NCBI GenBank assembly: GCA_038400315.1
Contig: CP151667.1
Location: 1,809,174-1,873,173 of the forward strand
Reading direction: 5' to 3'
Length of the DNA: 64,000 bases
DNA from: Isosphaeraceae bacterium EP7
GTDB lineage: Bacteria; Planctomycetota; Planctomycetia; Isosphaerales; Isosphaeraceae
Shown here: positions 1 through 64,000 of the stretch, piece after piece
Numbering within the stretch: position 1 is the first letter of the stretch
Layout of the letters: each line of letters opens with the position of its first letter
The notes under the pieces: model-generated
Databases searched by the model: none
Told to the model about the DNA's origin: nothing
The model's input: only the letters and a program-made list of their open reading frames with translations
Translations under genes and position numbers: made by a program

Positions 1-2123
1 CCGTTGGCGGTCGCACCGGCCCGTGCGTAGGTCAGCGGGAAGGAGACCTGCGTGGCATCTCCGGCGACGGGGAAGAAGGGGGTGCCGACGGTGACCGTCA
101 CGCCCGAGGGGAGCGACGTCACGATCAGGTCCGACGCGTCGAGCGTCGCGGGGTTGACGTTCTTGGAGAACTTGATGGTGATCGAGGTCGGCGCCGTCGT
201 CACCGTCGAGTTGTTCGCCGGCGTCGTGCTGCTCACCCGGAGCTGGTCAACCTGAGCCAGCGCCGCGGAGGCATTGATGAAGCCGAAGCCCGCCTGGGGC
301 GTCCATGAGCCCTGGGCCTGGCCGTTGAGCGGCGTGGCGGTCGCCGCGAAGGCGGCGCGGGCCTGGTCGATCGTGACGCCGGGGTTGAGCTGCTTCATCA
401 GCGCGGCCACAGCGGCGGCGTTGGGCGCCGCGGCCGACGTGCCGAAGAAGTTGTACAGCGTGTCAACATTGCCGGGGACCACGCCCGGGGTGAACTGGCC
501 GCCGAAGAACGACGTGTTGATCCCGTCGGTCGCGCTGATGTCCGGCTTCTGCCGGCGCTGGATCGAGGAGAGGCGGTTGCCCGTGGCGTCGAAGAGGAAG
601 TTCGCCGGGCCGAATGAGCTGAACGATTCGTTCCGATTCGTGGCGTAATCCGGCGCGAGGTTGAACCAGGGGACGGCACCCACGCCGATCCCGTCGGCCG
701 AGGTGGACTGCCCCGAGGTGGCCGGGTACGACGTGTCGCCGGCCGTGCCGAACTGATGCGAGACGGTGACGTCGGACCGGCTGAAATTCGAGAACCGGAC
801 GCGGCCAATCGACGGCCCCGAGATGACCTTGATCACCGCGGTGTAGGAGCCCGCGGGGATGTTCGCGACGAACTCGTCGGGCGTCTGGGTCGCCACGTTG
901 TTGTCGGTGCCCGAGGCCGCGACCGAGCCGTCGGCGTTGAGCAGGAAGAAGTCGACGTTCGACGTCACGCCCGAGGTCGTGTAGAAGGGCTGATCGTACT
1001 GGAAGTCGATGGCGCCTCCGGCCGTGACCGTGACCGGCAGCTGCGTGGTCACGCCCGGGCCCGGATCGAAGTCCATGTAGGTGCCCGAGCCCAGGCTGCC
1101 CACGGTGGTGTTCGTGGCCCGGAAGGCACTCTCGTAGCCCTGGTCGGCCGAGTTCCCCGCGGCCGAGAAGTACAGGACGTTGTACTGGTTGCGGACGTCG
1201 GAGACGGCCTGCGAGATCACGCCGTCCTGGAAGAACGGCTGGCTGCCGTAGCCGACGTCGTCGACGATCACCTGGGCACCGGCCGCGGCCAAGGCCCGGA
1301 TGTTATTGGCAAAGCCGACGGGGCCGGTGAACGCCGTCGCGAAGAAGAGCTGGGCGCCGGGGGCGAGGTCGTAGATCTCCTCGAGCATCGCCCGGCCTTC
1401 GTCCGTGCCCCCGTCGCCGGCGGCAAGGTCTTCCAGCACCGTCACGTTGCTCGGCAGGTCCCCAGTCTGCACCGAGCCGGCCAGGCCGACCAGGCCGTTG
1501 GGGTTGGTGACCAGGTTGACGCTGTCCGAGAGGACGCCGATCTTGACCCCGGCACCGGTCAGGCCGAACTGCGTCCGGGCCGTCGCCACGAGCATCGACG
1601 TGTCGGCCTGGTTGGGGGCGATCCCCTGCGTGGCGAGCTTGGGCCTGAGGATCGGCGCGACGGCCAGCACCTGCGGGGTCCTCGCCAGCGTCGGCAGGTT
1701 GGCGATCGGGATCGTCCCCTCGGCGACGTTCGTGACCGTGTCCAGCGCCCCGACGGTGAAGCCGAGGTTGGTCAGCGCCGTCAGGCCCGCCTTCATGTCG
1801 CCGTTAATCTTGACGTCGATGCCGACCCGGTTGCCCTTGATCTGGACGACCTCGGCGAGGCTCGACCGGAACTGGACCGGGAACCCGGCACCCTTGAACT
1901 CCTGGTAGACCGTGACCAGCTTCGTGCCGAGATTGGCCAGCGGCCCGTTGACCGTGTCCGCCTGATTGCCGTTCGTCGGCGTGAAGAGCGGCGTGACCGA
2001 CGCGTTGCCGTCGAGCAGCCTTCGCTCTTCCAGGGCCTCGACTCGAGGGACCCCGTTGATCCGATTCCCTGAGGCGCCCTTGCGGCGGTCCTGATCTTTC
2101 CCGTCACCCTTGTAGCGAGCCAT
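1..2123 (-). CDS. Secreted S8/S53-like serine peptidase with C-terminal Ig-like domain (3' end outside window)
   Basis: Partial gene: 707 codons are visible and the C-terminus runs off the left edge. The N-terminus carries a planctomycete LEPR-xLL-like motif, LEERRLLDG, at residues 31-39, typical of large exported surface proteins of this phylum. The peptidase domain covers about residues 180-590. Visible landmarks are Asp200 in VLSDS, the segment GTDEGRAM at 239-246 where a subtilisin would have HGT, oxyanion Asn324 in SAAGNS, and nucleophile Ser563 in GTSAAAP. The Glu at 242 in place of His resembles the S53-like (sedolisin-type) branch of the subtilase fold. From about residue 610 a Big_5/SbsA-like Ig domain begins (SSTTPANNSTV...). 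The ATG at 2123 is the only sensible start. Likely an exported protease; its substrate is unknown. Confidence 0.85.
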   Translation of the reverse strand, partial: MARYKGDGKDQDRRKGASGNRINGVPRVEALEERRLLDGNASVTPLFTPTNGNQADTVNGPLANLGTKLVTVYQEFKGAGFPVQFRSSLAEVVQIKGNRVGIDVKINGDMKAGLTALTNLGFTVGALDTVTNVAEGTIPIANLPTLARTPQVLAVAPILRPKLATQGIAPNQADTSMLVATARTQFGLTGAGVKIGVLSDSVNLVTNPNGLVGLAGSVQTGDLPSNVTVLEDLAAGDGGTDEGRAMLEEIYDLAPGAQLFFATAFTGPVGFANNIRALAAAGAQVIVDDVGYGSQPFFQDGVISQAVSDVRNQYNVLYFSAAGNSADQGYESAFRATNTTVGSLGSGTYMDFDPGPGVTTQLPVTVTAGGAIDFQYDQPFYTTSGVTSNVDFFLLNADGSVAASGTDNNVATQTPDEFVANIPAGSYTAVIKVISGPSIGRVRFSNFSRSDVTVSHQFGTAGDTSYPATSGQSTSADGIGVGAVPWFNLAPDYATNRNESFSSFGPANFLFDATGNRLSSIQRRQKPDISATDGINTSFFGGQFTPGVVPGNVDTLYNFFGTSAAAPNAAAVAALMKQLNPGVTIDQARAAFAATATPLNGQAQGSWTPQAGFGFINASAALAQVDQLRVSSTTPANNSTVTTAPTSITIKFSKNVNPATLDASDLIVTSLPSGVTVTVGTPFFPVAGDATQVSFPLTYARAGATAN

Positions 2124-3058
2124 CGCGACAGACCCCCCGGTAAGCCCTTGGAATCCGACCTCCCCGGGCCCGGCCGACGTGCGGCGCCGGCCTTCGGCGG
2201 GGACGGGAAATCCTTCGTTGCGAGATAAATCGACGAGTTCAAACGCAAACCGCACCGGTCGTCGGCCGCCGGGGCTCGCTGCCCAGACGACCCTCGAGCG
2301 ACTCAACCCATCCTTGAGCTGTCAACGACCAGTTTCCTTCGGCGGTCCCTGTCTCAAAATCGAGCCCCGATCGGCCGAATGGCCTCGCCCTGCGGGCGCA
2401 ACCCTCCAACCCCCGAGACCCCGCCATCGCCCCGCACAGCACCCGGCCCCGACGTCACACCCTCGACAACGATGTCTCGGAAGGAAGTCGAAGAGCCCAT
2501 GAGTGCGAGATTGACTGCGTGCATGCATGTCATCCTAATGACTACGACCGGTCCGTCAACAAAATTCTTTGCAAAAATCCGCGTGAGAAGTGCGTCTGAG
2601 AAGTTGTGCCAGGCGAATTCGAGGACCGGTGCGTGCCGCGGTGCGATGGCGAACCAAGACGAATGTGTCACCTGGCCAGGGGAAGTCAAACTTCGTCGGA
2701 GCACCCGTTCCCCTCTTTTTCCGAAACCGCCCGCGCCGCTCATCCGACCGGTTTTTTAGCCACCACAGGCCCTCCGGCGCCTCTCCACGCGAGAAGATCG
2801 ACGTCTCGATCTTGATCCTTTCCGCCGGAATCGGGCCGCAATCGCGCGTCAGAGTCGCCGCGACCGGACCGACATCGCGAAGCGTGAAGAATTGATCATG
2901 GCGAGGAATCCGTCTCCTCGCCCGCCATGTTTCCTAAAGTCCACAGCGCACGATGGCGGGCCTGGACGGGCTCGAAACCGCGAAGGTCGGAGATCGGCCG
3001 GGTTGCATCGCATCGCCTGCCGTCGATAATGGCCGAGGCTAACCGGGGGGGCCGCAAG
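2124..3058. other. Intergenic region between divergent genes
   Basis: No convincing gene. Open frames here lack family resemblance and overlap on both strands. A locally AT-richer stretch around 2560-2580 could hold promoters for the divergent protease and DapA-like genes, but no clear -35/-10 pair can be defended. Confidence 0.4.
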
Positions 3059-4015
3059 ATGATGCTCGATGCAGACGGGCTCCGATCCAGGTTGATCGCG
3101 GCGGTCCCCGTGCCGTTCGACCGCGAGGGGCGGATCCATGCCGGGGCCCAGGCCTCGCAGGTCCGCGCGATGGCCGCCAGCCCGGCGGGGGGGGTCGCCG
3201 TCTGGGCCCACACCGGTCGCGGCCTGATGCTGACGATCGACCAGCGTGCCGAGGTCCTGACCGCCTGGAAGAGCGGCCTGGCCCCCGGCCAGCTCGTGGT
3301 CGCCGCCGCGGGCTCTCCCCCCAGGGAGCGAAATCCCGAGGTCGTCATGGCCAACTCCCTGGCGATGGCCAGGCAGGCCGCCGAACTCGGGGCCGACGCG
3401 ATCCTCGTCCACCCGCCGGTTGCCTTCCGCGGCTTGCCCACTCAGGACCGGCTGATCCTGGAATATCACGCCAGGGTGGCCGAGGCCGGCCTCCCCTTGA
3501 TTCTCTTCTATCTGTACGAGGCCGCCGGCGGCATCTCTTACGGGCCGACCACCTTGCTACAACTGCTGGCGAGGCCCGAGGTGCTCGGCATCAAGCTCGC
3601 CACGCTCGACAGCGTGATGACCTACCAGCAGGTCGGGGCCCTCATCCGCGAGCGTGCGCCTGAGAAGCTGCTGATCACCGGCGAGGACCGGTTCCTTGGC
3701 TACAGCCTGATGTGCGGCGCCCAGGCCGCCTTGATTGGTATGGGCGCCGCCTGCGTTGACCTCCAGCACCGGATGATGCGTGCCTACCTGGACGGGGCCG
3801 CCGCCGAATTCCTGGAGTTGAGTCGCAAGGTTGACGACCTCGCCCAGAACACCTTCATCGCCCCGATGGAAGGCTACATCCAGCGGATGCTCATCTGCCT
3901 CGTTCACGAGGGCGTCATCCCCTCCGAGGCCGCCCACGACCCTTGGGGCCCGAAGCTCCCCGCCGGCGAGAGCGACCGGATCGCGGCCTGCCTGACCCGG
4001 ATCGGCCGACCTTGA
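3059..4015 (+). CDS. Dihydrodipicolinate synthase family protein (DapA/NanA-like aldolase)
   Basis: A protein of about 318 residues with the fold signatures of the DapA/N-acetylneuraminate-lyase superfamily, class I TIM-barrel enzymes that form a Schiff base with a pyruvate-type substrate. A Tyr in LFYLYEAAGG and a Lys in EVLGIKLATLDS sit where the catalytic Tyr and Schiff-base Lys are expected. The usual GTTGE motif is not recognisable (the equivalent region reads VWAHTGRG), so this is not a canonical DapA and its substrate is not predictable. The start was set at the tandem ATG at 3059/3062, just before MLDADGLRSRLIAA, behind a G-rich stretch; an ATG at 3029 is possible. It overlaps the next gene by four bases (TTGA), implying co-translation. 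Confidence 0.8.
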   Translation: MMLDADGLRSRLIAAVPVPFDREGRIHAGAQASQVRAMAASPAGGVAVWAHTGRGLMLTIDQRAEVLTAWKSGLAPGQLVVAAAGSPPRERNPEVVMANSLAMARQAAELGADAILVHPPVAFRGLPTQDRLILEYHARVAEAGLPLILFYLYEAAGGISYGPTTLLQLLARPEVLGIKLATLDSVMTYQQVGALIRERAPEKLLITGEDRFLGYSLMCGAQAALIGMGAACVDLQHRMMRAYLDGAAAEFLELSRKVDDLAQNTFIAPMEGYIQRMLICLVHEGVIPSEAAHDPWGPKLPAGESDRIAACLTRIGRP

Positions 4016-5301
4016 ACGAAACGAACCCGGGCCGCCCCCACCTCCTGCCCGCACGCCCCGACCTGCCCGCGGCCACCACCGCTCGGCTGGCCGACGACTC
4101 GGCCCGCTTCGCCCTGGAGGGCCTTCCCGCCGACCTGCCGGCTTACCTCCTGGACGCATACGGCCTGGACGTCTCGGCCCGCTACGCCGGCCTGCCGGTG
4201 TCCAACCCCTGGGGCAAGGGCTCGGGCCAGCTCTCGATGAGGGCCAGTCAAGTTCAGGACGCCGCCGACGCCGGCCTCGGCTTCGTCGTCCTGAAGACGG
4301 TCATCGCGCAGGACGCCGAAGGCCACCAGTCGATGGGAGCCTGGGCCGTCAAGGAAGCTCGGATGGTCGCCGAGCCCATCCGCGGCCGGCAGACCGGCGC
4401 CCGGGGCTGGACGGTCACCTGGAAGGGCAGGGGCTGGTGGCAGCCGTTCGACGACTATCTGGCCCTGGTGCGCGAGTCGGTCGCCATCGGCTTGGGTCGG
4501 GGGATGGTCGTCGCCCCGTCGGTCAAGTATCACCTGCCCGCCCCCGGCGAGACCTCCTGGCGTGTGGCCGAGTACCGCGACACCACCCGCGCCCTCGTTG
4601 ACGCCTGCCGCGCCGCCGGCCTGACCGGCCCGATCCCGCTGGAGAAGGACTTCTCGCCGACCCTCGCGGGCTCCGACCGGGCCGGCGCCCGAGAGACCAT
4701 CCTCGACTGGCTCGCCCGCGTCCCCGGCCTCATCCGCGAAGGGGCCGCCCCCGACTCCGTCCGCCTCGGCCTGAAACTCTTCAATGCCCTGGACACTGAC
4801 GACTTCCAGCGCCGGATGCTCGGGGCCGTGCACGTCAGCGACGGGGCCGATTTCCTCATCTACGGCAATCGCCTGTTCGACCCCGATCGCGAATTCGACG
4901 GCAAGAAGGGGATCGCCTATGGAGGCCCCGACCTCAGCGATCGCAACCTCGCCATGCTCTCCGCTCTCAGGGCCGATCAGGCTGCCGGCCTTACCCCACC
5001 CACGCCGATCGAGATCAGCGCCACCGGCGACATCAGCTCGGGCCGCCTGGCCGTCGAATACGCCCTTCGCGGCTGCACCAGCTTTCAGCTCCACACCTTC
5101 TTTCAGCTCCCCGACGAAGCCTACACAATGAGGCAGGGGCCCAAGCTCTCCAGGGCCCTCCACCAGCTCACCTTCGACCCCCTCGACGGCTTCGTCGCCT
5201 GGCTACTCCACGCCTCAGGCCGACTGGGGACGAAGCCCCGATTCCTCGATGTCGCCGAGGTCGGTGCCCGCGCAGCCCTGACCTCGGCGGACCTTGCCTG
5301 A
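4012..5301 (+). CDS. TIM-barrel protein of the dihydroorotate/dihydropyrimidine dehydrogenase superfamily
   Basis: About 429 residues. The C-terminal half resembles FMN-binding dihydroorotate-dehydrogenase barrels: a segment IEISATGDISSGRLAVEYAL, then a strand and helix ending in GCTSFQLHTFF, the shape of the phosphate-binding end of such barrels. An early segment has NPWGKGSGQLS followed by GLGFVVLKTV, like the DHOD 'NP.G' and 'vvvKT' strands. The proposed start is TTG at 4012, overlapping the upstream stop as TTGA; no ATG fits, and another TTG lies at 3943. Coupling to the DapA-like gene suggests the pair acts on one metabolite. The cofactor and reaction are inferred only at superfamily level. 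Confidence 0.6.
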   Translation: MNETNPGRPHLLPARPDLPAATTARLADDSARFALEGLPADLPAYLLDAYGLDVSARYAGLPVSNPWGKGSGQLSMRASQVQDAADAGLGFVVLKTVIAQDAEGHQSMGAWAVKEARMVAEPIRGRQTGARGWTVTWKGRGWWQPFDDYLALVRESVAIGLGRGMVVAPSVKYHLPAPGETSWRVAEYRDTTRALVDACRAAGLTGPIPLEKDFSPTLAGSDRAGARETILDWLARVPGLIREGAAPDSVRLGLKLFNALDTDDFQRRMLGAVHVSDGADFLIYGNRLFDPDREFDGKKGIAYGGPDLSDRNLAMLSALRADQAAGLTPPTPIEISATGDISSGRLAVEYALRGCTSFQLHTFFQLPDEAYTMRQGPKLSRALHQLTFDPLDGFVAWLLHASGRLGTKPRFLDVAEVGARAALTSADLA

Positions 5302-5304
5302 CGG

Positions 5305-5925
5305 TCAGGCCGGCAGGATGCCCAGCATGGCCAGTTCCTCGACGAGGCTCGGAGTATCCCGGTAGACGATCCCCGTCAGACCGGCGGCCCGAGCCCCCTC
5401 GATGTTCTCGGTCAGGTCGTCGATGAAGACGCATTCGGCCACCGGCCGACCGGCGGCGTCGGCGCAGGCGTGATAAAAATCGGCCGATGGCTTGATATGG
5501 CCGACCTCGTAGGAGAGGACAAGGCGATCGAAGTGGGACAGGGCGTCGGCGAACTGGCTGCGGAACTGGGCCGCGTGCAGGTCGTTGGTGTTCGAGCCCA
5601 GCACCAGCGTGTATCCGGCCCGCTTCAGGTCCGCGACCAGCCCGGCGACGGGCTCATTGAGCTCGAAGATGTCGGCCCAGGCCGCGGCGAAGTCGTCGTG
5701 GGACAGGCGCAGGCCGACGAGGTTGGAGACCTCCCTGGAAAACTCGGCCGATGTCATCTTACCCGCCTCGTACCGCTTGACCAGGCCGTCGAACCCCAGT
5801 CCGTGGGCCCGCGCCAGCAGGTCGGCCCCCGAGAGGCCGATGCCCTCGCCCAGGCGTTCGGCGGCCTTCTTGTAATCGAAAAAGGCCAGGACGTTGCCGA
5901 AATCGAAGATCAGGGCGGGCTGCAT
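5305..5925 (-). CDS. HAD-superfamily phosphatase, YihX-like
   Basis: A 206-residue HAD subfamily IA hydrolase. Motif I is IFDFGNVLAFFD: the nucleophile Asp is present, and the usual second Asp is Asn, as in YihX-type sugar-phosphate phosphatases. Motif II is VLGSNTND, the motif III Lys is in HIKPS, and motif IV is VFIDDLTEN. The start at 5925 places motif I immediately after the N-terminus, as usual; an ATG at 5952 would add nine residues without recognisable content. It is convergent with the upstream barrel gene, with only three bases between stops. Confidence 0.85.
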   Translation of the reverse strand: MQPALIFDFGNVLAFFDYKKAAERLGEGIGLSGADLLARAHGLGFDGLVKRYEAGKMTSAEFSREVSNLVGLRLSHDDFAAAWADIFELNEPVAGLVADLKRAGYTLVLGSNTNDLHAAQFRSQFADALSHFDRLVLSYEVGHIKPSADFYHACADAAGRPVAECVFIDDLTENIEGARAAGLTGIVYRDTPSLVEELAMLGILPA

Positions 5926-6072
5926 CGGTCGAGGGCTCCGGGTTCCAGACATGCCGGCGATCGGGACCCACCCGGTCGCCCCTTGACCGGCGGCCGCACA
6001 TGGCGTCCGATTGCCGGGGAGGGGCCGCCTTCGCGGCCGGCATCGTCCCGAGCATACCCGAGGATCGCCCCG

Positions 6073-6546
6073 ATGTTCTCCCTCCTGCTGACCACCCTGC
6101 TCATCACCGCCGCGCCCGCCGAGGTCCGCGTCGAGCCGCTCGCCTTCGACATCAACGCCCTCAAGCAGCGCCCGCGGGTCGAGTTGAAGGTGAAGGAAGG
6201 GGATGCGACGGTCACCTATTCCGGAGTTCCGTTGGCCGTCGTCCTGGAAGGCCAGTTCAAGTCAGCCCGGCGGATGGCCGACCTGCGGGCCCTGGGCGAC
6301 GCCGTCATCCTCATCCGCGGCTCAGACGGCTACCAGGCCGCCCTGGGCGCCGCCGAGGCCGCCACCGATCCCAAGGGCGAACGCTATCTCATCGCCTTCG
6401 AACGCGACGGCAAGCCGCTCGACGCGAAGCAAGGGCCCGCCAAGCTGATCATCCCGGCCGAGGCGGAGCACGTCCGATGGGTCCGGATGATCGACTCGTT
6501 GACCCTCGTCCGACTCAGCGACCTCAAGCCCACGCCCAAGTCCTGA
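6073..6546 (+). CDS. Small secreted molybdopterin-dependent-oxidoreductase-fold protein
   Basis: 157 residues with a short signal peptide (MFSLLLTTLLITAAPA). The mature part looks like a minimal oxidoreductase molybdopterin-binding (sulfite-oxidase-type) fold: GVPLAVVLE near the N-terminus, ILIRGSDGYQAAL, YLIAFERDGKPLD, GPAKLIIP, then HVRWVRMIDSLTLV near the end. These match the 'vpL..ll' and 'G.rLivP.....W.r.i..i.l' pattern of that domain. No obvious cofactor-ligating Cys is present, so cofactor binding is doubtful. The ATG at 6073 starts the signal peptide directly. It is convergent with the next gene. Confidence 0.6.
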   Translation: MFSLLLTTLLITAAPAEVRVEPLAFDINALKQRPRVELKVKEGDATVTYSGVPLAVVLEGQFKSARRMADLRALGDAVILIRGSDGYQAALGAAEAATDPKGERYLIAFERDGKPLDAKQGPAKLIIPAEAEHVRWVRMIDSLTLVRLSDLKPTPKS

Positions 6547-6558
6547 ACTCGCCTCGTC

Positions 6559-7491
6559 TCAGGGGGTCACGGGTGTCGCCGTCGCCGCAGGCAGGTCGTC
6601 GATCTTGGCCAGGCCCCGCCAGATCTTGGGCGAAACCCCCTGGGAATACGACCGGACGCCGCCGTCGAGCAGCAAGACGTGGACCCCGCGGACATGCCCG
6701 CTCGACGCCCCCATCTGCGCCGTCCGGCCCGATGCGGACACCAGCGAAAGAGGGGCACCGGGCTGAATCGCGTGGTTCAGGTGCGTCGAGGGCCAGCCAG
6801 GCAGCGACCAGTTGGAACCGGCGTCACCCTTCCAGGTTGCGCCGGCCGGGGCAGCCTCCAGACCTTCCGGCGGGATTTCTCCCCCGACGATCGCGTAATT
6901 CGACGGCACCGCCGTGTCCTGCCCCGACCCGAGGACCCGCTCGCCGAATGCGGCCGTGTACGACAATCCGTCGCCGGCCTCGACCTTGGCCGGCGTCAAC
7001 ACACGCCCTGGGGCGAAAAGCCCATCGCCGCCGTCGACCCTCGACCCGGCCACCGCCCGATAGCTCGATGGTGCGATCCTGGGCGACCCCGCGGCCCCCA
7101 TCAGGGCCACCGTGTCGCTGGGGCAGATGAAGCCCGCGATGAACTTCGCCTCGCGGTGCCGGCTCGCTCCCGGCTTGGGCTTCCCCTTCGGATCAACCTC
7201 GCTGAAGTCGTCCACCCCCAGCAACGTGAGCATCGAGCCCAGCGGCGACGAGTCGGGCGCGAACGGTCCGGGGCCGAACTCGGGGGTCGTCGGCAGGGCT
7301 CCGGTCGCCGCCATGTACTGGTTCATGGCGGCCCCGATCTGCATCAGGTTGGCCTCGCAGCCGACCGACCGCGCCACCTCCCGGCGCCTCGGCAGGTCGG
7401 TCAAGATCAGGAGCCCCAGGATGCCGAGCACAAGCACCACCACGACCACTTCCGCAACGCTCACACCGCGCCGTCGTCGCCCCGGTTGCAT
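6559..7491 (-). CDS. DUF1559-type pseudopilin-like protein (divergent H-X9-DG protein)
   Basis: 310 residues. The N-terminus MQPGRRRRGVSVAEVVVVVL is a basic stretch followed by a degenerate prepilin-like segment (VSVAE where FTLIE is standard), then one hydrophobic helix ending around residue 35. A CPSD motif lies mid-protein. Near the C-terminus SGHVRGVHVLLLDGGVR fits the H-X9-DG signature of planctomycete DUF1559 proteins. It is shorter than, and clearly diverged from, the two standard family members in this window. The start was taken at ATG 7491, just before the basic stretch. Likely membrane-anchored and exported. Confidence 0.75.
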   Translation of the reverse strand: MQPGRRRRGVSVAEVVVVVLVLGILGLLILTDLPRRREVARSVGCEANLMQIGAAMNQYMAATGALPTTPEFGPGPFAPDSSPLGSMLTLLGVDDFSEVDPKGKPKPGASRHREAKFIAGFICPSDTVALMGAAGSPRIAPSSYRAVAGSRVDGGDGLFAPGRVLTPAKVEAGDGLSYTAAFGERVLGSGQDTAVPSNYAIVGGEIPPEGLEAAPAGATWKGDAGSNWSLPGWPSTHLNHAIQPGAPLSLVSASGRTAQMGASSGHVRGVHVLLLDGGVRSYSQGVSPKIWRGLAKIDDLPAATATPVTP

Positions 7492-7587
7492 GAACGGACC
7501 ACCTTGATGGAGACCTTCGGACCTGATGAGACCGTCCACCATCCTACCGCATGATCCGGCGAGATCGCAGGGCCGAGGCTTCTCGGA

Positions 7588-8076
7588 TCAAGCGCGATCG
7601 TCCCCCTCGGGCCATGCAACGACCTCGCCGTTTCCCCCGCTCCCCGCATTTGCCGACCGTCGCCGGTTCAGCTCGTCCTCGAGCAGTTGGAGCCGCGCCA
7701 GGCGGATGATCTCGCGGTGTCTCAGCGCATAGAATCGGGTCTCGATCCAGTCCCTCATCGCCAATCCGAGCAAGAAGAGCAGAAGCGCACCAACGCCGAT
7801 CCAGATTCGCACGAAGTCGAAATTCGGGCGTCGCGGCTCGCCGGGATGGATCCGAGTGCCGACGACGACGCCCACGGCCAGGAGCAGCATCACCAACCCG
7901 CCGATCAGTCGCCGCCTGTCCTGCCTCCGGAAATACCCGTCGTCCTCGTCGGAGAGGTCGTCGAACTGGCGGCGTTCGCGGTCGCGGATCTGCCAGGCCA
8001 TGAGGGCCCCGGCCGCCAGCGCGACCAACGCCCCCACGATCAGGCTGACCACGTCAGGTCGGTTGGAGAGCGGCAT
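7588..8076 (-). CDS. Hypothetical membrane protein, about three transmembrane helices
   Basis: About 162 residues. Hydrophobic helices are visible near the N-terminus (VVSLIVGALVALAAGALMAW), in the middle (RLIGGLVMLLLAVGVVVGT) and at about residues 90-110 (IWIGVGALLLFLLGLAM). A charged DDLSDEDDG loop lies after the first helix, and the C-terminal tail is polar with a RLARLQLLEDELNRRR helix. It matches no family I can name. It lies 51 bases downstream of the kinase gene on the same strand and may be co-transcribed with it. An upstream GTG at 8097 is an alternative start. Confidence 0.65.
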   Translation of the reverse strand: MPLSNRPDVVSLIVGALVALAAGALMAWQIRDRERRQFDDLSDEDDGYFRRQDRRRLIGGLVMLLLAVGVVVGTRIHPGEPRRPNFDFVRIWIGVGALLLFLLGLAMRDWIETRFYALRHREIIRLARLQLLEDELNRRRSANAGSGGNGEVVAWPEGDDRA

Positions 8077-8127
8077 CTGGTCGGCCCCGAGTGGCACGCC
8101 CCGGTGCCCATCGGCGCGGGGCGTCGC

Positions 8128-9453
8128 TCAATAAAGGTCGGAATTGTTGGTCAGGCGCTGCTCGACCAGGTCCCCCTGGCGGGCAATTTCGAGCATCGTC
8201 GCCCGGATCTCCTCGGGGCGGACGTGCTCCCTGGCGAACGTCCGGGTCATCACGTACATCGACTCGCCGCCGATGGTGCGGATCGAGATTGCCCCGTGGG
8301 TCAGCTCGGAATTCAGCTTCAGGGCAAACTCGTGGTGCATCGACTTGGCCGGGGCGCAGACTCCGAAGACGGTCAGGAGCCGCTCACCCTCGCCCGACTC
8401 GTGGAATTCCAGGTAGACCTCGTGGATCCGGTCGCCGGGCAGCGGGAAGACGAGCCTGTAATTGTCGGCTCCCCCCTGGATCAGGCAATCGACCCCCGCG
8501 AGGCTCTCCTTGATCAGGGTGTCGGGATCTCGCAGGCCGGAGATCACCAGCCGCAAGTCTTCGGACAGCTCGCCGGCCGTCTCATACCGATTGTCGGGCA
8601 GCTTGGCCAGGCAGCGCTTGAGGATCGCCACCACCGACTCGGGGACGTCGGGCGCGAAGATCCGGATGTCGGGGGCCGGCACGTTGCGGTGCTGGCGGAT
8701 CAGCTCGATGACCCGGTCGGCCGTGAACGGCAGGCGGGCCGAGAGCAGGTAATAATACATCACGCCGACGGCATAGAGATCCGACCGGGCGCTGGCGGCG
8801 ACGCCGCTGAACAGCTCGGGTGCCATGAAGGTCGGGCTGCCGGCGACCGTGTTGTTGCCCAGGCCGTCAAGCTCGCTGATGCGCCTGACCAGGCCGAAGT
8901 CGGCCAGCTTGGCCAGCCCCGAGGGGGTCAGCAACACGTTAGACGGCTTGATGTCGCGATGGACCAGGCCCGCCTTGTGGGCGGCCCCTAGCGCCTCGAC
9001 CACCTGCCGCACCAGGCATGACGCCTTGACCGGCTCGAAGGCACCCTCGTGCACCAGGCCGTCGCGGAGGGTCCGGCCCCCCGAGATGTATTCCATCTCG
9101 ATGAAGTGGTAGCCGCGGTCGCTCCCCAGGTTGTGGACGGTGACCACGTTGGGGTGGGCCAGATTGGCGACGGCGCGGGCCTCGGCCCAGAACCGCTCGT
9201 GCACCTGCGGCTCACGCTTCACCAGCCCTGGGTTCATCACCTTGATGGCGCAGGGCCGCAGGAGGCCCATGTGCTGGGCCTTGTAGACGCGGCCCATGGA
9301 CCCGTGGCCAAGCAGCCGGCCGAGCCGGTACTGGCCGAACGGACGATTCTGGATGTCGTCGACAAGCGGGAAACCATCGGAATCGGCGACGGCTTCGCCG
9401 CCCCGGTACGCGACCGTTTCCTCGACCTGTTCGGCGAACTGTGTTGCGATCAT
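8128..9453 (-). CDS. Serine/threonine protein kinase with C-terminal YbjN-like domain
   Basis: 441 residues. The kinase domain runs from about residue 40 to 300: glycine loop G49-H-G-S-M-G54, Lys71, HRD 165-167 with DIKPSN, DFG 185-187 and APE 211-213. All catalytic positions are intact. Instead of the usual transmembrane helix, residues about 315-435 form a soluble alpha/beta domain resembling YbjN/type III secretion chaperone folds (LLTVFGVCA, then ELTHGAISIRTIGG, then TRTFAREHVRPEEIR). No membrane segment is visible, so it is probably cytosolic. The ATG at 9453 is the start. It is followed closely by a small membrane-protein gene, a possible partner. Confidence 0.9.
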   Translation of the reverse strand: MIATQFAEQVEETVAYRGGEAVADSDGFPLVDDIQNRPFGQYRLGRLLGHGSMGRVYKAQHMGLLRPCAIKVMNPGLVKREPQVHERFWAEARAVANLAHPNVVTVHNLGSDRGYHFIEMEYISGGRTLRDGLVHEGAFEPVKASCLVRQVVEALGAAHKAGLVHRDIKPSNVLLTPSGLAKLADFGLVRRISELDGLGNNTVAGSPTFMAPELFSGVAASARSDLYAVGVMYYYLLSARLPFTADRVIELIRQHRNVPAPDIRIFAPDVPESVVAILKRCLAKLPDNRYETAGELSEDLRLVISGLRDPDTLIKESLAGVDCLIQGGADNYRLVFPLPGDRIHEVYLEFHESGEGERLLTVFGVCAPAKSMHHEFALKLNSELTHGAISIRTIGGESMYVMTRTFAREHVRPEEIRATMLEIARQGDLVEQRLTNNSDLY

Positions 9454-10277
9454 GACCCTTTCCTTGGAGGACGGTCGGCCCAGCCTCTCGGCCCCGGCCA
9501 GCGTCGCGACCCCAATTGGTCGCTGTCCCGATCCTCTCGATTCGACACGCTCGTTGAGTCTAGTGTTCGCGGCAAAACCAGACAGTCAAGTCGCACAGGG
9601 CGCAACTTTGACAATCGTCATGGAAGGGCCACGATCCACGACTTAGAAATCCGCGTCATCGGGGAGAACTTCGTCCCGACGCGCCCGAGATTATCGATCT
9701 CGAATATCCGGCCCTGGAATCTCGCCTGGAGATTCTTCGGACACGGCCTGGGGTGAGATTGAGGGGTGGGGGTGAATCCTGGGCGGCCGATCATACGATT
9801 CCGGGGAAGTTTGGCAACCCTGGAATCGACCCGAGCATCCTCGCATGCAGGTAGATATCGGAGAAACGAAGCCACGGGCGACAACTGAGTCCGTTCATCG
9901 AGCTCGACCGCCGACCTCGCGAATCTCGTCGGGTGGCGTCGAGGAGGCTGCTCCCCCTGACCCTAGTACGAAGTTCGGAGCGTATGGGTCGAAGCCGGCA
10001 AAAACAAAATCGACATGCGTCACACCGATCGCCCCGTCCGCCCCTGAGTCATGGGGAAGGGACGGACGAGGTTCGAGGCGTTCATTCAGCATAACGGCAA
10101 GGTCGAGGGGCCTGCCGCGACCGATTCTTGAGGAATTCGACGCGGACGTCGCCGGAGACCGTGTTCACGCCGCTGGGATGGCAGCTCCTCCGAGCAAGTG
10201 TCAGCCCCTGGGTGGCCGTCAAGGTCGTCTATGTCGGATTGGGCCGGGCGATCAGCGGTGAGCCCTTCGAACGCGAA
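9454..10277. other. Intergenic region, no supported gene
   Basis: About 0.8 kb between the 5' end of the kinase and the 3' end of gnd (both minus strand). Short open frames exist on both strands but none resembles a family or has a good ribosome-binding site. The right end carries the gnd terminator-like hairpin; the kinase promoter presumably lies near 9460-9620. Confidence 0.4.
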
Positions 10278-10306
10278 ACGGCCGTCCCGTTGGTTGGGAC
10301 GGCCGT
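10278..10306 (-). terminator. Hairpin downstream of gnd
   Basis: A perfect 11-bp inverted repeat, ACGGCCGTCCC at 10278-10288 and its complement at 10296-10306, with a 7-base loop. It lies 36 bases past the gnd stop on the minus strand. The tail is only weakly U-rich. Confidence 0.65.
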
Positions 10307-10341
10307 CTCGGGGTTGCTCGTCATGCAGTAGGGGGGTGGGG

Positions 10342-11811
<1,470 letters not shown>

Positions 11812-11871
11812 CCACCTTTGGGGTCTGTCGCTCGGTCAGTTGAAGGTCGTCCGGGGTTCCGCGGCTCAGGC

Positions 11872-13167
11872 TCACGCCTTGCGGTACGTCTCCGGCACGT
11901 AAGCGGGGAGTGTCTTGGGGGCGAAGGTCTGCGAGATCCGGGCGAACCGGACCAGGCCGTTCACCGTGGGCACCGTCACCCAGTCCTGACCGATCAGGGG
12001 CTGAGCATAAGCCAGGTATTCATCGGTGACGTCGCAGCCCGAGGCCGAGATCCAGGCCTTGGGGAAGCTCCGGTCGAAGTTGGCCACCTTCTCCAGCGGA
12101 ACCTTGTCGAACTCGATGGAGTAGGCCCCCTTCGACCGATCGCGGAGGATCGTGGCCATGTAACCGTTGCCCGCGGAACGCGCGATGTCCACCGCGTAGC
12201 GGCCGACGCCATACGCCTCGTCGAGGTCGACGACGCTCGCGTACGCGATCGCGTGCCGCTGGTCGGTCCCGGGCACCTGGCCTCGCGCCTTGCCCGGGAC
12301 GGGGAACTTGAGCGTGTTCAGGTAGTTCACCACGCTCTGCGCCACGGTCGTCTGGCTGGCGCTGAACTGGACGTGGCCGAAGTTGTCTCGGGTCGCCCCC
12401 AGGTCGCCGACGTCGAAGCCTTCGCTGACGACCACAATGCAGCGGCCGTCGCTGGAGAGTTGGTCGAGCACGTTCTTGCCGAGCTGTTCCAGGTTCAGGC
12501 CAGACTCGCTCAGGTAGATCTGCAGCGGCATCTCGCGATTCGGGTCGGCCAGCCGCGCGGCGGCGGGGATGAACCCGATCTTCCGGCCCATCGCCTGGAT
12601 GACCAGCACGGGGTCGGCCGGGCTGCTGCCGCCGTTCTCCTCGTTGGCCTGCCGGACGTACTGGGCATAGTACCGGGCCACCGAGCCGTAGCCGGGCGAG
12701 TGGTCCAGCAGGGTGAACTCGGGGTCGCCCAGGTCGTTGTCGATCGTCTTGGGGACGCCGACGGCCACCAGGTCGAGCCCCTTGTCCTGCGCCAGCAGAC
12801 TCACCTTGTGCGCCGTGTCCTGCGAGTCGTTGCCGCCGATGTAGAAGAAGTAGCCGACGTCGTGGGCCTTGAGCACCTCGACCACCCGCGCGAAGTCCTC
12901 GTCCTGCCCGGACTTCAGCTTGTATCGGCAGGTGCCGATGCTTCCGGCGGCGGGCGAGGTGCGCAGCAGCGAGATCTCCTCGGCGGAGCTGGCCGACAGG
13001 TCGATCAGCTCCTCCTTGAGGACCCCCTCGATGCCGAACTTGCCGGCGTACACCGTGCCGAAGGTCTTCGAGTCGTCGCGGCACGCCTCGATGATCCCGC
13101 GCAGCGAGTTGTTGATGACGCAGGTCGGGCCGCCGGACTGGGCCACGACGACGTTACGCGCGGGCAT
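11872..13167 (-). CDS. pfp: 6-phosphofructokinase, pyrophosphate-dependent type
   Basis: 431 residues of the group II phosphofructokinase family. The donor-binding loop reads YIGGNDS: an Asp follows where ATP enzymes have Gly. The active-site motif is PKTIDND, with the Lys diagnostic of PPi-using enzymes; ATP enzymes have PGTIDND. An AMGRKIGFI substrate-binding motif is also present. Predicted reaction: reversible phosphorylation of fructose 6-phosphate by diphosphate, though donor preference is inferred from these residues only. The start at 13167 is followed directly by the first nucleotide-binding strand (NVVVAQSGGPTCVIN). It lies 60 bases upstream of gnd on the same strand. Confidence 0.92.
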   Translation of the reverse strand: MPARNVVVAQSGGPTCVINNSLRGIIEACRDDSKTFGTVYAGKFGIEGVLKEELIDLSASSAEEISLLRTSPAAGSIGTCRYKLKSGQDEDFARVVEVLKAHDVGYFFYIGGNDSQDTAHKVSLLAQDKGLDLVAVGVPKTIDNDLGDPEFTLLDHSPGYGSVARYYAQYVRQANEENGGSSPADPVLVIQAMGRKIGFIPAAARLADPNREMPLQIYLSESGLNLEQLGKNVLDQLSSDGRCIVVVSEGFDVGDLGATRDNFGHVQFSASQTTVAQSVVNYLNTLKFPVPGKARGQVPGTDQRHAIAYASVVDLDEAYGVGRYAVDIARSAGNGYMATILRDRSKGAYSIEFDKVPLEKVANFDRSFPKAWISASGCDVTDEYLAYAQPLIGQDWVTVPTVNGLVRFARISQTFAPKTLPAYVPETYRKA

Positions 13168-13218
13168 GGGTGCTTCCCCGGATCATTCGGGACAAGGGTC
13201 GAGGTTCAACGGACGACG

Positions 13219-14124
13219 TCACCTGGAAACGACGGACCAGGGGGGATTCTCGGGCAGCAGCGACTCGAACCGGGCGACTTGCTCGTCCATGTACGAGCCG
13301 CCATACGTCCCGGCGAAGAACCTGGGCAGGGCCTCGTCGTGGAACCGCCGCCAGGACTCATCCTCGTGGCCCGGGTCGATCGGGTAGAACAGGACGCCCA
13401 CCGCCTCGGCCGCCTTGCGATCGCCGGGCGCATCGCCCACCATCAAGACCTTGTCCTTCGCCCACTTACCCTCGGTCGCGTACTGGAGGTGTTCTTTCTT
13501 CACCCCGAGCTCTTGCCCGGCGATCAGGCCGACGTACTTCGACAGCCCGTGCTCGCTCCACTCGCGCTCCAGGGCCTCGCTCGGGGTGGCCGAGACCACC
13601 ATCACGTCGGCCTTCCCCTTGAGCAGCTCCAGCGAAGGCACGACGAAGGGGAAGGGGGGGACGTCCTTGACCATCCGGCCGACCGTCGCGTTGACGGCCT
13701 CACTCCATGCGTAGGTCAGGGTCAGGTCGGGGTCGCCGGTCTCCTCGACCGCCCGCTTCAGGGCGGGATTGCCCAGCTTGGTCTCGCGGTCGAGCCAGTC
13801 GCGCACGCCTTGGAGCCTCGGCAGCACGAAGTTGCGGGCGGCGACCTCGGGGCGTTCGGCCAGAAGGTCGAGCGTCTTCGTCAGCGCGGGGAACCGGTTG
13901 ATCCCGCGGTACTTTGAGTACAGGTTGACGAACTCGGCCGCCTCGCGCGCATACTTGGAGATGGCGGCCAGGCCATAGTACTCGATGATGTTGGGGATGA
14001 AGCATTCCTTTTGCTTCACCTCCATGCTGTCGAAGACGCAGCCATCGCTGTCGATTCCGACGAAGAAGTCGTGGTTCTTCTTGAACGCGCGGAGCGCGGC
14101 GTGGGGGTCGTTGGCGGCTGTCAT
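13219..14124 (-). CDS. HAD-superfamily hydrolase
   Basis: About 301 residues. Motif I is GIDSDGCVFDS (Asp nucleophile and second Asp). Motif II is VVSATPSEAL. The Lys of motif III is probably in the KKEH region. Motif IV is VLMVGDAPGDRKAA. A large helical cap lies between motifs I and II. The C-terminal segment SYMDEQVARFESLLPENPPW is typical of a planctomycete/Verrucomicrobia HAD group often beside sugar-phosphate genes. The start at 14124 has an AAGGGA stretch upstream. It is first in the HAD-PFP-gnd run, 51 bases before pfp. Substrate unknown; a sugar phosphate is a fair guess from context. Confidence 0.8.
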   Translation of the reverse strand: MTAANDPHAALRAFKKNHDFFVGIDSDGCVFDSMEVKQKECFIPNIIEYYGLAAISKYAREAAEFVNLYSKYRGINRFPALTKTLDLLAERPEVAARNFVLPRLQGVRDWLDRETKLGNPALKRAVEETGDPDLTLTYAWSEAVNATVGRMVKDVPPFPFVVPSLELLKGKADVMVVSATPSEALEREWSEHGLSKYVGLIAGQELGVKKEHLQYATEGKWAKDKVLMVGDAPGDRKAAEAVGVLFYPIDPGHEDESWRRFHDEALPRFFAGTYGGSYMDEQVARFESLLPENPPWSVVSR

Positions 14125-14461
14125 TCCCTGATCCCTTCGGCGCGGGACGGGGGCCCGGCCCGCGTGCCCGGGGTACCATCCGTCTTGCGTTTGTTGCGGG
14201 GCCGGCCGCCGGAGCCCCGCCGACTCGCCCGGCGTGCGGCCGGGTCGGCCCACGGGCCGAATGGTAGTCGGCCGACCGCCCAATGTCCAGGAGCCGCCGG
14301 CGTCGCGACGTCAACCCGTCGACGAGCCTCCCGAGGAAACGGAGGAGACTCGGGCCTATCGGGCGATCCCGGGACGGAGTAAGAGGAAGTGCGACCCGAA
14401 GCCCCAAGATGGCGGATCGCGACGAGTCCCGAAGACCGACGACAGCGACGAGGACGACCTC
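14125..14461. other. Divergent intergenic region
   Basis: Separates the HAD-PFP-gnd cluster (minus) from the BNR-like protein gene (plus) and should carry both promoters. No specific site could be assigned. Confidence 0.4.
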
Positions 14462-15559
14462 ATGACGACGAGACAGGCCGGAGCCGCCCTAACTCTCCTG
14501 GGTACCTTGATCTGCAACGCCGAGGCGTCGGACGCCGGCCGAGAAACAGGCGGGGTGACGACGGTGGCGGTGCCCGGCGGCGGCAAGCCGGTCGTGGCCA
14601 GGGTCGGCCCTGACGGTGCGATCCACCTCCTCTTCGATTCGTCGCACGGGCCCGGCTACGCGAAATCGACCGACGGCGGCCTGACCTTCGGCCCGACCAT
14701 CCCGGTCCTTGGCGATGGTCCGCGCGTCTCGGGCCTGGAATATTCCGCATGGGACCTGGCCGTCGGCCGGGAGGGCCGCATCCACGTGGCGATGGGTACG
14801 AACGCCTGGAAGCTCAAGCTGCCCCAGGACGAGTGGGGACTCTTCTACGCCAGGCTCGACCCCGGCTCCGACGCCTTCACGGCCGTCCGAAACATCAACA
14901 GGAAACCCAGCGAGGGCTTCAGCCTGGCCGCGGACGGCGCGGGCAATGTCACCGCCTGCTGGCTCTCGGAGAAGCTCTACGCCAGCGTCTCGCGCGACGA
15001 CGGCGAGACATTCGCGCCACCGATGGAGATCGATCGGCGTTTCAACCCGTGCGACTGCTGCACGACCAGCGCCGCGTACGGGGAGGACGGGCGCCTCGCG
15101 GTGCTCTACCGCGAGGAGACGGCGAACGAGCGGGATATGTACCTGGTCCTTTGGGACCAGGCCGGCGGCCGCGTGGAACGGAAGCGAGTCGGTCGCACCC
15201 CCTGGAAGATCGACGGTTGCCCGATGACCTACTACTCGGTCAACGCCCGACCTGGCGGTTTCGTCGCCGCCTGGCCGACGAAGGGCGAGATCAAGTACGC
15301 CACGCTCGACGGCAAGGGCAATCCCTCCGGCCCCGCCGAGATCAGGACGCCGGGGATGTCGGGGATGCGGACCGGCGTCGTGGCCCTCTCCGGCATGAAG
15401 GGGGGCACGCTCGTGGCCTGGACGCGAGACGGCCGCCTGGGATGGCAGTCTTACGGCGCCGACGGCGAGCCGTCAGGACCCGCCGGATCGGCGGCGAGCG
15501 TGGGCAGCGGCGTGGCGGGCGTGCCCCGAGCGGACGGCGGATTCGTCCTGTTCCGCTGA
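14462..15559 (+). CDS. Secreted BNR/sialidase-like beta-propeller protein
   Basis: 365 residues with a signal peptide (MTTRQAGAALTLLGTLICNA). Repeated short blades resembling Asp-box/BNR repeats are visible: YAKSTDGGLTFG near residue 65 and YASVSRDDGETFAP near residue 175, both close to the S-x-D-x-G-x-T-[WF] consensus. A CDCCTTS cluster follows and may bind metal or form disulfides. Such proteins are extracellular propellers, sometimes glycosidases; no sialidase catalytic residues can be confirmed. The ATG at 14462 begins the signal peptide. Confidence 0.75.
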   Translation: MTTRQAGAALTLLGTLICNAEASDAGRETGGVTTVAVPGGGKPVVARVGPDGAIHLLFDSSHGPGYAKSTDGGLTFGPTIPVLGDGPRVSGLEYSAWDLAVGREGRIHVAMGTNAWKLKLPQDEWGLFYARLDPGSDAFTAVRNINRKPSEGFSLAADGAGNVTACWLSEKLYASVSRDDGETFAPPMEIDRRFNPCDCCTTSAAYGEDGRLAVLYREETANERDMYLVLWDQAGGRVERKRVGRTPWKIDGCPMTYYSVNARPGGFVAAWPTKGEIKYATLDGKGNPSGPAEIRTPGMSGMRTGVVALSGMKGGTLVAWTRDGRLGWQSYGADGEPSGPAGSAASVGSGVAGVPRADGGFVLFR

Positions 15560-15783
15560 AACCTCCGACGATCTAGCCGATCGAAGGGCAAGGGGCCCCA
15601 ACCGGCCCGCTTCACGTCCGAGGGAGCGGGCTCAACCCCGACGACTTGACTTGTCCGATGCCCGGGGGCTGATATTGTCGGGCCGTTGAGATAGAGTGAA
15701 TGGCTGGGCAGCGCCGGGCGAGGGTCGCCCGGCAACCCCGGTTCGGGACGTCCGATCCGGCGAGGGCGCCGGATCAGGCGGGC

Positions 15784-15790
15784 AGGGGAG
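15784..15790 (+). promoter_or_regulatory. Ribosome-binding site deciding the kinase start
   Basis: AGGGGAG seven bases before GTG 15798. This favours that GTG over the in-frame GTG at 15696, which lacks a comparable site. Confidence 0.6.
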
Positions 15791-15797
15791 TGCGGTC

Positions 15798-17081
15798 GTG
15801 GCGACGTCCGAGAAGCCCAAGTCGACTGGCGGAGCGGGCCTCGACCTCGTCTCGGTCATCCGCAATTCCGGCATTCTTAGCGAGCGACAGCTCTCCGACC
15901 TCCGCGCCCGGATCCTCTCCGGCGACCTCCCCACGGCCGCCCCCGCGCTGGCCGAGCGGCTCGTCGACAGCCGGCTCCTCACCGAATATCAGGCGAAGCG
16001 GCTCCTCGCCAACAAGCCGCACGGCCTGACCGTCGGCAAGTATGTCATCCTCGACCGGATCGGCTCGGGCTCGATGGGCCGCGTCTTCAAGGCGCACCAT
16101 CAGTTGATGGGTCGGGTCGTCGCGTTGAAGATCATCGCGCCGGAGATCCTCACCAACGAGCGTGCCCTCGCCCGCTTCCAGCGCGAGATGCGCCTGGTCG
16201 GCCGACTCGACCACCCGGGCGTCGTCCGCGCCTTCGATGCCGACCAGGTCAACGGCGTCAGCTACATCGTGATGGAATACGTCCAGGGCCGCTCCCTGGG
16301 CCAGATCTACAAGTCCGAAGGGGTCTTCGCCCCCGTCGACGTCGTCAGCTACGGCGTTCAGGCTGCCCGCGGACTGGCCCACGCCCATGCGCAAGGGGTC
16401 GTCCACCGCGACATCAAGCCTTCGAACTTGATGCTCAACGAGGAGAAGCAGGTCAAGGTGCTCGACCTCGGCCTTGGCGTGCTGATGGAGGCCGACAACC
16501 AGGCCACGTTCGCCACCGCCGACGGGATCGCCGTCGGCACGGTCGACTACATGTCCCCCGAGCAGGCGAGCGGCAAGGAGGTCGACGGCAGGACCGACCT
16601 CTACTCGCTCGGCTGCGCGATGTATCACCTCGTCAGCGGACGCCTGCCATTCCCCGGCGACTCCCCCATCGAGCGCCTGGGCAAGCGGATCAACGGCCGA
16701 CCCGTGCCGCTCCAGGAGGCGCGGGCCGACCTGCCCCCCGGCTTCATCCGAGTCATGGACAAGCTGCTCGCCCATCATCCCAAGGACCGATACCAGAGCG
16801 GCACCGAGGCCGCCGACGCCCTGGAATCCCTCCTACGCCGCTCCACCAAGAAAGCCGTCCCCGCCCCCGTTGCACCGCCCGCCGACGCCGAGCCCGCGAC
16901 CGTCGTCTCCCAGCAGCCGCGCCAGATCGTCGAGGTCGAAGTTTACCCCGAATACCCTGCGTGGTTCCGACCTCTCGCTGAGCTCGCCGAGACGAGGCCG
17001 AAGACCGCCCTGACGCTGCTGCTCGGATCGGCCGCCGCCTGCATTGGACTGGGAACCCTACTGGGCTGGGCTGCGTTCTGA
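15798..17081 (+). CDS. Serine/threonine protein kinase with C-terminal membrane anchor
   Basis: 427 residues from the GTG start. The first 80 residues form a helical segment (SERQLSDLRARIL, then LTEYQAKRLLANKPHGL) common ahead of planctomycete kinases. Kinase motifs: glycine loop G89-S-G-S-M-G94, Lys111, HRD 203-205, SPE 253-255. The DFG motif is DLG (223-225), a conservative variant that keeps the metal-binding Asp. A Pro/Ala-rich linker at about 345-380 leads to one terminal hydrophobic helix (TALTLLLGSAAACIGLGTLL), so the kinase is tail-anchored with almost no periplasmic part. A strong bidirectional terminator follows. Confidence 0.9.
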   Translation: MATSEKPKSTGGAGLDLVSVIRNSGILSERQLSDLRARILSGDLPTAAPALAERLVDSRLLTEYQAKRLLANKPHGLTVGKYVILDRIGSGSMGRVFKAHHQLMGRVVALKIIAPEILTNERALARFQREMRLVGRLDHPGVVRAFDADQVNGVSYIVMEYVQGRSLGQIYKSEGVFAPVDVVSYGVQAARGLAHAHAQGVVHRDIKPSNLMLNEEKQVKVLDLGLGVLMEADNQATFATADGIAVGTVDYMSPEQASGKEVDGRTDLYSLGCAMYHLVSGRLPFPGDSPIERLGKRINGRPVPLQEARADLPPGFIRVMDKLLAHHPKDRYQSGTEAADALESLLRRSTKKAVPAPVAPPADAEPATVVSQQPRQIVEVEVYPEYPAWFRPLAELAETRPKTALTLLLGSAAACIGLGTLLGWAAF

Positions 17082-17130
17082 GACCTCGAGCAGCATGGGC
17101 GGGCATCGTCAAGGCATTGCCACGCAAACG

Positions 17131-17165
17131 ACCCCCGGACCCTCGATTGAGGAGGGTCCGGGGGT
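17131..17165. terminator. Bidirectional intrinsic-terminator-like hairpin
   Basis: A perfect 14-bp stem (17131-17144 paired with 17152-17165) with a 7-base loop, between the convergent kinase (ends 17081) and aminotransferase (ends 17206). It can serve both genes. Confidence 0.75.
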
Positions 17166-17205
17166 CTACTTGCTTGCGACCTAGAGATCGAGTCGTGAAC
17201 CGGTC

Positions 17206-18396
17206 TCAGCGCGGGGGCTGAGACTTCATGACCGACTCCAGGGCTTCGAGCAGCCGGTCGTTCTCCTCGCGACAGCGGACGGCGAACCGGAGGTGGCCCT
17301 TGGTGAGCACTTCCAGGCCGGGGCCGGTCAGGATCGAGCCCATCTCCAGGCCGGCGTAGTTGGAGCACTCGCGGATCAAGACGCCGCGGCGGGCCATCGC
17401 CTCGTGCACCTGCACCGAGGTCCAGGGGGTATCGGTCAGGCTCACGAGCAGGAAGTTGGGGAAGCCGGCGGCGTCCTCGGGACGCTCGCGGCCGGGCCAG
17501 GCGGGGCGGAGTCCGGGGATGTCCCAGAGGGCGTCGAACATCCGCTCGGATTCTTCGATGACGATCCCGCGCGTCTCTTCGATGTACTCGTCGTCATTCA
17601 GGCATTCGACGGCCGCCAGCTCGGCCGGCACGGTGATCGTCCAGGGGTCCTGGAACCGCTTGAGGCGGTCGACCATCTCGGGCGAGGCGAGCGCGTAGCC
17701 CACCCTCAGGCCGGCGATCGAGTAAATCTTCGTCATCGACCGCATGACCATCAGGTTGTCGCGATTGACGACGTCGCCGCAGAGGGTCCGCTCGGCCTCG
17801 TCGGGCAGGAAGGCGAGGTAGGCCTCGTCGACCACCGTCAGCAGGGCGCCCGAGGCGTCGACGTGGTCGAGCAGCGTCTTGCGGTCCCAGGCCCGGCCGG
17901 TCGGGTTATTGGGGTGGCCCGTCCAGTTGATGCCCGAGGCCTGCTTGGGGAAGTAGTCCTGCTCCCAGCCGATGATGTGCGTCTTGTGCACGTCTACCCG
18001 CAGGTTGTTCAGGGTCGAGGCCCGGCGGTACTCGGCGTAGCAGGGCTCGATCAGGTGTGACATCGCCATCCGCGGGTCGCCCAGCTCCTGGGCGTGCTGG
18101 GCCAGCACGTCGCGCAGCGAGGCCGCGATCAGGCTGATCAGCTCGGTGGTGCCGGCCCCGACGATCACGCACTCGGTCGGCACGCCGTGGAACTCGGCCA
18201 CGCGCTCCGTCAGCCGCAATGCCCCGGGCTCGGGATAGCGCTCGATCTTCGCGTTGGCCTTGTACGCGGCGGCCATCGCCCCCTTGGGGGCTCCCAGCCC
18301 GTTCAGGCTGACCGAGAAGTCGATCATGGGCAGGTTGCCGAGGCCGTAACGCCGCCGGACCGCCGTCATGTTGCCGCCATGCGAGATCGGATTCAT
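17206..18396 (-). CDS. PLP-dependent class I/II aminotransferase (CobD/HisC-like)
   Basis: 396 residues, fold type I. It begins SHGGNM, the signature start of threonine-phosphate decarboxylase (CobD) and histidinol-phosphate aminotransferase relatives. Visible are IDFSVSLNGLGAP, the GAGTTELI cofactor-phosphate turn, GHPNNPTGR, the Asp of VVDEAYLAF that contacts the PLP nitrogen, and the Schiff-base Lys in MRSMTKIYSIAGLRVGY. The C-terminal substrate Arg is probably in HLRFAVRC. Which of the two reactions it performs cannot be decided; no cobalamin or histidine genes are adjacent. ATG at 18396. It follows the epimerase gene by 67 bases on the same strand. Confidence 0.85.
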   Translation of the reverse strand: MNPISHGGNMTAVRRRYGLGNLPMIDFSVSLNGLGAPKGAMAAAYKANAKIERYPEPGALRLTERVAEFHGVPTECVIVGAGTTELISLIAASLRDVLAQHAQELGDPRMAMSHLIEPCYAEYRRASTLNNLRVDVHKTHIIGWEQDYFPKQASGINWTGHPNNPTGRAWDRKTLLDHVDASGALLTVVDEAYLAFLPDEAERTLCGDVVNRDNLMVMRSMTKIYSIAGLRVGYALASPEMVDRLKRFQDPWTITVPAELAAVECLNDDEYIEETRGIVIEESERMFDALWDIPGLRPAWPGRERPEDAAGFPNFLLVSLTDTPWTSVQVHEAMARRGVLIRECSNYAGLEMGSILTGPGLEVLTKGHLRFAVRCREENDRLLEALESVMKSQPPR

Positions 18397-18463
18397 CAGG
18401 GCCGATGCCTCTGGTGTGTGCGGAGTGGGTGGGATGTTCTGAAGGATGGCTGGGGGAGTTGCG

Positions 18464-19468
18464 TCAGTGGTGGGCCGTTGGGGCCGCGTGCGAAGGCGCG
18501 GGGCGGGCCGCCTTCTCGTTCTTCGGCGGCTTGGCGAAAAGATTCGCCAGGGCGCCCGCCAGCTCGGGGAATTTGAAGGTGTAGCCAAGCTCCTGCGCTC
18601 GCTTGGGCAGCACCTTCTGTCCCTTGGTGACCACCTGGGCCACCTCGCCAAGTCCGGCGTTCAGCAGGAGATCAGGGGGGCCGAACGGGAAGAACGGCCG
18701 ATGGAATTGCTTCGCAAGCGCCTTGCCGAAGTCCACGTTGCGAACCGGGTTGGGGGCCGTCCCGTTGATCGGACCCTTGGCCTCGGCGTTGTCCAGGGCC
18801 AGCAGCATCAGCCCGACGATGTCATCCAGGTGGATCCAGCTCATCCACTGACGGCCCGTGCCGGGCACGAGCGCCGAGTGAGTGCCGCCGATCGGCGAGC
18901 CCATCAGCTTGAAGATGGGGGTCATCACCTTCAGAGCCCCTTCGCCCTTGGCCAGCACGACACCGGTGCGGATCGTCGCCAGGCGGGCGAAGCTGGCCGC
19001 GGGGGCGGCGGCCTCTTCCCACTCGCGGCAAACCCGGGCCATGAAGTCGGAGCCAGGTGGCGAGGACTCGGTCAGTTCCTGGTCGTCGGTCGGGCCATAA
19101 TAGCCGATCGCCGAGGCCTGGACCAGCACCTTCGGCTTGACCGTGGCTTGGGCCATGGCGGCCACCACGTTCTCGGTGCCGTAGACGCGGCTATCCCGGA
19201 TCGTCCGCTTGACCTCCGGCGACCAGCGGTCGGCGAACAGGTTGTGCCCGGCGAGGTTCACCACCGCATCGCAGCCGTCGACGCCCGCGTCCCAGGGGCC
19301 GGCGTGGGCGGGGTCGCCTTGCAAGACCTGGACCCCGCGCAACTTGGGGTTGCGCCGGGCGGAGTCGGCGTGGCGTGAGAGCAGTACCGGCGTGTCGCCC
19401 CGGCCGATGAGCCGCTCAGTCAGGCGCCTGCCGATCAACCCCGTGCCGCCCGTGATGAAGACCCGCAT
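18464..19468 (-). CDS. TIGR01777-family NAD(P)-binding epimerase
   Basis: 334 residues, extended short-chain dehydrogenase. The Rossmann motif ITGGTGLIGRRL opens the protein. VVNLAGHNLFADRW is a family-defining segment, and the active-site stretch is QASAIGYYGPT (Tyr present, in the YYG variant of this family). The C-terminus (PNPVRNVDFGKALAK, then LLNAGLGEVAQVVTKGQKVLPKRA) matches the DUF1731 tail. Related to E. coli YfcH and plant/cyanobacterial SulA-like proteins; its substrate is unknown. The start at 19468 leads straight into the Rossmann strand. Confidence 0.9.
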   Translation of the reverse strand: MRVFITGGTGLIGRRLTERLIGRGDTPVLLSRHADSARRNPKLRGVQVLQGDPAHAGPWDAGVDGCDAVVNLAGHNLFADRWSPEVKRTIRDSRVYGTENVVAAMAQATVKPKVLVQASAIGYYGPTDDQELTESSPPGSDFMARVCREWEEAAAPAASFARLATIRTGVVLAKGEGALKVMTPIFKLMGSPIGGTHSALVPGTGRQWMSWIHLDDIVGLMLLALDNAEAKGPINGTAPNPVRNVDFGKALAKQFHRPFFPFGPPDLLLNAGLGEVAQVVTKGQKVLPKRAQELGYTFKFPELAGALANLFAKPPKNEKAARPAPSHAAPTAHH

Positions 19469-20070
19469 CTGAACGGCGCCCCCGAAGCATCTCGATGTGT
19501 CGCCGACCCCCGCGAGGTCGCGCCTCAGCCTGTCGACCGAGGAGTTCCCGACGGATCGCGTCCGCTTTGAGCGGTGCCGGCGCAATGCAACGGCCCGCCC
19601 ACGGCGATCCATCTTGGCGCGACCGGGGCCCCGCGTCAAGCAGCCTGATGGATGCCGCAATTCCCCCCTGATTATGGCGTACTCCGCGAGGTTTCCAAGA
19701 AATTCTCGCGGTGAAGGCCGCCAGATCCTCCTCCGGGCTCGACGAGTGCCTACCCGGAACAGCGGGCCTCGCCATCACCAAACCGGCCAGGTTCCGGGCC
19801 CGAAGGGTGGTGACCTGCCGCATTCGCGTGTGGTAAAATTCCTTCGGATGGAGTGGGTGCGAGCTTACCCCTGTCACGCCTTGCCCCCGTCGAACGCGGG
19901 CCGCCGGACTTGGGTCCGCGAGAACAGGGGTGACCGAACCGCCGGCCGACGACGAGTGTCGGCTTCCCGGGAGCTCGCACGACCGCCCAAGATGACCGGA
20001 TCGCTCGCGTGTCACGGGGACGCGACCAGTCGAGCCGGCGGATCAGGCCTTAACGGGCGGGCGAACTCGC
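19469..20070. other. Divergent intergenic region
   Basis: About 600 bases between the epimerase (minus) and the large kinase (plus), containing presumed promoters for both. A locally AT-rich TGGTAAAATTCCTT lies near 19830. No gene is supported. Confidence 0.4.
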
Positions 20071-22866
20071 ATGGCGAACGAGTCCAGGTCAGCGGCGGCG
20101 GGCGAGGCGGCCGTGGACCCTCGCCTCGAGGCGCTCCGCGATGACCAGATCGAGCGCTGGCGGTCCGGCGATCGGCCATCGGTCGAGCAGTATCGGGACG
20201 AGAACCCCAACCTGAGCTGGAACTCCAACGTCCTGCTCGATTTCGTTTTCGGCGAATACCAGATCCGCCAGCAACTGGGCGAGTCGCCGACCCAGGACGA
20301 GTATGCGGAGAGGTTTCCCGAACTGGCCGCGGCCTTCAGGCTCCAGGTCGAGGTCGACATCCTCTTCAATTCACGGCTCGAGCGGCTGAAGAAGGCGTCG
20401 GGCGCCGAGGGCGCCCCCCTGCCCAACCTCTTCCGCCAGGAGCAGACGCTCGCCGGCGTGGCCCCGCCTCTCTTATTCCGCAAGCCCGAGCTCGAGGGGT
20501 ATGACATCCTCGGCGAGCTGGGCCGCGGCGGCATGGGGGTCGTTTACAAGGCAAGGCAGCACAAGCCCAACCGCCTGGTCGCAGTCAAGATGGTGCTCAC
20601 GGGCTCGTATTCCTCAACCGAGCTGCTCGCCCGCTTCAGCCAGGAATCCGACGCGATCGCCCGGCTCCAGCACGCCAATATCGTCCAGGTCCTGGACGTG
20701 GGCGAGAGCCATGGAATCCCCTACCTCACGCTGGAATGGGCCGAGGGAGGAAGCCTGGAGCGGAGGCTCGACGGGACCCCCAGGCAGGTCGAGTCCTCGG
20801 CGCTCCTGGTCGAGAAGCTGGCCAGGGCGGCGCACCACGCTCATGTGCGCGGGATCATCCACCGCGACCTGAAGCCGGCCAACGTCCTGTTCACCGTCGA
20901 CGGCGTGCCCAAGCTCACCGACTTCGGCCTGGCGAAGATGCTGGACAGCCCGCTGGGCCAGACGCTCACCGGGCACATGCTCGGCACACCCTGCTACATG
21001 GCGCCCGAGCAGGCCCGAGAGGGAGCCCGCGACGTCGGCGCCGCGGCCGACGTCTATTCGCTGGGGGCGATCCTCTATGAGCTCGTCACCGGCCGGCCGC
21101 CGTTCCGCGCCTCGACCCCGGCCAGCACCATCCAGCTCGCCCTGACGCACGAGCCCCCCGCACCTAGCAAGATGCGCCCCGACCTGCCGCGCGACATCGA
21201 GACGATCATCCTGAAGTGCCTTCAGAAGGACCCGGGGCGCCGCTACTCGACCGCCGACGAACTCGCCGACGACATCATCCGGTTCACCCGAGGCGAGCAG
21301 ATCCGCGCCCAGCCCGACTCCTTGACCGTGCGACTGATCGGCTGGGCGACCCGCCACCCGGTCTACGCCTCGTTCGCGGGGGCCTCGGCACTCACAATCC
21401 TGATCCTCCCGGTCGTCCTGGCCCTCCTCTGGCTGCGCACCCTCGCCGCCCTGATCGAGAGCCGGGGAGAGGCCGACCTCCTCAAGTCCCGCGTGCAGAT
21501 CGTGCTCAGGAGCCACGCCAACGAGGTGCAGAAGGAGAAGGCCCGCCACGACGAGTTCTCCGCCGCGATGCGCAGGCTCAATGAGAACCTGCTGGCGGGC
21601 GACGACCTGCTCGCCCAGTACGAGGTGGGGGGGCCCAGCCCAGCATTCCTCGCGACCCGCAAGCGCGTGCTCGAGCAGTCGACCAGGGCCCTCCGCGACG
21701 TGATCCAGCGGCCCGGCGGCCGGTACGACATCGGCGACGAGTTCACCCGCAAGACGCTCGCGCAGCTCCTCAGGCGCCAGGCCACCATCTCCGACGTCCT
21801 CCGCCAACCGGGCGACGCCGACGACGCCTGCCGCGATGCGCTCAGGCTGGAGCAATTCATCGTCGATCAGTCTCCCGATGACCTCCAGAAGCGCTTCGAG
21901 ATGGCCCAATCCTGGATCACGCAGGGGGAGCGGCAGCTCGACGCTCATCGGGGGCGGCGCGCCCTCGAGGCCTTCGATCACGCCGCACGCACCCTCGACG
22001 CCATCGTCGGTCACCCCCTCGTCGGCGACTGGCTCCGCCGCTCGAACACCCCCGGACTCAAGCTCCACAACACCGCCGCGAACGCGACCCACCAGGCCTC
22101 GCTGATCCACGATGAGCTGAACCAGGTCGGCGAGGCCATCGCCACGCAGCAGCGCTCGGTGCAGTCGCTCCGCTATGGGGTCGCCTACATCCCCGAGGAC
22201 CGTGCCGACAAGACGGGCCTGGCGAAAGGCCTGGTCAATCTGGGAGAGCTCTACGCCAGGGCCGGCCGCGCCGATCAGGCCGCCAAGGCCGACACCGAGG
22301 CCGTCGCACTTCTTAAGGACCTGCTCCAGCCCGGCCTCGTCGTCCCGGCCATCCTCGCGGGGGAGGACTGGCAGAAATTCAGCCGACAGGGCGAGATCCA
22401 CGAGTGGCTCGGCGCCGCCCAGTCGAGGCTCGGCGCCCAAGACGAGGCCGCGTCTCACCTCCTCCAGGCGATCTCCATCCAGCAATCAATCCTCGACCGC
22501 CACAACGGAGAACCCCCCCGCGCCGTCCTCGTCAGGCTCAGGTCGCACCTGGGCCACTGGTCGACCTTCACCCTGGCCGCGCACCGGGTGGCCGACTCGA
22601 TCGCCGCCGCGCGGCGGCGAGCCGCCCTCGCCGACGGCGAGCCCGGCGAGACCTTCCAGGCGGCCCGGGTCCTCTCCATGGCATTCGCCCAGGCGAACCA
22701 GACCTCGAGATACGAGGCCGAAGCCCTCGACGAAGAGGCCGTCGCCCTCCTCCGAAACGCCGTCGTCGCGGGCCTCGCCGTCGGAGCCCCCTTCAGCGAC
22801 CCCGCCTTCGACGCCATCCGCAACCGCGACGACTTCCGCAGGCTGGCCGACCTGAAGGCCGAGTAA
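20071..22866 (+). CDS. Transmembrane serine/threonine protein kinase with TPR-like sensor region
   Basis: 931 residues. N-terminal helical region (about 15-110) with the planctomycete-type segment RPSVEQYRDENPNL. Kinase domain: glycine loop G151-R-G-G-M-G156, Lys173, HRD 264-266, DFG 284-286, APE in CYMAPEQA. One transmembrane segment at about 435-457. The remaining roughly 470 residues are alpha-helical with TPR-like repeats (LVNLGELYARAGRADQAAKADTE; LGAAQSRLGAQDEAASHL) and end in a segment ending FRRLADLKAE. They are predicted extracytoplasmic and could sense envelope signals. The last ~390 bases of the gene exist again, about 97% identical, at 28636-29025. Confidence 0.92.
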   Translation: MANESRSAAAGEAAVDPRLEALRDDQIERWRSGDRPSVEQYRDENPNLSWNSNVLLDFVFGEYQIRQQLGESPTQDEYAERFPELAAAFRLQVEVDILFNSRLERLKKASGAEGAPLPNLFRQEQTLAGVAPPLLFRKPELEGYDILGELGRGGMGVVYKARQHKPNRLVAVKMVLTGSYSSTELLARFSQESDAIARLQHANIVQVLDVGESHGIPYLTLEWAEGGSLERRLDGTPRQVESSALLVEKLARAAHHAHVRGIIHRDLKPANVLFTVDGVPKLTDFGLAKMLDSPLGQTLTGHMLGTPCYMAPEQAREGARDVGAAADVYSLGAILYELVTGRPPFRASTPASTIQLALTHEPPAPSKMRPDLPRDIETIILKCLQKDPGRRYSTADELADDIIRFTRGEQIRAQPDSLTVRLIGWATRHPVYASFAGASALTILILPVVLALLWLRTLAALIESRGEADLLKSRVQIVLRSHANEVQKEKARHDEFSAAMRRLNENLLAGDDLLAQYEVGGPSPAFLATRKRVLEQSTRALRDVIQRPGGRYDIGDEFTRKTLAQLLRRQATISDVLRQPGDADDACRDALRLEQFIVDQSPDDLQKRFEMAQSWITQGERQLDAHRGRRALEAFDHAARTLDAIVGHPLVGDWLRRSNTPGLKLHNTAANATHQASLIHDELNQVGEAIATQQRSVQSLRYGVAYIPEDRADKTGLAKGLVNLGELYARAGRADQAAKADTEAVALLKDLLQPGLVVPAILAGEDWQKFSRQGEIHEWLGAAQSRLGAQDEAASHLLQAISIQQSILDRHNGEPPRAVLVRLRSHLGHWSTFTLAAHRVADSIAAARRRAALADGEPGETFQAARVLSMAFAQANQTSRYEAEALDEEAVALLRNAVVAGLAVGAPFSDPAFDAIRNRDDFRRLADLKAE

Positions 22867-22923
22867 CCACCCAGGATCATCCCCGAATAAGCCCCGGCCA
22901 ACTCCCGTCGCCAGTGGCCGCGA
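22475..22923 (+). repeat. Long direct repeat, copy A (3' end of kinase gene plus 57 bp downstream)
   Basis: Aligns without gaps to 28634-29082 (constant offset 6159). There are about a dozen mismatches, most in the first 50 bases and last 15. The match continues about 57 bases past the stop codon into non-coding DNA, so it is a DNA duplication rather than selection on the protein. Confidence 0.9.
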
Positions 22924-23310
22924 CGACCATGAGAGTGAGTGGTCGCTGCTAAGAGGGCGGGTCAGGGACGGCCACGACGGACTCTGCCGTGGCCGCGCCC
23001 ATCGTTCATTCTTGCCCTGGTGTTGCCGAAAAAAATCGCATTCGCACCTCTAGGCCCCGGACGAGCGTCGTGAATTGCCCTCTATGTTTCGCTCTGCTGG
23101 CCGGAGGCCGATTGAGTCCTCCGCCCGGAAGTCCCGATTCGATCCATCCGGCAAGGGATGCGATCAGGCGTCCGACCAGACCTTGTGCGGGCGGCCGGAC
23201 GCCTGACAGATTGGGTTCTTCTCGCGATCGTGAGTCCCGGGCCGAGGCTCATTACCGCCTTGCGGATCGCTCCAAGGTTGATGGACCGAGGCGGAGCTCA
23301 GGAGGGACGC
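22924..23310. other. Convergent intergenic region
   Basis: Lies between the kinase (plus) and the propeller gene (minus). Apart from the hairpin above, nothing is recognisable. Confidence 0.4.
22969..22995 (+). terminator. Hairpin downstream of kinase gene
   Basis: An 8-bp stem, CGGCCACG (22969-22976) with its complement at 22988-22995, 102 bases after the kinase stop. No U tract follows, so function is uncertain. Confidence 0.35.
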
Positions 23311-24354
23311 TCACCACTTCCACCCCAGGCCGCCCGCATTCATCGGGCTCGCATCGCGGTCCGTGTAGGTCACGAGCGGCGTATACGCCCCCCCGCTGGC
23401 CGGCACCCGGACGAGGCTCGGATACATGTACTTGCCCACCATCCGGCGCATCCCGAAGGCCAACGTAGTCCCATCGGGCGAGATCGCGGGCGGCGAGAAC
23501 ATGTCGACATACTTAGACCCTGTTCCGCCCTCCTTAATGACCCAGCTCCACCGGCCGGTGTCCGGGTAGAACGAGACAATGCCCTTGGTCCCGTCCTTAT
23601 ACCTCGCCGGGCTGAACAGGCGGAATTCGGTGGAAGAGCCCCACGGGGACGTCATGTCGAGCCCGCTCACAGCCGGGTTGTTCACCGTGATCGAGGTTTG
23701 CGTCTGGTGGTTGTGGACGGAGGTCACGAACCTGCCGGCGGCGTCACGGTCAGAGTAGGTGAGCCAGGTCCCGGTAGGGTCCCAATCATAGAACTCTCGG
23801 AAGCGATAATCGTTGGTCTCGGAGATGACATACTCCAGGCGCGGGTCATCCGACGAGAACGGTATAAAGTCGGGCTGGAAGACGTCCGAGACCGGGCCGT
23901 TGTAGCGGTAGTACACCCAGAGTGATGTGCGCGTGTCGTAGACCACGAACGAGAAGAAGCTGTCCCGCTGGTCATTTGAGAACCGGCACCGGGCGCCGTT
24001 CTGGTCGAGGTACTGAGGGCCGCGGAAGTTCGTCACGGTCGTGGGGACCTTCCCTTTCTCCGAGATAAGCATGAGGTCCCCGTAGCTGGCCGAGACGCCC
24101 GGGATCGGGCCCAGGGGCTCGGCCGTGCCGAAGATTTGTCTGCCCCCCGGATAGATCTCCAGGGCGGTGGTCCTCACCCCCTTGGTAGGGCCGAGGTAGA
24201 CCGTGCCGGTGCCGTTGCCGGAAACCCGGTACGCGTCTCTCGGGGTGGTGGAGCCGTAGAGGTAATAGATGGTCCCGGGCCCGGTCTGGGTCTGGGCGGC
24301 GGTCGTCTGGGCGGCGTTGATGGCCAGGGCCAGCAGGAGGAGGCTGCGTCGCAT
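23311..24354 (-). CDS. Secreted WD40-like (PD40/TolB-type) beta-propeller protein
   Basis: 347 residues with a clear signal peptide (MRRSLLLLALAINAAQTTAA). Several blade-like units resemble PD40 repeats: PPAISPDGTTLAFGMRR near the C-terminus, with DWDPTGTWLTYSDRDAAGR and ALEIYPGGRQIFGTAEPL earlier. No enzymatic motif is visible. Probably periplasmic or extracellular. Its upstream region holds a 51-bp element (24488-24538) also found upstream of the nearby kinase-TPR gene, suggesting shared control by the adjacent ECF sigma factor. The ATG at 24354 begins the signal peptide. Confidence 0.75.
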   Translation of the reverse strand: MRRSLLLLALAINAAQTTAAQTQTGPGTIYYLYGSTTPRDAYRVSGNGTGTVYLGPTKGVRTTALEIYPGGRQIFGTAEPLGPIPGVSASYGDLMLISEKGKVPTTVTNFRGPQYLDQNGARCRFSNDQRDSFFSFVVYDTRTSLWVYYRYNGPVSDVFQPDFIPFSSDDPRLEYVISETNDYRFREFYDWDPTGTWLTYSDRDAAGRFVTSVHNHQTQTSITVNNPAVSGLDMTSPWGSSTEFRLFSPARYKDGTKGIVSFYPDTGRWSWVIKEGGTGSKYVDMFSPPAISPDGTTLAFGMRRMVGKYMYPSLVRVPASGGAYTPLVTYTDRDASPMNAGGLGWKW

Positions 24355-24699
24355 GGGAGAATTCCTCGTCGAAAGGGTGTTCCGGCACACGTGTCCGTCG
24401 CTCTGGGACGGGGCGAAGCCTCGCATCGGGCGGGATAAAGCTCATCACCACTCGCCTCGACCGGGCCCATCGTCGTCCCCTGTAGGTCAATGCGCAATCG
24501 GCTCATGGACTACCCAACAGAACGGGCAAGAATCACGGAAATTCTCGGCACGGGGGCCGGTTTGCCCTTCCGGGGTCATGCCAAGAGCGGCGCATGGCGG
24601 AACGTAAGTCCCGCCACGCGAGCCATCGAGGGAAGTGCGCGTAGGGGAACCGGTGACCGCCGAAGACGTCGCCCCAAAATCCCGCGATCTCCGGTCAGG
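24355..24699. other. Intergenic region holding a conserved upstream element
   Basis: Lies between the 3' end of the kinase-TPR gene and the 5' end of the propeller gene (both minus strand). Its notable content is the element at 24488-24538. Confidence 0.5.
24488..24538 (-). promoter_or_regulatory. Conserved 51-bp upstream element, copy 1 (propeller gene)
   Basis: Aligns without gaps to 27413-27463, with 37 of 51 positions identical. Identity is concentrated in blocks: a perfect 14-mer (24488-24501), an 8-mer TACCCAAC (24511-24518), and a 3' block containing AGAATC. Read on the gene's strand the order is GATTCT, GTTGGGTA, CCGATTGCGCATTG. It lies 134 bp upstream of the propeller start. Block conservation with variable spacers suggests a promoter or activator site. 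Confidence 0.6.
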
Positions 24700-27372
24700 T
24701 CACCTGGCGACCTCGTCCGCACCGGGCGTCGTCCCGAGCAGGGCGGCGGCCTCGGCGTAGAGGGCACGCGTCGGGGCGTCCCCCTGCTCCGGCTCGAACC
24801 CCGGCGGCAGCTTCGCGAACCATCCGCGGGCCTCCTCCAACTCGCCGCCGTGGGCGTGCACCAGCGCCAGGACCAGGCAGGCATGCCCGTCGGGCTCCCA
24901 GTCCGGTCGCGCCATCGTCACACGCGCGGCCTGCATCGCCCTCTCCGCCTGGCCCACGCGGTCGTAGGCCAGGGCCAGCGCGAGCCCGCCGGACTGTCCC
25001 TCGGAGATGGCGGCCGCGTCCTCGGCGGCGCGGACGGCGAGTTCCCCGTCGAACGGGGTCGACCTAGGGAGGGTGACGAGTTGTCGAACCAGTCGGATCA
25101 ATGTGATTGCCCGCCGCTCGCGCTCGTAAGGGTGGTGACCGGGCGGGGCCCCCAGGATCTCGCGGAGCCAGCGCTGGCACAGGTCGCGCAACGGCGCCGG
25201 GTCTGGCCTCTCCCGCAGCTTTCGCATGAGGTAGCCGAGGGCGCCGCTGGTCCGGATGTGGTTCGGGCCGAAATTTCGCCGGTAGCCCTCGGTGGCCTCG
25301 AGCTGGAGGGCGATCCCCTCGTCCTGCCGGCCCCGCCGGAACACGACGGCCCCGAGATAGCCCTGGCTGGTGAGCGTGTCCGGGTGGTCCGGCCCCAGGG
25401 TCCGGCGGCGATCCTCGAAGCCACGCCGGAACGCCGCCTCGGACCCCGCAAGGTCGCCCGCCAGCTCCAGGAGCACCTTGGCGTAGATGTGCAGCGTCCG
25501 GAGCGCGTCGGGGTGATCGGGGCCGAGGACGCGGGCCTGGTCTGCCAGGACTCCCTCGAGGACCTTCCGCGCCTCGTCCCGCTGGCCCCGGCGAAACAGG
25601 GCGTCTCCAAGATCCGAGGCAGCCCGAATCGTCTCGGGATGATGCGGTCCGAGCGCGCGGCGATAGAACGCCGAGGCGCGGCGGGCTAGCTTCTCGGCCT
25701 CCAGCCGGCTCGTCGTGGGGACCGTGTCCTGGAAGTTGAGGACCCGGACCAGGGTCGCCTGGGCCGCGACGGTTTGGGGCGCCTCGGGTCCGAAGTGCTG
25801 CGACCGGAGCTGGACGACGAGGCGATATTGCCGTTCGGCCTCATGGTAATCGCCGAGGGCGAAATAGGCCTCGCCTAGGGCGTGGCGCGCCGAGGCCTCG
25901 ACCGGCGGCCGGCGACCGAAGCGGGCGGCGATCTTCCCCTCGCCCCGCGTGAGGATGTCGTGGATCGTCGCGACCCGGCCGCCGTTGTTCTCGGGCGCCG
26001 CGCCGCCGAAGATATCGCCGACGAGGAAATCGAGAACGGCCCCGGTGTCGTCCAGGGCTGCGGCCGCCCGCCTCTCGGCCCGCGTCGCTCGGAACGCCTG
26101 CCATGCGCTGGCCGCCGTCCCGGCGAACAACGCCAGGGCGACCAGCGCCCCGGCGGTCAGGGCCGCGCGGTGGCGGCGGGCGTACTTCCCTAGTCGGTAG
26201 CGTGCCGACGGCGGGCACGCCTCCACCGCCTGGTCGGTCAGGTAGCGCATCACGTCGGCGGCGAAGTCGCTGGCCGTCTCGTAGCGCCTCCTCCTGTCTT
26301 TCTCCAGGGCCTTCATGGCGATCCAGTCCAACTCGCCCCGCACGGCGCGGTTAAGTCGACGTGGGTCGGAACCCCGCCGCGTCGAGACCGTTGATAGGGA
26401 CAAGCCCAGCGTGCTCAGGCGAGTGCTGGGCGTCGGCGGCTCGACCTCGCGGATGATCCGCCGCATCTCGTCGAACGCCGCCCTCCTGAGCGTCTCCGAG
26501 TCGAACGGTGTCGTACCGGTCAGCAACTCGTAAAGCAACACCCCCAGTGAGTAGATGTCCGAGCGGGTGTCGACGTCGAGGCCGCTCATCTCCGCCTGTT
26601 CGGGGCTCATATACAGCGGCGTTCCCACCAGCTGCGCGAACCCGGTGAAGAGCGTCTTGTCGGTGAGGCTCTGTCCCGTGGCTTTGGCAATCCCGAAATC
26701 GATCACCTTCGGTACTGGCACGCCGTCGTGCAGTGTCACCAGGACGTTCGACGGCTTAAGGTCGCGGTGAATCACCCCCTTCTGGTGAGCGTGCTGGACC
26801 GCCCGGCAGACCAGCACGAAAAGCTCCAACCGCGCGGCAACGGGCAATTGCTCGCGGTCGCAGAACTCGGTGATCGGGACGCCGCGGACTAGCTCCATGA
26901 CGAAGTAGGGGCTGCCCGAGTCGGTGGCGCCGGCGTCGAGCACCCGGGCGATGTTCGGGTGGTCCATCAGCGCCAGGGCCTGCCGCTCGGCCTCGAACCG
27001 GGCCACCACCTGCTTCGAGTCCATCCCCGACTTGATGAGCTTCAGGGCCACCTTGCGCCGCACCGGTTGCGCCTGCTCGGCCATGTAGACGGTGCCCATG
27101 CCCCCCTCGCCGATCGGCTCCAGCAGCTTGTAGGGGCCGATCGTCACGCCGGGTCGCTCGGCTGCGGCGGGCAGGCACACGGTCACGTCGCTGGTGGGCG
27201 CGATGAGGAAGTTCGCCTCCTGCTCGCCAACGCGGACCAGCCTCTCCACCCGGCGGACCAGGGCGGCGTCGCCCCCGCAAGCCTGAGCGAGGTAGAACGC
27301 CCGGGCCTCGCGGTCCGTGATCTTCCGTGCCACGTCGAAGATCGCCTCCTCGTCGAGCTGCACGGAATCCAT
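24700..27372 (-). CDS. Transmembrane serine/threonine protein kinase with TPR repeats
   Basis: 890 residues. Short helical N-terminus ([13 protein letters not shown], then [14 protein letters not shown]) of the kind common in planctomycete kinases next to ECF genes. Kinase motifs: G88-E-G-G-M-G93, Lys111, HRD 202-204, DFG 225-227, SPE in LYMSPEQAE. One transmembrane helix at about 412-433. Behind it are tandem TPR/Kinesin-light-chain-type repeats with recurring LGPxHPxT/D phrases ([39 protein letters not shown]). SD GGGAGG precedes ATG 27372. It lies 97 bp downstream of the ECF sigma gene and probably controls, or is controlled with, that factor. Confidence 0.93.
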
Positions 27373-27412
27373 CGACCGCCTCCCGGCTGGCTAGCACGTT
27401 TCCCCTTCAGTC

Positions 27413-27463
27413 CAATGCGCAATCGGGCCGCGCTTTACCCAACCCGGCCGGCGAGAATCTCGG
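27413..27463 (-). promoter_or_regulatory. Conserved 51-bp upstream element, copy 2 (kinase-TPR gene)
   Basis: The partner of 24488-24538, with identical block order and spacing. It sits in the 97-bp gap between the ECF sigma stop (27470) and the kinase start (27372), 41 bp upstream of the kinase ATG. Confidence 0.6.
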
Positions 27464-27469
27464 TGGCCT

Positions 27470-28048
27470 TCATCCGTCGGGCCCGTCCGCCTCGTCCCCG
27501 AGCATGGCGACCCGCAGCCAAGACCGGGCGTAAGCCCATTCGCTGTCGGCGGTTGAGGTGGAGATGCCGAGCACCTTGGCGGCCTGATCGATCGTCAGGC
27601 CGGCAAAGAAGCGGAGCTTGATCAGCTCGGCCTTCCGCCCGTCTTTGACCTCCAGGGCCGAAAGGGCCTCGTCCAGGGCGAGCAGGTCAAGGTCGGGTCC
27701 CGCGAGGGCCGGCTCGGCGACGGCCAGGTCGACCCGCTGACGGTCCCCGCCGGCCTTGAGGGCGGCCTTGCGGCGTGCGGCCTCGACCAAGATGCGGCGC
27801 ATGGCCTCGGCCGCCGCGCCGAAGAAGTGGCCGCGGCCGTTCCACCCCCCGGCATCCCCCGATCCCACCAGCCGCAGGTACGCGTCGTGGACCAGCGCCG
27901 TAGCCTGGAGAGTCTGGCCGGGCTTCTCCTTCGCCAGCCTCGCGGCGGCGAGCTTGCGGAGCTCGTCGTAGACCAGCGGCAGCAGTCGCTCGGCGGCCTC
28001 GGGTTCGCCGTGCTCGATGGCCGAGAGGATGCGGGTCACGTCATTCAT
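27470..28048 (-). CDS. ECF-type RNA polymerase sigma factor (Sigma70_ECF, TIGR02999-like)
   Basis: 192 residues. Region 2 spans about residues 15-90 (LLPLVYDELRKLA, then LQATALVHDAYLRL, then FFGAAAEAMRRILVEAARRK); the last two phrases are hallmarks of the TIGR02999/PF07638 ECF-like family. Region 4 is at about 125-180, with a helix-turn-helix LRFFAGLTIDQAAKVLGIS and YARSWLR. No anti-sigma gene is adjacent; instead a transmembrane kinase follows, the usual arrangement of kinase-linked ECF factors in planctomycetes. It may direct transcription from the conserved element found twice downstream. ATG at 28048. Confidence 0.93.
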   Translation of the reverse strand: MNDVTRILSAIEHGEPEAAERLLPLVYDELRKLAAARLAKEKPGQTLQATALVHDAYLRLVGSGDAGGWNGRGHFFGAAAEAMRRILVEAARRKAALKAGGDRQRVDLAVAEPALAGPDLDLLALDEALSALEVKDGRKAELIKLRFFAGLTIDQAAKVLGISTSTADSEWAYARSWLRVAMLGDEADGPDG

Positions 28049-28096
28049 CGCCTGCGGCCGCCCCGAGGTTCACAGTCCGGCGAGAGCAGGTCGCGA

Positions 28097-28132
28097 CCGA
28101 GCCGGCCCGGGTTCCTCCCCGGGCCGGCTCGG
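28097..28132 (-). other. Very stable hairpin in the leader of the ECF sigma gene
   Basis: A perfect 15-bp GC-rich stem (28097-28111 with 28118-28132) and a 6-base loop, 49 bp upstream of the sigma start. No U tract is present on either side. It could be a terminator for transcripts entering from the right, or a structured 5' leader. Confidence 0.55.
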
Positions 28133-28466
28133 GGAGAATGAGACGCCGAACCATATTATCCGATGCCCATGCGAGGAGACAGGCCGCCGGGCAGGTGTTG
28201 TTCCCCGGCATCACGCGACCGAGGGACCGGCGGGCGGATGGCCATGCGGGGGAGCTTTGCCGGAGATCGTTCCCTTTATCTGGGGCAATCGATGCGATAG
28301 AAATCCAAGCCTTCAATCCGATCATGAACTTTAATGAGCGCAATCCCCGACTGGGTCAATTTTGCCGTGGTTCAACGGCATCCGGAAACGGGATGACCCC
28401 AATTCCGATCGACCCAACACACGAGTTCGAAAGGCGTCGAGCCAGGTGAGCGACTGACCCCGGGTC
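28133..28466. other. Non-coding region left of the scar
   Basis: No gene is supported. From about 28440 rightwards the sequence resembles the region just downstream of the membrane-protein gene at 30894 (both contain an AGCC-GGTGAGC stretch followed by related sequence). Confidence 0.4.
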
Positions 28467-28620
28467 TCAACGACCCGGCGGCACGGTCCCCACTTTGCCC
28501 GTCCAGGGGGCCAGGAACAGTGGGGCGGACCAGGACCAGACTGACTCGGGATGCTCGTCGATCTGCACCGCGATGTTCCAGCGGCAGGCTTGCAGGTAGA
28601 CGCCGGGAACTTGCATCAGG
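28467..28620 (-). pseudogene. C-terminal fragment of a paralogue of the 30894-32489 membrane protein
   Basis: The minus strand encodes about 50 residues ending at a proper stop (28467): MQVPGVYLQACRWNIAV, then IDEHPESVWSWS, then LFLAPWTGKVG. These closely match the last 50 residues of the intact gene at 30894-32489 (MQVPGVYLHACRWNIAV, IDEHPDSVWSWS, FLAPWTGKAG). Nucleotide identity is roughly nine in ten, lower than for the kinase repeat. The 5' part of the gene is missing; the break lies near 28620. Confidence 0.85.
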
Positions 28621-28633
28621 AGGCCGGACGATA

Positions 28634-29082
28634 CCATCCAGCAGTCCATCCTCGACCGCCACACCGGGGAGGCCCCCCGCGCCGTCCTCGTCAGGCTCAG
28701 GTCGCACCTGGGCCACTGGTCGACCTTCGCCCTGGCCGCGCACCGGGTGGCCGACTCGATCGCCGCCGCGCGGCGACGAGCCGCCCTCGCCGACGGCGAG
28801 CCCGGCGAGACCTTCCAGGCGGCCCGGGTCCTCTCCATGGCATTCGCCCAGGCGAATCAGACCTCGAGATACGAGGCCGAAGCCCTCGACGAAGAGGCCG
28901 TCGCCCTCCTCCGAAACGCCGTCGTCGCGGGCCTCGCCGTCGGAGCCCCCTTCAGCGACCCCGCCTTCGACGCCATCCGCAACCGCGACGACTTCCGCAG
29001 GCTGGCCGACCTGAAGGCCGAGTAACCACCCAGGATCATCCCAGAATAAGCCCCGGCCAACTCCCGTCTTTGGTGGCCGCGA
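28634..29082 (+). repeat. Long direct repeat, copy B
   Basis: Ungapped match to 22475-22923 at about 97% identity, including about 57 bp beyond the stop codon. The left edge abuts the membrane-protein fragment. Confidence 0.9.
28636..29025 (+). pseudogene. C-terminal fragment of a kinase gene (copy of 22477-22866)
   Basis: Encodes the last 129 residues of the 20071-22866 kinase in frame (IQQSILDRHTGEAPRAVLV... to FRRLADLKAE and stop), with about five amino-acid changes. There is no kinase domain, and no start codon or ribosome-binding site in a sensible place. An in-frame GTG at 28747 could open a 92-residue frame, but expression is unlikely. Confidence 0.85.
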
Positions 29083-29332
29083 TCGAAACCGATCCGCCCC
29101 GCCAATACCACCGCCCGCGCGTGGACTGGCCCTCGATAAGCGGGCGACGATCGAGCCCCTGAGGAGCCTGACCGACGCGTCGCAGAAGCCAAGGTTGCAG
29201 CCTCCCGGCTGGCGACTCCAGGTGCGGCTCGATCCGCAGCATCGCCCGTGACGCCTCACCGTGATATCCCCGGTCGGCGTAGGCGACGTTGCGCAACGCC
29301 TCGGAACCGCCCGGTTCCTCCCACAGACGACT

Positions 29333-29455
29333 CCCAGGGACAACGGCTTCATCGAGAGCTTCTACGCCAATCTCTTGGATGAGTTCCTGGGTCGCGTGGA
29401 CTTCGACACCTTGTTGGAGGCGAAGGTGCTGATCGAGCGACGGACGCTGGGATCC
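29333..29455 (+). pseudogene. IS3-family transposase (integrase core) remnant
   Basis: The plus strand encodes DNGFIESFYANLLDEFLG, then VDFDTLLEAKVLIERR, clearly the conserved DNG-x-IESF-x-x-x-L-x-DE-L and LLEA-x-VLIE segment at the end of IS3-type OrfB transposases. The usual following segment (YN..RPHSSLGY) is absent, as are the upstream catalytic Asp residues and terminal inverted repeats. Only about 40 codons remain. Confidence 0.8.
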
Positions 29456-29712
29456 TACCGGCTCCGGAACCTCCATAGCCTGAGCGATCGTGTCCTGGAT
29501 CCCGAGGTCGAATGGCTCCTGGTCGCGGGAGCCGCCAGGGCGTACGCGGCACGATCGCGATGATCGAGGCTGAAATCTTCCAAAGGGGGCGGACCATGCC
29601 AGGTGATGGGACGTCCGATCAAGCGGAGCCGGGACGACACGGGTGCCGCCCGGACCACGAATTAATGAGTCTTCATAATAGATTATTCATGCATGATCAA
29701 GAAAAGGTCGCC

Positions 29713-30345
29713 TCAGGCGGGACGCCCGGCTAGCCGGCGGCGGGCAAGGGAGCCGAAGGTGACGACGACGCCGAGTCCCATCAGGACCACACTGGCCGGC
29801 TCGGGCACGGCCGCGGCTCCGGAGACGAAAACGGCGCCGATCTGGGTGTTCGTCCCGCCCGGTGCCGCGGGGAAGGCGTTCTGCGAAGCATACTCGCCCG
29901 AACGGGTCGTGTAGGCCCCATTCAGCGTGATGGTCGCGAAGAAAGTTGCGTCAGCAAAAAGGGTCTGGCCGTTGTAGGTGAAGGAAATGTTCGCGATCGA
30001 TGCGCTGTCGACTGGATTGATCGAGCCGCTCGAGGGGACGGGCGTGAAGCCGAGGTTCTGCACCGTGACGCTGAAGTCGGAGGACACCATGACGACGCTG
30101 CTCGGATCGGTGACCCCCGCGCCGAAGTCGTACAGGGTCAGGACGTCCCCGTCGGTGAGCTGCTCGGACCCGCCATTGCTCGAGAAAATCAGGCTGTAGG
30201 TGAAGACTGAGGCTGCGCCGCCGGGGGCCGGGCTGTCCAGGATTGGCACGAAGCCGGCGTGGGCGGCCGGAGCGGCGGTCCCGAAGGCGACCGCGGCCAC
30301 CCCCAAGGCGAACTTTTGAAGAAGACGCCAATTCATGTTGATCAT
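29713..30345 (-). CDS. PEP-CTERM sorting-domain protein
   Basis: 210 residues. An N-terminal signal peptide ends about residue 32 (KFALGVAAVAFGTAAPAAHA). The mature beta-rich domain has no recognisable enzyme motif. The C-terminus is a complete PEP-CTERM signal: VPEPAS, a hydrophobic helix (VVLMGLGVVVTFGSL), then ARRRLAG. It is therefore predicted to be sorted and cleaved by an exosortase (none in this window), often in organisms making exopolysaccharide. Start ATG 30345 is preceded by AGGAA at good spacing; ATG 30336 is an alternative. Confidence 0.9.
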   Translation of the reverse strand: MINMNWRLLQKFALGVAAVAFGTAAPAAHAGFVPILDSPAPGGAASVFTYSLIFSSNGGSEQLTDGDVLTLYDFGAGVTDPSSVVMVSSDFSVTVQNLGFTPVPSSGSINPVDSASIANISFTYNGQTLFADATFFATITLNGAYTTRSGEYASQNAFPAAPGGTNTQIGAVFVSGAAAVPEPASVVLMGLGVVVTFGSLARRRLAGRPA

Positions 30346-30893
30346 CAGGGTTCCTGTATATTTGCACTCGGGCGACGAGAGCATGCGGTGTCCCGGTGGA
30401 CCTCGGTCGGGCTGTATGCTACGCCTTTCCGCGAATCGAAACCAACGAATTGAACAAACCCTGTTGCCGAAATAAGACATGCGATTCTCAGAAGCCGGCG
30501 ACTCTGTCCTTGCCGCCGCTGTCGCCGACGATGCGCAGGCAGTACTGATCGAGGGGGAGGAGCGGCGAGTCTTTCGATGATTGGGCGACATGCGGTCGAC
30601 ATCGTGGGCAAGACGACTCGCACCCAGAGCTTAAGAATGAAGTTAATCGCATTCGACTGCTCGAATATCACGCGATCGACCGAGTTGGCATCGGTTAATT
30701 CGAGGACGTCGCGTCGATTACTTTAAAAAATAGTTATAATTAGAATAACTTGTATTGAGCCATTCGCGTCTGTTGTGACGAACGCGATCGTGCTGACCTG
30801 CCCCGGGAGCATGCTTCGATCGATACCGGGCAGCAATCGAGGCTGCGAACGAGCTTGTATGGGGCCAAGCCGGGTGAGCAAGGGACCCAGGGC
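30346..30893. other. Intergenic region with an unusually AT-rich tract
   Basis: No gene is supported. Around 30715-30755 the base composition falls sharply (runs of A/T including a 6-bp stem AGTTAT/ATAACT), unlike the surrounding GC-rich DNA. It lies downstream of the membrane-protein operon and upstream of the PEP-CTERM gene, so it may contain the operon terminator and the PEP-CTERM promoter. Confidence 0.45.
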
Positions 30894-32489
30894 TCAACCA
30901 CCAGGCGGAACGGCTCCCGCCTTGCCCGTCCAGGGGGCCAGGAACGGGGGATCGGACCAGGACCAGACGGAGTCGGGATGCTCGTCGATGTGCACAGCGA
31001 TGTTCCAGCGGCAGGCATGTAGGTAGACGCCGGGGACTTGCATCACGATGCCAGTCAAAGTCAGGGTCGCCACGGTCAGGCGGCCCCACCTGGTTGCGCA
31101 GAGGACGGCCAGCCCCGGCAGGGCCAGCAATGCTAGCAAGGGCTGGGTTTCGACGATGAGGCGAGATCCCCAGCAATAGCCGCCGTACCAGATGCGCCAG
31201 GCCGCGATCAGCAGCAGGTGCGCCACGACGATCAGGCCGCAGAGGAGCATGAAGCCGCGAGGGCCGGTCGTGATGCCCAGGGATCGGGCCGAGTGGAGGC
31301 AGGCGGGGACCAGGGTGAGCAGGGCCAGGATTGCCCAGGGTTGATAGATCAGAAGGCCTCGGCCGGGGCTCGCCAGCAGGCCCATCAGCGGCCATCCGAT
31401 GTGCGTGGTCCAGCTTGAGCCGCCCATTTGCGAGGTCGACGGGCCCAGCGGGCTGCCGTAGATGGAGAGATACCAGGCCGCCCAGGGGGCGTAGACCAAA
31501 GCGGCGAGGCCCACCACGGCCAGGGCTCGCCTCGGCGATTTCCAGAGCATCCAGAGGCCGAACGGGATCAGGAAGCTCGCCGCCGTGAGCCGGAAGGAGG
31601 GGAGCAGGCCGCACGCGACGCCTTGGGTCACGATTCCAACGCGACCGGGCCCCCCTTCGCGGGAGACTTCGGCCAGCAGCACCGCCATCATCGCTAGGAT
31701 GATCCCGCCGTGCTGCCAGGCGCCTCGCGCCACCGTCGAGAACATCCCCGAGCCGAGGCCCAGGATCAGGGTCGCCAGCAAGGCCAGGGGCGCCGGGGCC
31801 AGCCTCGCGGCGATGAGGAAGAAGAGGCCAAGGGCGGTCGCCTCGACCAGCGTCGCGACGATCTTCTCCAGCCGAGCCTGCACCGGGACGGCGAAGAGGT
31901 CGGCACCCGCCAGACGGGCCAGGCCAACGACGGGAGTCGCCAGCAAGACCATCCCGGCCGGGTAGGCCGAGTAGACCCGACCATGGCGCCGCGTGAGGTC
32001 ATACGCCAGGTGCGGACCTCGCCCGAACAGGTTGTCGGGCCGTCCCGGGCGATCGAACTCGTCGAGGTCCCAGTTGCCCTGGGTGACGAGGCTCACGGCG
32101 GTCGGGATCACCGGCCGGGTGTCGCCGGAACCCTCGAAGTCGTTGTTCGACAGGTCGAGCAAGATCGCCGGCAAGGTGACGAAGAGCAGGGCCGCCCGCC
32201 AGGGAGGGACGCCCCCGCATTCATTGAACTCGGCCAGCGAACCCCACCACGCCCGGACGACGCCCGAGATGCGTGCCCGATAGCCGGCCGAGGCCAACAT
32301 GAGCACCGCCGGCGCAATCAGCCCGATCCAGGGGGCCGAGGCATAGTTGCCCTTGGCTCGCAGGCAGAGCAGGGCGGCGAAAACGCCAATGCCGGCGACG
32401 ACGAGGTCGACGGCCATCCTCAGAATCCGCCGCGGGTGCGGGCGACCGGCCCGGGTTGTCCTCGGCTCGAACTCGACGTCCGGGGGCAT
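30894..32489 (-). CDS. Multi-pass integral membrane protein (possible GT-C-like glycosyltransferase)
   Basis: 531 residues with roughly ten or more hydrophobic helices spread from about residue 25 to the C-terminus. A large loop near 120-165 contains NNDFEGSGDTRPVIPTA and DLDEFDRP, acidic phrases of the type seen early in GT-C glycosyltransferases and mannosyltransferase-like proteins. No family can be named with certainty. Start ATG 32489 has SD GGAGGAG. It is third in a phosphodiesterase-ACP-membrane protein operon, 21 bp after the ACP stop. A partial paralogue lies at 28467-28620. Confidence 0.75.
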   Translation of the reverse strand: MPPDVEFEPRTTRAGRPHPRRILRMAVDLVVAGIGVFAALLCLRAKGNYASAPWIGLIAPAVLMLASAGYRARISGVVRAWWGSLAEFNECGGVPPWRAALLFVTLPAILLDLSNNDFEGSGDTRPVIPTAVSLVTQGNWDLDEFDRPGRPDNLFGRGPHLAYDLTRRHGRVYSAYPAGMVLLATPVVGLARLAGADLFAVPVQARLEKIVATLVEATALGLFFLIAARLAPAPLALLATLILGLGSGMFSTVARGAWQHGGIILAMMAVLLAEVSREGGPGRVGIVTQGVACGLLPSFRLTAASFLIPFGLWMLWKSPRRALAVVGLAALVYAPWAAWYLSIYGSPLGPSTSQMGGSSWTTHIGWPLMGLLASPGRGLLIYQPWAILALLTLVPACLHSARSLGITTGPRGFMLLCGLIVVAHLLLIAAWRIWYGGYCWGSRLIVETQPLLALLALPGLAVLCATRWGRLTVATLTLTGIVMQVPGVYLHACRWNIAVHIDEHPDSVWSWSDPPFLAPWTGKAGAVPPGG

Positions 32490-32510
32490 CGCGGGCTCCT
32501 CCGCCCGGTG

Positions 32511-32765
32511 TCAGGCAACCCGTTTCTTGGAGTCGATCAGGCCGACGATCTGGGCCACGCTGTCGAGGTTCTCCACCCCGGCCTCGTGGGCCTCGACGAC
32601 CACGTCGAACCGTTCTTCGAGGAACACGACCAGCTTCAACGTGCTGATCGAGTCGAGAATCCCGCCGGTGATCAGCGGGGTCTCATCGGTCAGCTCGGAG
32701 GGGTCTTCGCCGGGCAGGAACGTCTTGAGGATGTAGTCGTGGACGACGTTGCGGGTCTCGGTCAT
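32511..32765 (-). CDS. Acyl carrier protein
   Basis: 84 residues. The phosphopantetheine attachment site is Ser39 in GGILDSISTLKLV, with the Asp-Ser pair of ACPs and Ile in place of the usual Leu. Acidic helices flank it, and the C-terminal VENLDSVAQIVGLI matches the third helix. This is a dedicated ACP rather than the fatty-acid housekeeping one, since no fab genes are near. Its position between a phosphodiesterase-type hydrolase and a membrane protein suggests acyl activation or transfer onto an envelope molecule. Start ATG 32765 with GGAG upstream. Confidence 0.92.
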   Translation of the reverse strand: MTETRNVVHDYILKTFLPGEDPSELTDETPLITGGILDSISTLKLVVFLEERFDVVVEAHEAGVENLDSVAQIVGLIDSKKRVA

Positions 32766-32847
32766 CGAAGGCTCCAAGGTTGGGGGGGAGATGAGAATGA
32801 AGCGAACAATGGTCGGTGGACGCTGATCCAGATCGTCTGGTTGCCGT

Positions 32848-34431
32848 TCAGGCGCACTCGGCGCCAAGGCCCGCCGCCATCAGGAGGGCATCGCGCGCGG
32901 GGTCTCGACGGATGATGGCCGCAGAGCCACGGCGGACGTCCAGCGGGCGGTCGAAGGCCTCGTGCAGCACCCGTCCTTCCATCACCGTGGGGACGCGCTC
33001 GCCGAGCATGGAGAGCAGGGTGGGCGCCACGTCGTGGAGGTCGGCCGAGAGCTGCGTCCCCTTGCGGACGCCGGGGGCGTCGATCGCGATGACTCCTTCG
33101 CGGTAATGGGTCGCCGGCAGCCTGGGATCGGGCCGCATCAGGTCGCCGCGAACGCTCCACTTCGCCTGTGCCTGGTAGCCGTCGGCCGAGAGCGCCAGCA
33201 CGTCGGGCAGCCCGTCGGCGGCGGGGTCGATGCCATAGCGCTCGGCCAGGCTGAAGACGTCGCGGAAGAGCGGGTCGTTGGTCTTGGGATCGCGAGCTTC
33301 GAGGAACGCACCGATGACCTCGTCGGTCACGCGGCCGGCGGCCGACGAACCCGGCAGGGCGGGCGTATTCAGGTAGATGGAGCCGGCGAGCTGGCCGAAC
33401 GGGCTGAATGCCGCGCTCTTCGACCAGTCGCAGCCCACCTGGCCCTCGACCGATCGCGGCGTTCGCATCCCCTCGCCGCTCCCCGTGTGCTTGGCCACCC
33501 AGCGCCTCAAGCGGTCGGCGATCCGGCTCGCCCGGTATCGGAACCTTGTGCCGTAGAGCAGGCCCTTCTGCAGGCCCGCCTTGCGCAAGAGTCCGTTGAC
33601 ATTGACCAGCGACCGGCAGGGGCCGAAGCCGTGGTCCGAGACCGCAACAACGGCGGCGTCTCGGCGAGCGGCCAGGTCGAGCAGCCGGCCCACGGCCGCG
33701 TCGAGCGCCATCAGGCACCCCTCAACCTCGGCGTTCCAACCCGTCCGGCGCAGGCCGGTGTCGTCGACGTCAAGCTCGGGCCAGAGCCTGTGCTGCAAGC
33801 TGTCCAGGTTGTGGAAGTGGACCATCATCGCCGACCAGTCGACCCGCGCATCGGCCCGCTCGGCCGCGGCGGCCTGCGCCTCGAAGATGGTCCGATTCCT
33901 CGCGGCCAGCGGGCGCAATTCTTCGAGCGTCCGGGGCCTGGTCTTCCAGACGATCTTGTTGGTGTAGTCGGGGACGTGCTCGGCCAGGTCGGCCCTGAAG
34001 TCGGGGCAGCCGGCGAAGGCCCAGTCCAGACTCGGCGCGTCGGAGCCCGCCACCACGATCCCGCGCACTCCCGGCGGCGGGTAGGTCATCGGCAGGTTCA
34101 TGCTGACGATGTCGCGGCCGGCCGCGTCCAGAGCATGCCAGAGCGTCGGCACCTTCACCCGGCCCGCGTGGTTGGGCCTCACGGTGCGATCGGATGGCTC
34201 GATGTAGTTGAATTCGTGGATCCCATGCGTCGCCGGCAGGCAGCCGGTCGAGAATGAGGTCCAGGCGACCGGCGTCACCATTGGGTCCGACGAGCGGAGC
34301 GTCCCGGTGGCGCTCCGGCGCCAGAGCGAGGCCAGATGCGGCATCAGGCCGCGGTCGAACAGCGGCCCGAAGGCCGCCATGGTCCCGCCGTCCAGGCCGA
34401 GCACGAGCACACGATCAACGGATGCCGACAT
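32848..34431 (-). CDS. Alkaline phosphatase-superfamily protein (type I phosphodiesterase/nucleotide pyrophosphatase-like)
   Basis: 527 residues. The N-terminus VLVLGLDGGTMAAF supplies a metal-binding Asp; the nucleophile position follows in VTPVAWTSFSTGC. Later metal-ligand segments are HFHNLDSLQH, AVSDHGFGPC and DLHDVAPTLLSMLG, in the order expected for PF01663-type enzymes. There is no signal peptide, so a cytosolic location is likely unless exported with a partner. First gene of the operon with ACP and the membrane protein; divergent from the SLBB export lipoprotein. It could remove or transfer phospho-groups on glycan or lipid intermediates. Start taken at ATG 34431. Confidence 0.85.
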   Translation of the reverse strand: MSASVDRVLVLGLDGGTMAAFGPLFDRGLMPHLASLWRRSATGTLRSSDPMVTPVAWTSFSTGCLPATHGIHEFNYIEPSDRTVRPNHAGRVKVPTLWHALDAAGRDIVSMNLPMTYPPPGVRGIVVAGSDAPSLDWAFAGCPDFRADLAEHVPDYTNKIVWKTRPRTLEELRPLAARNRTIFEAQAAAAERADARVDWSAMMVHFHNLDSLQHRLWPELDVDDTGLRRTGWNAEVEGCLMALDAAVGRLLDLAARRDAAVVAVSDHGFGPCRSLVNVNGLLRKAGLQKGLLYGTRFRYRASRIADRLRRWVAKHTGSGEGMRTPRSVEGQVGCDWSKSAAFSPFGQLAGSIYLNTPALPGSSAAGRVTDEVIGAFLEARDPKTNDPLFRDVFSLAERYGIDPAADGLPDVLALSADGYQAQAKWSVRGDLMRPDPRLPATHYREGVIAIDAPGVRKGTQLSADLHDVAPTLLSMLGERVPTVMEGRVLHEAFDRPLDVRRGSAAIIRRDPARDALLMAAGLGAECA

Positions 34432-34797
34432 GGGTTGGCCTTGGCAGGACCGGCCCCGGTTGCCGCCTTTCGCCCCGAACCCCGGCGCGAGCGCCGTGCT
34501 TCGGGGCCGCCGCCCTCCGTGGCGGTCGGGGCATCCTGGAGCGCCAAAACGAGGGAGATTGGCGCGCCGGCTCCCGGGATGGCGGGACCGTAACCGGACT
34601 TCCACGATCGGTCAATCCCGACACTCGCCACCCGCGCAATCCGGAAATTCCTCAGAAACCTCAGACTTCGATTCAAGTCGATCCGGCCGGACCGCCGATA
34701 TTCAGCGTTGTCGACGGCGTGTGCCCAGTGCCGCTCCGTCTCCCCCAAGGCCCCGGACGCCTCCTCGTCCGGCCAATGTACCCGAGGGTGTTGCACG
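34432..34797. other. Divergent intergenic region
   Basis: Separates the phosphodiesterase operon (minus) from the SLBB lipoprotein gene (plus), so it should hold both promoters and suggests co-regulation. No specific site is assigned. Confidence 0.4.
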
Positions 34798-35529
34798 ATG
34801 ACCGCACGGACGCGGAACCGATCGCCCCTCGCACGGACCCTCGCCGCCGGGCTCGTCCTTTGCGCCGCGGGGCTCGAAGGGTGCGGGCTGACCAGCAAGC
34901 ACGCCGCACGCAAGATCGAGCAGCGAGGGGAGTTCGACCTCAACCAGCCCCGAGAGCTACAGATGGTCTCGCTCCCCCCCTATGTGGTCGAGCCCCCCGA
35001 CGAGATCGAGGTCATCGCCAAGCCCGCCTCGCTCGACCTGCCCAATACCACGGCCATCGTCCGCCAGGACGGCGTCATCGACCTCGGATTCCACGGCGAC
35101 GTCTACGTCTCGGGGCTCACCTTGAGGCAGGTCGAAGAGAAAATCGCCGACCTCCTCCGCTCCGAGGCCGCCCAGCTCAACATCGCCGACCCCGTCGAGG
35201 TCTCCGTCCGGCTCGTCAACGGCAGCCAGAGCAAGACCTACTACGTCCTTGGGGCCGTCACCTCGCAGGGCAAGTTTCCCATCACCGGCAGCGAGACCGT
35301 CCTTGACGCCATCCTCCAGGCCGGGCTACGTACGAACAGCATGCCCGAGAAGGCCTACGTCACCCGCCCGCATCCCACGGGCGGCAAGGACCTGATCCTC
35401 AAGATCGACTGGGAAGGGATCCGCGAGCGCGGGGACACCACCACCAATTACCAGATCTTCCCGGGCGACCGCATCAACGTCCCCGGAGGAAAGCCCCCCG
35501 GGCTCCTCAGCAGCCTTATCGGCGGCTGA
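34798..35529 (+). CDS. Polysaccharide biosynthesis/export lipoprotein (SLBB, Wza-like)
   Basis: 243 residues. A signal peptide ends at a lipobox-like LEGC near residue 30. The Poly_export domain starts with YVVEPPDEIEVIA and continues with VRQDGVIDLGFHGDVYVSGLTLRQVEEKI, textbook for outer-membrane polysaccharide export proteins. One SLBB domain follows (YYVLGAVTSQGKFPITGSETVLDAILQAGL). It is short for a Wza homologue, so likely a minimal form. No Wzc or polymerase genes are visible nearby. Start ATG 34798. Confidence 0.9.
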   Translation: MTARTRNRSPLARTLAAGLVLCAAGLEGCGLTSKHAARKIEQRGEFDLNQPRELQMVSLPPYVVEPPDEIEVIAKPASLDLPNTTAIVRQDGVIDLGFHGDVYVSGLTLRQVEEKIADLLRSEAAQLNIADPVEVSVRLVNGSQSKTYYVLGAVTSQGKFPITGSETVLDAILQAGLRTNSMPEKAYVTRPHPTGGKDLILKIDWEGIRERGDTTTNYQIFPGDRINVPGGKPPGLLSSLIGG

Positions 35530-35588
35530 GACCGGGGATGCTCCGATTCAGGCCCAGGCGGTTCTCGCCCGGTTAGCCCGCGAGAAAA

Positions 35589-35625
35589 GGGGACACACTT
35601 CGGTGCCGGAGTGTCGGCCGTCCCC
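35589..35625. terminator. Nested hairpin between convergent genes
   Basis: GGGGAC (35589-35594) pairs with GTCCCC (35620-35625), enclosing ACACT/AGTGT arms. It sits between the stops of the SLBB gene (35529) and the HAD fusion (35654). Confidence 0.4.
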
Positions 35626-35653
35626 ATGATCTCGACGGGCACTCCAGCCAGTG

Positions 35654-36835
35654 TCAGGCCTGGTCGCGGACTGTTTTGGCCAGCGGAGACGAGTCGAACT
35701 TCTCCAGAAGCTCGGCCACGTCGCGATAGACTTCCTTGCAGCCGGCCCGCCGCAGGTCGGCCTCCTTGAAGCCCCCGCTCAGCACGCCGATCGAGACGAT
35801 CCCGGCCCTCTTCGCCGCCTCCGCGTCGTACGGGGTGTCGCCGATCACGATGGCCTCGCTCGGGTCGAGGCCGCCGCCACGCTCGAGCGCCGCGTTGAAG
35901 ATGTCCGGGCTCGGCTTCGACTCCTCGGCGTCGGCCGACGAGGTCGACGCGTCCACCAGGTCCTCGATCCCGGCGATCTCCTCATACTTCTCCAGCTCCG
36001 ACTCGGTCGCGGAACTGGCCAGCACGATCGTGAGCCCTTCAGCTGCAATCCGTTCGAATAGCTCGCGGACCTTCGGGAACGGCTTGATCTTCGGCAGATA
36101 TTCCGTCTTGAGCAGCTCCGAACGCTCCTTCTCGATCGCCTCGCCGGCGTACTCGACCATGTCTTCAGACAGAAAGACCGGCATCAGCTGGTCGCCACCC
36201 TTGCCGATCTGTGCCCGAATCTTCTCGACCCGGACCTCGTAACCGTACTTGGCGAAAATCTGCTGCCATGCCTGGGCATGGAAATCGACCGAATCGATGA
36301 GCGTCCCGTCGACGTCGAAAATGACGGCCTTGATCACGGCGCAATCTCCCCCACCCAAGCCACCGCCACCGAGGCCACTCCCCAGCCCGCGCGACCCGGA
36401 CGACCATTCTCCCAGCGAACCGGGCGCCGACACCACCCCGACTTGCTCGCTCCTCCTCCTTGCGTCGCGCTCGAACCAGTTGTCCAGGTAATAGTGCCGC
36501 CCCCGCGACCACTCCCAGGCACTCGCCGCCAGGTACGCCGGCAGGAACAGGACTCCCCATCGCTCCACCTGCCGTACATGCACCATCTCATGCGCCCGCA
36601 GCAGATCCAGGTCTTCCGAGCACCGGCCGATGACCACATGCCCCAGCGTCATCGCCCCGAACCCCGCCCGCCTCGCCAGCCAGGTCGAGAATCCGCCATG
36701 AAACTCGACGATCCCCTGATGCCGTCTGCCCCGCCCCCCCGTCGCCAGCGTCAGCGCTCCCGCCAGAACGCCCACTGCCGTCGTGGGAGCCGCCCAACCA
36801 TAAGCCGCCACACGCCTCACACGAATCCTCGCCAT
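35654..36835 (-). CDS. Metallopeptidase-like domain fused in frame to a HAD hydrolase
   Basis: 393 residues as one open frame. Residues 1-125 are a membrane-associated domain with a zincin-like H82-E-M-V-H86 (LRAHEMVHVRQVERWG) and hydrophobic flanks. Residues 130-165 are a Ser/Gly-rich linker (GSGLGGGGLGGG). From 169 a complete HAD phosphatase follows: IFDVDGTLIDS, VLASSATES, a KPSPDIF Lys, and VIGDTPYDAEAA, beta-phosphoglucomutase-like in order. Inside, a GTG at 36337 (V167) is preceded by GGGGGAG at 8-base spacing, so the HAD part may also, or only, be made separately (35654-36337, 227 residues). Either a real fusion or an upstream gene that lost its stop. Confidence 0.7.
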   Translation of the reverse strand: MARIRVRRVAAYGWAAPTTAVGVLAGALTLATGGRGRRHQGIVEFHGGFSTWLARRAGFGAMTLGHVVIGRCSEDLDLLRAHEMVHVRQVERWGVLFLPAYLAASAWEWSRGRHYYLDNWFERDARRRSEQVGVVSAPGSLGEWSSGSRGLGSGLGGGGLGGGDCAVIKAVIFDVDGTLIDSVDFHAQAWQQIFAKYGYEVRVEKIRAQIGKGGDQLMPVFLSEDMVEYAGEAIEKERSELLKTEYLPKIKPFPKVRELFERIAAEGLTIVLASSATESELEKYEEIAGIEDLVDASTSSADAEESKPSPDIFNAALERGGGLDPSEAIVIGDTPYDAEAAKRAGIVSIGVLSGGFKEADLRRAGCKEVYRDVAELLEKFDSSPLAKTVRDQA

Positions 36836-36964
36836 GACTTCGCCCCCTATCGGCAAAATCATCGGGGCCCGCATGACCCGGGTCAACCATCGCCGGAACA
36901 CCGGATCGACCGGGCGGATGGCCAGGCGATCCGCCGGTGAATCACAGGCCCTCATCGGCGGCAT

Positions 36965-37427
36965 CTCGATCTCCTCCTCCCTTCATTTTCTCGCACGCGT
37001 CATCCGGGCAATTCCCCCGGGAAACGGAGACCTCGGATCGCCCGAGTTCGAAATCCTCGAACTCTGAGCACGCTCAGAACCAGATCCATTTGTAGGGCGG
37101 AGAGGTAACCTTCGACTTGTTCCTATTAATCCTATCGACTTTCAAATAAATCGCATCTCAGACGCTTCTGCGAGTCTTGATTAATTCGATCGACTTAAGT
37201 ACAAATCGTCCATAGAGCCTCCTCGGTCCTCGCGGACCATCGGTGTGTCGCTCGAATTCACCGTCATCCGGACCTCCCTCGACGGCGAGCCTCCCTCCGT
37301 CGGTTTTCCCGTTGCTATGGGCTGAAACCGTCCCGCGCCCGCCCCCGCAAGGCGGCCATGGCGGCTCCACGCGCACGTGGATCTCGATCAGTGCCGGGAC
37401 AGCGGCCACTTTCCCCCCAGGAGTTCG
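36965..37427. other. Intergenic region upstream of a DUF1559 gene
   Basis: About 460 bases with AT-rich patches at 37110-37205 that probably include the DUF1559 promoter. No gene is supported. Confidence 0.4.
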
Positions 37428-38540
<1,113 letters not shown>

Positions 38541-38559
38541 TCGGATCGACCTCGTCATT

Positions 38560-38595
38560 CCGTCGAGGGCCTGATTCCCCCCGGGCCCTCGACGG
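38560..38595 (+). terminator. Hairpin between DUF1559 and sulfatase genes
   Basis: A perfect 12-bp stem, CCGTCGAGGGCC (38560-38571) with its complement at 38584-38595, and a 12-base loop, 20 bp after the DUF1559 stop and 8 bp before the sulfatase start. It probably terminates or attenuates readthrough. Confidence 0.6.
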
Positions 38596-38603
38596 ATGCC
38601 TTG

Positions 38604-40073
38604 ATGGAGAGCCCTTTGCGCACGACCATGCTCCTCGGCCTCTCGGCCCTCTCGCTGGCCTTCGGCCTCCCGGCAGCTCGCGCCGCCGAGGTCAAGAAGC
38701 CCCTGAATGTGCTCTTCATACTCTCCGACGACCTCAGGCCCGAGCTCGGCACCTATGGGCATCCCGTCGTCAAGACGCCGAACATCGACGCCCTGGCGGC
38801 CTCGGGCGTCCGATTCGACCGGGCCTATTGCCAGTACCCGCTCTGCAACCCGTCACGCACCAGCATGCTCAACGGCCGCTACCCGGTGACCACCGGCGTC
38901 GTCGGCAACCGATCCTGGGTCGGCAAGGACCACCCCGAATTCGTCAGCCTGCCCAAATATTTCAAGCAGCAAGGCTACACGACGCTGCGTAGCGGCAAGG
39001 TGTTCCACGGCGGAATCGACGACTACGAGGCCTGGACCGAAGGGGGCGACCCCAAGACCACGCCGGGCGTCGACCGCGGCGGCCCGCAGGCCGCGAATCC
39101 CCCCGCCGAGACCTCCAAGTCCCAGATTCGCGAGGCGGCGAAGGCCTCGGACCAGCGTCGCGATCGGCGGTCGGACTCGATCATCGTCATCCCCGGCGAC
39201 GGCGACGATGTCGGCGACGGCCGGGTCGCGAACCGGGCGATCCAGATGCTCGGGGAGAACAAGGACGGGCCCTTCTTCCTGGCCTGCGGCTTCTCCAAGC
39301 CACACAGCCCGCCCGAGGCGCCCCAACGATTCTTCGACCTGTACAGCACGGATCAGGTCGTGTTGCCGCCCGACTTCGCGTCCAGGCCAACCCCGCCGCC
39401 CGGCATCCCCGCCGCCTCGGTTCGTGCCAATTCCGACCTGTTCATCGGTCGCGATGCGAGCGAGCAGGAGGCCCGCGAGGTGACCCGCGCCTACTGGGCC
39501 TCGCTGAGCTGGATGGACTACAACGTCGGCCGGGTCATCGCCGAACTCGACCGCCTGGGCCTGCGCGAGAACACGGTCATCGTCTTCTGGGGCGACCACG
39601 GCTACCACCTCGGCGAGAAAGGCCGATGGTCCAAGGCCGGCTCCCTGTTCGAGACCGGGGCCCGCATCCCCTTCATCGTCGTCGCCCCCGGGGCCGCCGG
39701 AAATGGCCGGCCCGCGCCGAGAGTCGTCCAGGCGCTCGACATCTACCCGACCCTCGTCGACCTGGCCGGCCTTCCCCCCGTCGAGGGCCTCCAGGGCCGG
39801 AGCCTGACCCCGCTCCTCGCCAATCCGAACACCGCCTGGGACCACCCCGCCTACACCGTCTGGGCCGAAACCGGGGTCATCAACGGCGCCACCGTCCGCA
39901 ACGAGCGCTACCGCTACGCCGAGTGGACCGGCCCCAAGGGAGGCCCGATCCTCTTCGACCTCGCCAACGACCCCCACGAGCTGAAGAACCTGGCCGACGA
40001 CCCCGCCCACGCCGAGGTGCGCAAGGAGCTGAGCCAACTCCTCCACGAGCATCTGAAACTCGGCAAGAAGTAA
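38604..40073 (+). CDS. Secreted sulfatase (iduronate-2-sulfatase-like)
   Basis: 489 residues with a signal peptide ending near residue 28 (LLGLSALSLAFGLPAARA). Metal ligands are Asp42-Asp43 in FILSDDLRPELG. The formylglycine site is Cys81 in CNPSRTSML, the C-x-P-S-R consensus. Further metal and substrate residues lie in FWGDHGYHLGEKG and WSKAGSLFETGARIP. The C-terminal RYRYAEW, LFDLANDPHELKNLADDP is typical of iduronate-sulfatase-like enzymes. Predicted to hydrolyse sulfate esters on polysaccharides in the periplasm or outside; activity needs a formylglycine-generating enzyme, not in this window. ATG 38604; a TTG lies just before it. Confidence 0.95.
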   Translation: MESPLRTTMLLGLSALSLAFGLPAARAAEVKKPLNVLFILSDDLRPELGTYGHPVVKTPNIDALAASGVRFDRAYCQYPLCNPSRTSMLNGRYPVTTGVVGNRSWVGKDHPEFVSLPKYFKQQGYTTLRSGKVFHGGIDDYEAWTEGGDPKTTPGVDRGGPQAANPPAETSKSQIREAAKASDQRRDRRSDSIIVIPGDGDDVGDGRVANRAIQMLGENKDGPFFLACGFSKPHSPPEAPQRFFDLYSTDQVVLPPDFASRPTPPPGIPAASVRANSDLFIGRDASEQEAREVTRAYWASLSWMDYNVGRVIAELDRLGLRENTVIVFWGDHGYHLGEKGRWSKAGSLFETGARIPFIVVAPGAAGNGRPAPRVVQALDIYPTLVDLAGLPPVEGLQGRSLTPLLANPNTAWDHPAYTVWAETGVINGATVRNERYRYAEWTGPKGGPILFDLANDPHELKNLADDPAHAEVRKELSQLLHEHLKLGKK

Positions 40074-40108
40074 CTCCTTCGCGGGCTGTCGTCGCCGAAC
40101 AAATCATG

Positions 40109-40147
40109 AGCCCCGACACCCGCGAACGTCTCGCGAGTGCCGGGGCT
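40109..40147 (+). terminator. Intrinsic-terminator-like hairpin after the sulfatase gene
   Basis: A 17-bp stem (40109-40125 with 40131-40147, two G-U-type mismatches), a 5-base loop and a short TTT tail, 35 bp past the sulfatase stop. Confidence 0.65.
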
Positions 40148-40757
40148 TTCGCGTCCGACCTGGCTGTGAACATGTCGTCGCGAGATCGAAGCAGCCCGCC
40201 CATTTCGGATGAATTTGGAAAAATGACCAAAAAGTAGGGAGAGAGCTCCTCGAAATTAGGACTATCTCAATGGATCCTTTCGTCGACGCGCATCGATCGG
40301 CCAGATTTCCAAGCAAGGCCATCGACCGCGTTCGAGTTTCTCCCTCCGGGAACGACGAGAGTGCTGGCAGACTCGGCCCGGGTTTCGAGGAGAACCGCCG
40401 AATTCGGGGCGTCAGCCGAACACACCAAGATTCGACGAGATGTTCACGAAGCTGTACGGCCCGGATAACCCTAAACCACTACTTAAAAACGATTTACGAA
40501 TGTCTAACGGGCGATTTCTCGAATCTGGTTCCGATCCGCATTGCCGGACAATTGCCGTCAAGCGACGCCCTGCGATGGGTGAAAGTGGCTTCGTTCGGCG
40601 CGACCTTTTGCATCACGAAACGAACCCGGGACGCCTTTTGGGGGCATCGCGGTCCGATTTACGAAACGCGGCATACGGGCTAGAGTGGGCCCGGCGTCGA
40701 GGGAGCGACGGAGCGACCCGGACTCGCCTTGGCACGGAGGGCGTGGAGGCCCGCACC
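40148..40757. other. Intergenic region upstream of the acyl-CoA dehydrogenase
   Basis: About 600 bases with lower GC than the flanks. Open frames read into it from the dehydrogenase frame but show no conserved content. It probably contains the promoter of the downstream operon. Confidence 0.4.
40745..40749 (+). promoter_or_regulatory. Ribosome-binding site indicating a TTG start
   Basis: GGAGG eight bases before TTG 40758. No ATG or GTG with proper spacing is available, and translation from this TTG gives the expected MDFNLSDSQ beginning. Confidence 0.6.
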
Positions 40758-41903
40758 TTGGATTTCAACCTGAGCGACAGCCAGACGACCTGGCAAAATG
40801 CGGCGATCGCGTTCGCCCGCGAGCACCTCAATGATGACCTGGCCGGCCGCGACGAACGCCGGGAATTCTGGCGCGAGGGGTGGCGGCTCTGCGGCGAGTT
40901 TGGCCTGCAAGGGCTGCCGATCCCCGAAGAATACGGCGGTAAGGGGCTGGGGCTGCCCGAGACGATCGCGGCGATGGAAGGGATGGGCTATGCCTGCCCC
41001 GATTCGGGCCTGATCTTCGGCATCAACGCGACGTTGTGGACGGTCTCGATCCCCATCCTCAAGTATGGGACCGAAGATCAGAAACGCCGATGGCTGCCCA
41101 GCTTGTGTCAAGGAAAGCTGGTCGGTGCCAACGGGGCCAGCGAGCCCGAGGCGGGGTCGGACATCTTCTCGATGCAGGCCTCGGCCGCCAAGGTCGACGG
41201 CGGCTGGGTGTTGAACGGCCGCAAGACCTGGATCACCGCCGGGCCGGTCGCCGACGTCTTCGTCTGCTATGCCACCACCGACCCGTCGAAGGGAATCCTG
41301 GGGGTCACCGCGTTCATCGTGCCGGCCGACACCCCCGGATTCCGGGTGGTCCGCGAGATCTTCAAGATGGGCGTCCGCACGGTGCCGATGGGCGAGGTGG
41401 CGATGGAAGACTGCCGCCTGCCCGATGACGCCCTGCTCGGGCGGGTCGGCCGCGGCGCCGAGGTCTTCAACGTGTCGATGGAGTGGGAGCGGGGGTCGAT
41501 CCTGGCCGCCTCGCTGGGGACGATGAAGCGGCAGTTGGAACAGTGTGTGGCCCACGCCCGCAAGCGGAAGCAGTTCGGCAAGGCGATCGGCAAGTTCCAG
41601 GCGGTCTCGCACCGGATCGTCGATATGGCCGTGCGGCTGGAGACGTCCCGCCACCTGGTCTACAAGATCGGCTGGCTGAAGGAGCAGGGGAAGGACGCCA
41701 CGACCGAGGCGGCGATGGCCAAGCTCTATGTCTCGGAGAGCTACGTCCAAAACAGCCTGGAGGCGGTCCAGACCTTCGGCGCGGCCGGATACGTGGCAGA
41801 GACGGGGTTGGAGCGGATCTTGAGGGACAGCGTGGGCAGCCTGATCTACTCGGGCACCAACGACATCCAGCGCAACATCGTGGCTCAGAGGCTCGGTCTA
41901 TGA
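40758..41903 (+). CDS. Acyl-CoA dehydrogenase
   Basis: 381 residues from a TTG start (MDFNLSDSQTTWQN). N-terminal helical domain, then FAD-binding signatures: GANGASEPEAGSDIFSM, WVLNGRKTWITAG, and the C-terminal helical domain with RKRKQFGKAIGKFQAV and YSGTNDIQRNIVA. The Glu of medium-chain enzymes at the YEGT position is Ser365 here, while a Glu-Arg pair (E244, in WERGSIL) sits where isovaleryl-/long-chain-type enzymes carry their catalytic Glu. It oxidises an acyl-CoA, probably branched or short chain, passing electrons to ETF. Followed on the same strand by three transporter genes. Confidence 0.92.
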   Translation: MDFNLSDSQTTWQNAAIAFAREHLNDDLAGRDERREFWREGWRLCGEFGLQGLPIPEEYGGKGLGLPETIAAMEGMGYACPDSGLIFGINATLWTVSIPILKYGTEDQKRRWLPSLCQGKLVGANGASEPEAGSDIFSMQASAAKVDGGWVLNGRKTWITAGPVADVFVCYATTDPSKGILGVTAFIVPADTPGFRVVREIFKMGVRTVPMGEVAMEDCRLPDDALLGRVGRGAEVFNVSMEWERGSILAASLGTMKRQLEQCVAHARKRKQFGKAIGKFQAVSHRIVDMAVRLETSRHLVYKIGWLKEQGKDATTEAAMAKLYVSESYVQNSLEAVQTFGAAGYVAETGLERILRDSVGSLIYSGTNDIQRNIVAQRLGL

Positions 41904-42051
41904 AGAACTGCGGGGGCGACGACGACCGGCCTCTGGCATGGCGGTCCCGGCTCGTGTATCTAGGATCGGCCAACCCGATCCTACCCAGCCCACACCGTCG
42001 TGCCGGCCAATCCGATCGGTCGAGACCCACCCTCCCGGGGAGAGCCTGCGC

Positions 42052-43437
42052 ATGAATCCGCGGAAGTTGTTTGTCGCCAGTTGCACGGCCCTGATCGCCT
42101 CGGCCTTCTCGTTCATCATCCGTCAGGACTTGCTGGCGACCTGGGGCCAGACGCTGGACATCTCGACCACCCGACTCGGCCAGATCGGCGGCTCGGCCTT
42201 CTTCGGCATGGCCATCGCGATGCTGATCGGGGCGCCGATTTGCGACCGGCTGGGCATGAAGCTGATGCTCGGCCTGGCATTCCTCTGCCACCTGGTCGGG
42301 ACCTTGGGCACGATCGCCATCCCGTTCCTTGGCTTGAAGGGCGACCAGGCGTATACCACGCTCCTGACCTTCACCTTCCTCGTCGGTGCGGCCAACGGCC
42401 TGATCGAGATCGGCATCAACCCGCTTGCCGCCACGCTCTACCCCACCCGCAAGACGCACATGCTGAACATCCTGCACGCCTGGTGGCCGGGCGGGATGAT
42501 CCTGGGCGGCTTGCTGTCGCTGGGCATCGCCTATGTGGTCAAATCAGACGCCACCTACAATCTGGCCGGGATCACGTTCCTGGGCTGGCAGTTCAAGATG
42601 GCCCTGATCCTGCTGCCGCTGCTGGTGTACGGCATCTTGTTCGTCACCCAGGAGTTCCCGGTCACCGAGCGGGTGGCGTCTGGCGTCTCGTCCGCCGAGA
42701 TGTTCAAGGAAGCTGCCCGGCCGCTGTTCCTGCTCTGGGCTTTCTGCATGCTGCTGACCTCGGCTACCGAGCTGGCCCCACAGAGCATGCAGGGCCTCGT
42801 CCTGGGCAAGACGGCCGGGATGAGCGGCACCATGATCCTGATCTATACCAGCTCCATCATGTTCGTGATGAGGCACTTCGCCGGCAATCTTGCCCACGCG
42901 CTCTCCCCCATCGGCATGCTGACCATCTCGGCCGCGCTGGCGGGCATCGGCCTGTTCTCGCTGTCTTGGGCCTATGACGCGACCACGGCCGTCGCCGCCG
43001 CCACGGTCTTCGGCGTGGGGATCGCCTACTTCTGGCCGACCATGCTTGGTGTCACCGCCGAGCGGTTCCCCAAGGGGGGCGCGTTCCTGCTGGGCCTGAT
43101 GGGCTGCATCGGCAACCTGGCCGTCGGCGGGGCCCAGTCCACCATGGGCACGATCAACGACGGCGTCACCTTCAGCTCGATGGACCCCAGCCTCAAGGCC
43201 AAGGTGGTCGACGAGTTCCAGGTGATCCAGGACTCCAAGGTCCTGGCCCTGCCGGCCGAGGAACAAGTGGCCGTGCAGGCCGCCCAGGCGGAGGGGGCCA
43301 AGTGGTCCTTCCGTTACGTTTCCTTCCTGCCGGCCATCCTGGTCGTGATCTTCGGCGGCATCGCCCTGTATGATCGTTCTCGCGGTGGCTATAAAGCCGA
43401 GGAGCTCCCCGCCGCGACCCTGGCCACAGACTACTGA
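42052..43437 (+). CDS. Major facilitator superfamily transporter, FucP/sugar-type
   Basis: 461 residues with twelve predicted helices. The loop after helix 2 reads GAPICDRLGMKLMLG, the MFS 'G-x-x-x-D-R-x-G' motif. HAWWPGGMILGG in helix 5 and GIAYFWPTMLG in the C-terminal half are typical of sugar:proton FucP-like members. A roughly 55-residue hydrophilic insertion lies before the last helix (FSSMDPSLKAKVVDEF, then LPAEEQVAVQAAQAEG). SD GGGGAGAG precedes ATG 42052. It lies 20 bp before an NCS1-like permease; substrate unknown. Confidence 0.88.
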   Translation: MNPRKLFVASCTALIASAFSFIIRQDLLATWGQTLDISTTRLGQIGGSAFFGMAIAMLIGAPICDRLGMKLMLGLAFLCHLVGTLGTIAIPFLGLKGDQAYTTLLTFTFLVGAANGLIEIGINPLAATLYPTRKTHMLNILHAWWPGGMILGGLLSLGIAYVVKSDATYNLAGITFLGWQFKMALILLPLLVYGILFVTQEFPVTERVASGVSSAEMFKEAARPLFLLWAFCMLLTSATELAPQSMQGLVLGKTAGMSGTMILIYTSSIMFVMRHFAGNLAHALSPIGMLTISAALAGIGLFSLSWAYDATTAVAAATVFGVGIAYFWPTMLGVTAERFPKGGAFLLGLMGCIGNLAVGGAQSTMGTINDGVTFSSMDPSLKAKVVDEFQVIQDSKVLALPAEEQVAVQAAQAEGAKWSFRYVSFLPAILVVIFGGIALYDRSRGGYKAEELPAATLATDY

Positions 43438-43457
43438 CGGCGGGGCCCGACACTCCA

Positions 43458-45044
43458 ATGACCCACGCCCGGCCGGACCGGATGAGAACCGGCCGGGCGC
43501 CGAGACACCCAACCGTGCACCCGAAGACGCCCCCCACTCAGGCCCCGACCGCCGACGCCCCCGCCGCCCCGGCCCTCGACCCGTTCGACAAGAACGCACC
43601 GCCGCCCAGGCGCGACTGGCGATATGGGCTGGCGCCCTCTTATATCGGCACCTTCTTCTGGGTCGTCTTCTACGAGCAGATGGCCGTGCACACGCTGATG
43701 GTAGGCGGCCTGGCCTGGACGGTCGCCGGCGTGGCGGCGGGCGCAGCGCTCGCCCGCTGGCTGCTCTATCTGGCCCCCGCGCTCTGGGGCGTCCGCTCCG
43801 GCCGGCCGCTCGCCGAGCTGTCGAAGGCCACCTTCGGCGTGGCCGGCTCGGCCTGGCTGCCGGGCCTTGTCGTTGCCCTGGCCGCCATGGGCTGGTTCGC
43901 CGCGGCGATCTGGTCCACCACTTCGACTATCCTCAATGGCCTGGAACTGCTGGGCATGGTGGCCCCGGGCTCGACGGCCCTGGGCGCGTCGGGCCCCTTG
44001 CCGCTGCACGGCGGGGCCTTCCTGCTGATCTCGCTGCTCTGGTGCCTGATGATCGGCCTGATCGGCGCGTTTGTGACCCGCCTGGTCTCGGCCATCGCCA
44101 ACATCTACCCCATGTTCCCCGCCGCCGCGCTGGCGGCCGGCCTGCTGCTGACGGTCCGAGGCCTCGCCTCCTTCGCGCCGACCGGCATCGACCCCGTCTC
44201 GCACGTCGCGGTCCGGCTGCCCGAGCTGTCGACCCTGCTGCACGCCGCCGGCCTGGTCTTCGCCTTCGCCACCCTCCCCGGCCTGATCGGCGCCGACTGG
44301 GGCGCGGGCAGCCTGGGCGAGACCGATGTGAAGCTTGGCGGATGGGTCGGCCTGGTCCTTGCCCCGGCCATCACCGCGACCCTGGCCATGCTCATCATCG
44401 CCGGCTCCATCGGCCTGAGACCGGCCCCCGTCGTCTCAGAGACGGGCCCGGATCCCTATGGTCTGAGAACGACCAAGGCGGCCGATCCGGTGGGCCCGAC
44501 GGTCGACGACCTGACCCTGACCGAGGTGGTCCACAACCGGATCGGCGGGCGGACCGGAGGCCTGATCCTGCTGCTGCTGGGCGTGGGCTCGTCGGGCATG
44601 GCCGCCTTCGCCGCGTTCCTGTTCAGCAAGCGGATGGCCGCCCTGGACCTCGGCCCGAGCCGGATGCACTGGACGATCCTGGGCGTCCTGGCGGCCTGGC
44701 CCCTGGTGGCAACGGGCCTGGCCTCGCATCTGGGGTCGTTATTTAACATCCTCGGCTCGCTGCTCGCCCCGGTCGCCGCCGCGATCACGGCCGACTTCTT
44801 GCTGACCCGAGGCCAGTGGCCCGGCCCCCGCCGGGGGCTGAACCCGGCCGGATGGGCCGCCTGGTTCGCCGGGCTGGGAGCCGGGCTAGCCCTGGCGCTC
44901 GCGTCGCTCAATGGGCCGATCTCGCTGATCCCCCCGCCGATGGCCGCTTACGCGGTGGGCTTCGTCGTCTATCTCGCCGTCGGGCTCGCCGGCGGGCTGT
45001 CGCCTGCGATCGATCCTCAGCCAGCCGCGCAAGCCGGGTCATGA
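43458..45044 (+). CDS. NCS1-like (purine-cytosine permease family) transporter
   Basis: 528 residues with about twelve hydrophobic helices. After a Pro/Ala-rich cytosolic N-terminus (PKTPPTQAPTADAP), the sequence LAPSYIGTFFWVVFYEQ starts the transport core. LGSLLAPVAAAITADFLLTRG near residue 450 matches the NCS1 signature in which a conserved Asp ends helix 10 ('P..g..iaDyfl.R'). A charged insert near residue 335 (TGPDPYGLRTTKAADP) is unusual. Likely carries a nucleobase or related compound with a cation. Its last bases overlap the next gene as ATGA, so the two are translationally coupled. Confidence 0.7.
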   Translation: MTHARPDRMRTGRAPRHPTVHPKTPPTQAPTADAPAAPALDPFDKNAPPPRRDWRYGLAPSYIGTFFWVVFYEQMAVHTLMVGGLAWTVAGVAAGAALARWLLYLAPALWGVRSGRPLAELSKATFGVAGSAWLPGLVVALAAMGWFAAAIWSTTSTILNGLELLGMVAPGSTALGASGPLPLHGGAFLLISLLWCLMIGLIGAFVTRLVSAIANIYPMFPAAALAAGLLLTVRGLASFAPTGIDPVSHVAVRLPELSTLLHAAGLVFAFATLPGLIGADWGAGSLGETDVKLGGWVGLVLAPAITATLAMLIIAGSIGLRPAPVVSETGPDPYGLRTTKAADPVGPTVDDLTLTEVVHNRIGGRTGGLILLLLGVGSSGMAAFAAFLFSKRMAALDLGPSRMHWTILGVLAAWPLVATGLASHLGSLFNILGSLLAPVAAAITADFLLTRGQWPGPRRGLNPAGWAAWFAGLGAGLALALASLNGPISLIPPPMAAYAVGFVVYLAVGLAGGLSPAIDPQPAAQAGS

Positions 45045-46402
45045 GTCAGGCCGACAACCAGGCCGCCCGATCGCGGGGCTCGCGGACCTTGCAGGCCCTG
45101 GAAATCCCCGAGTTCCGCCGGTTCTATCTCGGCCTGGGCATCAGCCTGATCGGCAGCTGGCTCCAGGCCGCGGCCGTCCGCTGGATCGTCTTCGAGCGGA
45201 CCGGGTCGGAAGAGGCGCTCGGCCTGGTCGAGGCCGCCAGCATCCTGCCCGGCCTGGTCGTGGGCCTCTTCGCCGGGTCGCTGGCCGACCGGGTGGCCCC
45301 CAAGCCCTTGATCCTGTTCGCCCAGACGGGCCAGATGCTCTTCGCCTTCGGGCTTGCCGCGGCGGTGGCCTTCGACGACGCCCAGCCCTGGAAGCTGGCT
45401 CTGCTGGTAGCCTGCAACCGCGTCTTCGTCGCCTTCGAGATGCCCGGCCGGCTCGTCCTGCTGCACGGCCTGGTCGGCCGCGACCTGATGCCCAACGCCA
45501 TCGCGTTGCACTCGGGCCTGTTCAACGCCTCGCGGATCCTAGGCCCGGCGCTGGCCGGCCCTTGCCTGATCTGGCTGGGCGGTGCCGCCTGCTTCGGCCT
45601 GAATGGACTGAGCTACCTCGCCGCGATCGTCGCCTTGCTGACGATTCGCCCAGTCGCGGCTGAGCGACCGGCCGGAGGACACCATTCCGGGATCCTGGGA
45701 GGCCTCTCCTACCTCCGCAGCGATCACCGGGTCGCGGCCTTGTTCCTGATGGTCGGCTTCTTCGGCGTCTTCGGCATGGGGTACGACGCGATGGTCCCCG
45801 CTTATGCCCGCAAGGTGGTGCAGACCGACGTGGTCGGCTACAGCCTGCTGATGGCGAGCAGCGGGGCGGGGGCGACGCTCGGGGCGTTCTGGGTCGCCTC
45901 GATGGGCGGAGTCCGACGCAAGGAGCGCCTGATCCTGGGCGGATTGGCCCTGTTCGCGGTCGGGCTCGCCGGCCTGGCCATCTTCCCCCCCTGGATCGAG
46001 GCGAGATGGCCCGAGGTCCGGCTGGCGATGCCCGTCGCGTCGGCCTGCTTGCTGGTGGTCGGCCTCGGGGCGGTGATCTTCTATGCGTCGGCCCAGTCGC
46101 TCATCCAGTCGACCGTGCCCGACGCCTTGCGCGGCCGGATGATGGGCATTTGGATGGTCGTCTACTCGGGCTCGGTGCCGCTCGGGGCACTCCTGACCGG
46201 CTCGGCGGCGCAGGCCTGGGGCGTGGGCCGGATCATCCTCGTCTCGTCGGTCCTTTGCCTGCTCGTCGCCGCCGTCGCCTGGAAGACCCGCTTGATCGCC
46301 GCCCGTCAGGGCTTCGAGGCCGACCCTTCCGCCAGGATCGACTTGATGCCGTCGATGATCGAGTCCTCAACGGGCTCGGCCCAGGGCGAGGGAAGGCCGT
46401 AG
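45041..46402 (+). CDS. MFS transporter, EntS/MFS_3 type
   Basis: 453 residues with twelve helices. It begins LEIPEFRRFYLGLGISLIGSW, the standard start of EntS-like exporters. GLFAGSLADRVAPKPLIL is the MFS loop-2 motif. VPDALRGRMMGIWMVVYSGSVPLGALLTG in the second half is diagnostic of the MFS_3/enterobactin-exporter group. Likely an effluxer of a small molecule. The ATG start overlaps the upstream stop (ATGA). Its 3' end runs 97 bases into the convergent ceramidase-like gene, giving a hydrophilic tail. Confidence 0.9.
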   Translation: MSQADNQAARSRGSRTLQALEIPEFRRFYLGLGISLIGSWLQAAAVRWIVFERTGSEEALGLVEAASILPGLVVGLFAGSLADRVAPKPLILFAQTGQMLFAFGLAAAVAFDDAQPWKLALLVACNRVFVAFEMPGRLVLLHGLVGRDLMPNAIALHSGLFNASRILGPALAGPCLIWLGGAACFGLNGLSYLAAIVALLTIRPVAAERPAGGHHSGILGGLSYLRSDHRVAALFLMVGFFGVFGMGYDAMVPAYARKVVQTDVVGYSLLMASSGAGATLGAFWVASMGGVRRKERLILGGLALFAVGLAGLAIFPPWIEARWPEVRLAMPVASACLLVVGLGAVIFYASAQSLIQSTVPDALRGRMMGIWMVVYSGSVPLGALLTGSAAQAWGVGRIILVSSVLCLLVAAVAWKTRLIAARQGFEADPSARIDLMPSMIESSTGSAQGEGRP

Positions 46403-47676
46403 TAGATCATCGAGGTCGCCCCTTCATACCCACCTTCCTTCAAGACCCTCGCCGATGGGATATAGGCCATCACGTCGTTGCAGTAGGCCGAGACCCAGGT
46501 GCTTGACGAACCCAGGTTGCGCTTCAAGCGGTTCGAGTAGTCGACCACCACCTCGCCGCCGAGGAAGATCCAGGTCAAGCCTCCGAGCTTCCAGCTCTGA
46601 ATGGGATAAGGATAAGTCGGCGCGAGCTTACCATCCTTCACCAGTTGACCGATCAACAACCTGGCCCGGCTGGCGGTGTAGAAGTCGGCGGCCTTCGCGT
46701 CCCGGTCCAGCTCCTCCCGGGTCGGCAGTTTGGCGAACGCGATCGGAACTTCGCGATAGGCCGTGGTGGGGCTCCCTTCCACCGGATGCATCGGGCCGAC
46801 CATGACGTCGGCCACTGCGGCGGCGAGCTGGGCGCCGTAGGACTCGGCGAGCTCGACGGTTCGGCGGGGCAGGGGGTTCTGGTCGGCGCCGCAGCCGGCG
46901 ACGAACAGGGCCGTGATGCCCGGGTTAGCCCGCTCGATGGCAACCTGGGCGAAGCCCGCGTAATCGCCGCAAAACTGCTGCCCGGAGAGGACCGTGCAGT
47001 GGCAGGCATAGCCGCAGACGACCGCCAGGACCTTGCCTCCGGCCTTCACGCGAAGCACGGGCACGTCGTGGTCGACCGGCCCCTTCAAGGCCAGGGCCTG
47101 CCGCAACGCGGGGACGTTGGCTTCGGTGTTCTCGCGGCGGTTGACGCCGAAGTCGGCCGTGCCCGTCTGCCATCCCAGGTCGGCCGGCGCCAGATGCTCG
47201 AAGGCCTCGTCGGCGATGCGTCGAATCGTTGCGGCCAGCTCGACGGCGTACTCCGCCACTCGGGCGGCCTGGTCGGCGTCGAGCTTGTACATCGAGATCA
47301 GGTTGGTGCCGACCACGGGCCCGCTGTGAGTGTGCGAGCAGGCCAGGACGATCCGGTCGCGTGCCATCCCATGCTTCGAGCCGATAGCCTCGGCGATCGG
47401 CACGGAGAGATCGCGGCCAATCCCGCAAAGGTCCAGGCTGATGAGCAACGCCTTCGACCCGTCGGGCGCCTGCATCGCCAGGGCCTTGGCCCAGAGATCG
47501 TGGATCGCCCCTTCCGACGGCTTGGTCCGCGACCCGTAACCAGCCATCCAGGTCGACTTCGTCGGCGTGATCGAGGCGCGGGCCACGCCGGCCTTCCACG
47601 CCTCTCCGCTCGCGGAACCATCGACCCCGGCCAACGCGACCGCGAACACCATCAAGCCCAGTTTCATCCGGCGCAT
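46306..47676 (-). CDS. Neutral/alkaline ceramidase-like secreted hydrolase
   Basis: 456 residues with a signal peptide (MKLGLMVFAVALAGVDGSASG). The mature start WKAGVARASITPTKSTWMAGYG is the usual opening of PF04734 N-terminal domains. Zinc-ligand candidates are the His residues of CSHTHSGPVV and the CGYACHCTVLSG segment, where neutral ceramidases carry their metal-binding His. GGEVVVDYSNRLK and AYCNDVMAYIPS are conserved later. It lacks the C-terminal domain of full neutral ceramidases, as is common in planctomycete members; the substrate is not established. SD GGAGG precedes ATG 47676. Confidence 0.85.
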   Translation of the reverse strand: MRRMKLGLMVFAVALAGVDGSASGEAWKAGVARASITPTKSTWMAGYGSRTKPSEGAIHDLWAKALAMQAPDGSKALLISLDLCGIGRDLSVPIAEAIGSKHGMARDRIVLACSHTHSGPVVGTNLISMYKLDADQAARVAEYAVELAATIRRIADEAFEHLAPADLGWQTGTADFGVNRRENTEANVPALRQALALKGPVDHDVPVLRVKAGGKVLAVVCGYACHCTVLSGQQFCGDYAGFAQVAIERANPGITALFVAGCGADQNPLPRRTVELAESYGAQLAAAVADVMVGPMHPVEGSPTTAYREVPIAFAKLPTREELDRDAKAADFYTASRARLLIGQLVKDGKLAPTYPYPIQSWKLGGLTWIFLGGEVVVDYSNRLKRNLGSSSTWVSAYCNDVMAYIPSARVLKEGGYEGATSMIYYGLPSPWAEPVEDSIIDGIKSILAEGSASKP

Positions 47677-47786
47677 CAACGAGCCTCCGCGCCGCCGGCC
47701 GGGGCATTCCCCACGCCCCGATCCGGCACAGACGCGGCGACGAGCATACGGCCTCCGGGCACCCGGCTCAACCGACCGGCGAAGGC

Positions 47787-49100
47787 TCAGCCCCCGCCAA
47801 GGCTCGTCAGCAACGAGATGTAGGGGAGGAAGACCGCGAGGATGATGAACAGGACCATCGCGCCCATCAACACCACGATGATGGGTTGCATCAGCTGGCC
47901 CAGGTTCTTCACCGTGTACTCGACCTGCTCCTCGTACTCATCGGCGAGTTTGCCGAGCGTCTCGGGGAGCTTGCCCGTCTCCTCGCCCGACTCGACGATC
48001 GAGATCACGTCGGGCGGGAACCTGCGCGAGGCCTCGAGCGCCTCGCTGAGCAGGCCCCCTTGCATGACGATCGCCTTGGTCCCGCGGATCGCCTTGCGAT
48101 AGGGCGCCGTCGTCAGGACATCGGCCGACAGATCGATCGATGCGCCGATGTCGAGGCCACCCTCTTGAAGGGCCGACATCGTCCGGGCGAACCGCGCGGT
48201 GTCGATCTTTCGGAGCAGGGCACCCAGCACCGGGACGTACATGGCCAGCTCGTCGAACATGGCCTTGCCGGCACTGGTCTTGTAGAACCTGTACGAGCCG
48301 AAGATGCCGCCGAAGAAAAGCAGGGGGACCAGCCACCAGCCGTACGACCTGACGAAGGCGGAGAAGGCCATCAGCACCCGGCTGGGCAGCGGCAGCGAGC
48401 TGGCACCCTTGCCGCGGGCGAGGTCGGCCAGCAACTCGGCGAACATCGGCAGGATGTAATAGGTCATCAGCATGACGACGATCGACGCAACCATCAGCAC
48501 GGCGGCCGGATAGATGAGCGCGGACCTGGCCTGGCGGATCATCCGCTTGCGGGCTTCGTAATGGTCGGCCAGCAGCCGCAGGGTCTCGGGGATCCCGCCT
48601 CGGGCCTCGGCCACGCGCATCAGGCCCAGGTACATCGGGTCGAACGCCTGTGGCTCGCGGGCCATCGTGTCGCCGAGCGAGTCTCCCCGGCGGACGCCCG
48701 CCTCCATGCGGTCCAGCACCGGGCCGAGCGCCGTGCGGGCGAACTGCTTGCGCAGGTTGGCCAGCGACTTCATCAGGTCGACGCCGGCCTCCATGTAGGT
48801 GCCGAACTGCCTCGAGAAGAGGGCGAGCTGCCCCGAACCGATCGAGCCGAAGAGAAGCCGCTCGAACATCGACGGACCACTGCGGTCGGCCCGCTCGTCG
48901 TCCGCCTGGGTTGCCCGCCTGGGGTTGGCCGTCGGACCCGCCCCCGTCGAACGCGAGGCCTTCTTCTTGGGGGCGTTCGGCCGGAAGGTCGAAGCCTCAT
49001 CGAGAAGCTCGGCGTCGTCGTCGGAGGCCTTCCGCGGCCGGGCGGGTCCGTGGCGCGGGGGCAGCGGAATCTCTTCGTCGTCGGGAATTTCGCGGCTCAT
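47787..49100 (-). CDS. Type II secretion/type IV pilus inner-membrane protein (GspF family), orphan
   Basis: 437 residues. The first 75 are an acidic/basic disordered extension (IPDDEEIPLPP, then KKKASRSTGAGP). Two tandem T2SSF domains follow, with the paired helical cytosolic bundles (LFSRQFGTYMEAGVDLMKSL, and FARTMSALQEGGLDIGASI) and three transmembrane helices (near residues 205-230, 255-275 and the C-terminus). VESGEETGKLPETLGKLADEYE is the family's signature phrase. The core motor and secretin genes are not adjacent. It could serve export of DUF1559 pseudopilins. ATG 49100. Confidence 0.92.
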   Translation of the reverse strand: MSREIPDDEEIPLPPRHGPARPRKASDDDAELLDEASTFRPNAPKKKASRSTGAGPTANPRRATQADDERADRSGPSMFERLLFGSIGSGQLALFSRQFGTYMEAGVDLMKSLANLRKQFARTALGPVLDRMEAGVRRGDSLGDTMAREPQAFDPMYLGLMRVAEARGGIPETLRLLADHYEARKRMIRQARSALIYPAAVLMVASIVVMLMTYYILPMFAELLADLARGKGASSLPLPSRVLMAFSAFVRSYGWWLVPLLFFGGIFGSYRFYKTSAGKAMFDELAMYVPVLGALLRKIDTARFARTMSALQEGGLDIGASIDLSADVLTTAPYRKAIRGTKAIVMQGGLLSEALEASRRFPPDVISIVESGEETGKLPETLGKLADEYEEQVEYTVKNLGQLMQPIIVVLMGAMVLFIILAVFLPYISLLTSLGGG

Positions 49101-49377
49101 GCGGTCACCTACCCGGCACGGTTCGACGGCCCACGCCCCAGGGAGTCGGCCAAGCGTTCGATTATCGTCGGCGGTCGTACCGGTCCGCAACGAGCCCAGG
49201 AGGAATCTCAACTTGGACGCGAGCATCTGGCTGATGCCATTCGCACAAGTTGAGAAAAACGATCCAAAGACTTGCGGCCGACGGCGCAGCGTTGGACAAT
49301 TTTCAAACCTAGCATCCGTTGGTGGTGACACTCACTATCGCCATCGTGATCGGCGGCCTGACTCGGACCCTCAAAAC

Positions 49378-51372
49378 ATGCCCCGCACTAAGAAGTTGCC
49401 GGAGTTGGGACCGTCGGGCGAGAACGGTCACGCAGCGGTTCCCCAGGTGCCGATTGCGCCGCACGGTAGGGGCGTGCTCCGACACCTGCCGTCCGAACCG
49501 GCCAAGCCGATCTACCGCCAGTTGCGCGGGTACGCGTTCGACCCCAGCCTGGCCACCCAGCTGGAGACCGCGCTCGTCAGCGAGATCACTTATCGGGTGC
49601 CGTGGGAGCAGCTGGCACCCGGTCCGATCGGCGAGTACGTCGAGGTGGTGGACTACGACCCACCCAGCGCGTGCTGGTACGCCCCGGTCGCCCTGGACCA
49701 CCCAAGCGTCCTCGCCCTTAACGGCCTGGCCCCGTCCGAGGGCAACCCGCAATTCCACCAGCAGATGGTGTACGCGGTGGCCATGACCACCATCAACCGT
49801 TTCGAGCTAGCTCTCGGGCGGAAGGCGTTCTGGGCGGACCGGTACGTGCGGGGCGCAGGCGTCGAGCCCGAGGACCAGTACGTGCCGCGCCTGCGCATCT
49901 ACCCGCACGCTCTGCGCATGTCCAATGCATACTACAGCCGGAACAAGGCTTCTCTACTCTTCGGCTACTTCCCCGCGACGGATGACCTGACCTCGGGCCA
50001 GTTTCCCGGCGGCATGGTGTTTACATGCCTATCCCACGACGTTGTGGCGCACGAGACCACCCACGCGCTGCTGGACGGGTTCCATGAGCACTTCATGGAG
50101 CCCACCAACCCGGACGTGCTCGCCTTCCACGAGGCGTTCGCCGACATCGTCGCCCTGTTCCAGCACTTCACGTTTCCGGAGGTGCTGGCGCACCAAATCG
50201 CGAAGACCCGCGGCGACCTGAGTAGCGAGAACCTGCTGGCGCAGTTGGCCGGCCAGTTCGGGCACGCCCGCGGCACGCACGGCGCGCTCCGCGACGCAAT
50301 CGGCAAGTACGACCCGGTTCGCAAGGAGTGGGTGCGGCACGTGCCCGACCCGGGCGAGTTGGAACGGACGTTGCAGGTGCACGCACGCGGCGCCATTCTC
50401 GTGGCCGCCGTGTTCGACGCATTCCTGTCGATCTACCGCTCGCGCACTGCCGACCTGTTACGGCTCGCCAGCGGCGGTACTGGGGTCCTGCCGCGAGGGG
50501 AGTTACATCCGGACCTAGTCAACCGGCTGGCCGGTGAAGCGGCCAAGTCCGCCGGGCATGTGCTCAACATGTGCATCCGCGCCCTGGACTACTGCCCGCC
50601 GGTGGATCTAACGTTCGGGGAGTACCTGCGGGCTCTGATCACTGCGGACATCGACCTAATGCCCGAGGACCAGCACGCATATCGGGTGGCGTTCATCGAG
50701 GCATTCCGCCGCCGCGGCATCTACCCGGAAGGCCTGCGCATCCTGTCGGAGGACAGCCTCAGGTGGGCTCGGCCGGGCGAGGATCTGTCGATGGAGCCGG
50801 GCATGATGGACGAGCTGTTCAAGGCCTTCATCGAGGGCATCAAGTTGCGGACGTGCGTGGACGAACTCCGCTACCTGCGCGACCGCTGGGACATCTGGTC
50901 CACCACTCGCGCGATTCGAATTGGGATGTTCGAGGCCATCCACCAGCACCTGACCAAGGCGGAGCTACTCCAGCGCCTGACCGGTCTTGTCCTGACCCAG
51001 TCCCAGGTACCCTCCTGGTTCCGAATCCGGACGCTAGACGGGATTCCTCGGTTCTACGTGAGTGCCCTCCGCGAGGCGCGCCGGCAGAAGGAGGATGGAC
51101 GGGCGCTGAACCAGGTCTTTATCACGATCCGACAGAACGTGACCGTGCCGGTCGGCGACCGGAAGCACACCATCCGCTGTGGGAGCACACTGGTCATCGA
51201 CCTGGACGAAGCACGAGTCACGTATGTCATTCGCAAAGGACCCCACGAGGAGAAGCGGTTACGTCGGATCGTCGCGTTCAGCGAGACCCTGGCCGAAACC
51301 GCCTCGTTGGCCGCGACCTACTTTGGCAAGAGCCATGAGCCCTTCGCGGCCCTCCACAACTCAGGCGCCTGA
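49378..51372 (+). CDS. Gluzincin (thermolysin/M4-like) metallopeptidase
   Basis: 664 residues with no signal peptide. Zinc site H225-E-T-T-H229 in VVAHETTHALLDGF, with the third ligand Glu252 in HEAFAD (E252, D256), spaced as in thermolysin-type gluzincins. Before it lies a region with LRIYPHALRMSNAYYS and FPGGMVFTCLSHD, resembling the M4 substrate-binding strand. The last ~350 residues are helical and unrecognised, ending near RKHTIRCGSTLVIDL. Cytosolic unless exported by another route. First of three same-strand genes; 29 bp before the MBL gene. Third positions look less uniformly G/C than in flanking genes, a hint of separate origin. Confidence 0.85.
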   Translation: MPRTKKLPELGPSGENGHAAVPQVPIAPHGRGVLRHLPSEPAKPIYRQLRGYAFDPSLATQLETALVSEITYRVPWEQLAPGPIGEYVEVVDYDPPSACWYAPVALDHPSVLALNGLAPSEGNPQFHQQMVYAVAMTTINRFELALGRKAFWADRYVRGAGVEPEDQYVPRLRIYPHALRMSNAYYSRNKASLLFGYFPATDDLTSGQFPGGMVFTCLSHDVVAHETTHALLDGFHEHFMEPTNPDVLAFHEAFADIVALFQHFTFPEVLAHQIAKTRGDLSSENLLAQLAGQFGHARGTHGALRDAIGKYDPVRKEWVRHVPDPGELERTLQVHARGAILVAAVFDAFLSIYRSRTADLLRLASGGTGVLPRGELHPDLVNRLAGEAAKSAGHVLNMCIRALDYCPPVDLTFGEYLRALITADIDLMPEDQHAYRVAFIEAFRRRGIYPEGLRILSEDSLRWARPGEDLSMEPGMMDELFKAFIEGIKLRTCVDELRYLRDRWDIWSTTRAIRIGMFEAIHQHLTKAELLQRLTGLVLTQSQVPSWFRIRTLDGIPRFYVSALREARRQKEDGRALNQVFITIRQNVTVPVGDRKHTIRCGSTLVIDLDEARVTYVIRKGPHEEKRLRRIVAFSETLAETASLAATYFGKSHEPFAALHNSGA

Positions 51373-51401
51373 CCCCTCCCGCCGACCGAGGTTCGAAACG
51401 C

Positions 51402-53051
51402 ATGGCCAAAAAACCTACGGCTGCAACGACGGCGGCCGGCAAGAAAGCCACTGTCAAGAAAGCCGCCGCGAAAAAACCCGCCAAGACGGCACCGACCAGG
51501 CCGGTACCGGCGGCCTCCAGGAATCTCGCTGCTCAGCCCAACGGCACGGTGTTCGGATCGGCGGCCGTCGTGGCACCCGGGAGCCCGGAGGAGTACCGAG
51601 CTCGCGTCCGCATGTACCGCCACGGCCTAGGCGACTGCTTCCTCGTCACCTTTCCGCGAACGGGGCACGTGCCGTTCCAGATGCTCATCGACTGCGGCGC
51701 GCTTGCCCGCGACGCGGAACACATGCAGCGGCTCGTTCAGCACGTCTGCGACACCGTCCGGGCCGACGCTCGGGACGCCCCCGGTGTCAAGGCACGCCTG
51801 GACGTCGTCGTCGCCACGCACGAGCACAAGGACCACGTGTCCGGGTTCAACCAGGCGCGGGAGCTCTTCGACAATGAGTTCAAGTTTGGGGCGGTCTGGC
51901 TCGGCTGGACTGAGAACCTCACGCAACCGCAGATCAAGGAGCTCAAGGAGGCGAGGAAGCAAGCTGCGACCAAGCTGCGGGCCGCACTCGGCAGCCCTCT
52001 GGCCGCGGCCGCCGGGGACGCCTTCAACGGGCTAGAGGCCCTCCTCGGTTTCGTCGAGGACGACCAGGCAACGGGTGCCAGGAGCGTGGCCGAAGCGATT
52101 GAATACCTGAAGCATCGCGGCGAGGACGCGGGCGACCTACGGTACCTCGAGCCCGGTACTGGCCCGATCGAGATGGACGGCGTGACAGACGTTCGCGCTT
52201 ACGTCCTCGGGCCGCCGCGAGACCCCATTCTGCTCAAGGGGAGCGAGGTCACCGAGCAGTTGAAGCGGGACGGAGTCATCTACCACCTCGCGGCCACCGG
52301 CAAGGCTGGCCTCGACGCGCTGGGGGCGGCACTCACGGCGGCCGATCCGGTCGGGGATCGGTACCACCCGTTCTCGGCGGAACACCGGATCGCGCGGACC
52401 GTCCCCGAACCTGCGAACGATGGGAAGCAGAAGCCGAACCCGTATTTCGCCGCACTCCGGCCGTTCGTGAAAAAGACCTACGAGCGCAAGGGCGAGGAGT
52501 GGCGCCGCATCGACCACGACTGGCTCGGCGCCTTCGGACAGCTTGCGCTGGACCTCGACAGCGACACGAACAACACTAGCCTGGTCCTCGCCTTCGAATT
52601 CGTGAAGACCCGCGAGGTATTGCTGTTCGTGGGCGACGCCCAGGTGGGCAACTGGAGGTCGTGGGCCAACGTGGAATTCGCCGTCCCGGGCATCCCCAAA
52701 CCGCTGCCCGCGCACGACCTGATCCGTCGCACGGTCTTCTACAAGGTCGGCCACCACTGCAGCCACAACGCCACCATCAAGGCCGGCGGTCTCGAACTCA
52801 TGACCCGCGACGACGAATTGGTGGCGTTCATCCCGCTGGACAGGGAAACGGCCGCCCAGATGGGGAAGAAGGATCCGGTCACCCTAAAGCCCAAGGGGTG
52901 GGACATGCCCGCCGCTCCCCTGTTCAAGGCGCTACGGGAAAAGGCGAAGAATCGAGTGGTGATCTCCGATCCGAGCGAACCGCTTACGCCGGAAGCCATG
53001 GAGGCGAGCATCATCTCCACCGACACCTATGTGGATTATTTCCTCAGGTAA
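51402..53051 (+). CDS. ComEC/Rec2-like MBL-fold hydrolase with basic Ala/Lys-rich N-terminus
   Basis: 549 residues. Residues 1-35 are an Ala/Lys/Thr/Pro tail (TAAGKKATVKKAAAKKPAK) resembling histone H1, suggesting nucleic-acid binding. The metallo-beta-lactamase domain starts with MYRHGLGDCFLVTF. Its metal motif is H140-x-H142-x-D144-H145 (ATHEHKDHVSGF). Later landmarks are LLFVGDAQVGNW and YKVGHHCSHNA, the same order and wording as the DNA-uptake-linked MBL domain of ComEC, but without any membrane region. A nuclease or phosphodiesterase role is plausible, not proven. A long insertion separates the two halves. It sits between the peptidase and patatin genes. Confidence 0.85.
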   Translation: MAKKPTAATTAAGKKATVKKAAAKKPAKTAPTRPVPAASRNLAAQPNGTVFGSAAVVAPGSPEEYRARVRMYRHGLGDCFLVTFPRTGHVPFQMLIDCGALARDAEHMQRLVQHVCDTVRADARDAPGVKARLDVVVATHEHKDHVSGFNQARELFDNEFKFGAVWLGWTENLTQPQIKELKEARKQAATKLRAALGSPLAAAAGDAFNGLEALLGFVEDDQATGARSVAEAIEYLKHRGEDAGDLRYLEPGTGPIEMDGVTDVRAYVLGPPRDPILLKGSEVTEQLKRDGVIYHLAATGKAGLDALGAALTAADPVGDRYHPFSAEHRIARTVPEPANDGKQKPNPYFAALRPFVKKTYERKGEEWRRIDHDWLGAFGQLALDLDSDTNNTSLVLAFEFVKTREVLLFVGDAQVGNWRSWANVEFAVPGIPKPLPAHDLIRRTVFYKVGHHCSHNATIKAGGLELMTRDDELVAFIPLDRETAAQMGKKDPVTLKPKGWDMPAAPLFKALREKAKNRVVISDPSEPLTPEAMEASIISTDTYVDYFLR

Positions 53052-53415
53052 AAATATGACGGAAGTCGTTGGGTTGCCCCATCTCACCGCGTTCGGGTCA
53101 GGACTACCGCTTGCCGTATGAGATGGAGCAACTCGACGAACCGGAACTCAATCGCACGGACCTGGATCCAAGTAAGCCAATTCGACTTCAACAATTTGGA
53201 GATCGAGCCCTGACGGCTGCCGACCACCGTGCCAGGTCCCCACGCCACTCTCGTTGGAACCCGGATGAAGCCCTCAGGCCCAGGCCTGGTGAAGAATCGA
53301 TCGAGGACGTCGTAGTGGGCCTTGCGAGCGAGAGCGAGGACCTTCTAGCTCCGAACGCATCCGGCGTTTGACCATTCCATTTATTGAACCAACTTAGCAC
53401 GCGCGAGGTACTTCG
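53052..53415. other. Gap between MBL and patatin genes
   Basis: 364 bases with no supported gene. A 100-codon TTG-initiated frame (53069-53371) is open but has no SD and no recognisable content. The patatin gene may therefore have its own promoter. Confidence 0.45.
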
Positions 53416-54621
53416 ATGCCTGACGACTTAAGCCCTGTGACCGAACCTGTACCGGACTTGCGAGAATCAGACGACAACGGGGAAGTCGATCACGGGCCGG
53501 AGGCGGGAGTCGGACTTTGCCTGTCCGGGGGAGGTTACCGAGCCATGCTGTTCCACGTTGGGGCATTGTCACGCCTCAACGAACTTGGCCTGCTCCCCGT
53601 GCTGAAACGAATCTCCAGTGTCTCCGGCGGGTCAATCACCGCGGCGGTGATGGGACTGGCGTGGAACGACCTGGAATTCGACGGCAACGGTGTTGCCCGG
53701 CGCTTCGAGTCGCTGGTGGTCAAGCCGATCCGGGGGCTGGCGAACCGCACGATCGACGTCGGGTCTGTGTTCGGGGGGATGCTCAACCCGTTCAGCAGCA
53801 TCGCCGACAACATCGAGGCGGCCTACCGCGAGCATCTCTTCGGCGACGCGACCTTGCAGAATCTACCCGACTCGCCGGCTCCGCGTTTCATCTTGAACGC
53901 GACCAATGTTCAGTCCGGTGCGCTTTGGCGGTTCTCCAAGCCCTATATGGGCGATTACCACGTCGGGATCACGAAGAACCCGCCCACCTCGCTGGCCCTT
54001 TCGGTCACCGCCTCCTCCGCCTTCCCGCCGTTCTTGTCGCCAGTCACCCTGGACCTTTCCGGCCTGACTTTTGAGCCCGATGGTAAGGCCGATCTGCAGC
54101 GAGAACCGTTCACGACGACCGTAGTCCTGAGTGACGGCGGAGGCTACGACAACCTTGGGCTGGAGTCTGTGTTCAAGCGTTACGACACCGTGCTGGTCAG
54201 CGACGCGGGGGCGAAGATCGCGGCCGAAGAGGCACCGAGCGCCGACTGGGCCCGCCATTCCTACCGGATGTTGAATATCATCGACAACCAAGTGCGTAAC
54301 TTGCGCAAACGCGCCCTGATCGTTGCCTTCCGTGACACGTCCGGCAACAAACTCACTGCGAGGAAGGGAGCCTACTGGGGCATACGCACCGACATCGCGG
54401 ATTACGGGCTCGACAGCGCCCTAAACGCCGACTGCCCGCGCCAGCACACGTTCGAACTGGCCGAGGTGCCCACCCGGCTGGCCAAGATGCCGAAGGCGTT
54501 GCAGGAACGGCTCATCAACTGGGGTTATGCGGTGTGTGACGCTGCGATCCGCCGACATTGGCCGCCGCAAGACGCGCCAGCCGCTCCGAAATTCCCCTAT
54601 TCGCGCGGGGTCAAGCCGTGA
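53416..54621 (+). CDS. Patatin-like phospholipase
   Basis: 401 residues with no signal peptide. Oxyanion-hole motif LSGGGYRAM (G38-G40), nucleophile Ser70 in SSVSGGS (the patatin G-x-S-x-G elbow with the first Gly replaced by Ser), and catalytic Asp240 in LSDGGGYDNLG, the D-G-G/A motif. The Ser-Asp dyad is complete. Predicted to hydrolyse phospholipid acyl chains. Patatins of this size occur both as lipid-metabolism enzymes and as membrane-attacking effectors (for example CapV in CBASS). No nucleotide cyclase is nearby. Third gene of the peptidase-MBL-patatin island. ATG 53416. Confidence 0.92.
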   Translation: MPDDLSPVTEPVPDLRESDDNGEVDHGPEAGVGLCLSGGGYRAMLFHVGALSRLNELGLLPVLKRISSVSGGSITAAVMGLAWNDLEFDGNGVARRFESLVVKPIRGLANRTIDVGSVFGGMLNPFSSIADNIEAAYREHLFGDATLQNLPDSPAPRFILNATNVQSGALWRFSKPYMGDYHVGITKNPPTSLALSVTASSAFPPFLSPVTLDLSGLTFEPDGKADLQREPFTTTVVLSDGGGYDNLGLESVFKRYDTVLVSDAGAKIAAEEAPSADWARHSYRMLNIIDNQVRNLRKRALIVAFRDTSGNKLTARKGAYWGIRTDIADYGLDSALNADCPRQHTFELAEVPTRLAKMPKALQERLINWGYAVCDAAIRRHWPPQDAPAAPKFPYSRGVKP

Positions 54622-55063
54622 GGTGCCAGACCTCAACTTTGTCGCTCGGCCTGACGCCTGAATCGCCGGATGAAATCTCGGGGCATGGGCATGGCCTGGA
54701 GCGACGCCGCCTCGCAGCCCGTCAATGGGGCCCGAGAAGCATCGGATTCGACCCGGAAGTTTCCCGCAGTACGACACACTTAGATTCGATCGTCCGAAGG
54801 TAGTCGACCAATCCTTATCGATGAGTATCTCGCCGCGGAGTCTGTCTGTAACCGGCACGGTATGGCACCGACCATCCGAATCCTGCTCGTCAGCCTAGCC
54901 CTCGATGCCGTTGCATCCGCCAACGGGGCGACGGCCTGAAGGTGGTGAGGCGACGAACCGGCACGGTCCCCAACGCCGGGCCAGTCTGCTATGGTGGCGA
55001 GACGCCGGCGCGACGCATGCGCCGGCGTCTCGCTCGATGCCCCTTGGCAGGACAACCCCGCCC
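54622..55063. other. Intergenic region right of the island
   Basis: About 440 bases without a supported gene. An in-frame ATG at 55037 could extend the symporter by nine residues. No tRNA, attachment repeat or terminal repeat was recognised. Confidence 0.4.
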
Positions 55064-56365
55064 ATGGCCTCCACGACCTTTCCCCCCGACGATCTCGAGA
55101 CCCCCACCGTTGCCGACGACCCCGAGAGCCGGCCCGGGGGCATCCCGCTCTACGTCTGGGTGATCGCCGCGGCGGTCCTGGCCGTTCCGGTGGGACATCT
55201 CTGGGGCCCGGGAGCCTCGGCGCTCGACATCATCCCGGCGCTCGTCATCCGGGCCCTCAAGGCGCTGGCCACCCCCCTCGTCGTGCTGGCCATTCTCAGC
55301 GCCATCGTCACCAACGAAGTCCGCGGCCGCCAGGGGCTGCGGATGATCCTCTACTACCTGATGAACACGATCGTCGCCATCACCATCGGCCTGGTCCTGG
55401 CCAACGTGGTGCAACCGGGGGTTGGGGCCGAGCTGAAGAAGGTCGTCGCGGGCGAGTCGAAGGCGGCGGCTGGCAAGGGGATCGGCCAGATCGTCGACGA
55501 GCTGATTCCCGACAGCATCGGCGACTCGTTCGTCCGCAATAACCTGGCCCAGCTCGTCATCGTCACGCTCGCCCTGGGCATCGGGCTGGCCAAGATCCGC
55601 GACGAGCAGAATGCGGCCGGCCAGACCTCTTATCACGCATTGGTCGACGTGATCACCGTCGGCTTCGAGTTGCTGATGCGGGTTCTGCTCTGGATCGTGG
55701 CGCTCGTCCCGCTGGCGGTCTTCGGGGTGGTCGCCTCGAACATCGGCCGCGAGGGGCTGGGGGTGTTCAAGTCGCTGGGCTGGTTCATCGCGGTCGTGCT
55801 CATCGGCCTGGCCTGCCAGATCGTCTGGTACCTGACCCAGCTCGCCGTCTTCGCCCGGATGTCGCCGGCCCGGTTCCTCCGAGGCGCCCGCGACGTGATG
55901 GCCACCTCGTTCAGCACCGCAAGCACCGGCGCCACCATGCCGTTCACCCTGAAGGCCCTGATGGGTCCCCTGGGGGTTTCACGAGGGTCGAGCCAGCTCG
56001 CGGCCTGCGTCGGCACCAACTTCAACAATGACGGCACGGCGCTCTACCAGGCGGCGGTCGTCCTGTTCATGGCCCAGTCGATGGGCCGTTCGCTGTCGCT
56101 GTCCGAACAGCTCATCGTGGTCGTCACCACGGTGCTCGCCTCGATCGGCGCGGGCTGCATCCCTTCGGGCGGGTTCGTCACCCTTCCCTTGATCTTCGCC
56201 GCGGTCGGCCTGCCCGCCGAGAATCTGCCGATCATCCTGACGGTCGACTGGTTCCTCGACCGCTGCCGGACCAGCTCCAACGTGCTGGGCGACATGACCG
56301 TCGCCGTCCTGCTCGACCAGACCGCCGACGACCCTGGCCAGACCGAGCCGGCCATCGCGGCATAA
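55064..56365 (+). CDS. Dicarboxylate/amino acid:cation symporter (DAACS)
   Basis: 433 residues of the SDF/GltPh fold with eight membrane segments and two re-entrant loops. Signatures: ATSFSTASTGATMPFTL (the Ser-rich HP1 tip), GTNFNNDGTALYQA (the unwound TM7, where NMDGT is usual), CIPSGGFVTLPLI (HP2) and VDWFLDRCRTSSNVLGD (TM8, with the Asp and Arg that bind the substrate side chain). Takes up dicarboxylates or acidic amino acids with Na+ or H+. The start at 55064 has AGGA about ten bases before it. Confidence 0.93.
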   Translation: MASTTFPPDDLETPTVADDPESRPGGIPLYVWVIAAAVLAVPVGHLWGPGASALDIIPALVIRALKALATPLVVLAILSAIVTNEVRGRQGLRMILYYLMNTIVAITIGLVLANVVQPGVGAELKKVVAGESKAAAGKGIGQIVDELIPDSIGDSFVRNNLAQLVIVTLALGIGLAKIRDEQNAAGQTSYHALVDVITVGFELLMRVLLWIVALVPLAVFGVVASNIGREGLGVFKSLGWFIAVVLIGLACQIVWYLTQLAVFARMSPARFLRGARDVMATSFSTASTGATMPFTLKALMGPLGVSRGSSQLAACVGTNFNNDGTALYQAAVVLFMAQSMGRSLSLSEQLIVVVTTVLASIGAGCIPSGGFVTLPLIFAAVGLPAENLPIILTVDWFLDRCRTSSNVLGDMTVAVLLDQTADDPGQTEPAIAA

Positions 56366-56378
56366 CCGGGGCACTGCC

Positions 56379-56657
56379 ATGACCGTCCGAGGAATCGTCC
56401 AGGCCGCGACCCTGGAAGAGAACCCCGCAGACCCAGACCAGGTCGAGCTGGTCCTGAGGGCCCAGGGCGTCGGGCCAACCCACCCCCGACGCCTGGTCGT
56501 CCCCTATGCCCTGCTGCTGGAAGACGAGTCGCTCGAGCCCGAAGGCGTGACCGGCCGCGCCTTCGAGGCCGAGGTTGAGGAAGACGCACCCAAACGCTGG
56601 GTCGTCCGCACCATCAAGTTCGCCGCCCGCAGCGTCCTCAGGCCCGAATCGTCATGA
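56379..56657 (+). CDS. Small conserved-looking hypothetical protein
   Basis: 92 residues, 13 bp after the symporter stop and probably co-transcribed. It has acidic patches (EAEVEEDAPKRW), a short beta pattern (RRLVVPYALLLEDESLEPE) and no membrane segment or signal. The last six bases overlap the convergent glycosyltransferase gene. No family recognised. Confidence 0.65.
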   Translation: MTVRGIVQAATLEENPADPDQVELVLRAQGVGPTHPRRLVVPYALLLEDESLEPEGVTGRAFEAEVEEDAPKRWVVRTIKFAARSVLRPESS

Positions 56658-57839
56658 GTCGTAGGCGTCGTTGATCGGCAGGCCGTCCATCAATCGCTGA
56701 TAGAGGACCAGGTAGCGGTCGACGACGCGCGGGAGTGAGTACGTCTCTTCGATGCGCCTGCGGGCCGCACGGCCCATATTTACGGAACCTTCGCGATCCC
56801 GGAGCAATCCGATGAGCGCCTGAGCCCAGGCCGGGGCGGTCGGCGGCGACACGAGGATTCCCACGCCGCCTCCGAGCAAGTCGGTGTTGCCGCCGATGTC
56901 CGAGGCGAGACAGGGGAGGCCCGTCGCCATCGCTTCGAGCAGCGAATTGCTCATTCCTTCGGCCAGACTCGGCAAGACGAAGACGTCGGCGGCTCGCAGA
57001 TGCTCGGCCGGATCGGCAACGGCGCCTGTGAAGACGATGTGCCCCGCGACCCCAAGCTCCGCCGCCCGCGCCTCCAGGCGTGAGCGTTCAGGGCCGTTGC
57101 CGACCAGAACGAGCGTTGCTCCGGTCGCGGCGGTCACCGTGGGCCAGGCGTCGAGGAGCAGATCGAGATTCTTCTGCGGGTGCAGGCGACCCGTGAAGAC
57201 CACCCGAGGGCGGGGCGGCAGCCCCGACTCGACGAGGCTGGGGCCGGGCCGGAAGTGCTCGGCGTCGACGCCGCTGGCGGTGCGGACCATCTTGCGGTCG
57301 GGTACGCCGAGGGCCCGCCACTGATCCTCGATGTCGGCCGAGATGGCGGCGAAGGCGGTGTTGCGGAGGATCAGCCGCCGCAGTCCGTCAAACCCCTTGG
57401 TGCGGGCCAATTCCTCGGCCTCGCCGTAATAGCCAGAGCTGGCCGGCTGGATCAGGGTCGGGGCGCCACCCAGCCAGGTTCGGCCGAAGCCGGTGGAGAT
57501 GGCCTCCCAGAGCCCCTGATGGGTGTGGATCAGGTCGTACTCGGGCCTGAGCCGCCGCAAGGCGCGGGCGACCCCGGCGACGAATGTGACGCCGAAGAGG
57601 GGGCCGAAGCGGACGGGGCGGACCCACCGATGGACCTCGACCCCGCCGATCGATTCGTCCGAGGGGCAGCCGGCGATCGCCTGCGTCACCACGTGGACGC
57701 GATGGCCCCTGCGAACGAGTTCCACCCCCTGGGCCAGCGCCTGCCGCTCGGCACCGCTGGCGTGGGGGTGGAATTTGCTCAGCACATAACAAACGCGGAC
57801 CGGTGAGTTGGTCGGACGCGGAGATGGGCCCGGGCTCAC
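56652..57839 (-). CDS. Glycosyltransferase family 4/1 (GT-B fold)
   Basis: 395 residues. N-terminal Rossmann domain: VCYVLSKFHPHASGAERQ, then DLIHTHQGLWEAI. C-terminal domain: VVFTGRLHPQKNLDLLLDAW, LVLVGNGPERSRLEARA, and the nucleotide-sugar motif VLPSLAEGMSNSLLEAMATGLP, with the E-x7-E pair at the expected place. It transfers a sugar from an NDP-sugar, likely in exopolysaccharide or glycan assembly. No ATG is available; GTG 57839 lies one base past the stop of the upstream gene, consistent with translational coupling (GTG 57875 is the alternative). Confidence 0.88.
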   Translation of the reverse strand: MSPGPSPRPTNSPVRVCYVLSKFHPHASGAERQALAQGVELVRRGHRVHVVTQAIAGCPSDESIGGVEVHRWVRPVRFGPLFGVTFVAGVARALRRLRPEYDLIHTHQGLWEAISTGFGRTWLGGAPTLIQPASSGYYGEAEELARTKGFDGLRRLILRNTAFAAISADIEDQWRALGVPDRKMVRTASGVDAEHFRPGPSLVESGLPPRPRVVFTGRLHPQKNLDLLLDAWPTVTAATGATLVLVGNGPERSRLEARAAELGVAGHIVFTGAVADPAEHLRAADVFVLPSLAEGMSNSLLEAMATGLPCLASDIGGNTDLLGGGVGILVSPPTAPAWAQALIGLLRDREGSVNMGRAARRRIEETYSLPRVVDRYLVLYQRLMDGLPINDAYDS

Positions 57840-57840
57840 C

Positions 57841-59067
57841 TCAGCGTCGGATCGTGACGAGGGGAACGGGAACACCCGAGCCGTCGATGACCTCGCCGGC
57901 GCTGGACGTCAGGGGACCGGTGTCGACCGCGAGGACGTTGCCGCTGGGCATGGTCACCTTCAGCTCCCAATCGCCGGTCGGCAGGCTGACGGCGAATTCG
58001 CCATAAGCATTGGTCGTCACGACGCGGTCCGCAAAGCGATTCATCTGGTCCTGGAGAACGATCTTGACCCCCTCCTCGGCGCGGTTGCTCCCGCGGGAGA
58101 TGACCTTGCCGTTGAGGATCGCCCGCGAAGTTGCGGTGCTGTTCGAGAAGCTCGGCCTCATCGAATCGCGCCTGGTGGTCCCGGCTCCGAGGGAAGAGAC
58201 CGGCGGCAGCGGGGCAAAACCGCCGGCGGGGGGAGTGGGATCGGTGGTCTTCGGGTCAGCGGGAATCGGCAACTCGCCGGCGGGGAAGTCCGGCGGGGTC
58301 TTCTCCTCGGCCTTCTGCGTGGCCGCCGGCGCCTGAGCGGGTGGCGTCGTGGTGGCGGGCGCGGCCTGGACGGGGGGCGGAGTCTTCGGGGCTGGGGCCT
58401 TGTACGTCGACTCGGTCGTCGGCGTGCTCTCCAGGGCCGCCGAAGGCGCCTGCTCGTCGCGCGGCGGGACGACGTTGGAGGGGGTCGACTCGATGGCCGG
58501 ACGCCTGGAAGGAGCGACGCCCACCGGGATGGCCGGTTGGGTCACCACGGTCTCGACGGAGTCGCAGGGAGCAACCGCCGAGGTCAGCAGCATGGTGGAC
58601 GTCGGCACGACGAAGGTCGTGGGCCGAGCAACCACATAACTTGTCGGCAGGAGCGAGTCATAGACAACCCGGCTGGTCGTGATCAGCGGGGCGGGCTCAT
58701 AGATCCGGGCCGAGGTCGTGACGTAAGGGACGTCCCAGTAGGACGTTGGCAGGTAAACCCGCGACGCGCGAGGGCGATAACGATAAGCGGTCGGGCGGAG
58801 GTAGGTGGTCGGATAGTAGACCGATGTGGGGAGATAGGCGGTCGTCGGCGTGAAAAACGAGGTCGGGGTGTAGACCGAAGTCGAGAGAATCGAGGGAGTC
58901 GTATACGACGTCGTGACGTAGGAGGTTGGCAGGGAGTAGACCGTCTCCAGCGGCGTCGAGAGGACCGAGCTCGAGTAGCAACCCTGGGCCAGCGCCTCGG
59001 CCGCCGAGCCCGCCAGGCCGGTAGCCATCAGCGCAGGCAGCATGAGAGATCGAACGCGTCGCATCAT
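57841..59067 (-). CDS. Secreted Tyr/Thr/Pro-repeat protein with C-terminal carboxypeptidase-regulatory-like domain
   Basis: 408 residues with a signal peptide (RSLMLPALMATGLAGSAAEALA). Residues ~30-150 are imperfect short repeats rich in Tyr, Thr, Ser and Pro (LPTSYVTTS, TPSILSTSVYTPTS, AYLPTSVYYPTTYLRPT). Residues ~190-290 are Pro/Ala/Thr-rich and presumably disordered. The C-terminal ~95 residues form a CarboxypepD_reg-like beta-sandwich (LNGKVISRG, then TTNAYGEFAVSLPTGDWELKVTM). Probably a cell-surface or wall protein. SD GGAGAAG precedes ATG 59067. It is coupled to the glycosyltransferase gene, which might modify it. Confidence 0.75.
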   Translation of the reverse strand: MMRRVRSLMLPALMATGLAGSAAEALAQGCYSSSVLSTPLETVYSLPTSYVTTSYTTPSILSTSVYTPTSFFTPTTAYLPTSVYYPTTYLRPTAYRYRPRASRVYLPTSYWDVPYVTTSARIYEPAPLITTSRVVYDSLLPTSYVVARPTTFVVPTSTMLLTSAVAPCDSVETVVTQPAIPVGVAPSRRPAIESTPSNVVPPRDEQAPSAALESTPTTESTYKAPAPKTPPPVQAAPATTTPPAQAPAATQKAEEKTPPDFPAGELPIPADPKTTDPTPPAGGFAPLPPVSSLGAGTTRRDSMRPSFSNSTATSRAILNGKVISRGSNRAEEGVKIVLQDQMNRFADRVVTTNAYGEFAVSLPTGDWELKVTMPSGNVLAVDTGPLTSSAGEVIDGSGVPVPLVTIRR

Positions 59068-59440
59068 CGGTGTCTTCTCCAAGCCAGGCCCGATCGGCCG
59101 GTCACACATCGCCGGCGGGCCGACCGAAATTCAGCCTCGACCACGCTATCCAGACAACCCATTTTATCAGAACAACCGGCCACTACCACTGATTGTACGA
59201 CAAGTCTGGTCCTGCGGTCGAATGGGACCTGGCCAGATCTCGCTCCCAATTCGCCGATTATGCCGATTGCAACGATTGCGGGCCTCAAAATCTGCCAACC
59301 CATCGAACTTCAGCTCACGTCGAGCGATTTGCGTGCCGAGACGATTTATGCGACGATGATGCGACTGGACCTGCTTGAGAGTCCGCCGCAGGGTCCGGAT
59401 TCCCGCAAGGCCGGACGAAGATCGACCCCGAGCTTCGATC
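59068..59440. other. Divergent intergenic region
   Basis: About 370 bases upstream of the Tyr-repeat protein (minus) and the small hypothetical gene (plus). It holds presumed promoters and no supported gene. Confidence 0.4.
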
Positions 59441-59728
59441 ATGAATACCCGAATGACCGCCCGCGACGCGTCCGAAGTCCTCGATCGAGACTTCCTCGAG
59501 ACGCGCGGTCGCCTGCTCGAAGTGGCCGCCGCGCTCGATCGGATCGATCGCGCGCCCGACCCGTCGCACGGCCACCCCGACAGGCGGCTGGCCCAGCTAA
59601 GGCGAGGCATCGAGGCCCTGCTCGAGCCTGGCGCGGGGCGGGCCGAGACGATCCAGATGCTCTTCTCGCTGGAGTACTCGCCCGAGTGGCGGACGACTCT
59701 GGGTGTGCGAGACGGGTCGTCTTCCTGA
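59441..59728 (+). CDS. Small hypothetical helical protein
   Basis: 95 residues, predicted all-helical (DFLETRGRLLEVAAALDRID, then RRLAQLRRGIEALLEPGAGRAETIQMLF) and ending near SLEYSPEWRTTLG. It has no signal and no Cys. The gene ends 80 bp before the TatD-like gene on the same strand, so the two are probably linked. Family not recognised; the codon pattern and defined helices argue for a real gene. Confidence 0.65.
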   Translation: MNTRMTARDASEVLDRDFLETRGRLLEVAAALDRIDRAPDPSHGHPDRRLAQLRRGIEALLEPGAGRAETIQMLFSLEYSPEWRTTLGVRDGSSS

Positions 59729-59807
59729 GACAAGCGTAGGTCGGAATCTCCGGGCCGGCCGGGGTTTCCATCGCCGGAATTTCCTGGGCCGGGTGCGAGC
59801 GACCGCG

Positions 59808-60641
59808 ATGACCGCCTACATCGATCCCCATCTGCACATGGTCTCGCGGACCACAGACGACTACAAGCGGATGGCCCTGGCCGGCTGCGAGTTGGTGAGC
59901 GAGCCCGCGTTCTGGGCGGGCTTCGACCGCTCAGGTCCCGAGGGGTTCCGGGACTACTTCCGGCAGCTCACCGGGTTTGAAGGGGGCCGGGCCAAGGCCT
60001 ACGGGATCGAGCACCGGACCTGGCTCTGCATCAACGCCAAGGAGGCCGAGAACGTCGAGCTCTCCCGCGCGGTGATCGCCATGATCCCCGAGTTCCTCGA
60101 CTCGCCCACCGTGCTGGGTATCGGCGAGATCGGTCTCAACAAGAACACCCGCAATGAGGCGACGGTCTTCCTGGAGCACCTCGACCTGGCCGCTCGACTG
60201 AACGAGCTTGTCCTCGTGCACACCCCCCACCTGGCGGACAAGTACCAGGGGACGCGGATGATCCTGGACATGCTCAAAGGCGACCGGCGGATCAATCCGT
60301 CGAGGGTCTGCATCGACCACGTCGAGGAGCACACCATCCGGCCGGCGCTCGACGCCGGCCACTGGGTCGGCATGACCCTCTACCCGATCACCAAATGCAC
60401 GCCTGCCCGGGCAGCCGACCTCGTCGAGATGTACGGCACCGACCGCATCCTGGTCAACTCGGCCGGCGACTGGGGCCACAGCGACCCGCTGGCCGTGCCC
60501 GAGTTCATCTTCGAGATGCGCCGGCGGGGCCACGACGAGGCGACCATCCGCAAGCTCGTCTACGAGAATCCGCTGAGCTTCTTCGGCCAGTGCTCGCGGT
60601 TCTCATTCCAGCCCAGGGGCGGGAATGCTTCGAATCGGTGA
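59808..60641 (+). CDS. TatD-family metal-dependent hydrolase (EboB-like)
   Basis: 277 residues, amidohydrolase-type TIM barrel. Metal-binding HxH is in DPHLHMVSRT near the N-terminus; GIGEIGLNK carries the bridging Glu; HTPH and CIDHVEEH carry further His ligands; NSAGDWGHSDPLAVPEF near the end carries the last Asp. YENPLSFFGQC closes the domain, as in TatD and EboB proteins. It resembles the TatD-like member of the ebo cluster more than DNase TatD. An EboC-like prenyltransferase lies 2.3 kb away on the other strand. ATG 59808. Confidence 0.82.
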   Translation: MTAYIDPHLHMVSRTTDDYKRMALAGCELVSEPAFWAGFDRSGPEGFRDYFRQLTGFEGGRAKAYGIEHRTWLCINAKEAENVELSRAVIAMIPEFLDSPTVLGIGEIGLNKNTRNEATVFLEHLDLAARLNELVLVHTPHLADKYQGTRMILDMLKGDRRINPSRVCIDHVEEHTIRPALDAGHWVGMTLYPITKCTPARAADLVEMYGTDRILVNSAGDWGHSDPLAVPEFIFEMRRRGHDEATIRKLVYENPLSFFGQCSRFSFQPRGGNASNR

Positions 60642-60763
60642 ACCGCGATCGGTCGCGCGGTTCGCGGTCGGTTGGAAGTGAGACTCGACTCGGTGTCTGG
60701 CCCGCGGCCGACCTGCGGGATCGGAAATCGGACCACGGGCTCATCGGTCCATCTTGATTTCGA

Positions 60764-60937
60764 TCAATCCGCAAGGCCTTCCGGGCCGATCGCGGCCGGG
60801 GGCTTCTTCTTGGTGAGCTTCTTCTTAACGACGTCGGTCGGCGGCTCGATTTGCTTGTGCTCGGGGGGAGCCTCGGCGCAACCGAAGGTCAGAATGAGCG
60901 CGACGGGGAGGGCGAGCAGACCATTACGAAGGCGCAT
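60764..60937 (-). CDS. Small lipoprotein downstream of a DUF1559 gene
   Basis: 57 residues. Signal peptide with lipobox LTFGC at residues 16-20, then a Pro/Lys-rich tail (KQIEPPTDVVKKKLTKKKP). SD GGAGA precedes ATG 60937. Small lipoproteins directly after DUF1559 genes recur in planctomycetes. A 12-bp hairpin lies between the two genes, suggesting lower expression of this one. Confidence 0.8.
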   Translation of the reverse strand: MRLRNGLLALPVALILTFGCAEAPPEHKQIEPPTDVVKKKLTKKKPPAAIGPEGLAD

Positions 60938-60968
60938 GAATTCTCCATCGACAAATGCTGAACTCAAC

Positions 60969-60998
60969 GAAGCGCCCGGCCACCCAGCCGGGCGCTTC
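60969..60998 (-). terminator. Hairpin between DUF1559 gene and small lipoprotein
   Basis: A perfect 12-bp stem, GAAGCGCCCGGC (60969-60980) with its complement at 60987-60998, and a 6-base loop. It lies 40 bp after the DUF1559 stop and 31 bp before the lipoprotein start; the tail is not U-rich. Confidence 0.6.
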
Positions 60999-61038
60999 AA
61001 TGGACTCTTTGGTTTCGAAGGCCGAGTTTGAGAGGAAA

Positions 61039-62100
61039 TCAGAACGCGTCCGCGCTGACGATCTCGCCCCCGGCCCGCGTGCCGATCCCCTGGTAAGCCA
61101 GGTCGTTGATCGTGCTCTTGATGAACTTCACCGAACCGTCGGCGAAGGCGAAGTTGCCGCCTCCGGGGTGGTTGCTGCGGAAGGCCCACTGGCCGAGGGT
61201 GAGGGCCTGGGGGCAATTGATCAGCCAGTCGGTAGGGATGCCCGCACCGCTGCCGCAAACACCCCAGATCGAGCTGATAATATTGCCGGTCGTGTCAGGC
61301 GGCGAGTTGAGCCGGGGCAAGGTGAAAGCACCCGTCTGAGGGCGCAGGTCTCCGGGCCAGGTGCTGCCGCGGGTCGTGGTGCCGAAGACGGCGGTGAAGT
61401 AGTAGAAGTTGAACTGCGTCGTCTGCTCGTTCTTGAACCGCGACATCTCGCCGAACAGCGTCGTATTGCTCGTCCCATCGGTCACGCCGGAGACGGAAAC
61501 GGCACTCTCGGCCCCGAACATCCCGTTGCCGAGCGCGGCATTGCACTTGTTGGCCTGCTCGCCGGCGGGATCCGGGAAGGTCGTCTTGGCCCAGTTCGTG
61601 TAGATATTTTCCTGAGTTCCGCGGCTCATCCCGTAGGACGTCTGGGCGGCCGGGAACTGGGCCTCCGTCCCCGGAGGGGCGAGCAAGTCGGAGGGGCAAA
61701 TGTAGCCGGCAACTCGCGTCCCGAAGGCCGTGGTATTGCGGACGGAGTTGGCCACGCCGCTGAAGTTCGCGGAGTTGTACTGGGCGGTCGCCTCGACGAA
61801 CGGAAGAATCAAGTTGAACGCGGAGTGACCCGACCAGCTATCGCAGGTATTCACACCCGTGGTAGAATCCATATATCGATTGCCCAGCGGAAATGTGCCG
61901 TTAGCCGACTCGTAATTGGCGCAGGCCAGGCCCAACTGCTTGAGATTATTGACGCACTGCGCGCGACGGGCGGCCTCGCGTGCCGACTGTACAGCGGGGA
62001 GCAGCAGGGCGATCAAGACGGCGATGATCGAGATCACCACCAAGAGCTCGATCAGGGTGAATCCCTTGCGGGCGAGGCGGAGAGATGGGATCGAGGTCAT
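61039..62100 (-). CDS. DUF1559 domain protein with prepilin-type N-terminus
   Basis: 353 residues. Prepilin site [18 protein letters not shown], then [17 protein letters not shown]. Mid-protein: CPSD and VTDGTSNTTLFGE. C-terminal H-X9-DG: HPGGGNFAFADGSVKF. It ends GGEIVSADAF, close to [10 protein letters not shown] of the 37428-38540 paralogue, so both keep the same C-terminal tail. SD GGGAGAA precedes ATG 62100. Forms a pair with the small lipoprotein. Confidence 0.95.
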   Translation of the reverse strand: MTSIPSLRLARKGFTLIELLVVISIIAVLIALLLPAVQSAREAARRAQCVNNLKQLGLACANYESANGTFPLGNRYMDSTTGVNTCDSWSGHSAFNLILPFVEATAQYNSANFSGVANSVRNTTAFGTRVAGYICPSDLLAPPGTEAQFPAAQTSYGMSRGTQENIYTNWAKTTFPDPAGEQANKCNAALGNGMFGAESAVSVSGVTDGTSNTTLFGEMSRFKNEQTTQFNFYYFTAVFGTTTRGSTWPGDLRPQTGAFTLPRLNSPPDTTGNIISSIWGVCGSGAGIPTDWLINCPQALTLGQWAFRSNHPGGGNFAFADGSVKFIKSTINDLAYQGIGTRAGGEIVSADAF

Positions 62101-62949
62101 CGGATTCTCCCGGGGATGAGGGCGTCGGACGTTGCGGATCTCGAGTCGGTCGAAGCGAAGAAGAAGGGCGTGGGGATCGGACTATCTGATCGAATCGGAT
62201 TTGGAGCCTGATTGACCGGGAGTGACCGAACCTGTGGGTTGACCTGAAGTTGCGTTGCGAAGGAATACGCCGATGGATTGGCGATCCGGTCGAAGCAGAG
62301 TTGAGCAGTCCTCGAACGTCGGCACCCGGCAGGAAACCCGAGGAATCCATCTCGACGGATGCTCGAATTCCTGAGGGTATGGCCACACATCTCCGACTCG
62401 ACGCTTGGAGTCAAGCGGTCGAGTACGGTGGTTTTCGGATGAATCGAACAGAAACGGATTGGCGCGGCGAAGGTGACTGACGAAACGCTAAGAGGAAGGA
62501 CACGGCCGACGAACCGCAGGACATCATGCGATGATGCACGGATCCATGGATTAGTCGATCGCGACAGCGTGTGGCCTGGATGTGAACGCAGTGCCGAACT
62601 TATGGTCTCGGAGACCGGATAAGTTGAGCGTTGCGTTTCAGCCGCACCCCATCGTAGGAACGTGATCCGAAGATTTCCAGTGTCTAGGATCAAGAATTCT
62701 TGACCGGCCGGTTTCCGAAGTCACTAGGCCTTCGAAATGAATGCGAGATCGATCAAACAGACTTAAAAAGCAAATTTCGTTCCAACCGGCCGGAGTGATA
62801 ATCATCCGGTTGTCGGTCTTATTCAAAAACGCTTTCTAAATTCAAGAAAGTCCGGTGAATTGACCACATCAGGCTTCGACCGCGATCGACCCTGACGAGG
62901 CGGATTCGCAATTCTTCATTGCAACGATGTTCACGGAGCAGGCAGCGCT
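62101..62949. other. Intergenic region upstream of the DUF1559 gene
   Basis: About 850 bases of lower GC than average, particularly 62640-62860. It contains the DUF1559 promoter and the 3' flank of the prenyltransferase gene. No gene or RNA was recognised. Confidence 0.4.
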
Positions 62950-63861
62950 CTATGTTGAATAAATCCATCGCCCCAGGAGAAACGCGGGAGGCCACCAGGC
63001 GGCGACGAGCAGGGCCTCGGGGACGCCACGGACGGCAGCAACGACCCCCACATGCAGCCAGACCAGCGCCAGGACACCCGTCTTCACAGCCTTGCGCCGC
63101 GACAAACCGGTCTGTTCGCGCAAGGCCCCGGCCCCGGCCCAGACGATAGACCAGGCGACTAGCACGAGGATCAGCAAGCCCTCGACAGGGATGAGCGGCC
63201 GGTTGAGCGAGGGATTTGAGAAAAGAGAAGGCCGGAAGGCCGCGACGAGCAGCCCCGCGATCGCCGCGACCTGCAATCCAAGGCCCAGAGAGGTCCCCTG
63301 CGCAGGGCCTTCGACGACCTCGGAGCGGCTGATATAAGTGACCCCGGCGATATAGGCGACCAGGGCGACGACCACGAGCAGGCCGCCATTCCCCCCGAAG
63401 GCCAGGCCCGACGCGCCGACGAGGCCGAGTAGCACGTCGAGACCGCGGCACGAACCCATCGCCCAGGGGCCGAGCGGGGTCCGCTTCAGGCCCACGTTGT
63501 AGGCGAGGATGCAGCCGACCAGGGCGAGGGCAACGGCCGCGGGGCCAGGCCCGGCGAGCGAGGCCGAGGCGAGCCCCACGAAGGCGAGCCCCGCGGCGAG
63601 CAGTCCGGCGAAACGTCGCGAGATCCGGCCCGAGGGGAGAGGCCGGCCTGGCCTCTCGATCAGGTCGATTTCATAGTCGAAATAGTCATTCCAGGCGATG
63701 CCCGCCGCGTAGATCGTCATCGAGGCCAGGGCCAGTGGGGCCCAGCCGACGACGTTGCGCGGGGAGCCGCCGGCGAGAAGCCAGCCGGCCACGCTGTCGG
63801 CGGCCGCGGTGAAGACGTTCGGTAGCCGGACAAGTTGCAGATAGGGCTTGAGTCGACGCAT
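62950..63861 (-). CDS. UbiA-family prenyltransferase (EboC-like)
   Basis: 303 residues with about nine transmembrane helices. The first aspartate-rich motif is NDYFDYEIDLIERPGRPLPSG, the UbiA consensus (N-D-x-x-D-x-x-x-D) including the trailing RPxR/PSG phrase typical of the EboC group. The second motif is less clear (TYISRSEVVEGPAQG where D-x-x-D-x-x-x-D is usual), a divergence also seen in ebo-type enzymes. It attaches a prenyl chain to an unknown acceptor. The ATG at 63861 follows another same-strand gene by 34 bp. Confidence 0.85.
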   Translation of the reverse strand: MRRLKPYLQLVRLPNVFTAAADSVAGWLLAGGSPRNVVGWAPLALASMTIYAAGIAWNDYFDYEIDLIERPGRPLPSGRISRRFAGLLAAGLAFVGLASASLAGPGPAAVALALVGCILAYNVGLKRTPLGPWAMGSCRGLDVLLGLVGASGLAFGGNGGLLVVVALVAYIAGVTYISRSEVVEGPAQGTSLGLGLQVAAIAGLLVAAFRPSLFSNPSLNRPLIPVEGLLILVLVAWSIVWAGAGALREQTGLSRRKAVKTGVLALVWLHVGVVAAVRGVPEALLVAAWWPPAFLLGRWIYST

Positions 63862-63895
63862 CGGCCGAGGTGGTCCTGCTTTGGCGGGGCGTTGT

Positions 63896-64000
63896 TCAGC
63901 GTGTCGAGGCCGTCGCGTTGGAGGTCTCGGGGAAGACGAGCGGGCGGAGAACCTCGATGGCGCGCCGCGCGGCCTGGTCGGGGTCGGCAATGTTGGGGTA
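63896..64000 (-). CDS. C-terminal end of an unidentified gene (5' part outside window)
   Basis: 34 codons ending YPNIADPDQAARRAIEVLR, PLVFPETSNATASTR and stop. It lies directly upstream of the UbiA gene on the same strand, so likely the same operon. Too short to identify. Confidence 0.55.
   Translation of the reverse strand, partial: YPNIADPDQAARRAIEVLRPLVFPETSNATASTR

Follow-up and report, generated by a model that had tools for sequence, protein, structure and literature searches.

An old pair of back-to-back gene remnants in Isosphaeraceae bacterium EP7, best explained by one tandem duplication

Here we describe two gene remnants that meet by their broken 5' ends in a 64,000-nucleotide stretch of contig CP151667.1 of Isosphaeraceae bacterium EP7, referred to below as the window. 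One of them, memB, is a copy of the 3' end of a membrane-protein gene; the other, kinB, is a copy of the 3' end of a gene for a Ser/Thr protein kinase. The intact parents of both, MEM_A and KIN_A, lie within 9 kb of the joint. We put it at slightly better than even that a single tandem duplication, with later conversion, interval replacement and decay, explains this fragment pair. The locus is termed best explained by tandem duplication, and not a proven one, because the interiors of the two repeats are unlike. It is an old scar, of a kind that is ordinary in bacterial genomes.

Table 1. Positions in the window of the two remnants, their parents and the neighbouring debris
Feature	Position	Strand	Remarks
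KIN_A, intact Ser/Thr protein kinase, parent of kinB	20071-22866	+	Pkinase E 1.5e-51, residues 144-398
memB, 3'-end copy of membrane-protein gene	28421-28625	-	about 52 codons, stop 28467-28469, 46 bp of 3' flank
Joint of memB and kinB	28626-28633		8 bp outside both blastn homologies; compatible with direct fusion over CCAG (now CCGG)
kinB, 3'-end copy of kinase gene	28634-29082	+	codons 802-931, stop, 57 bp of 3' flank
Putative gene-conversion tract inside kinB	28673-29068	+	4 mismatches/396; edges 6/39 and 4/14
Probable DUF1559 / H-X9-DG pseudopilin C-terminus remnant	29149-29225	-	just past the 3' flank of kinB
Transposase orfB remnant, integrase core	29306-29533	+	rve_3 E 5e-6
MEM_A, intact membrane protein, parent of memB	30894-32489	-

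Comparison of the window with itself established that both fragments, which a first-pass annotation had recognized from the sequence as truncated genes, are real. Over its whole length kinB aligns without gaps to 22475-22923, the 3' end of KIN_A, at 96.9% DNA identity (14 mismatches in 449 bp). The match of memB is to 30849-31052, the 3' end of MEM_A, at 83.9% DNA identity (blastn E 7e-58; 205 alignment columns with 32 mismatches and one gap opening). By tblastn, 4 of 130 residues differ between kinB and KIN_A, and memB shares 76% identity with MEM_A over 55 residues. Each fragment keeps its natural stop, that of kinB ending at 29025, followed by 3' flank that the annotation, otherwise correct in its coordinates, had drawn slightly short. 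The separation of about 16 bp given there narrows to 8 bp when measured between the ends of the two homologies. As for the parents, the C-terminal part of KIN_A has weak TPR matches below the Pfam cut-off, and MEM_A matched no family of Pfam or NCBIfam at E <= 0.01.

Such a fragment pair is not commonplace in the window, since the self-comparison gave only three other matches of at least 80 bp, which are 88-145 bp long and 71-81% identical. Two pseudopilin-like genes, at 37377-38540 (plus strand) and 61039-62100 (minus strand), both DUF1559-like by reading alone, match each other in two stretches of about 140-145 bp at 71 and 81% DNA identity. Searches returned no RNA families at gathering score and no tRNA.

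The whole genome (G000, 7,199,273 bases in 5 contigs) was searched with the 643-bp DNA query, 40 of 302 first-look candidates being scored, and yielded three matches at E <= 0.001, namely the query itself and the two parents. No further pieces were found genome-wide with the whole membrane protein or with kinase codons 478-931. Within 27000-30890, tblastn with both full proteins recovered the two fragments, everything else being at chance level (E 0.27-0.88). An assembly artefact was considered and dismissed by reasoning, since the copies made by a duplicated contig end would be near-identical, whereas these have 14 differences in 449 positions and 32 in 205.

A structural clue is the order of the four genes. 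Reading from the left, KIN_A points rightward, memB leftward, kinB rightward and MEM_A leftward, with the joint between memB and kinB; KIN_A thus lies left of the joint on the strand of kinB, and MEM_A right of it on the strand of memB. These sides and strands are the ones that a head-to-tail repeat requires, as at the joint of a tandem duplication. On a rough count, one in 16 random combinations of side and strand would agree with this, leaving the closeness of the parents aside. The annotation had remarked that intact relatives occur in the window in a different arrangement; that arrangement is itself the clue, as it matches a tandem duplication.

We propose that one tandem duplication would have copied a segment reaching from a point near 22470, within the kinase gene, to a point near 31053, within the convergent membrane-protein gene. 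The outer copies, KIN_A and MEM_A, would have remained whole, and the inner copies would have been cut at the new joint, so that their broken 5' ends meet. The interval DNA between the pairs would later have been replaced or lost, through decay and mobile-element debris in 29083-30848, through insertion in 22924-28420, or both. Meanwhile memB would have drifted to 16% divergence, gene conversion would have replaced the middle of kinB with sequence of the intact kinase gene, and both fragments would have ended as presumably inert remnants.

At the joint itself the microhomology, which the annotation had singled out as a point to check, is at most 4 bp (CCAG), possible as a site of fusion and not significant. 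Many candidate break-points there score alike. A chimera of membrane-protein and kinase sequence aligns through the joint with single-base gaps only; the leftward extension of the kinase homology is equalled by 22% of random sites, and the rightward extension of the membrane homology past 28625 scores zero. Homology through the joint was therefore rejected as strong evidence, having failed this random-site control. In Salmonella, spontaneous duplications with short junction microhomology have been reported, 5 of 8 tested being verified; the tally in the abstract is of junctions whose microhomology exceeds 10 bp, as against the 4 bp or less here (PMC3411829). Work in E. coli recovered a join point into which a 9-bp microhomology had been designed, and its authors refer to an earlier study in which microhomology was not necessary (PMC11111574).

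The homology expected of repeat interiors is lacking: between 22924-28420 and 29083-30848 there is no detectable similarity beyond the shared flanks of 57 bp and 46 bp. When the whole intervals were compared, the strict local score was reached by 21 of 40 shuffles and the lax one by 3 of 40. For the membrane side alone the corresponding counts were 27 and 6 of 100 shuffles, and for the kinase side alone 79 and 23 of 100. Because the intervals would have been tandem copies at birth, replacement in at least one unit is assumed.

The first of these intervals holds a TolB-like protein (by reading; the Pfam match, PD40, is weak) and, at 24700-28048 on the minus strand, a second Ser/Thr kinase adjoining an ECF sigma factor (Sig-70_X6). 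The second kinase and the sigma factor have several paralogues elsewhere in the genome, with longer matches at 67-77% DNA identity, some as similar pairs, for example at G000:C1:3278080-3280066 and 3355269-3357240. We considered whether this block is an inserted cassette, a question on which matches of 67-77%, being ordinary gene-family similarity, settle nothing. The other interval holds the DUF1559 remnant, the transposase remnant and a PEP-CTERM gene. With its DUF1559 pseudopilins, ECF sigma factors and PEP-CTERM protein, the genome has a planctomycete look. The DUF1559 remnant matches a DUF1559 gene with an H-X9-DG end at 73% DNA identity over 77 bp (tblastn E 1e-5); from Pfam alone, its 47 residues gave nothing. 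The transposase remnant, which we take to be of IS3 type, matches at the protein level (46% over 78 residues) a longer orf pair at G000:C1:2708100 (L067), near which a second similar transposase frame is present.

The annotation had attributed both truncations to a single deletion between two formerly divergent genes. Its one-event part fits the data, there being one joint with at most 8 bp outside the homologies and no stray 5' pieces in 27000-30890. A deletion between two complete divergent genes is possible but unneeded, as one tandem duplication yields the arrangement without a lost pair of this kind. A deletion would find its place if a larger tandem duplication had copied both complete genes, leaving a divergent pair, leftward MEM_1 and rightward KIN_2, from which a later deletion across the joint removed both 5' ends. 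This history, which we regard as rather improbable though the best of the alternatives, gives the same order and strands at the price of one extra event, and the intervals are without similarity under it too.

The substitutions in memB bear on this choice. Its codons differ from those of MEM_A by 8 nonsynonymous and 9 synonymous changes, with dS = 0.35 as counted from codon 9 of the common stretch. When a copy that had never been functional was simulated, 3-9% of runs gave a nonsynonymous share of 8/17 or lower, so the amino-acid changes are somewhat few for such a copy. The changes fit two selected copies at omega 0.2-0.3 (probability of at least this many, 0.35-0.64), more poorly at omega 0.1 (0.047) and not at 0.05 (0.004). 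The pattern thus leans mildly toward a functional period before decay, and hence toward duplication of complete genes followed by deletion.

Against this stands the survey of relatives, in which the intact divergent pair, proposed as a check by the annotation, was not seen among 45 family genomes. The kinase tail is without a close homologue outside its own genome, which is the sole member of its genus in the family sample, so this test has little power. Among the 45 genomes, kinase codons 478-931 matched in 15 at E <= 0.001 and the membrane protein in 16, the own genome being included in both counts; the best kinase match from another genome is 28% identical (E 9e-9). Five other genomes (G003, G005, G011, G049 and G050) match both proteins, and in these the listed matches fall on different contigs or are separated by over 2 Mb; the kinase matches in these five are weak, the best per genome ranging from E 9.8e-5 to 6.5e-4. 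Against 40 relatives the 643-bp DNA and the membrane protein each matched in 12, again including the own genome, and the other DNA matches were short (24-94 bp). The kinase tail was also compared with 397 class genomes sampled from a larger group, up to 6 candidates being scored in each, and matched in 3 at E <= 1e-6, the own genome and two others at 28 and 33% identity. The 55-residue membrane fragment matched in 7 of the 397 at E <= 1e-4, the own genome included. Two scans of a named genome collection, from which the own genome was perhaps excluded, gave no relative.

MEM_A has relatives at 39-47% identity in 6 family genomes. When the neighbourhoods of the membrane gene in 6 relatives were compared with 13 window proteins, the block was kept in one only (G016), where counterparts of the acyl carrier protein, the phosphodiesterase and protein 34708-35529 adjoin the membrane gene in the same order, on a contig that ends about 1.2 kb past the 3' end of the membrane gene. 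Since these neighbours are kept, MEM_A is probably the copy at the ancestral locus, and memB the derived one. In the window, MEM_A adjoins an acyl carrier protein of ornithine-lipid type (NF052616) and a type I phosphodiesterase; the protein at 34708-35529 reads as a putative export protein from sequence alone. At another locus (L061), a partial kinase domain, cut by the locus end, lies about 8.6 kb from the membrane gene of that locus.

The two fragments have diverged unequally from their parents as wholes, kinB at 14 of 449 positions and memB at 32 of 205 (P 5e-8), and for this reason the single tandem duplication needs a conversion step. The same inequality would suit two unrelated events, a recent partial copy of the kinase gene having landed beside a partial membrane-gene copy that was already old, and mobile-element debris does lie nearby. 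We nonetheless think this unlikely, as no more than 8 bp separates the broken ends, the parents stand on either side in the order that a single event would give, and the left edge of kinB is as diverged as memB. Furthermore, independent insertions with their own end repeats, the outcome that would have told against a common origin, find no backing in 28300-29750: no direct-repeat family of at least 12 bp occurs there, a threshold that shorter target duplications would escape, and the 5 inverted pairs of 12-19 bp do not bracket the fragment ends.

The differences between kinB and KIN_A are clustered non-randomly, as expected of gene conversion: the first 39 bp hold 6 of them, the following 396 bp hold 4, and 4 adjacent ones fall in the last 14 bp. 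With edges picked after inspection of the data, Fisher tests found the left edge (6/39) and memB (32/205) equally diverged (P = 1.0), and the middle (4/396) distinct from the left edge (P = 6e-5). Without chosen edges, the longest identical run, 185 bp, has P about 0.007 under random placements; the densest cluster of mismatches has P about 0.008 in 30 bp and 0.03 in 40 bp, and is not significant in 60 bp (0.15). In the kinase codons, dS is 0.46 at the left edge (15 codons) and 0.02 over the rest. The 3' flank of kinB is as conserved as its coding part, with a single mismatch in the 43 bp between the stop and 29068, and the identity is for this reason put down to copying and not to coding selection. 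The simplest reading of these few sites suggests that the middle of kinB was overwritten by KIN_A through gene conversion. As in other cases of conversion between paralogues, a near-identical central stretch is bounded by diverged edges, but here one partner is a 130-codon fragment and the signal comes from 14 differences.

It is very doubtful that kinB was kept as a functional small protein, a C-terminal tail, or as a donor of sequence to the intact kinase: it lies within an open frame of 141 codons, only 4 of 130 residues differ from KIN_A and, of 9 coding differences within the 449-bp match, 6 leave the amino acid unchanged, but antisense and alternative frames are open there too, the 3' flank is equally conserved, and a scan of 28040-30900 for promoters and terminators, limited to consensus sites, found none. 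In the same vein, kinB would serve KIN_A as an archive, a direct repeat that lies about 6 kb from its 3' end and still exchanges sequence with it, a conjecture to which we give scant credence. Were it true, the kinase tail would evolve in concert with kinB or occasionally be reshaped by it.

The single tandem duplication that we favor resembles the novel joint of a bacterial tandem duplication in that partial gene copies abut and whole copies lie outside. It differs in its age, the divergence being about 16%, in repeat interiors that have ceased to resemble each other, and in one copy that looks partly homogenized. The fragments also resemble bacterial pseudogene remnants, being copies without 5' ends that lie beside transposase and DUF1559 remnants; the paired arrangement is all that sets them apart. 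Plain identity may misdate such fragments when gene conversion has refreshed one of them. Back-to-back gene stumps of this kind may mark the joint left by a single local duplication, and the finding carries no wider consequence.
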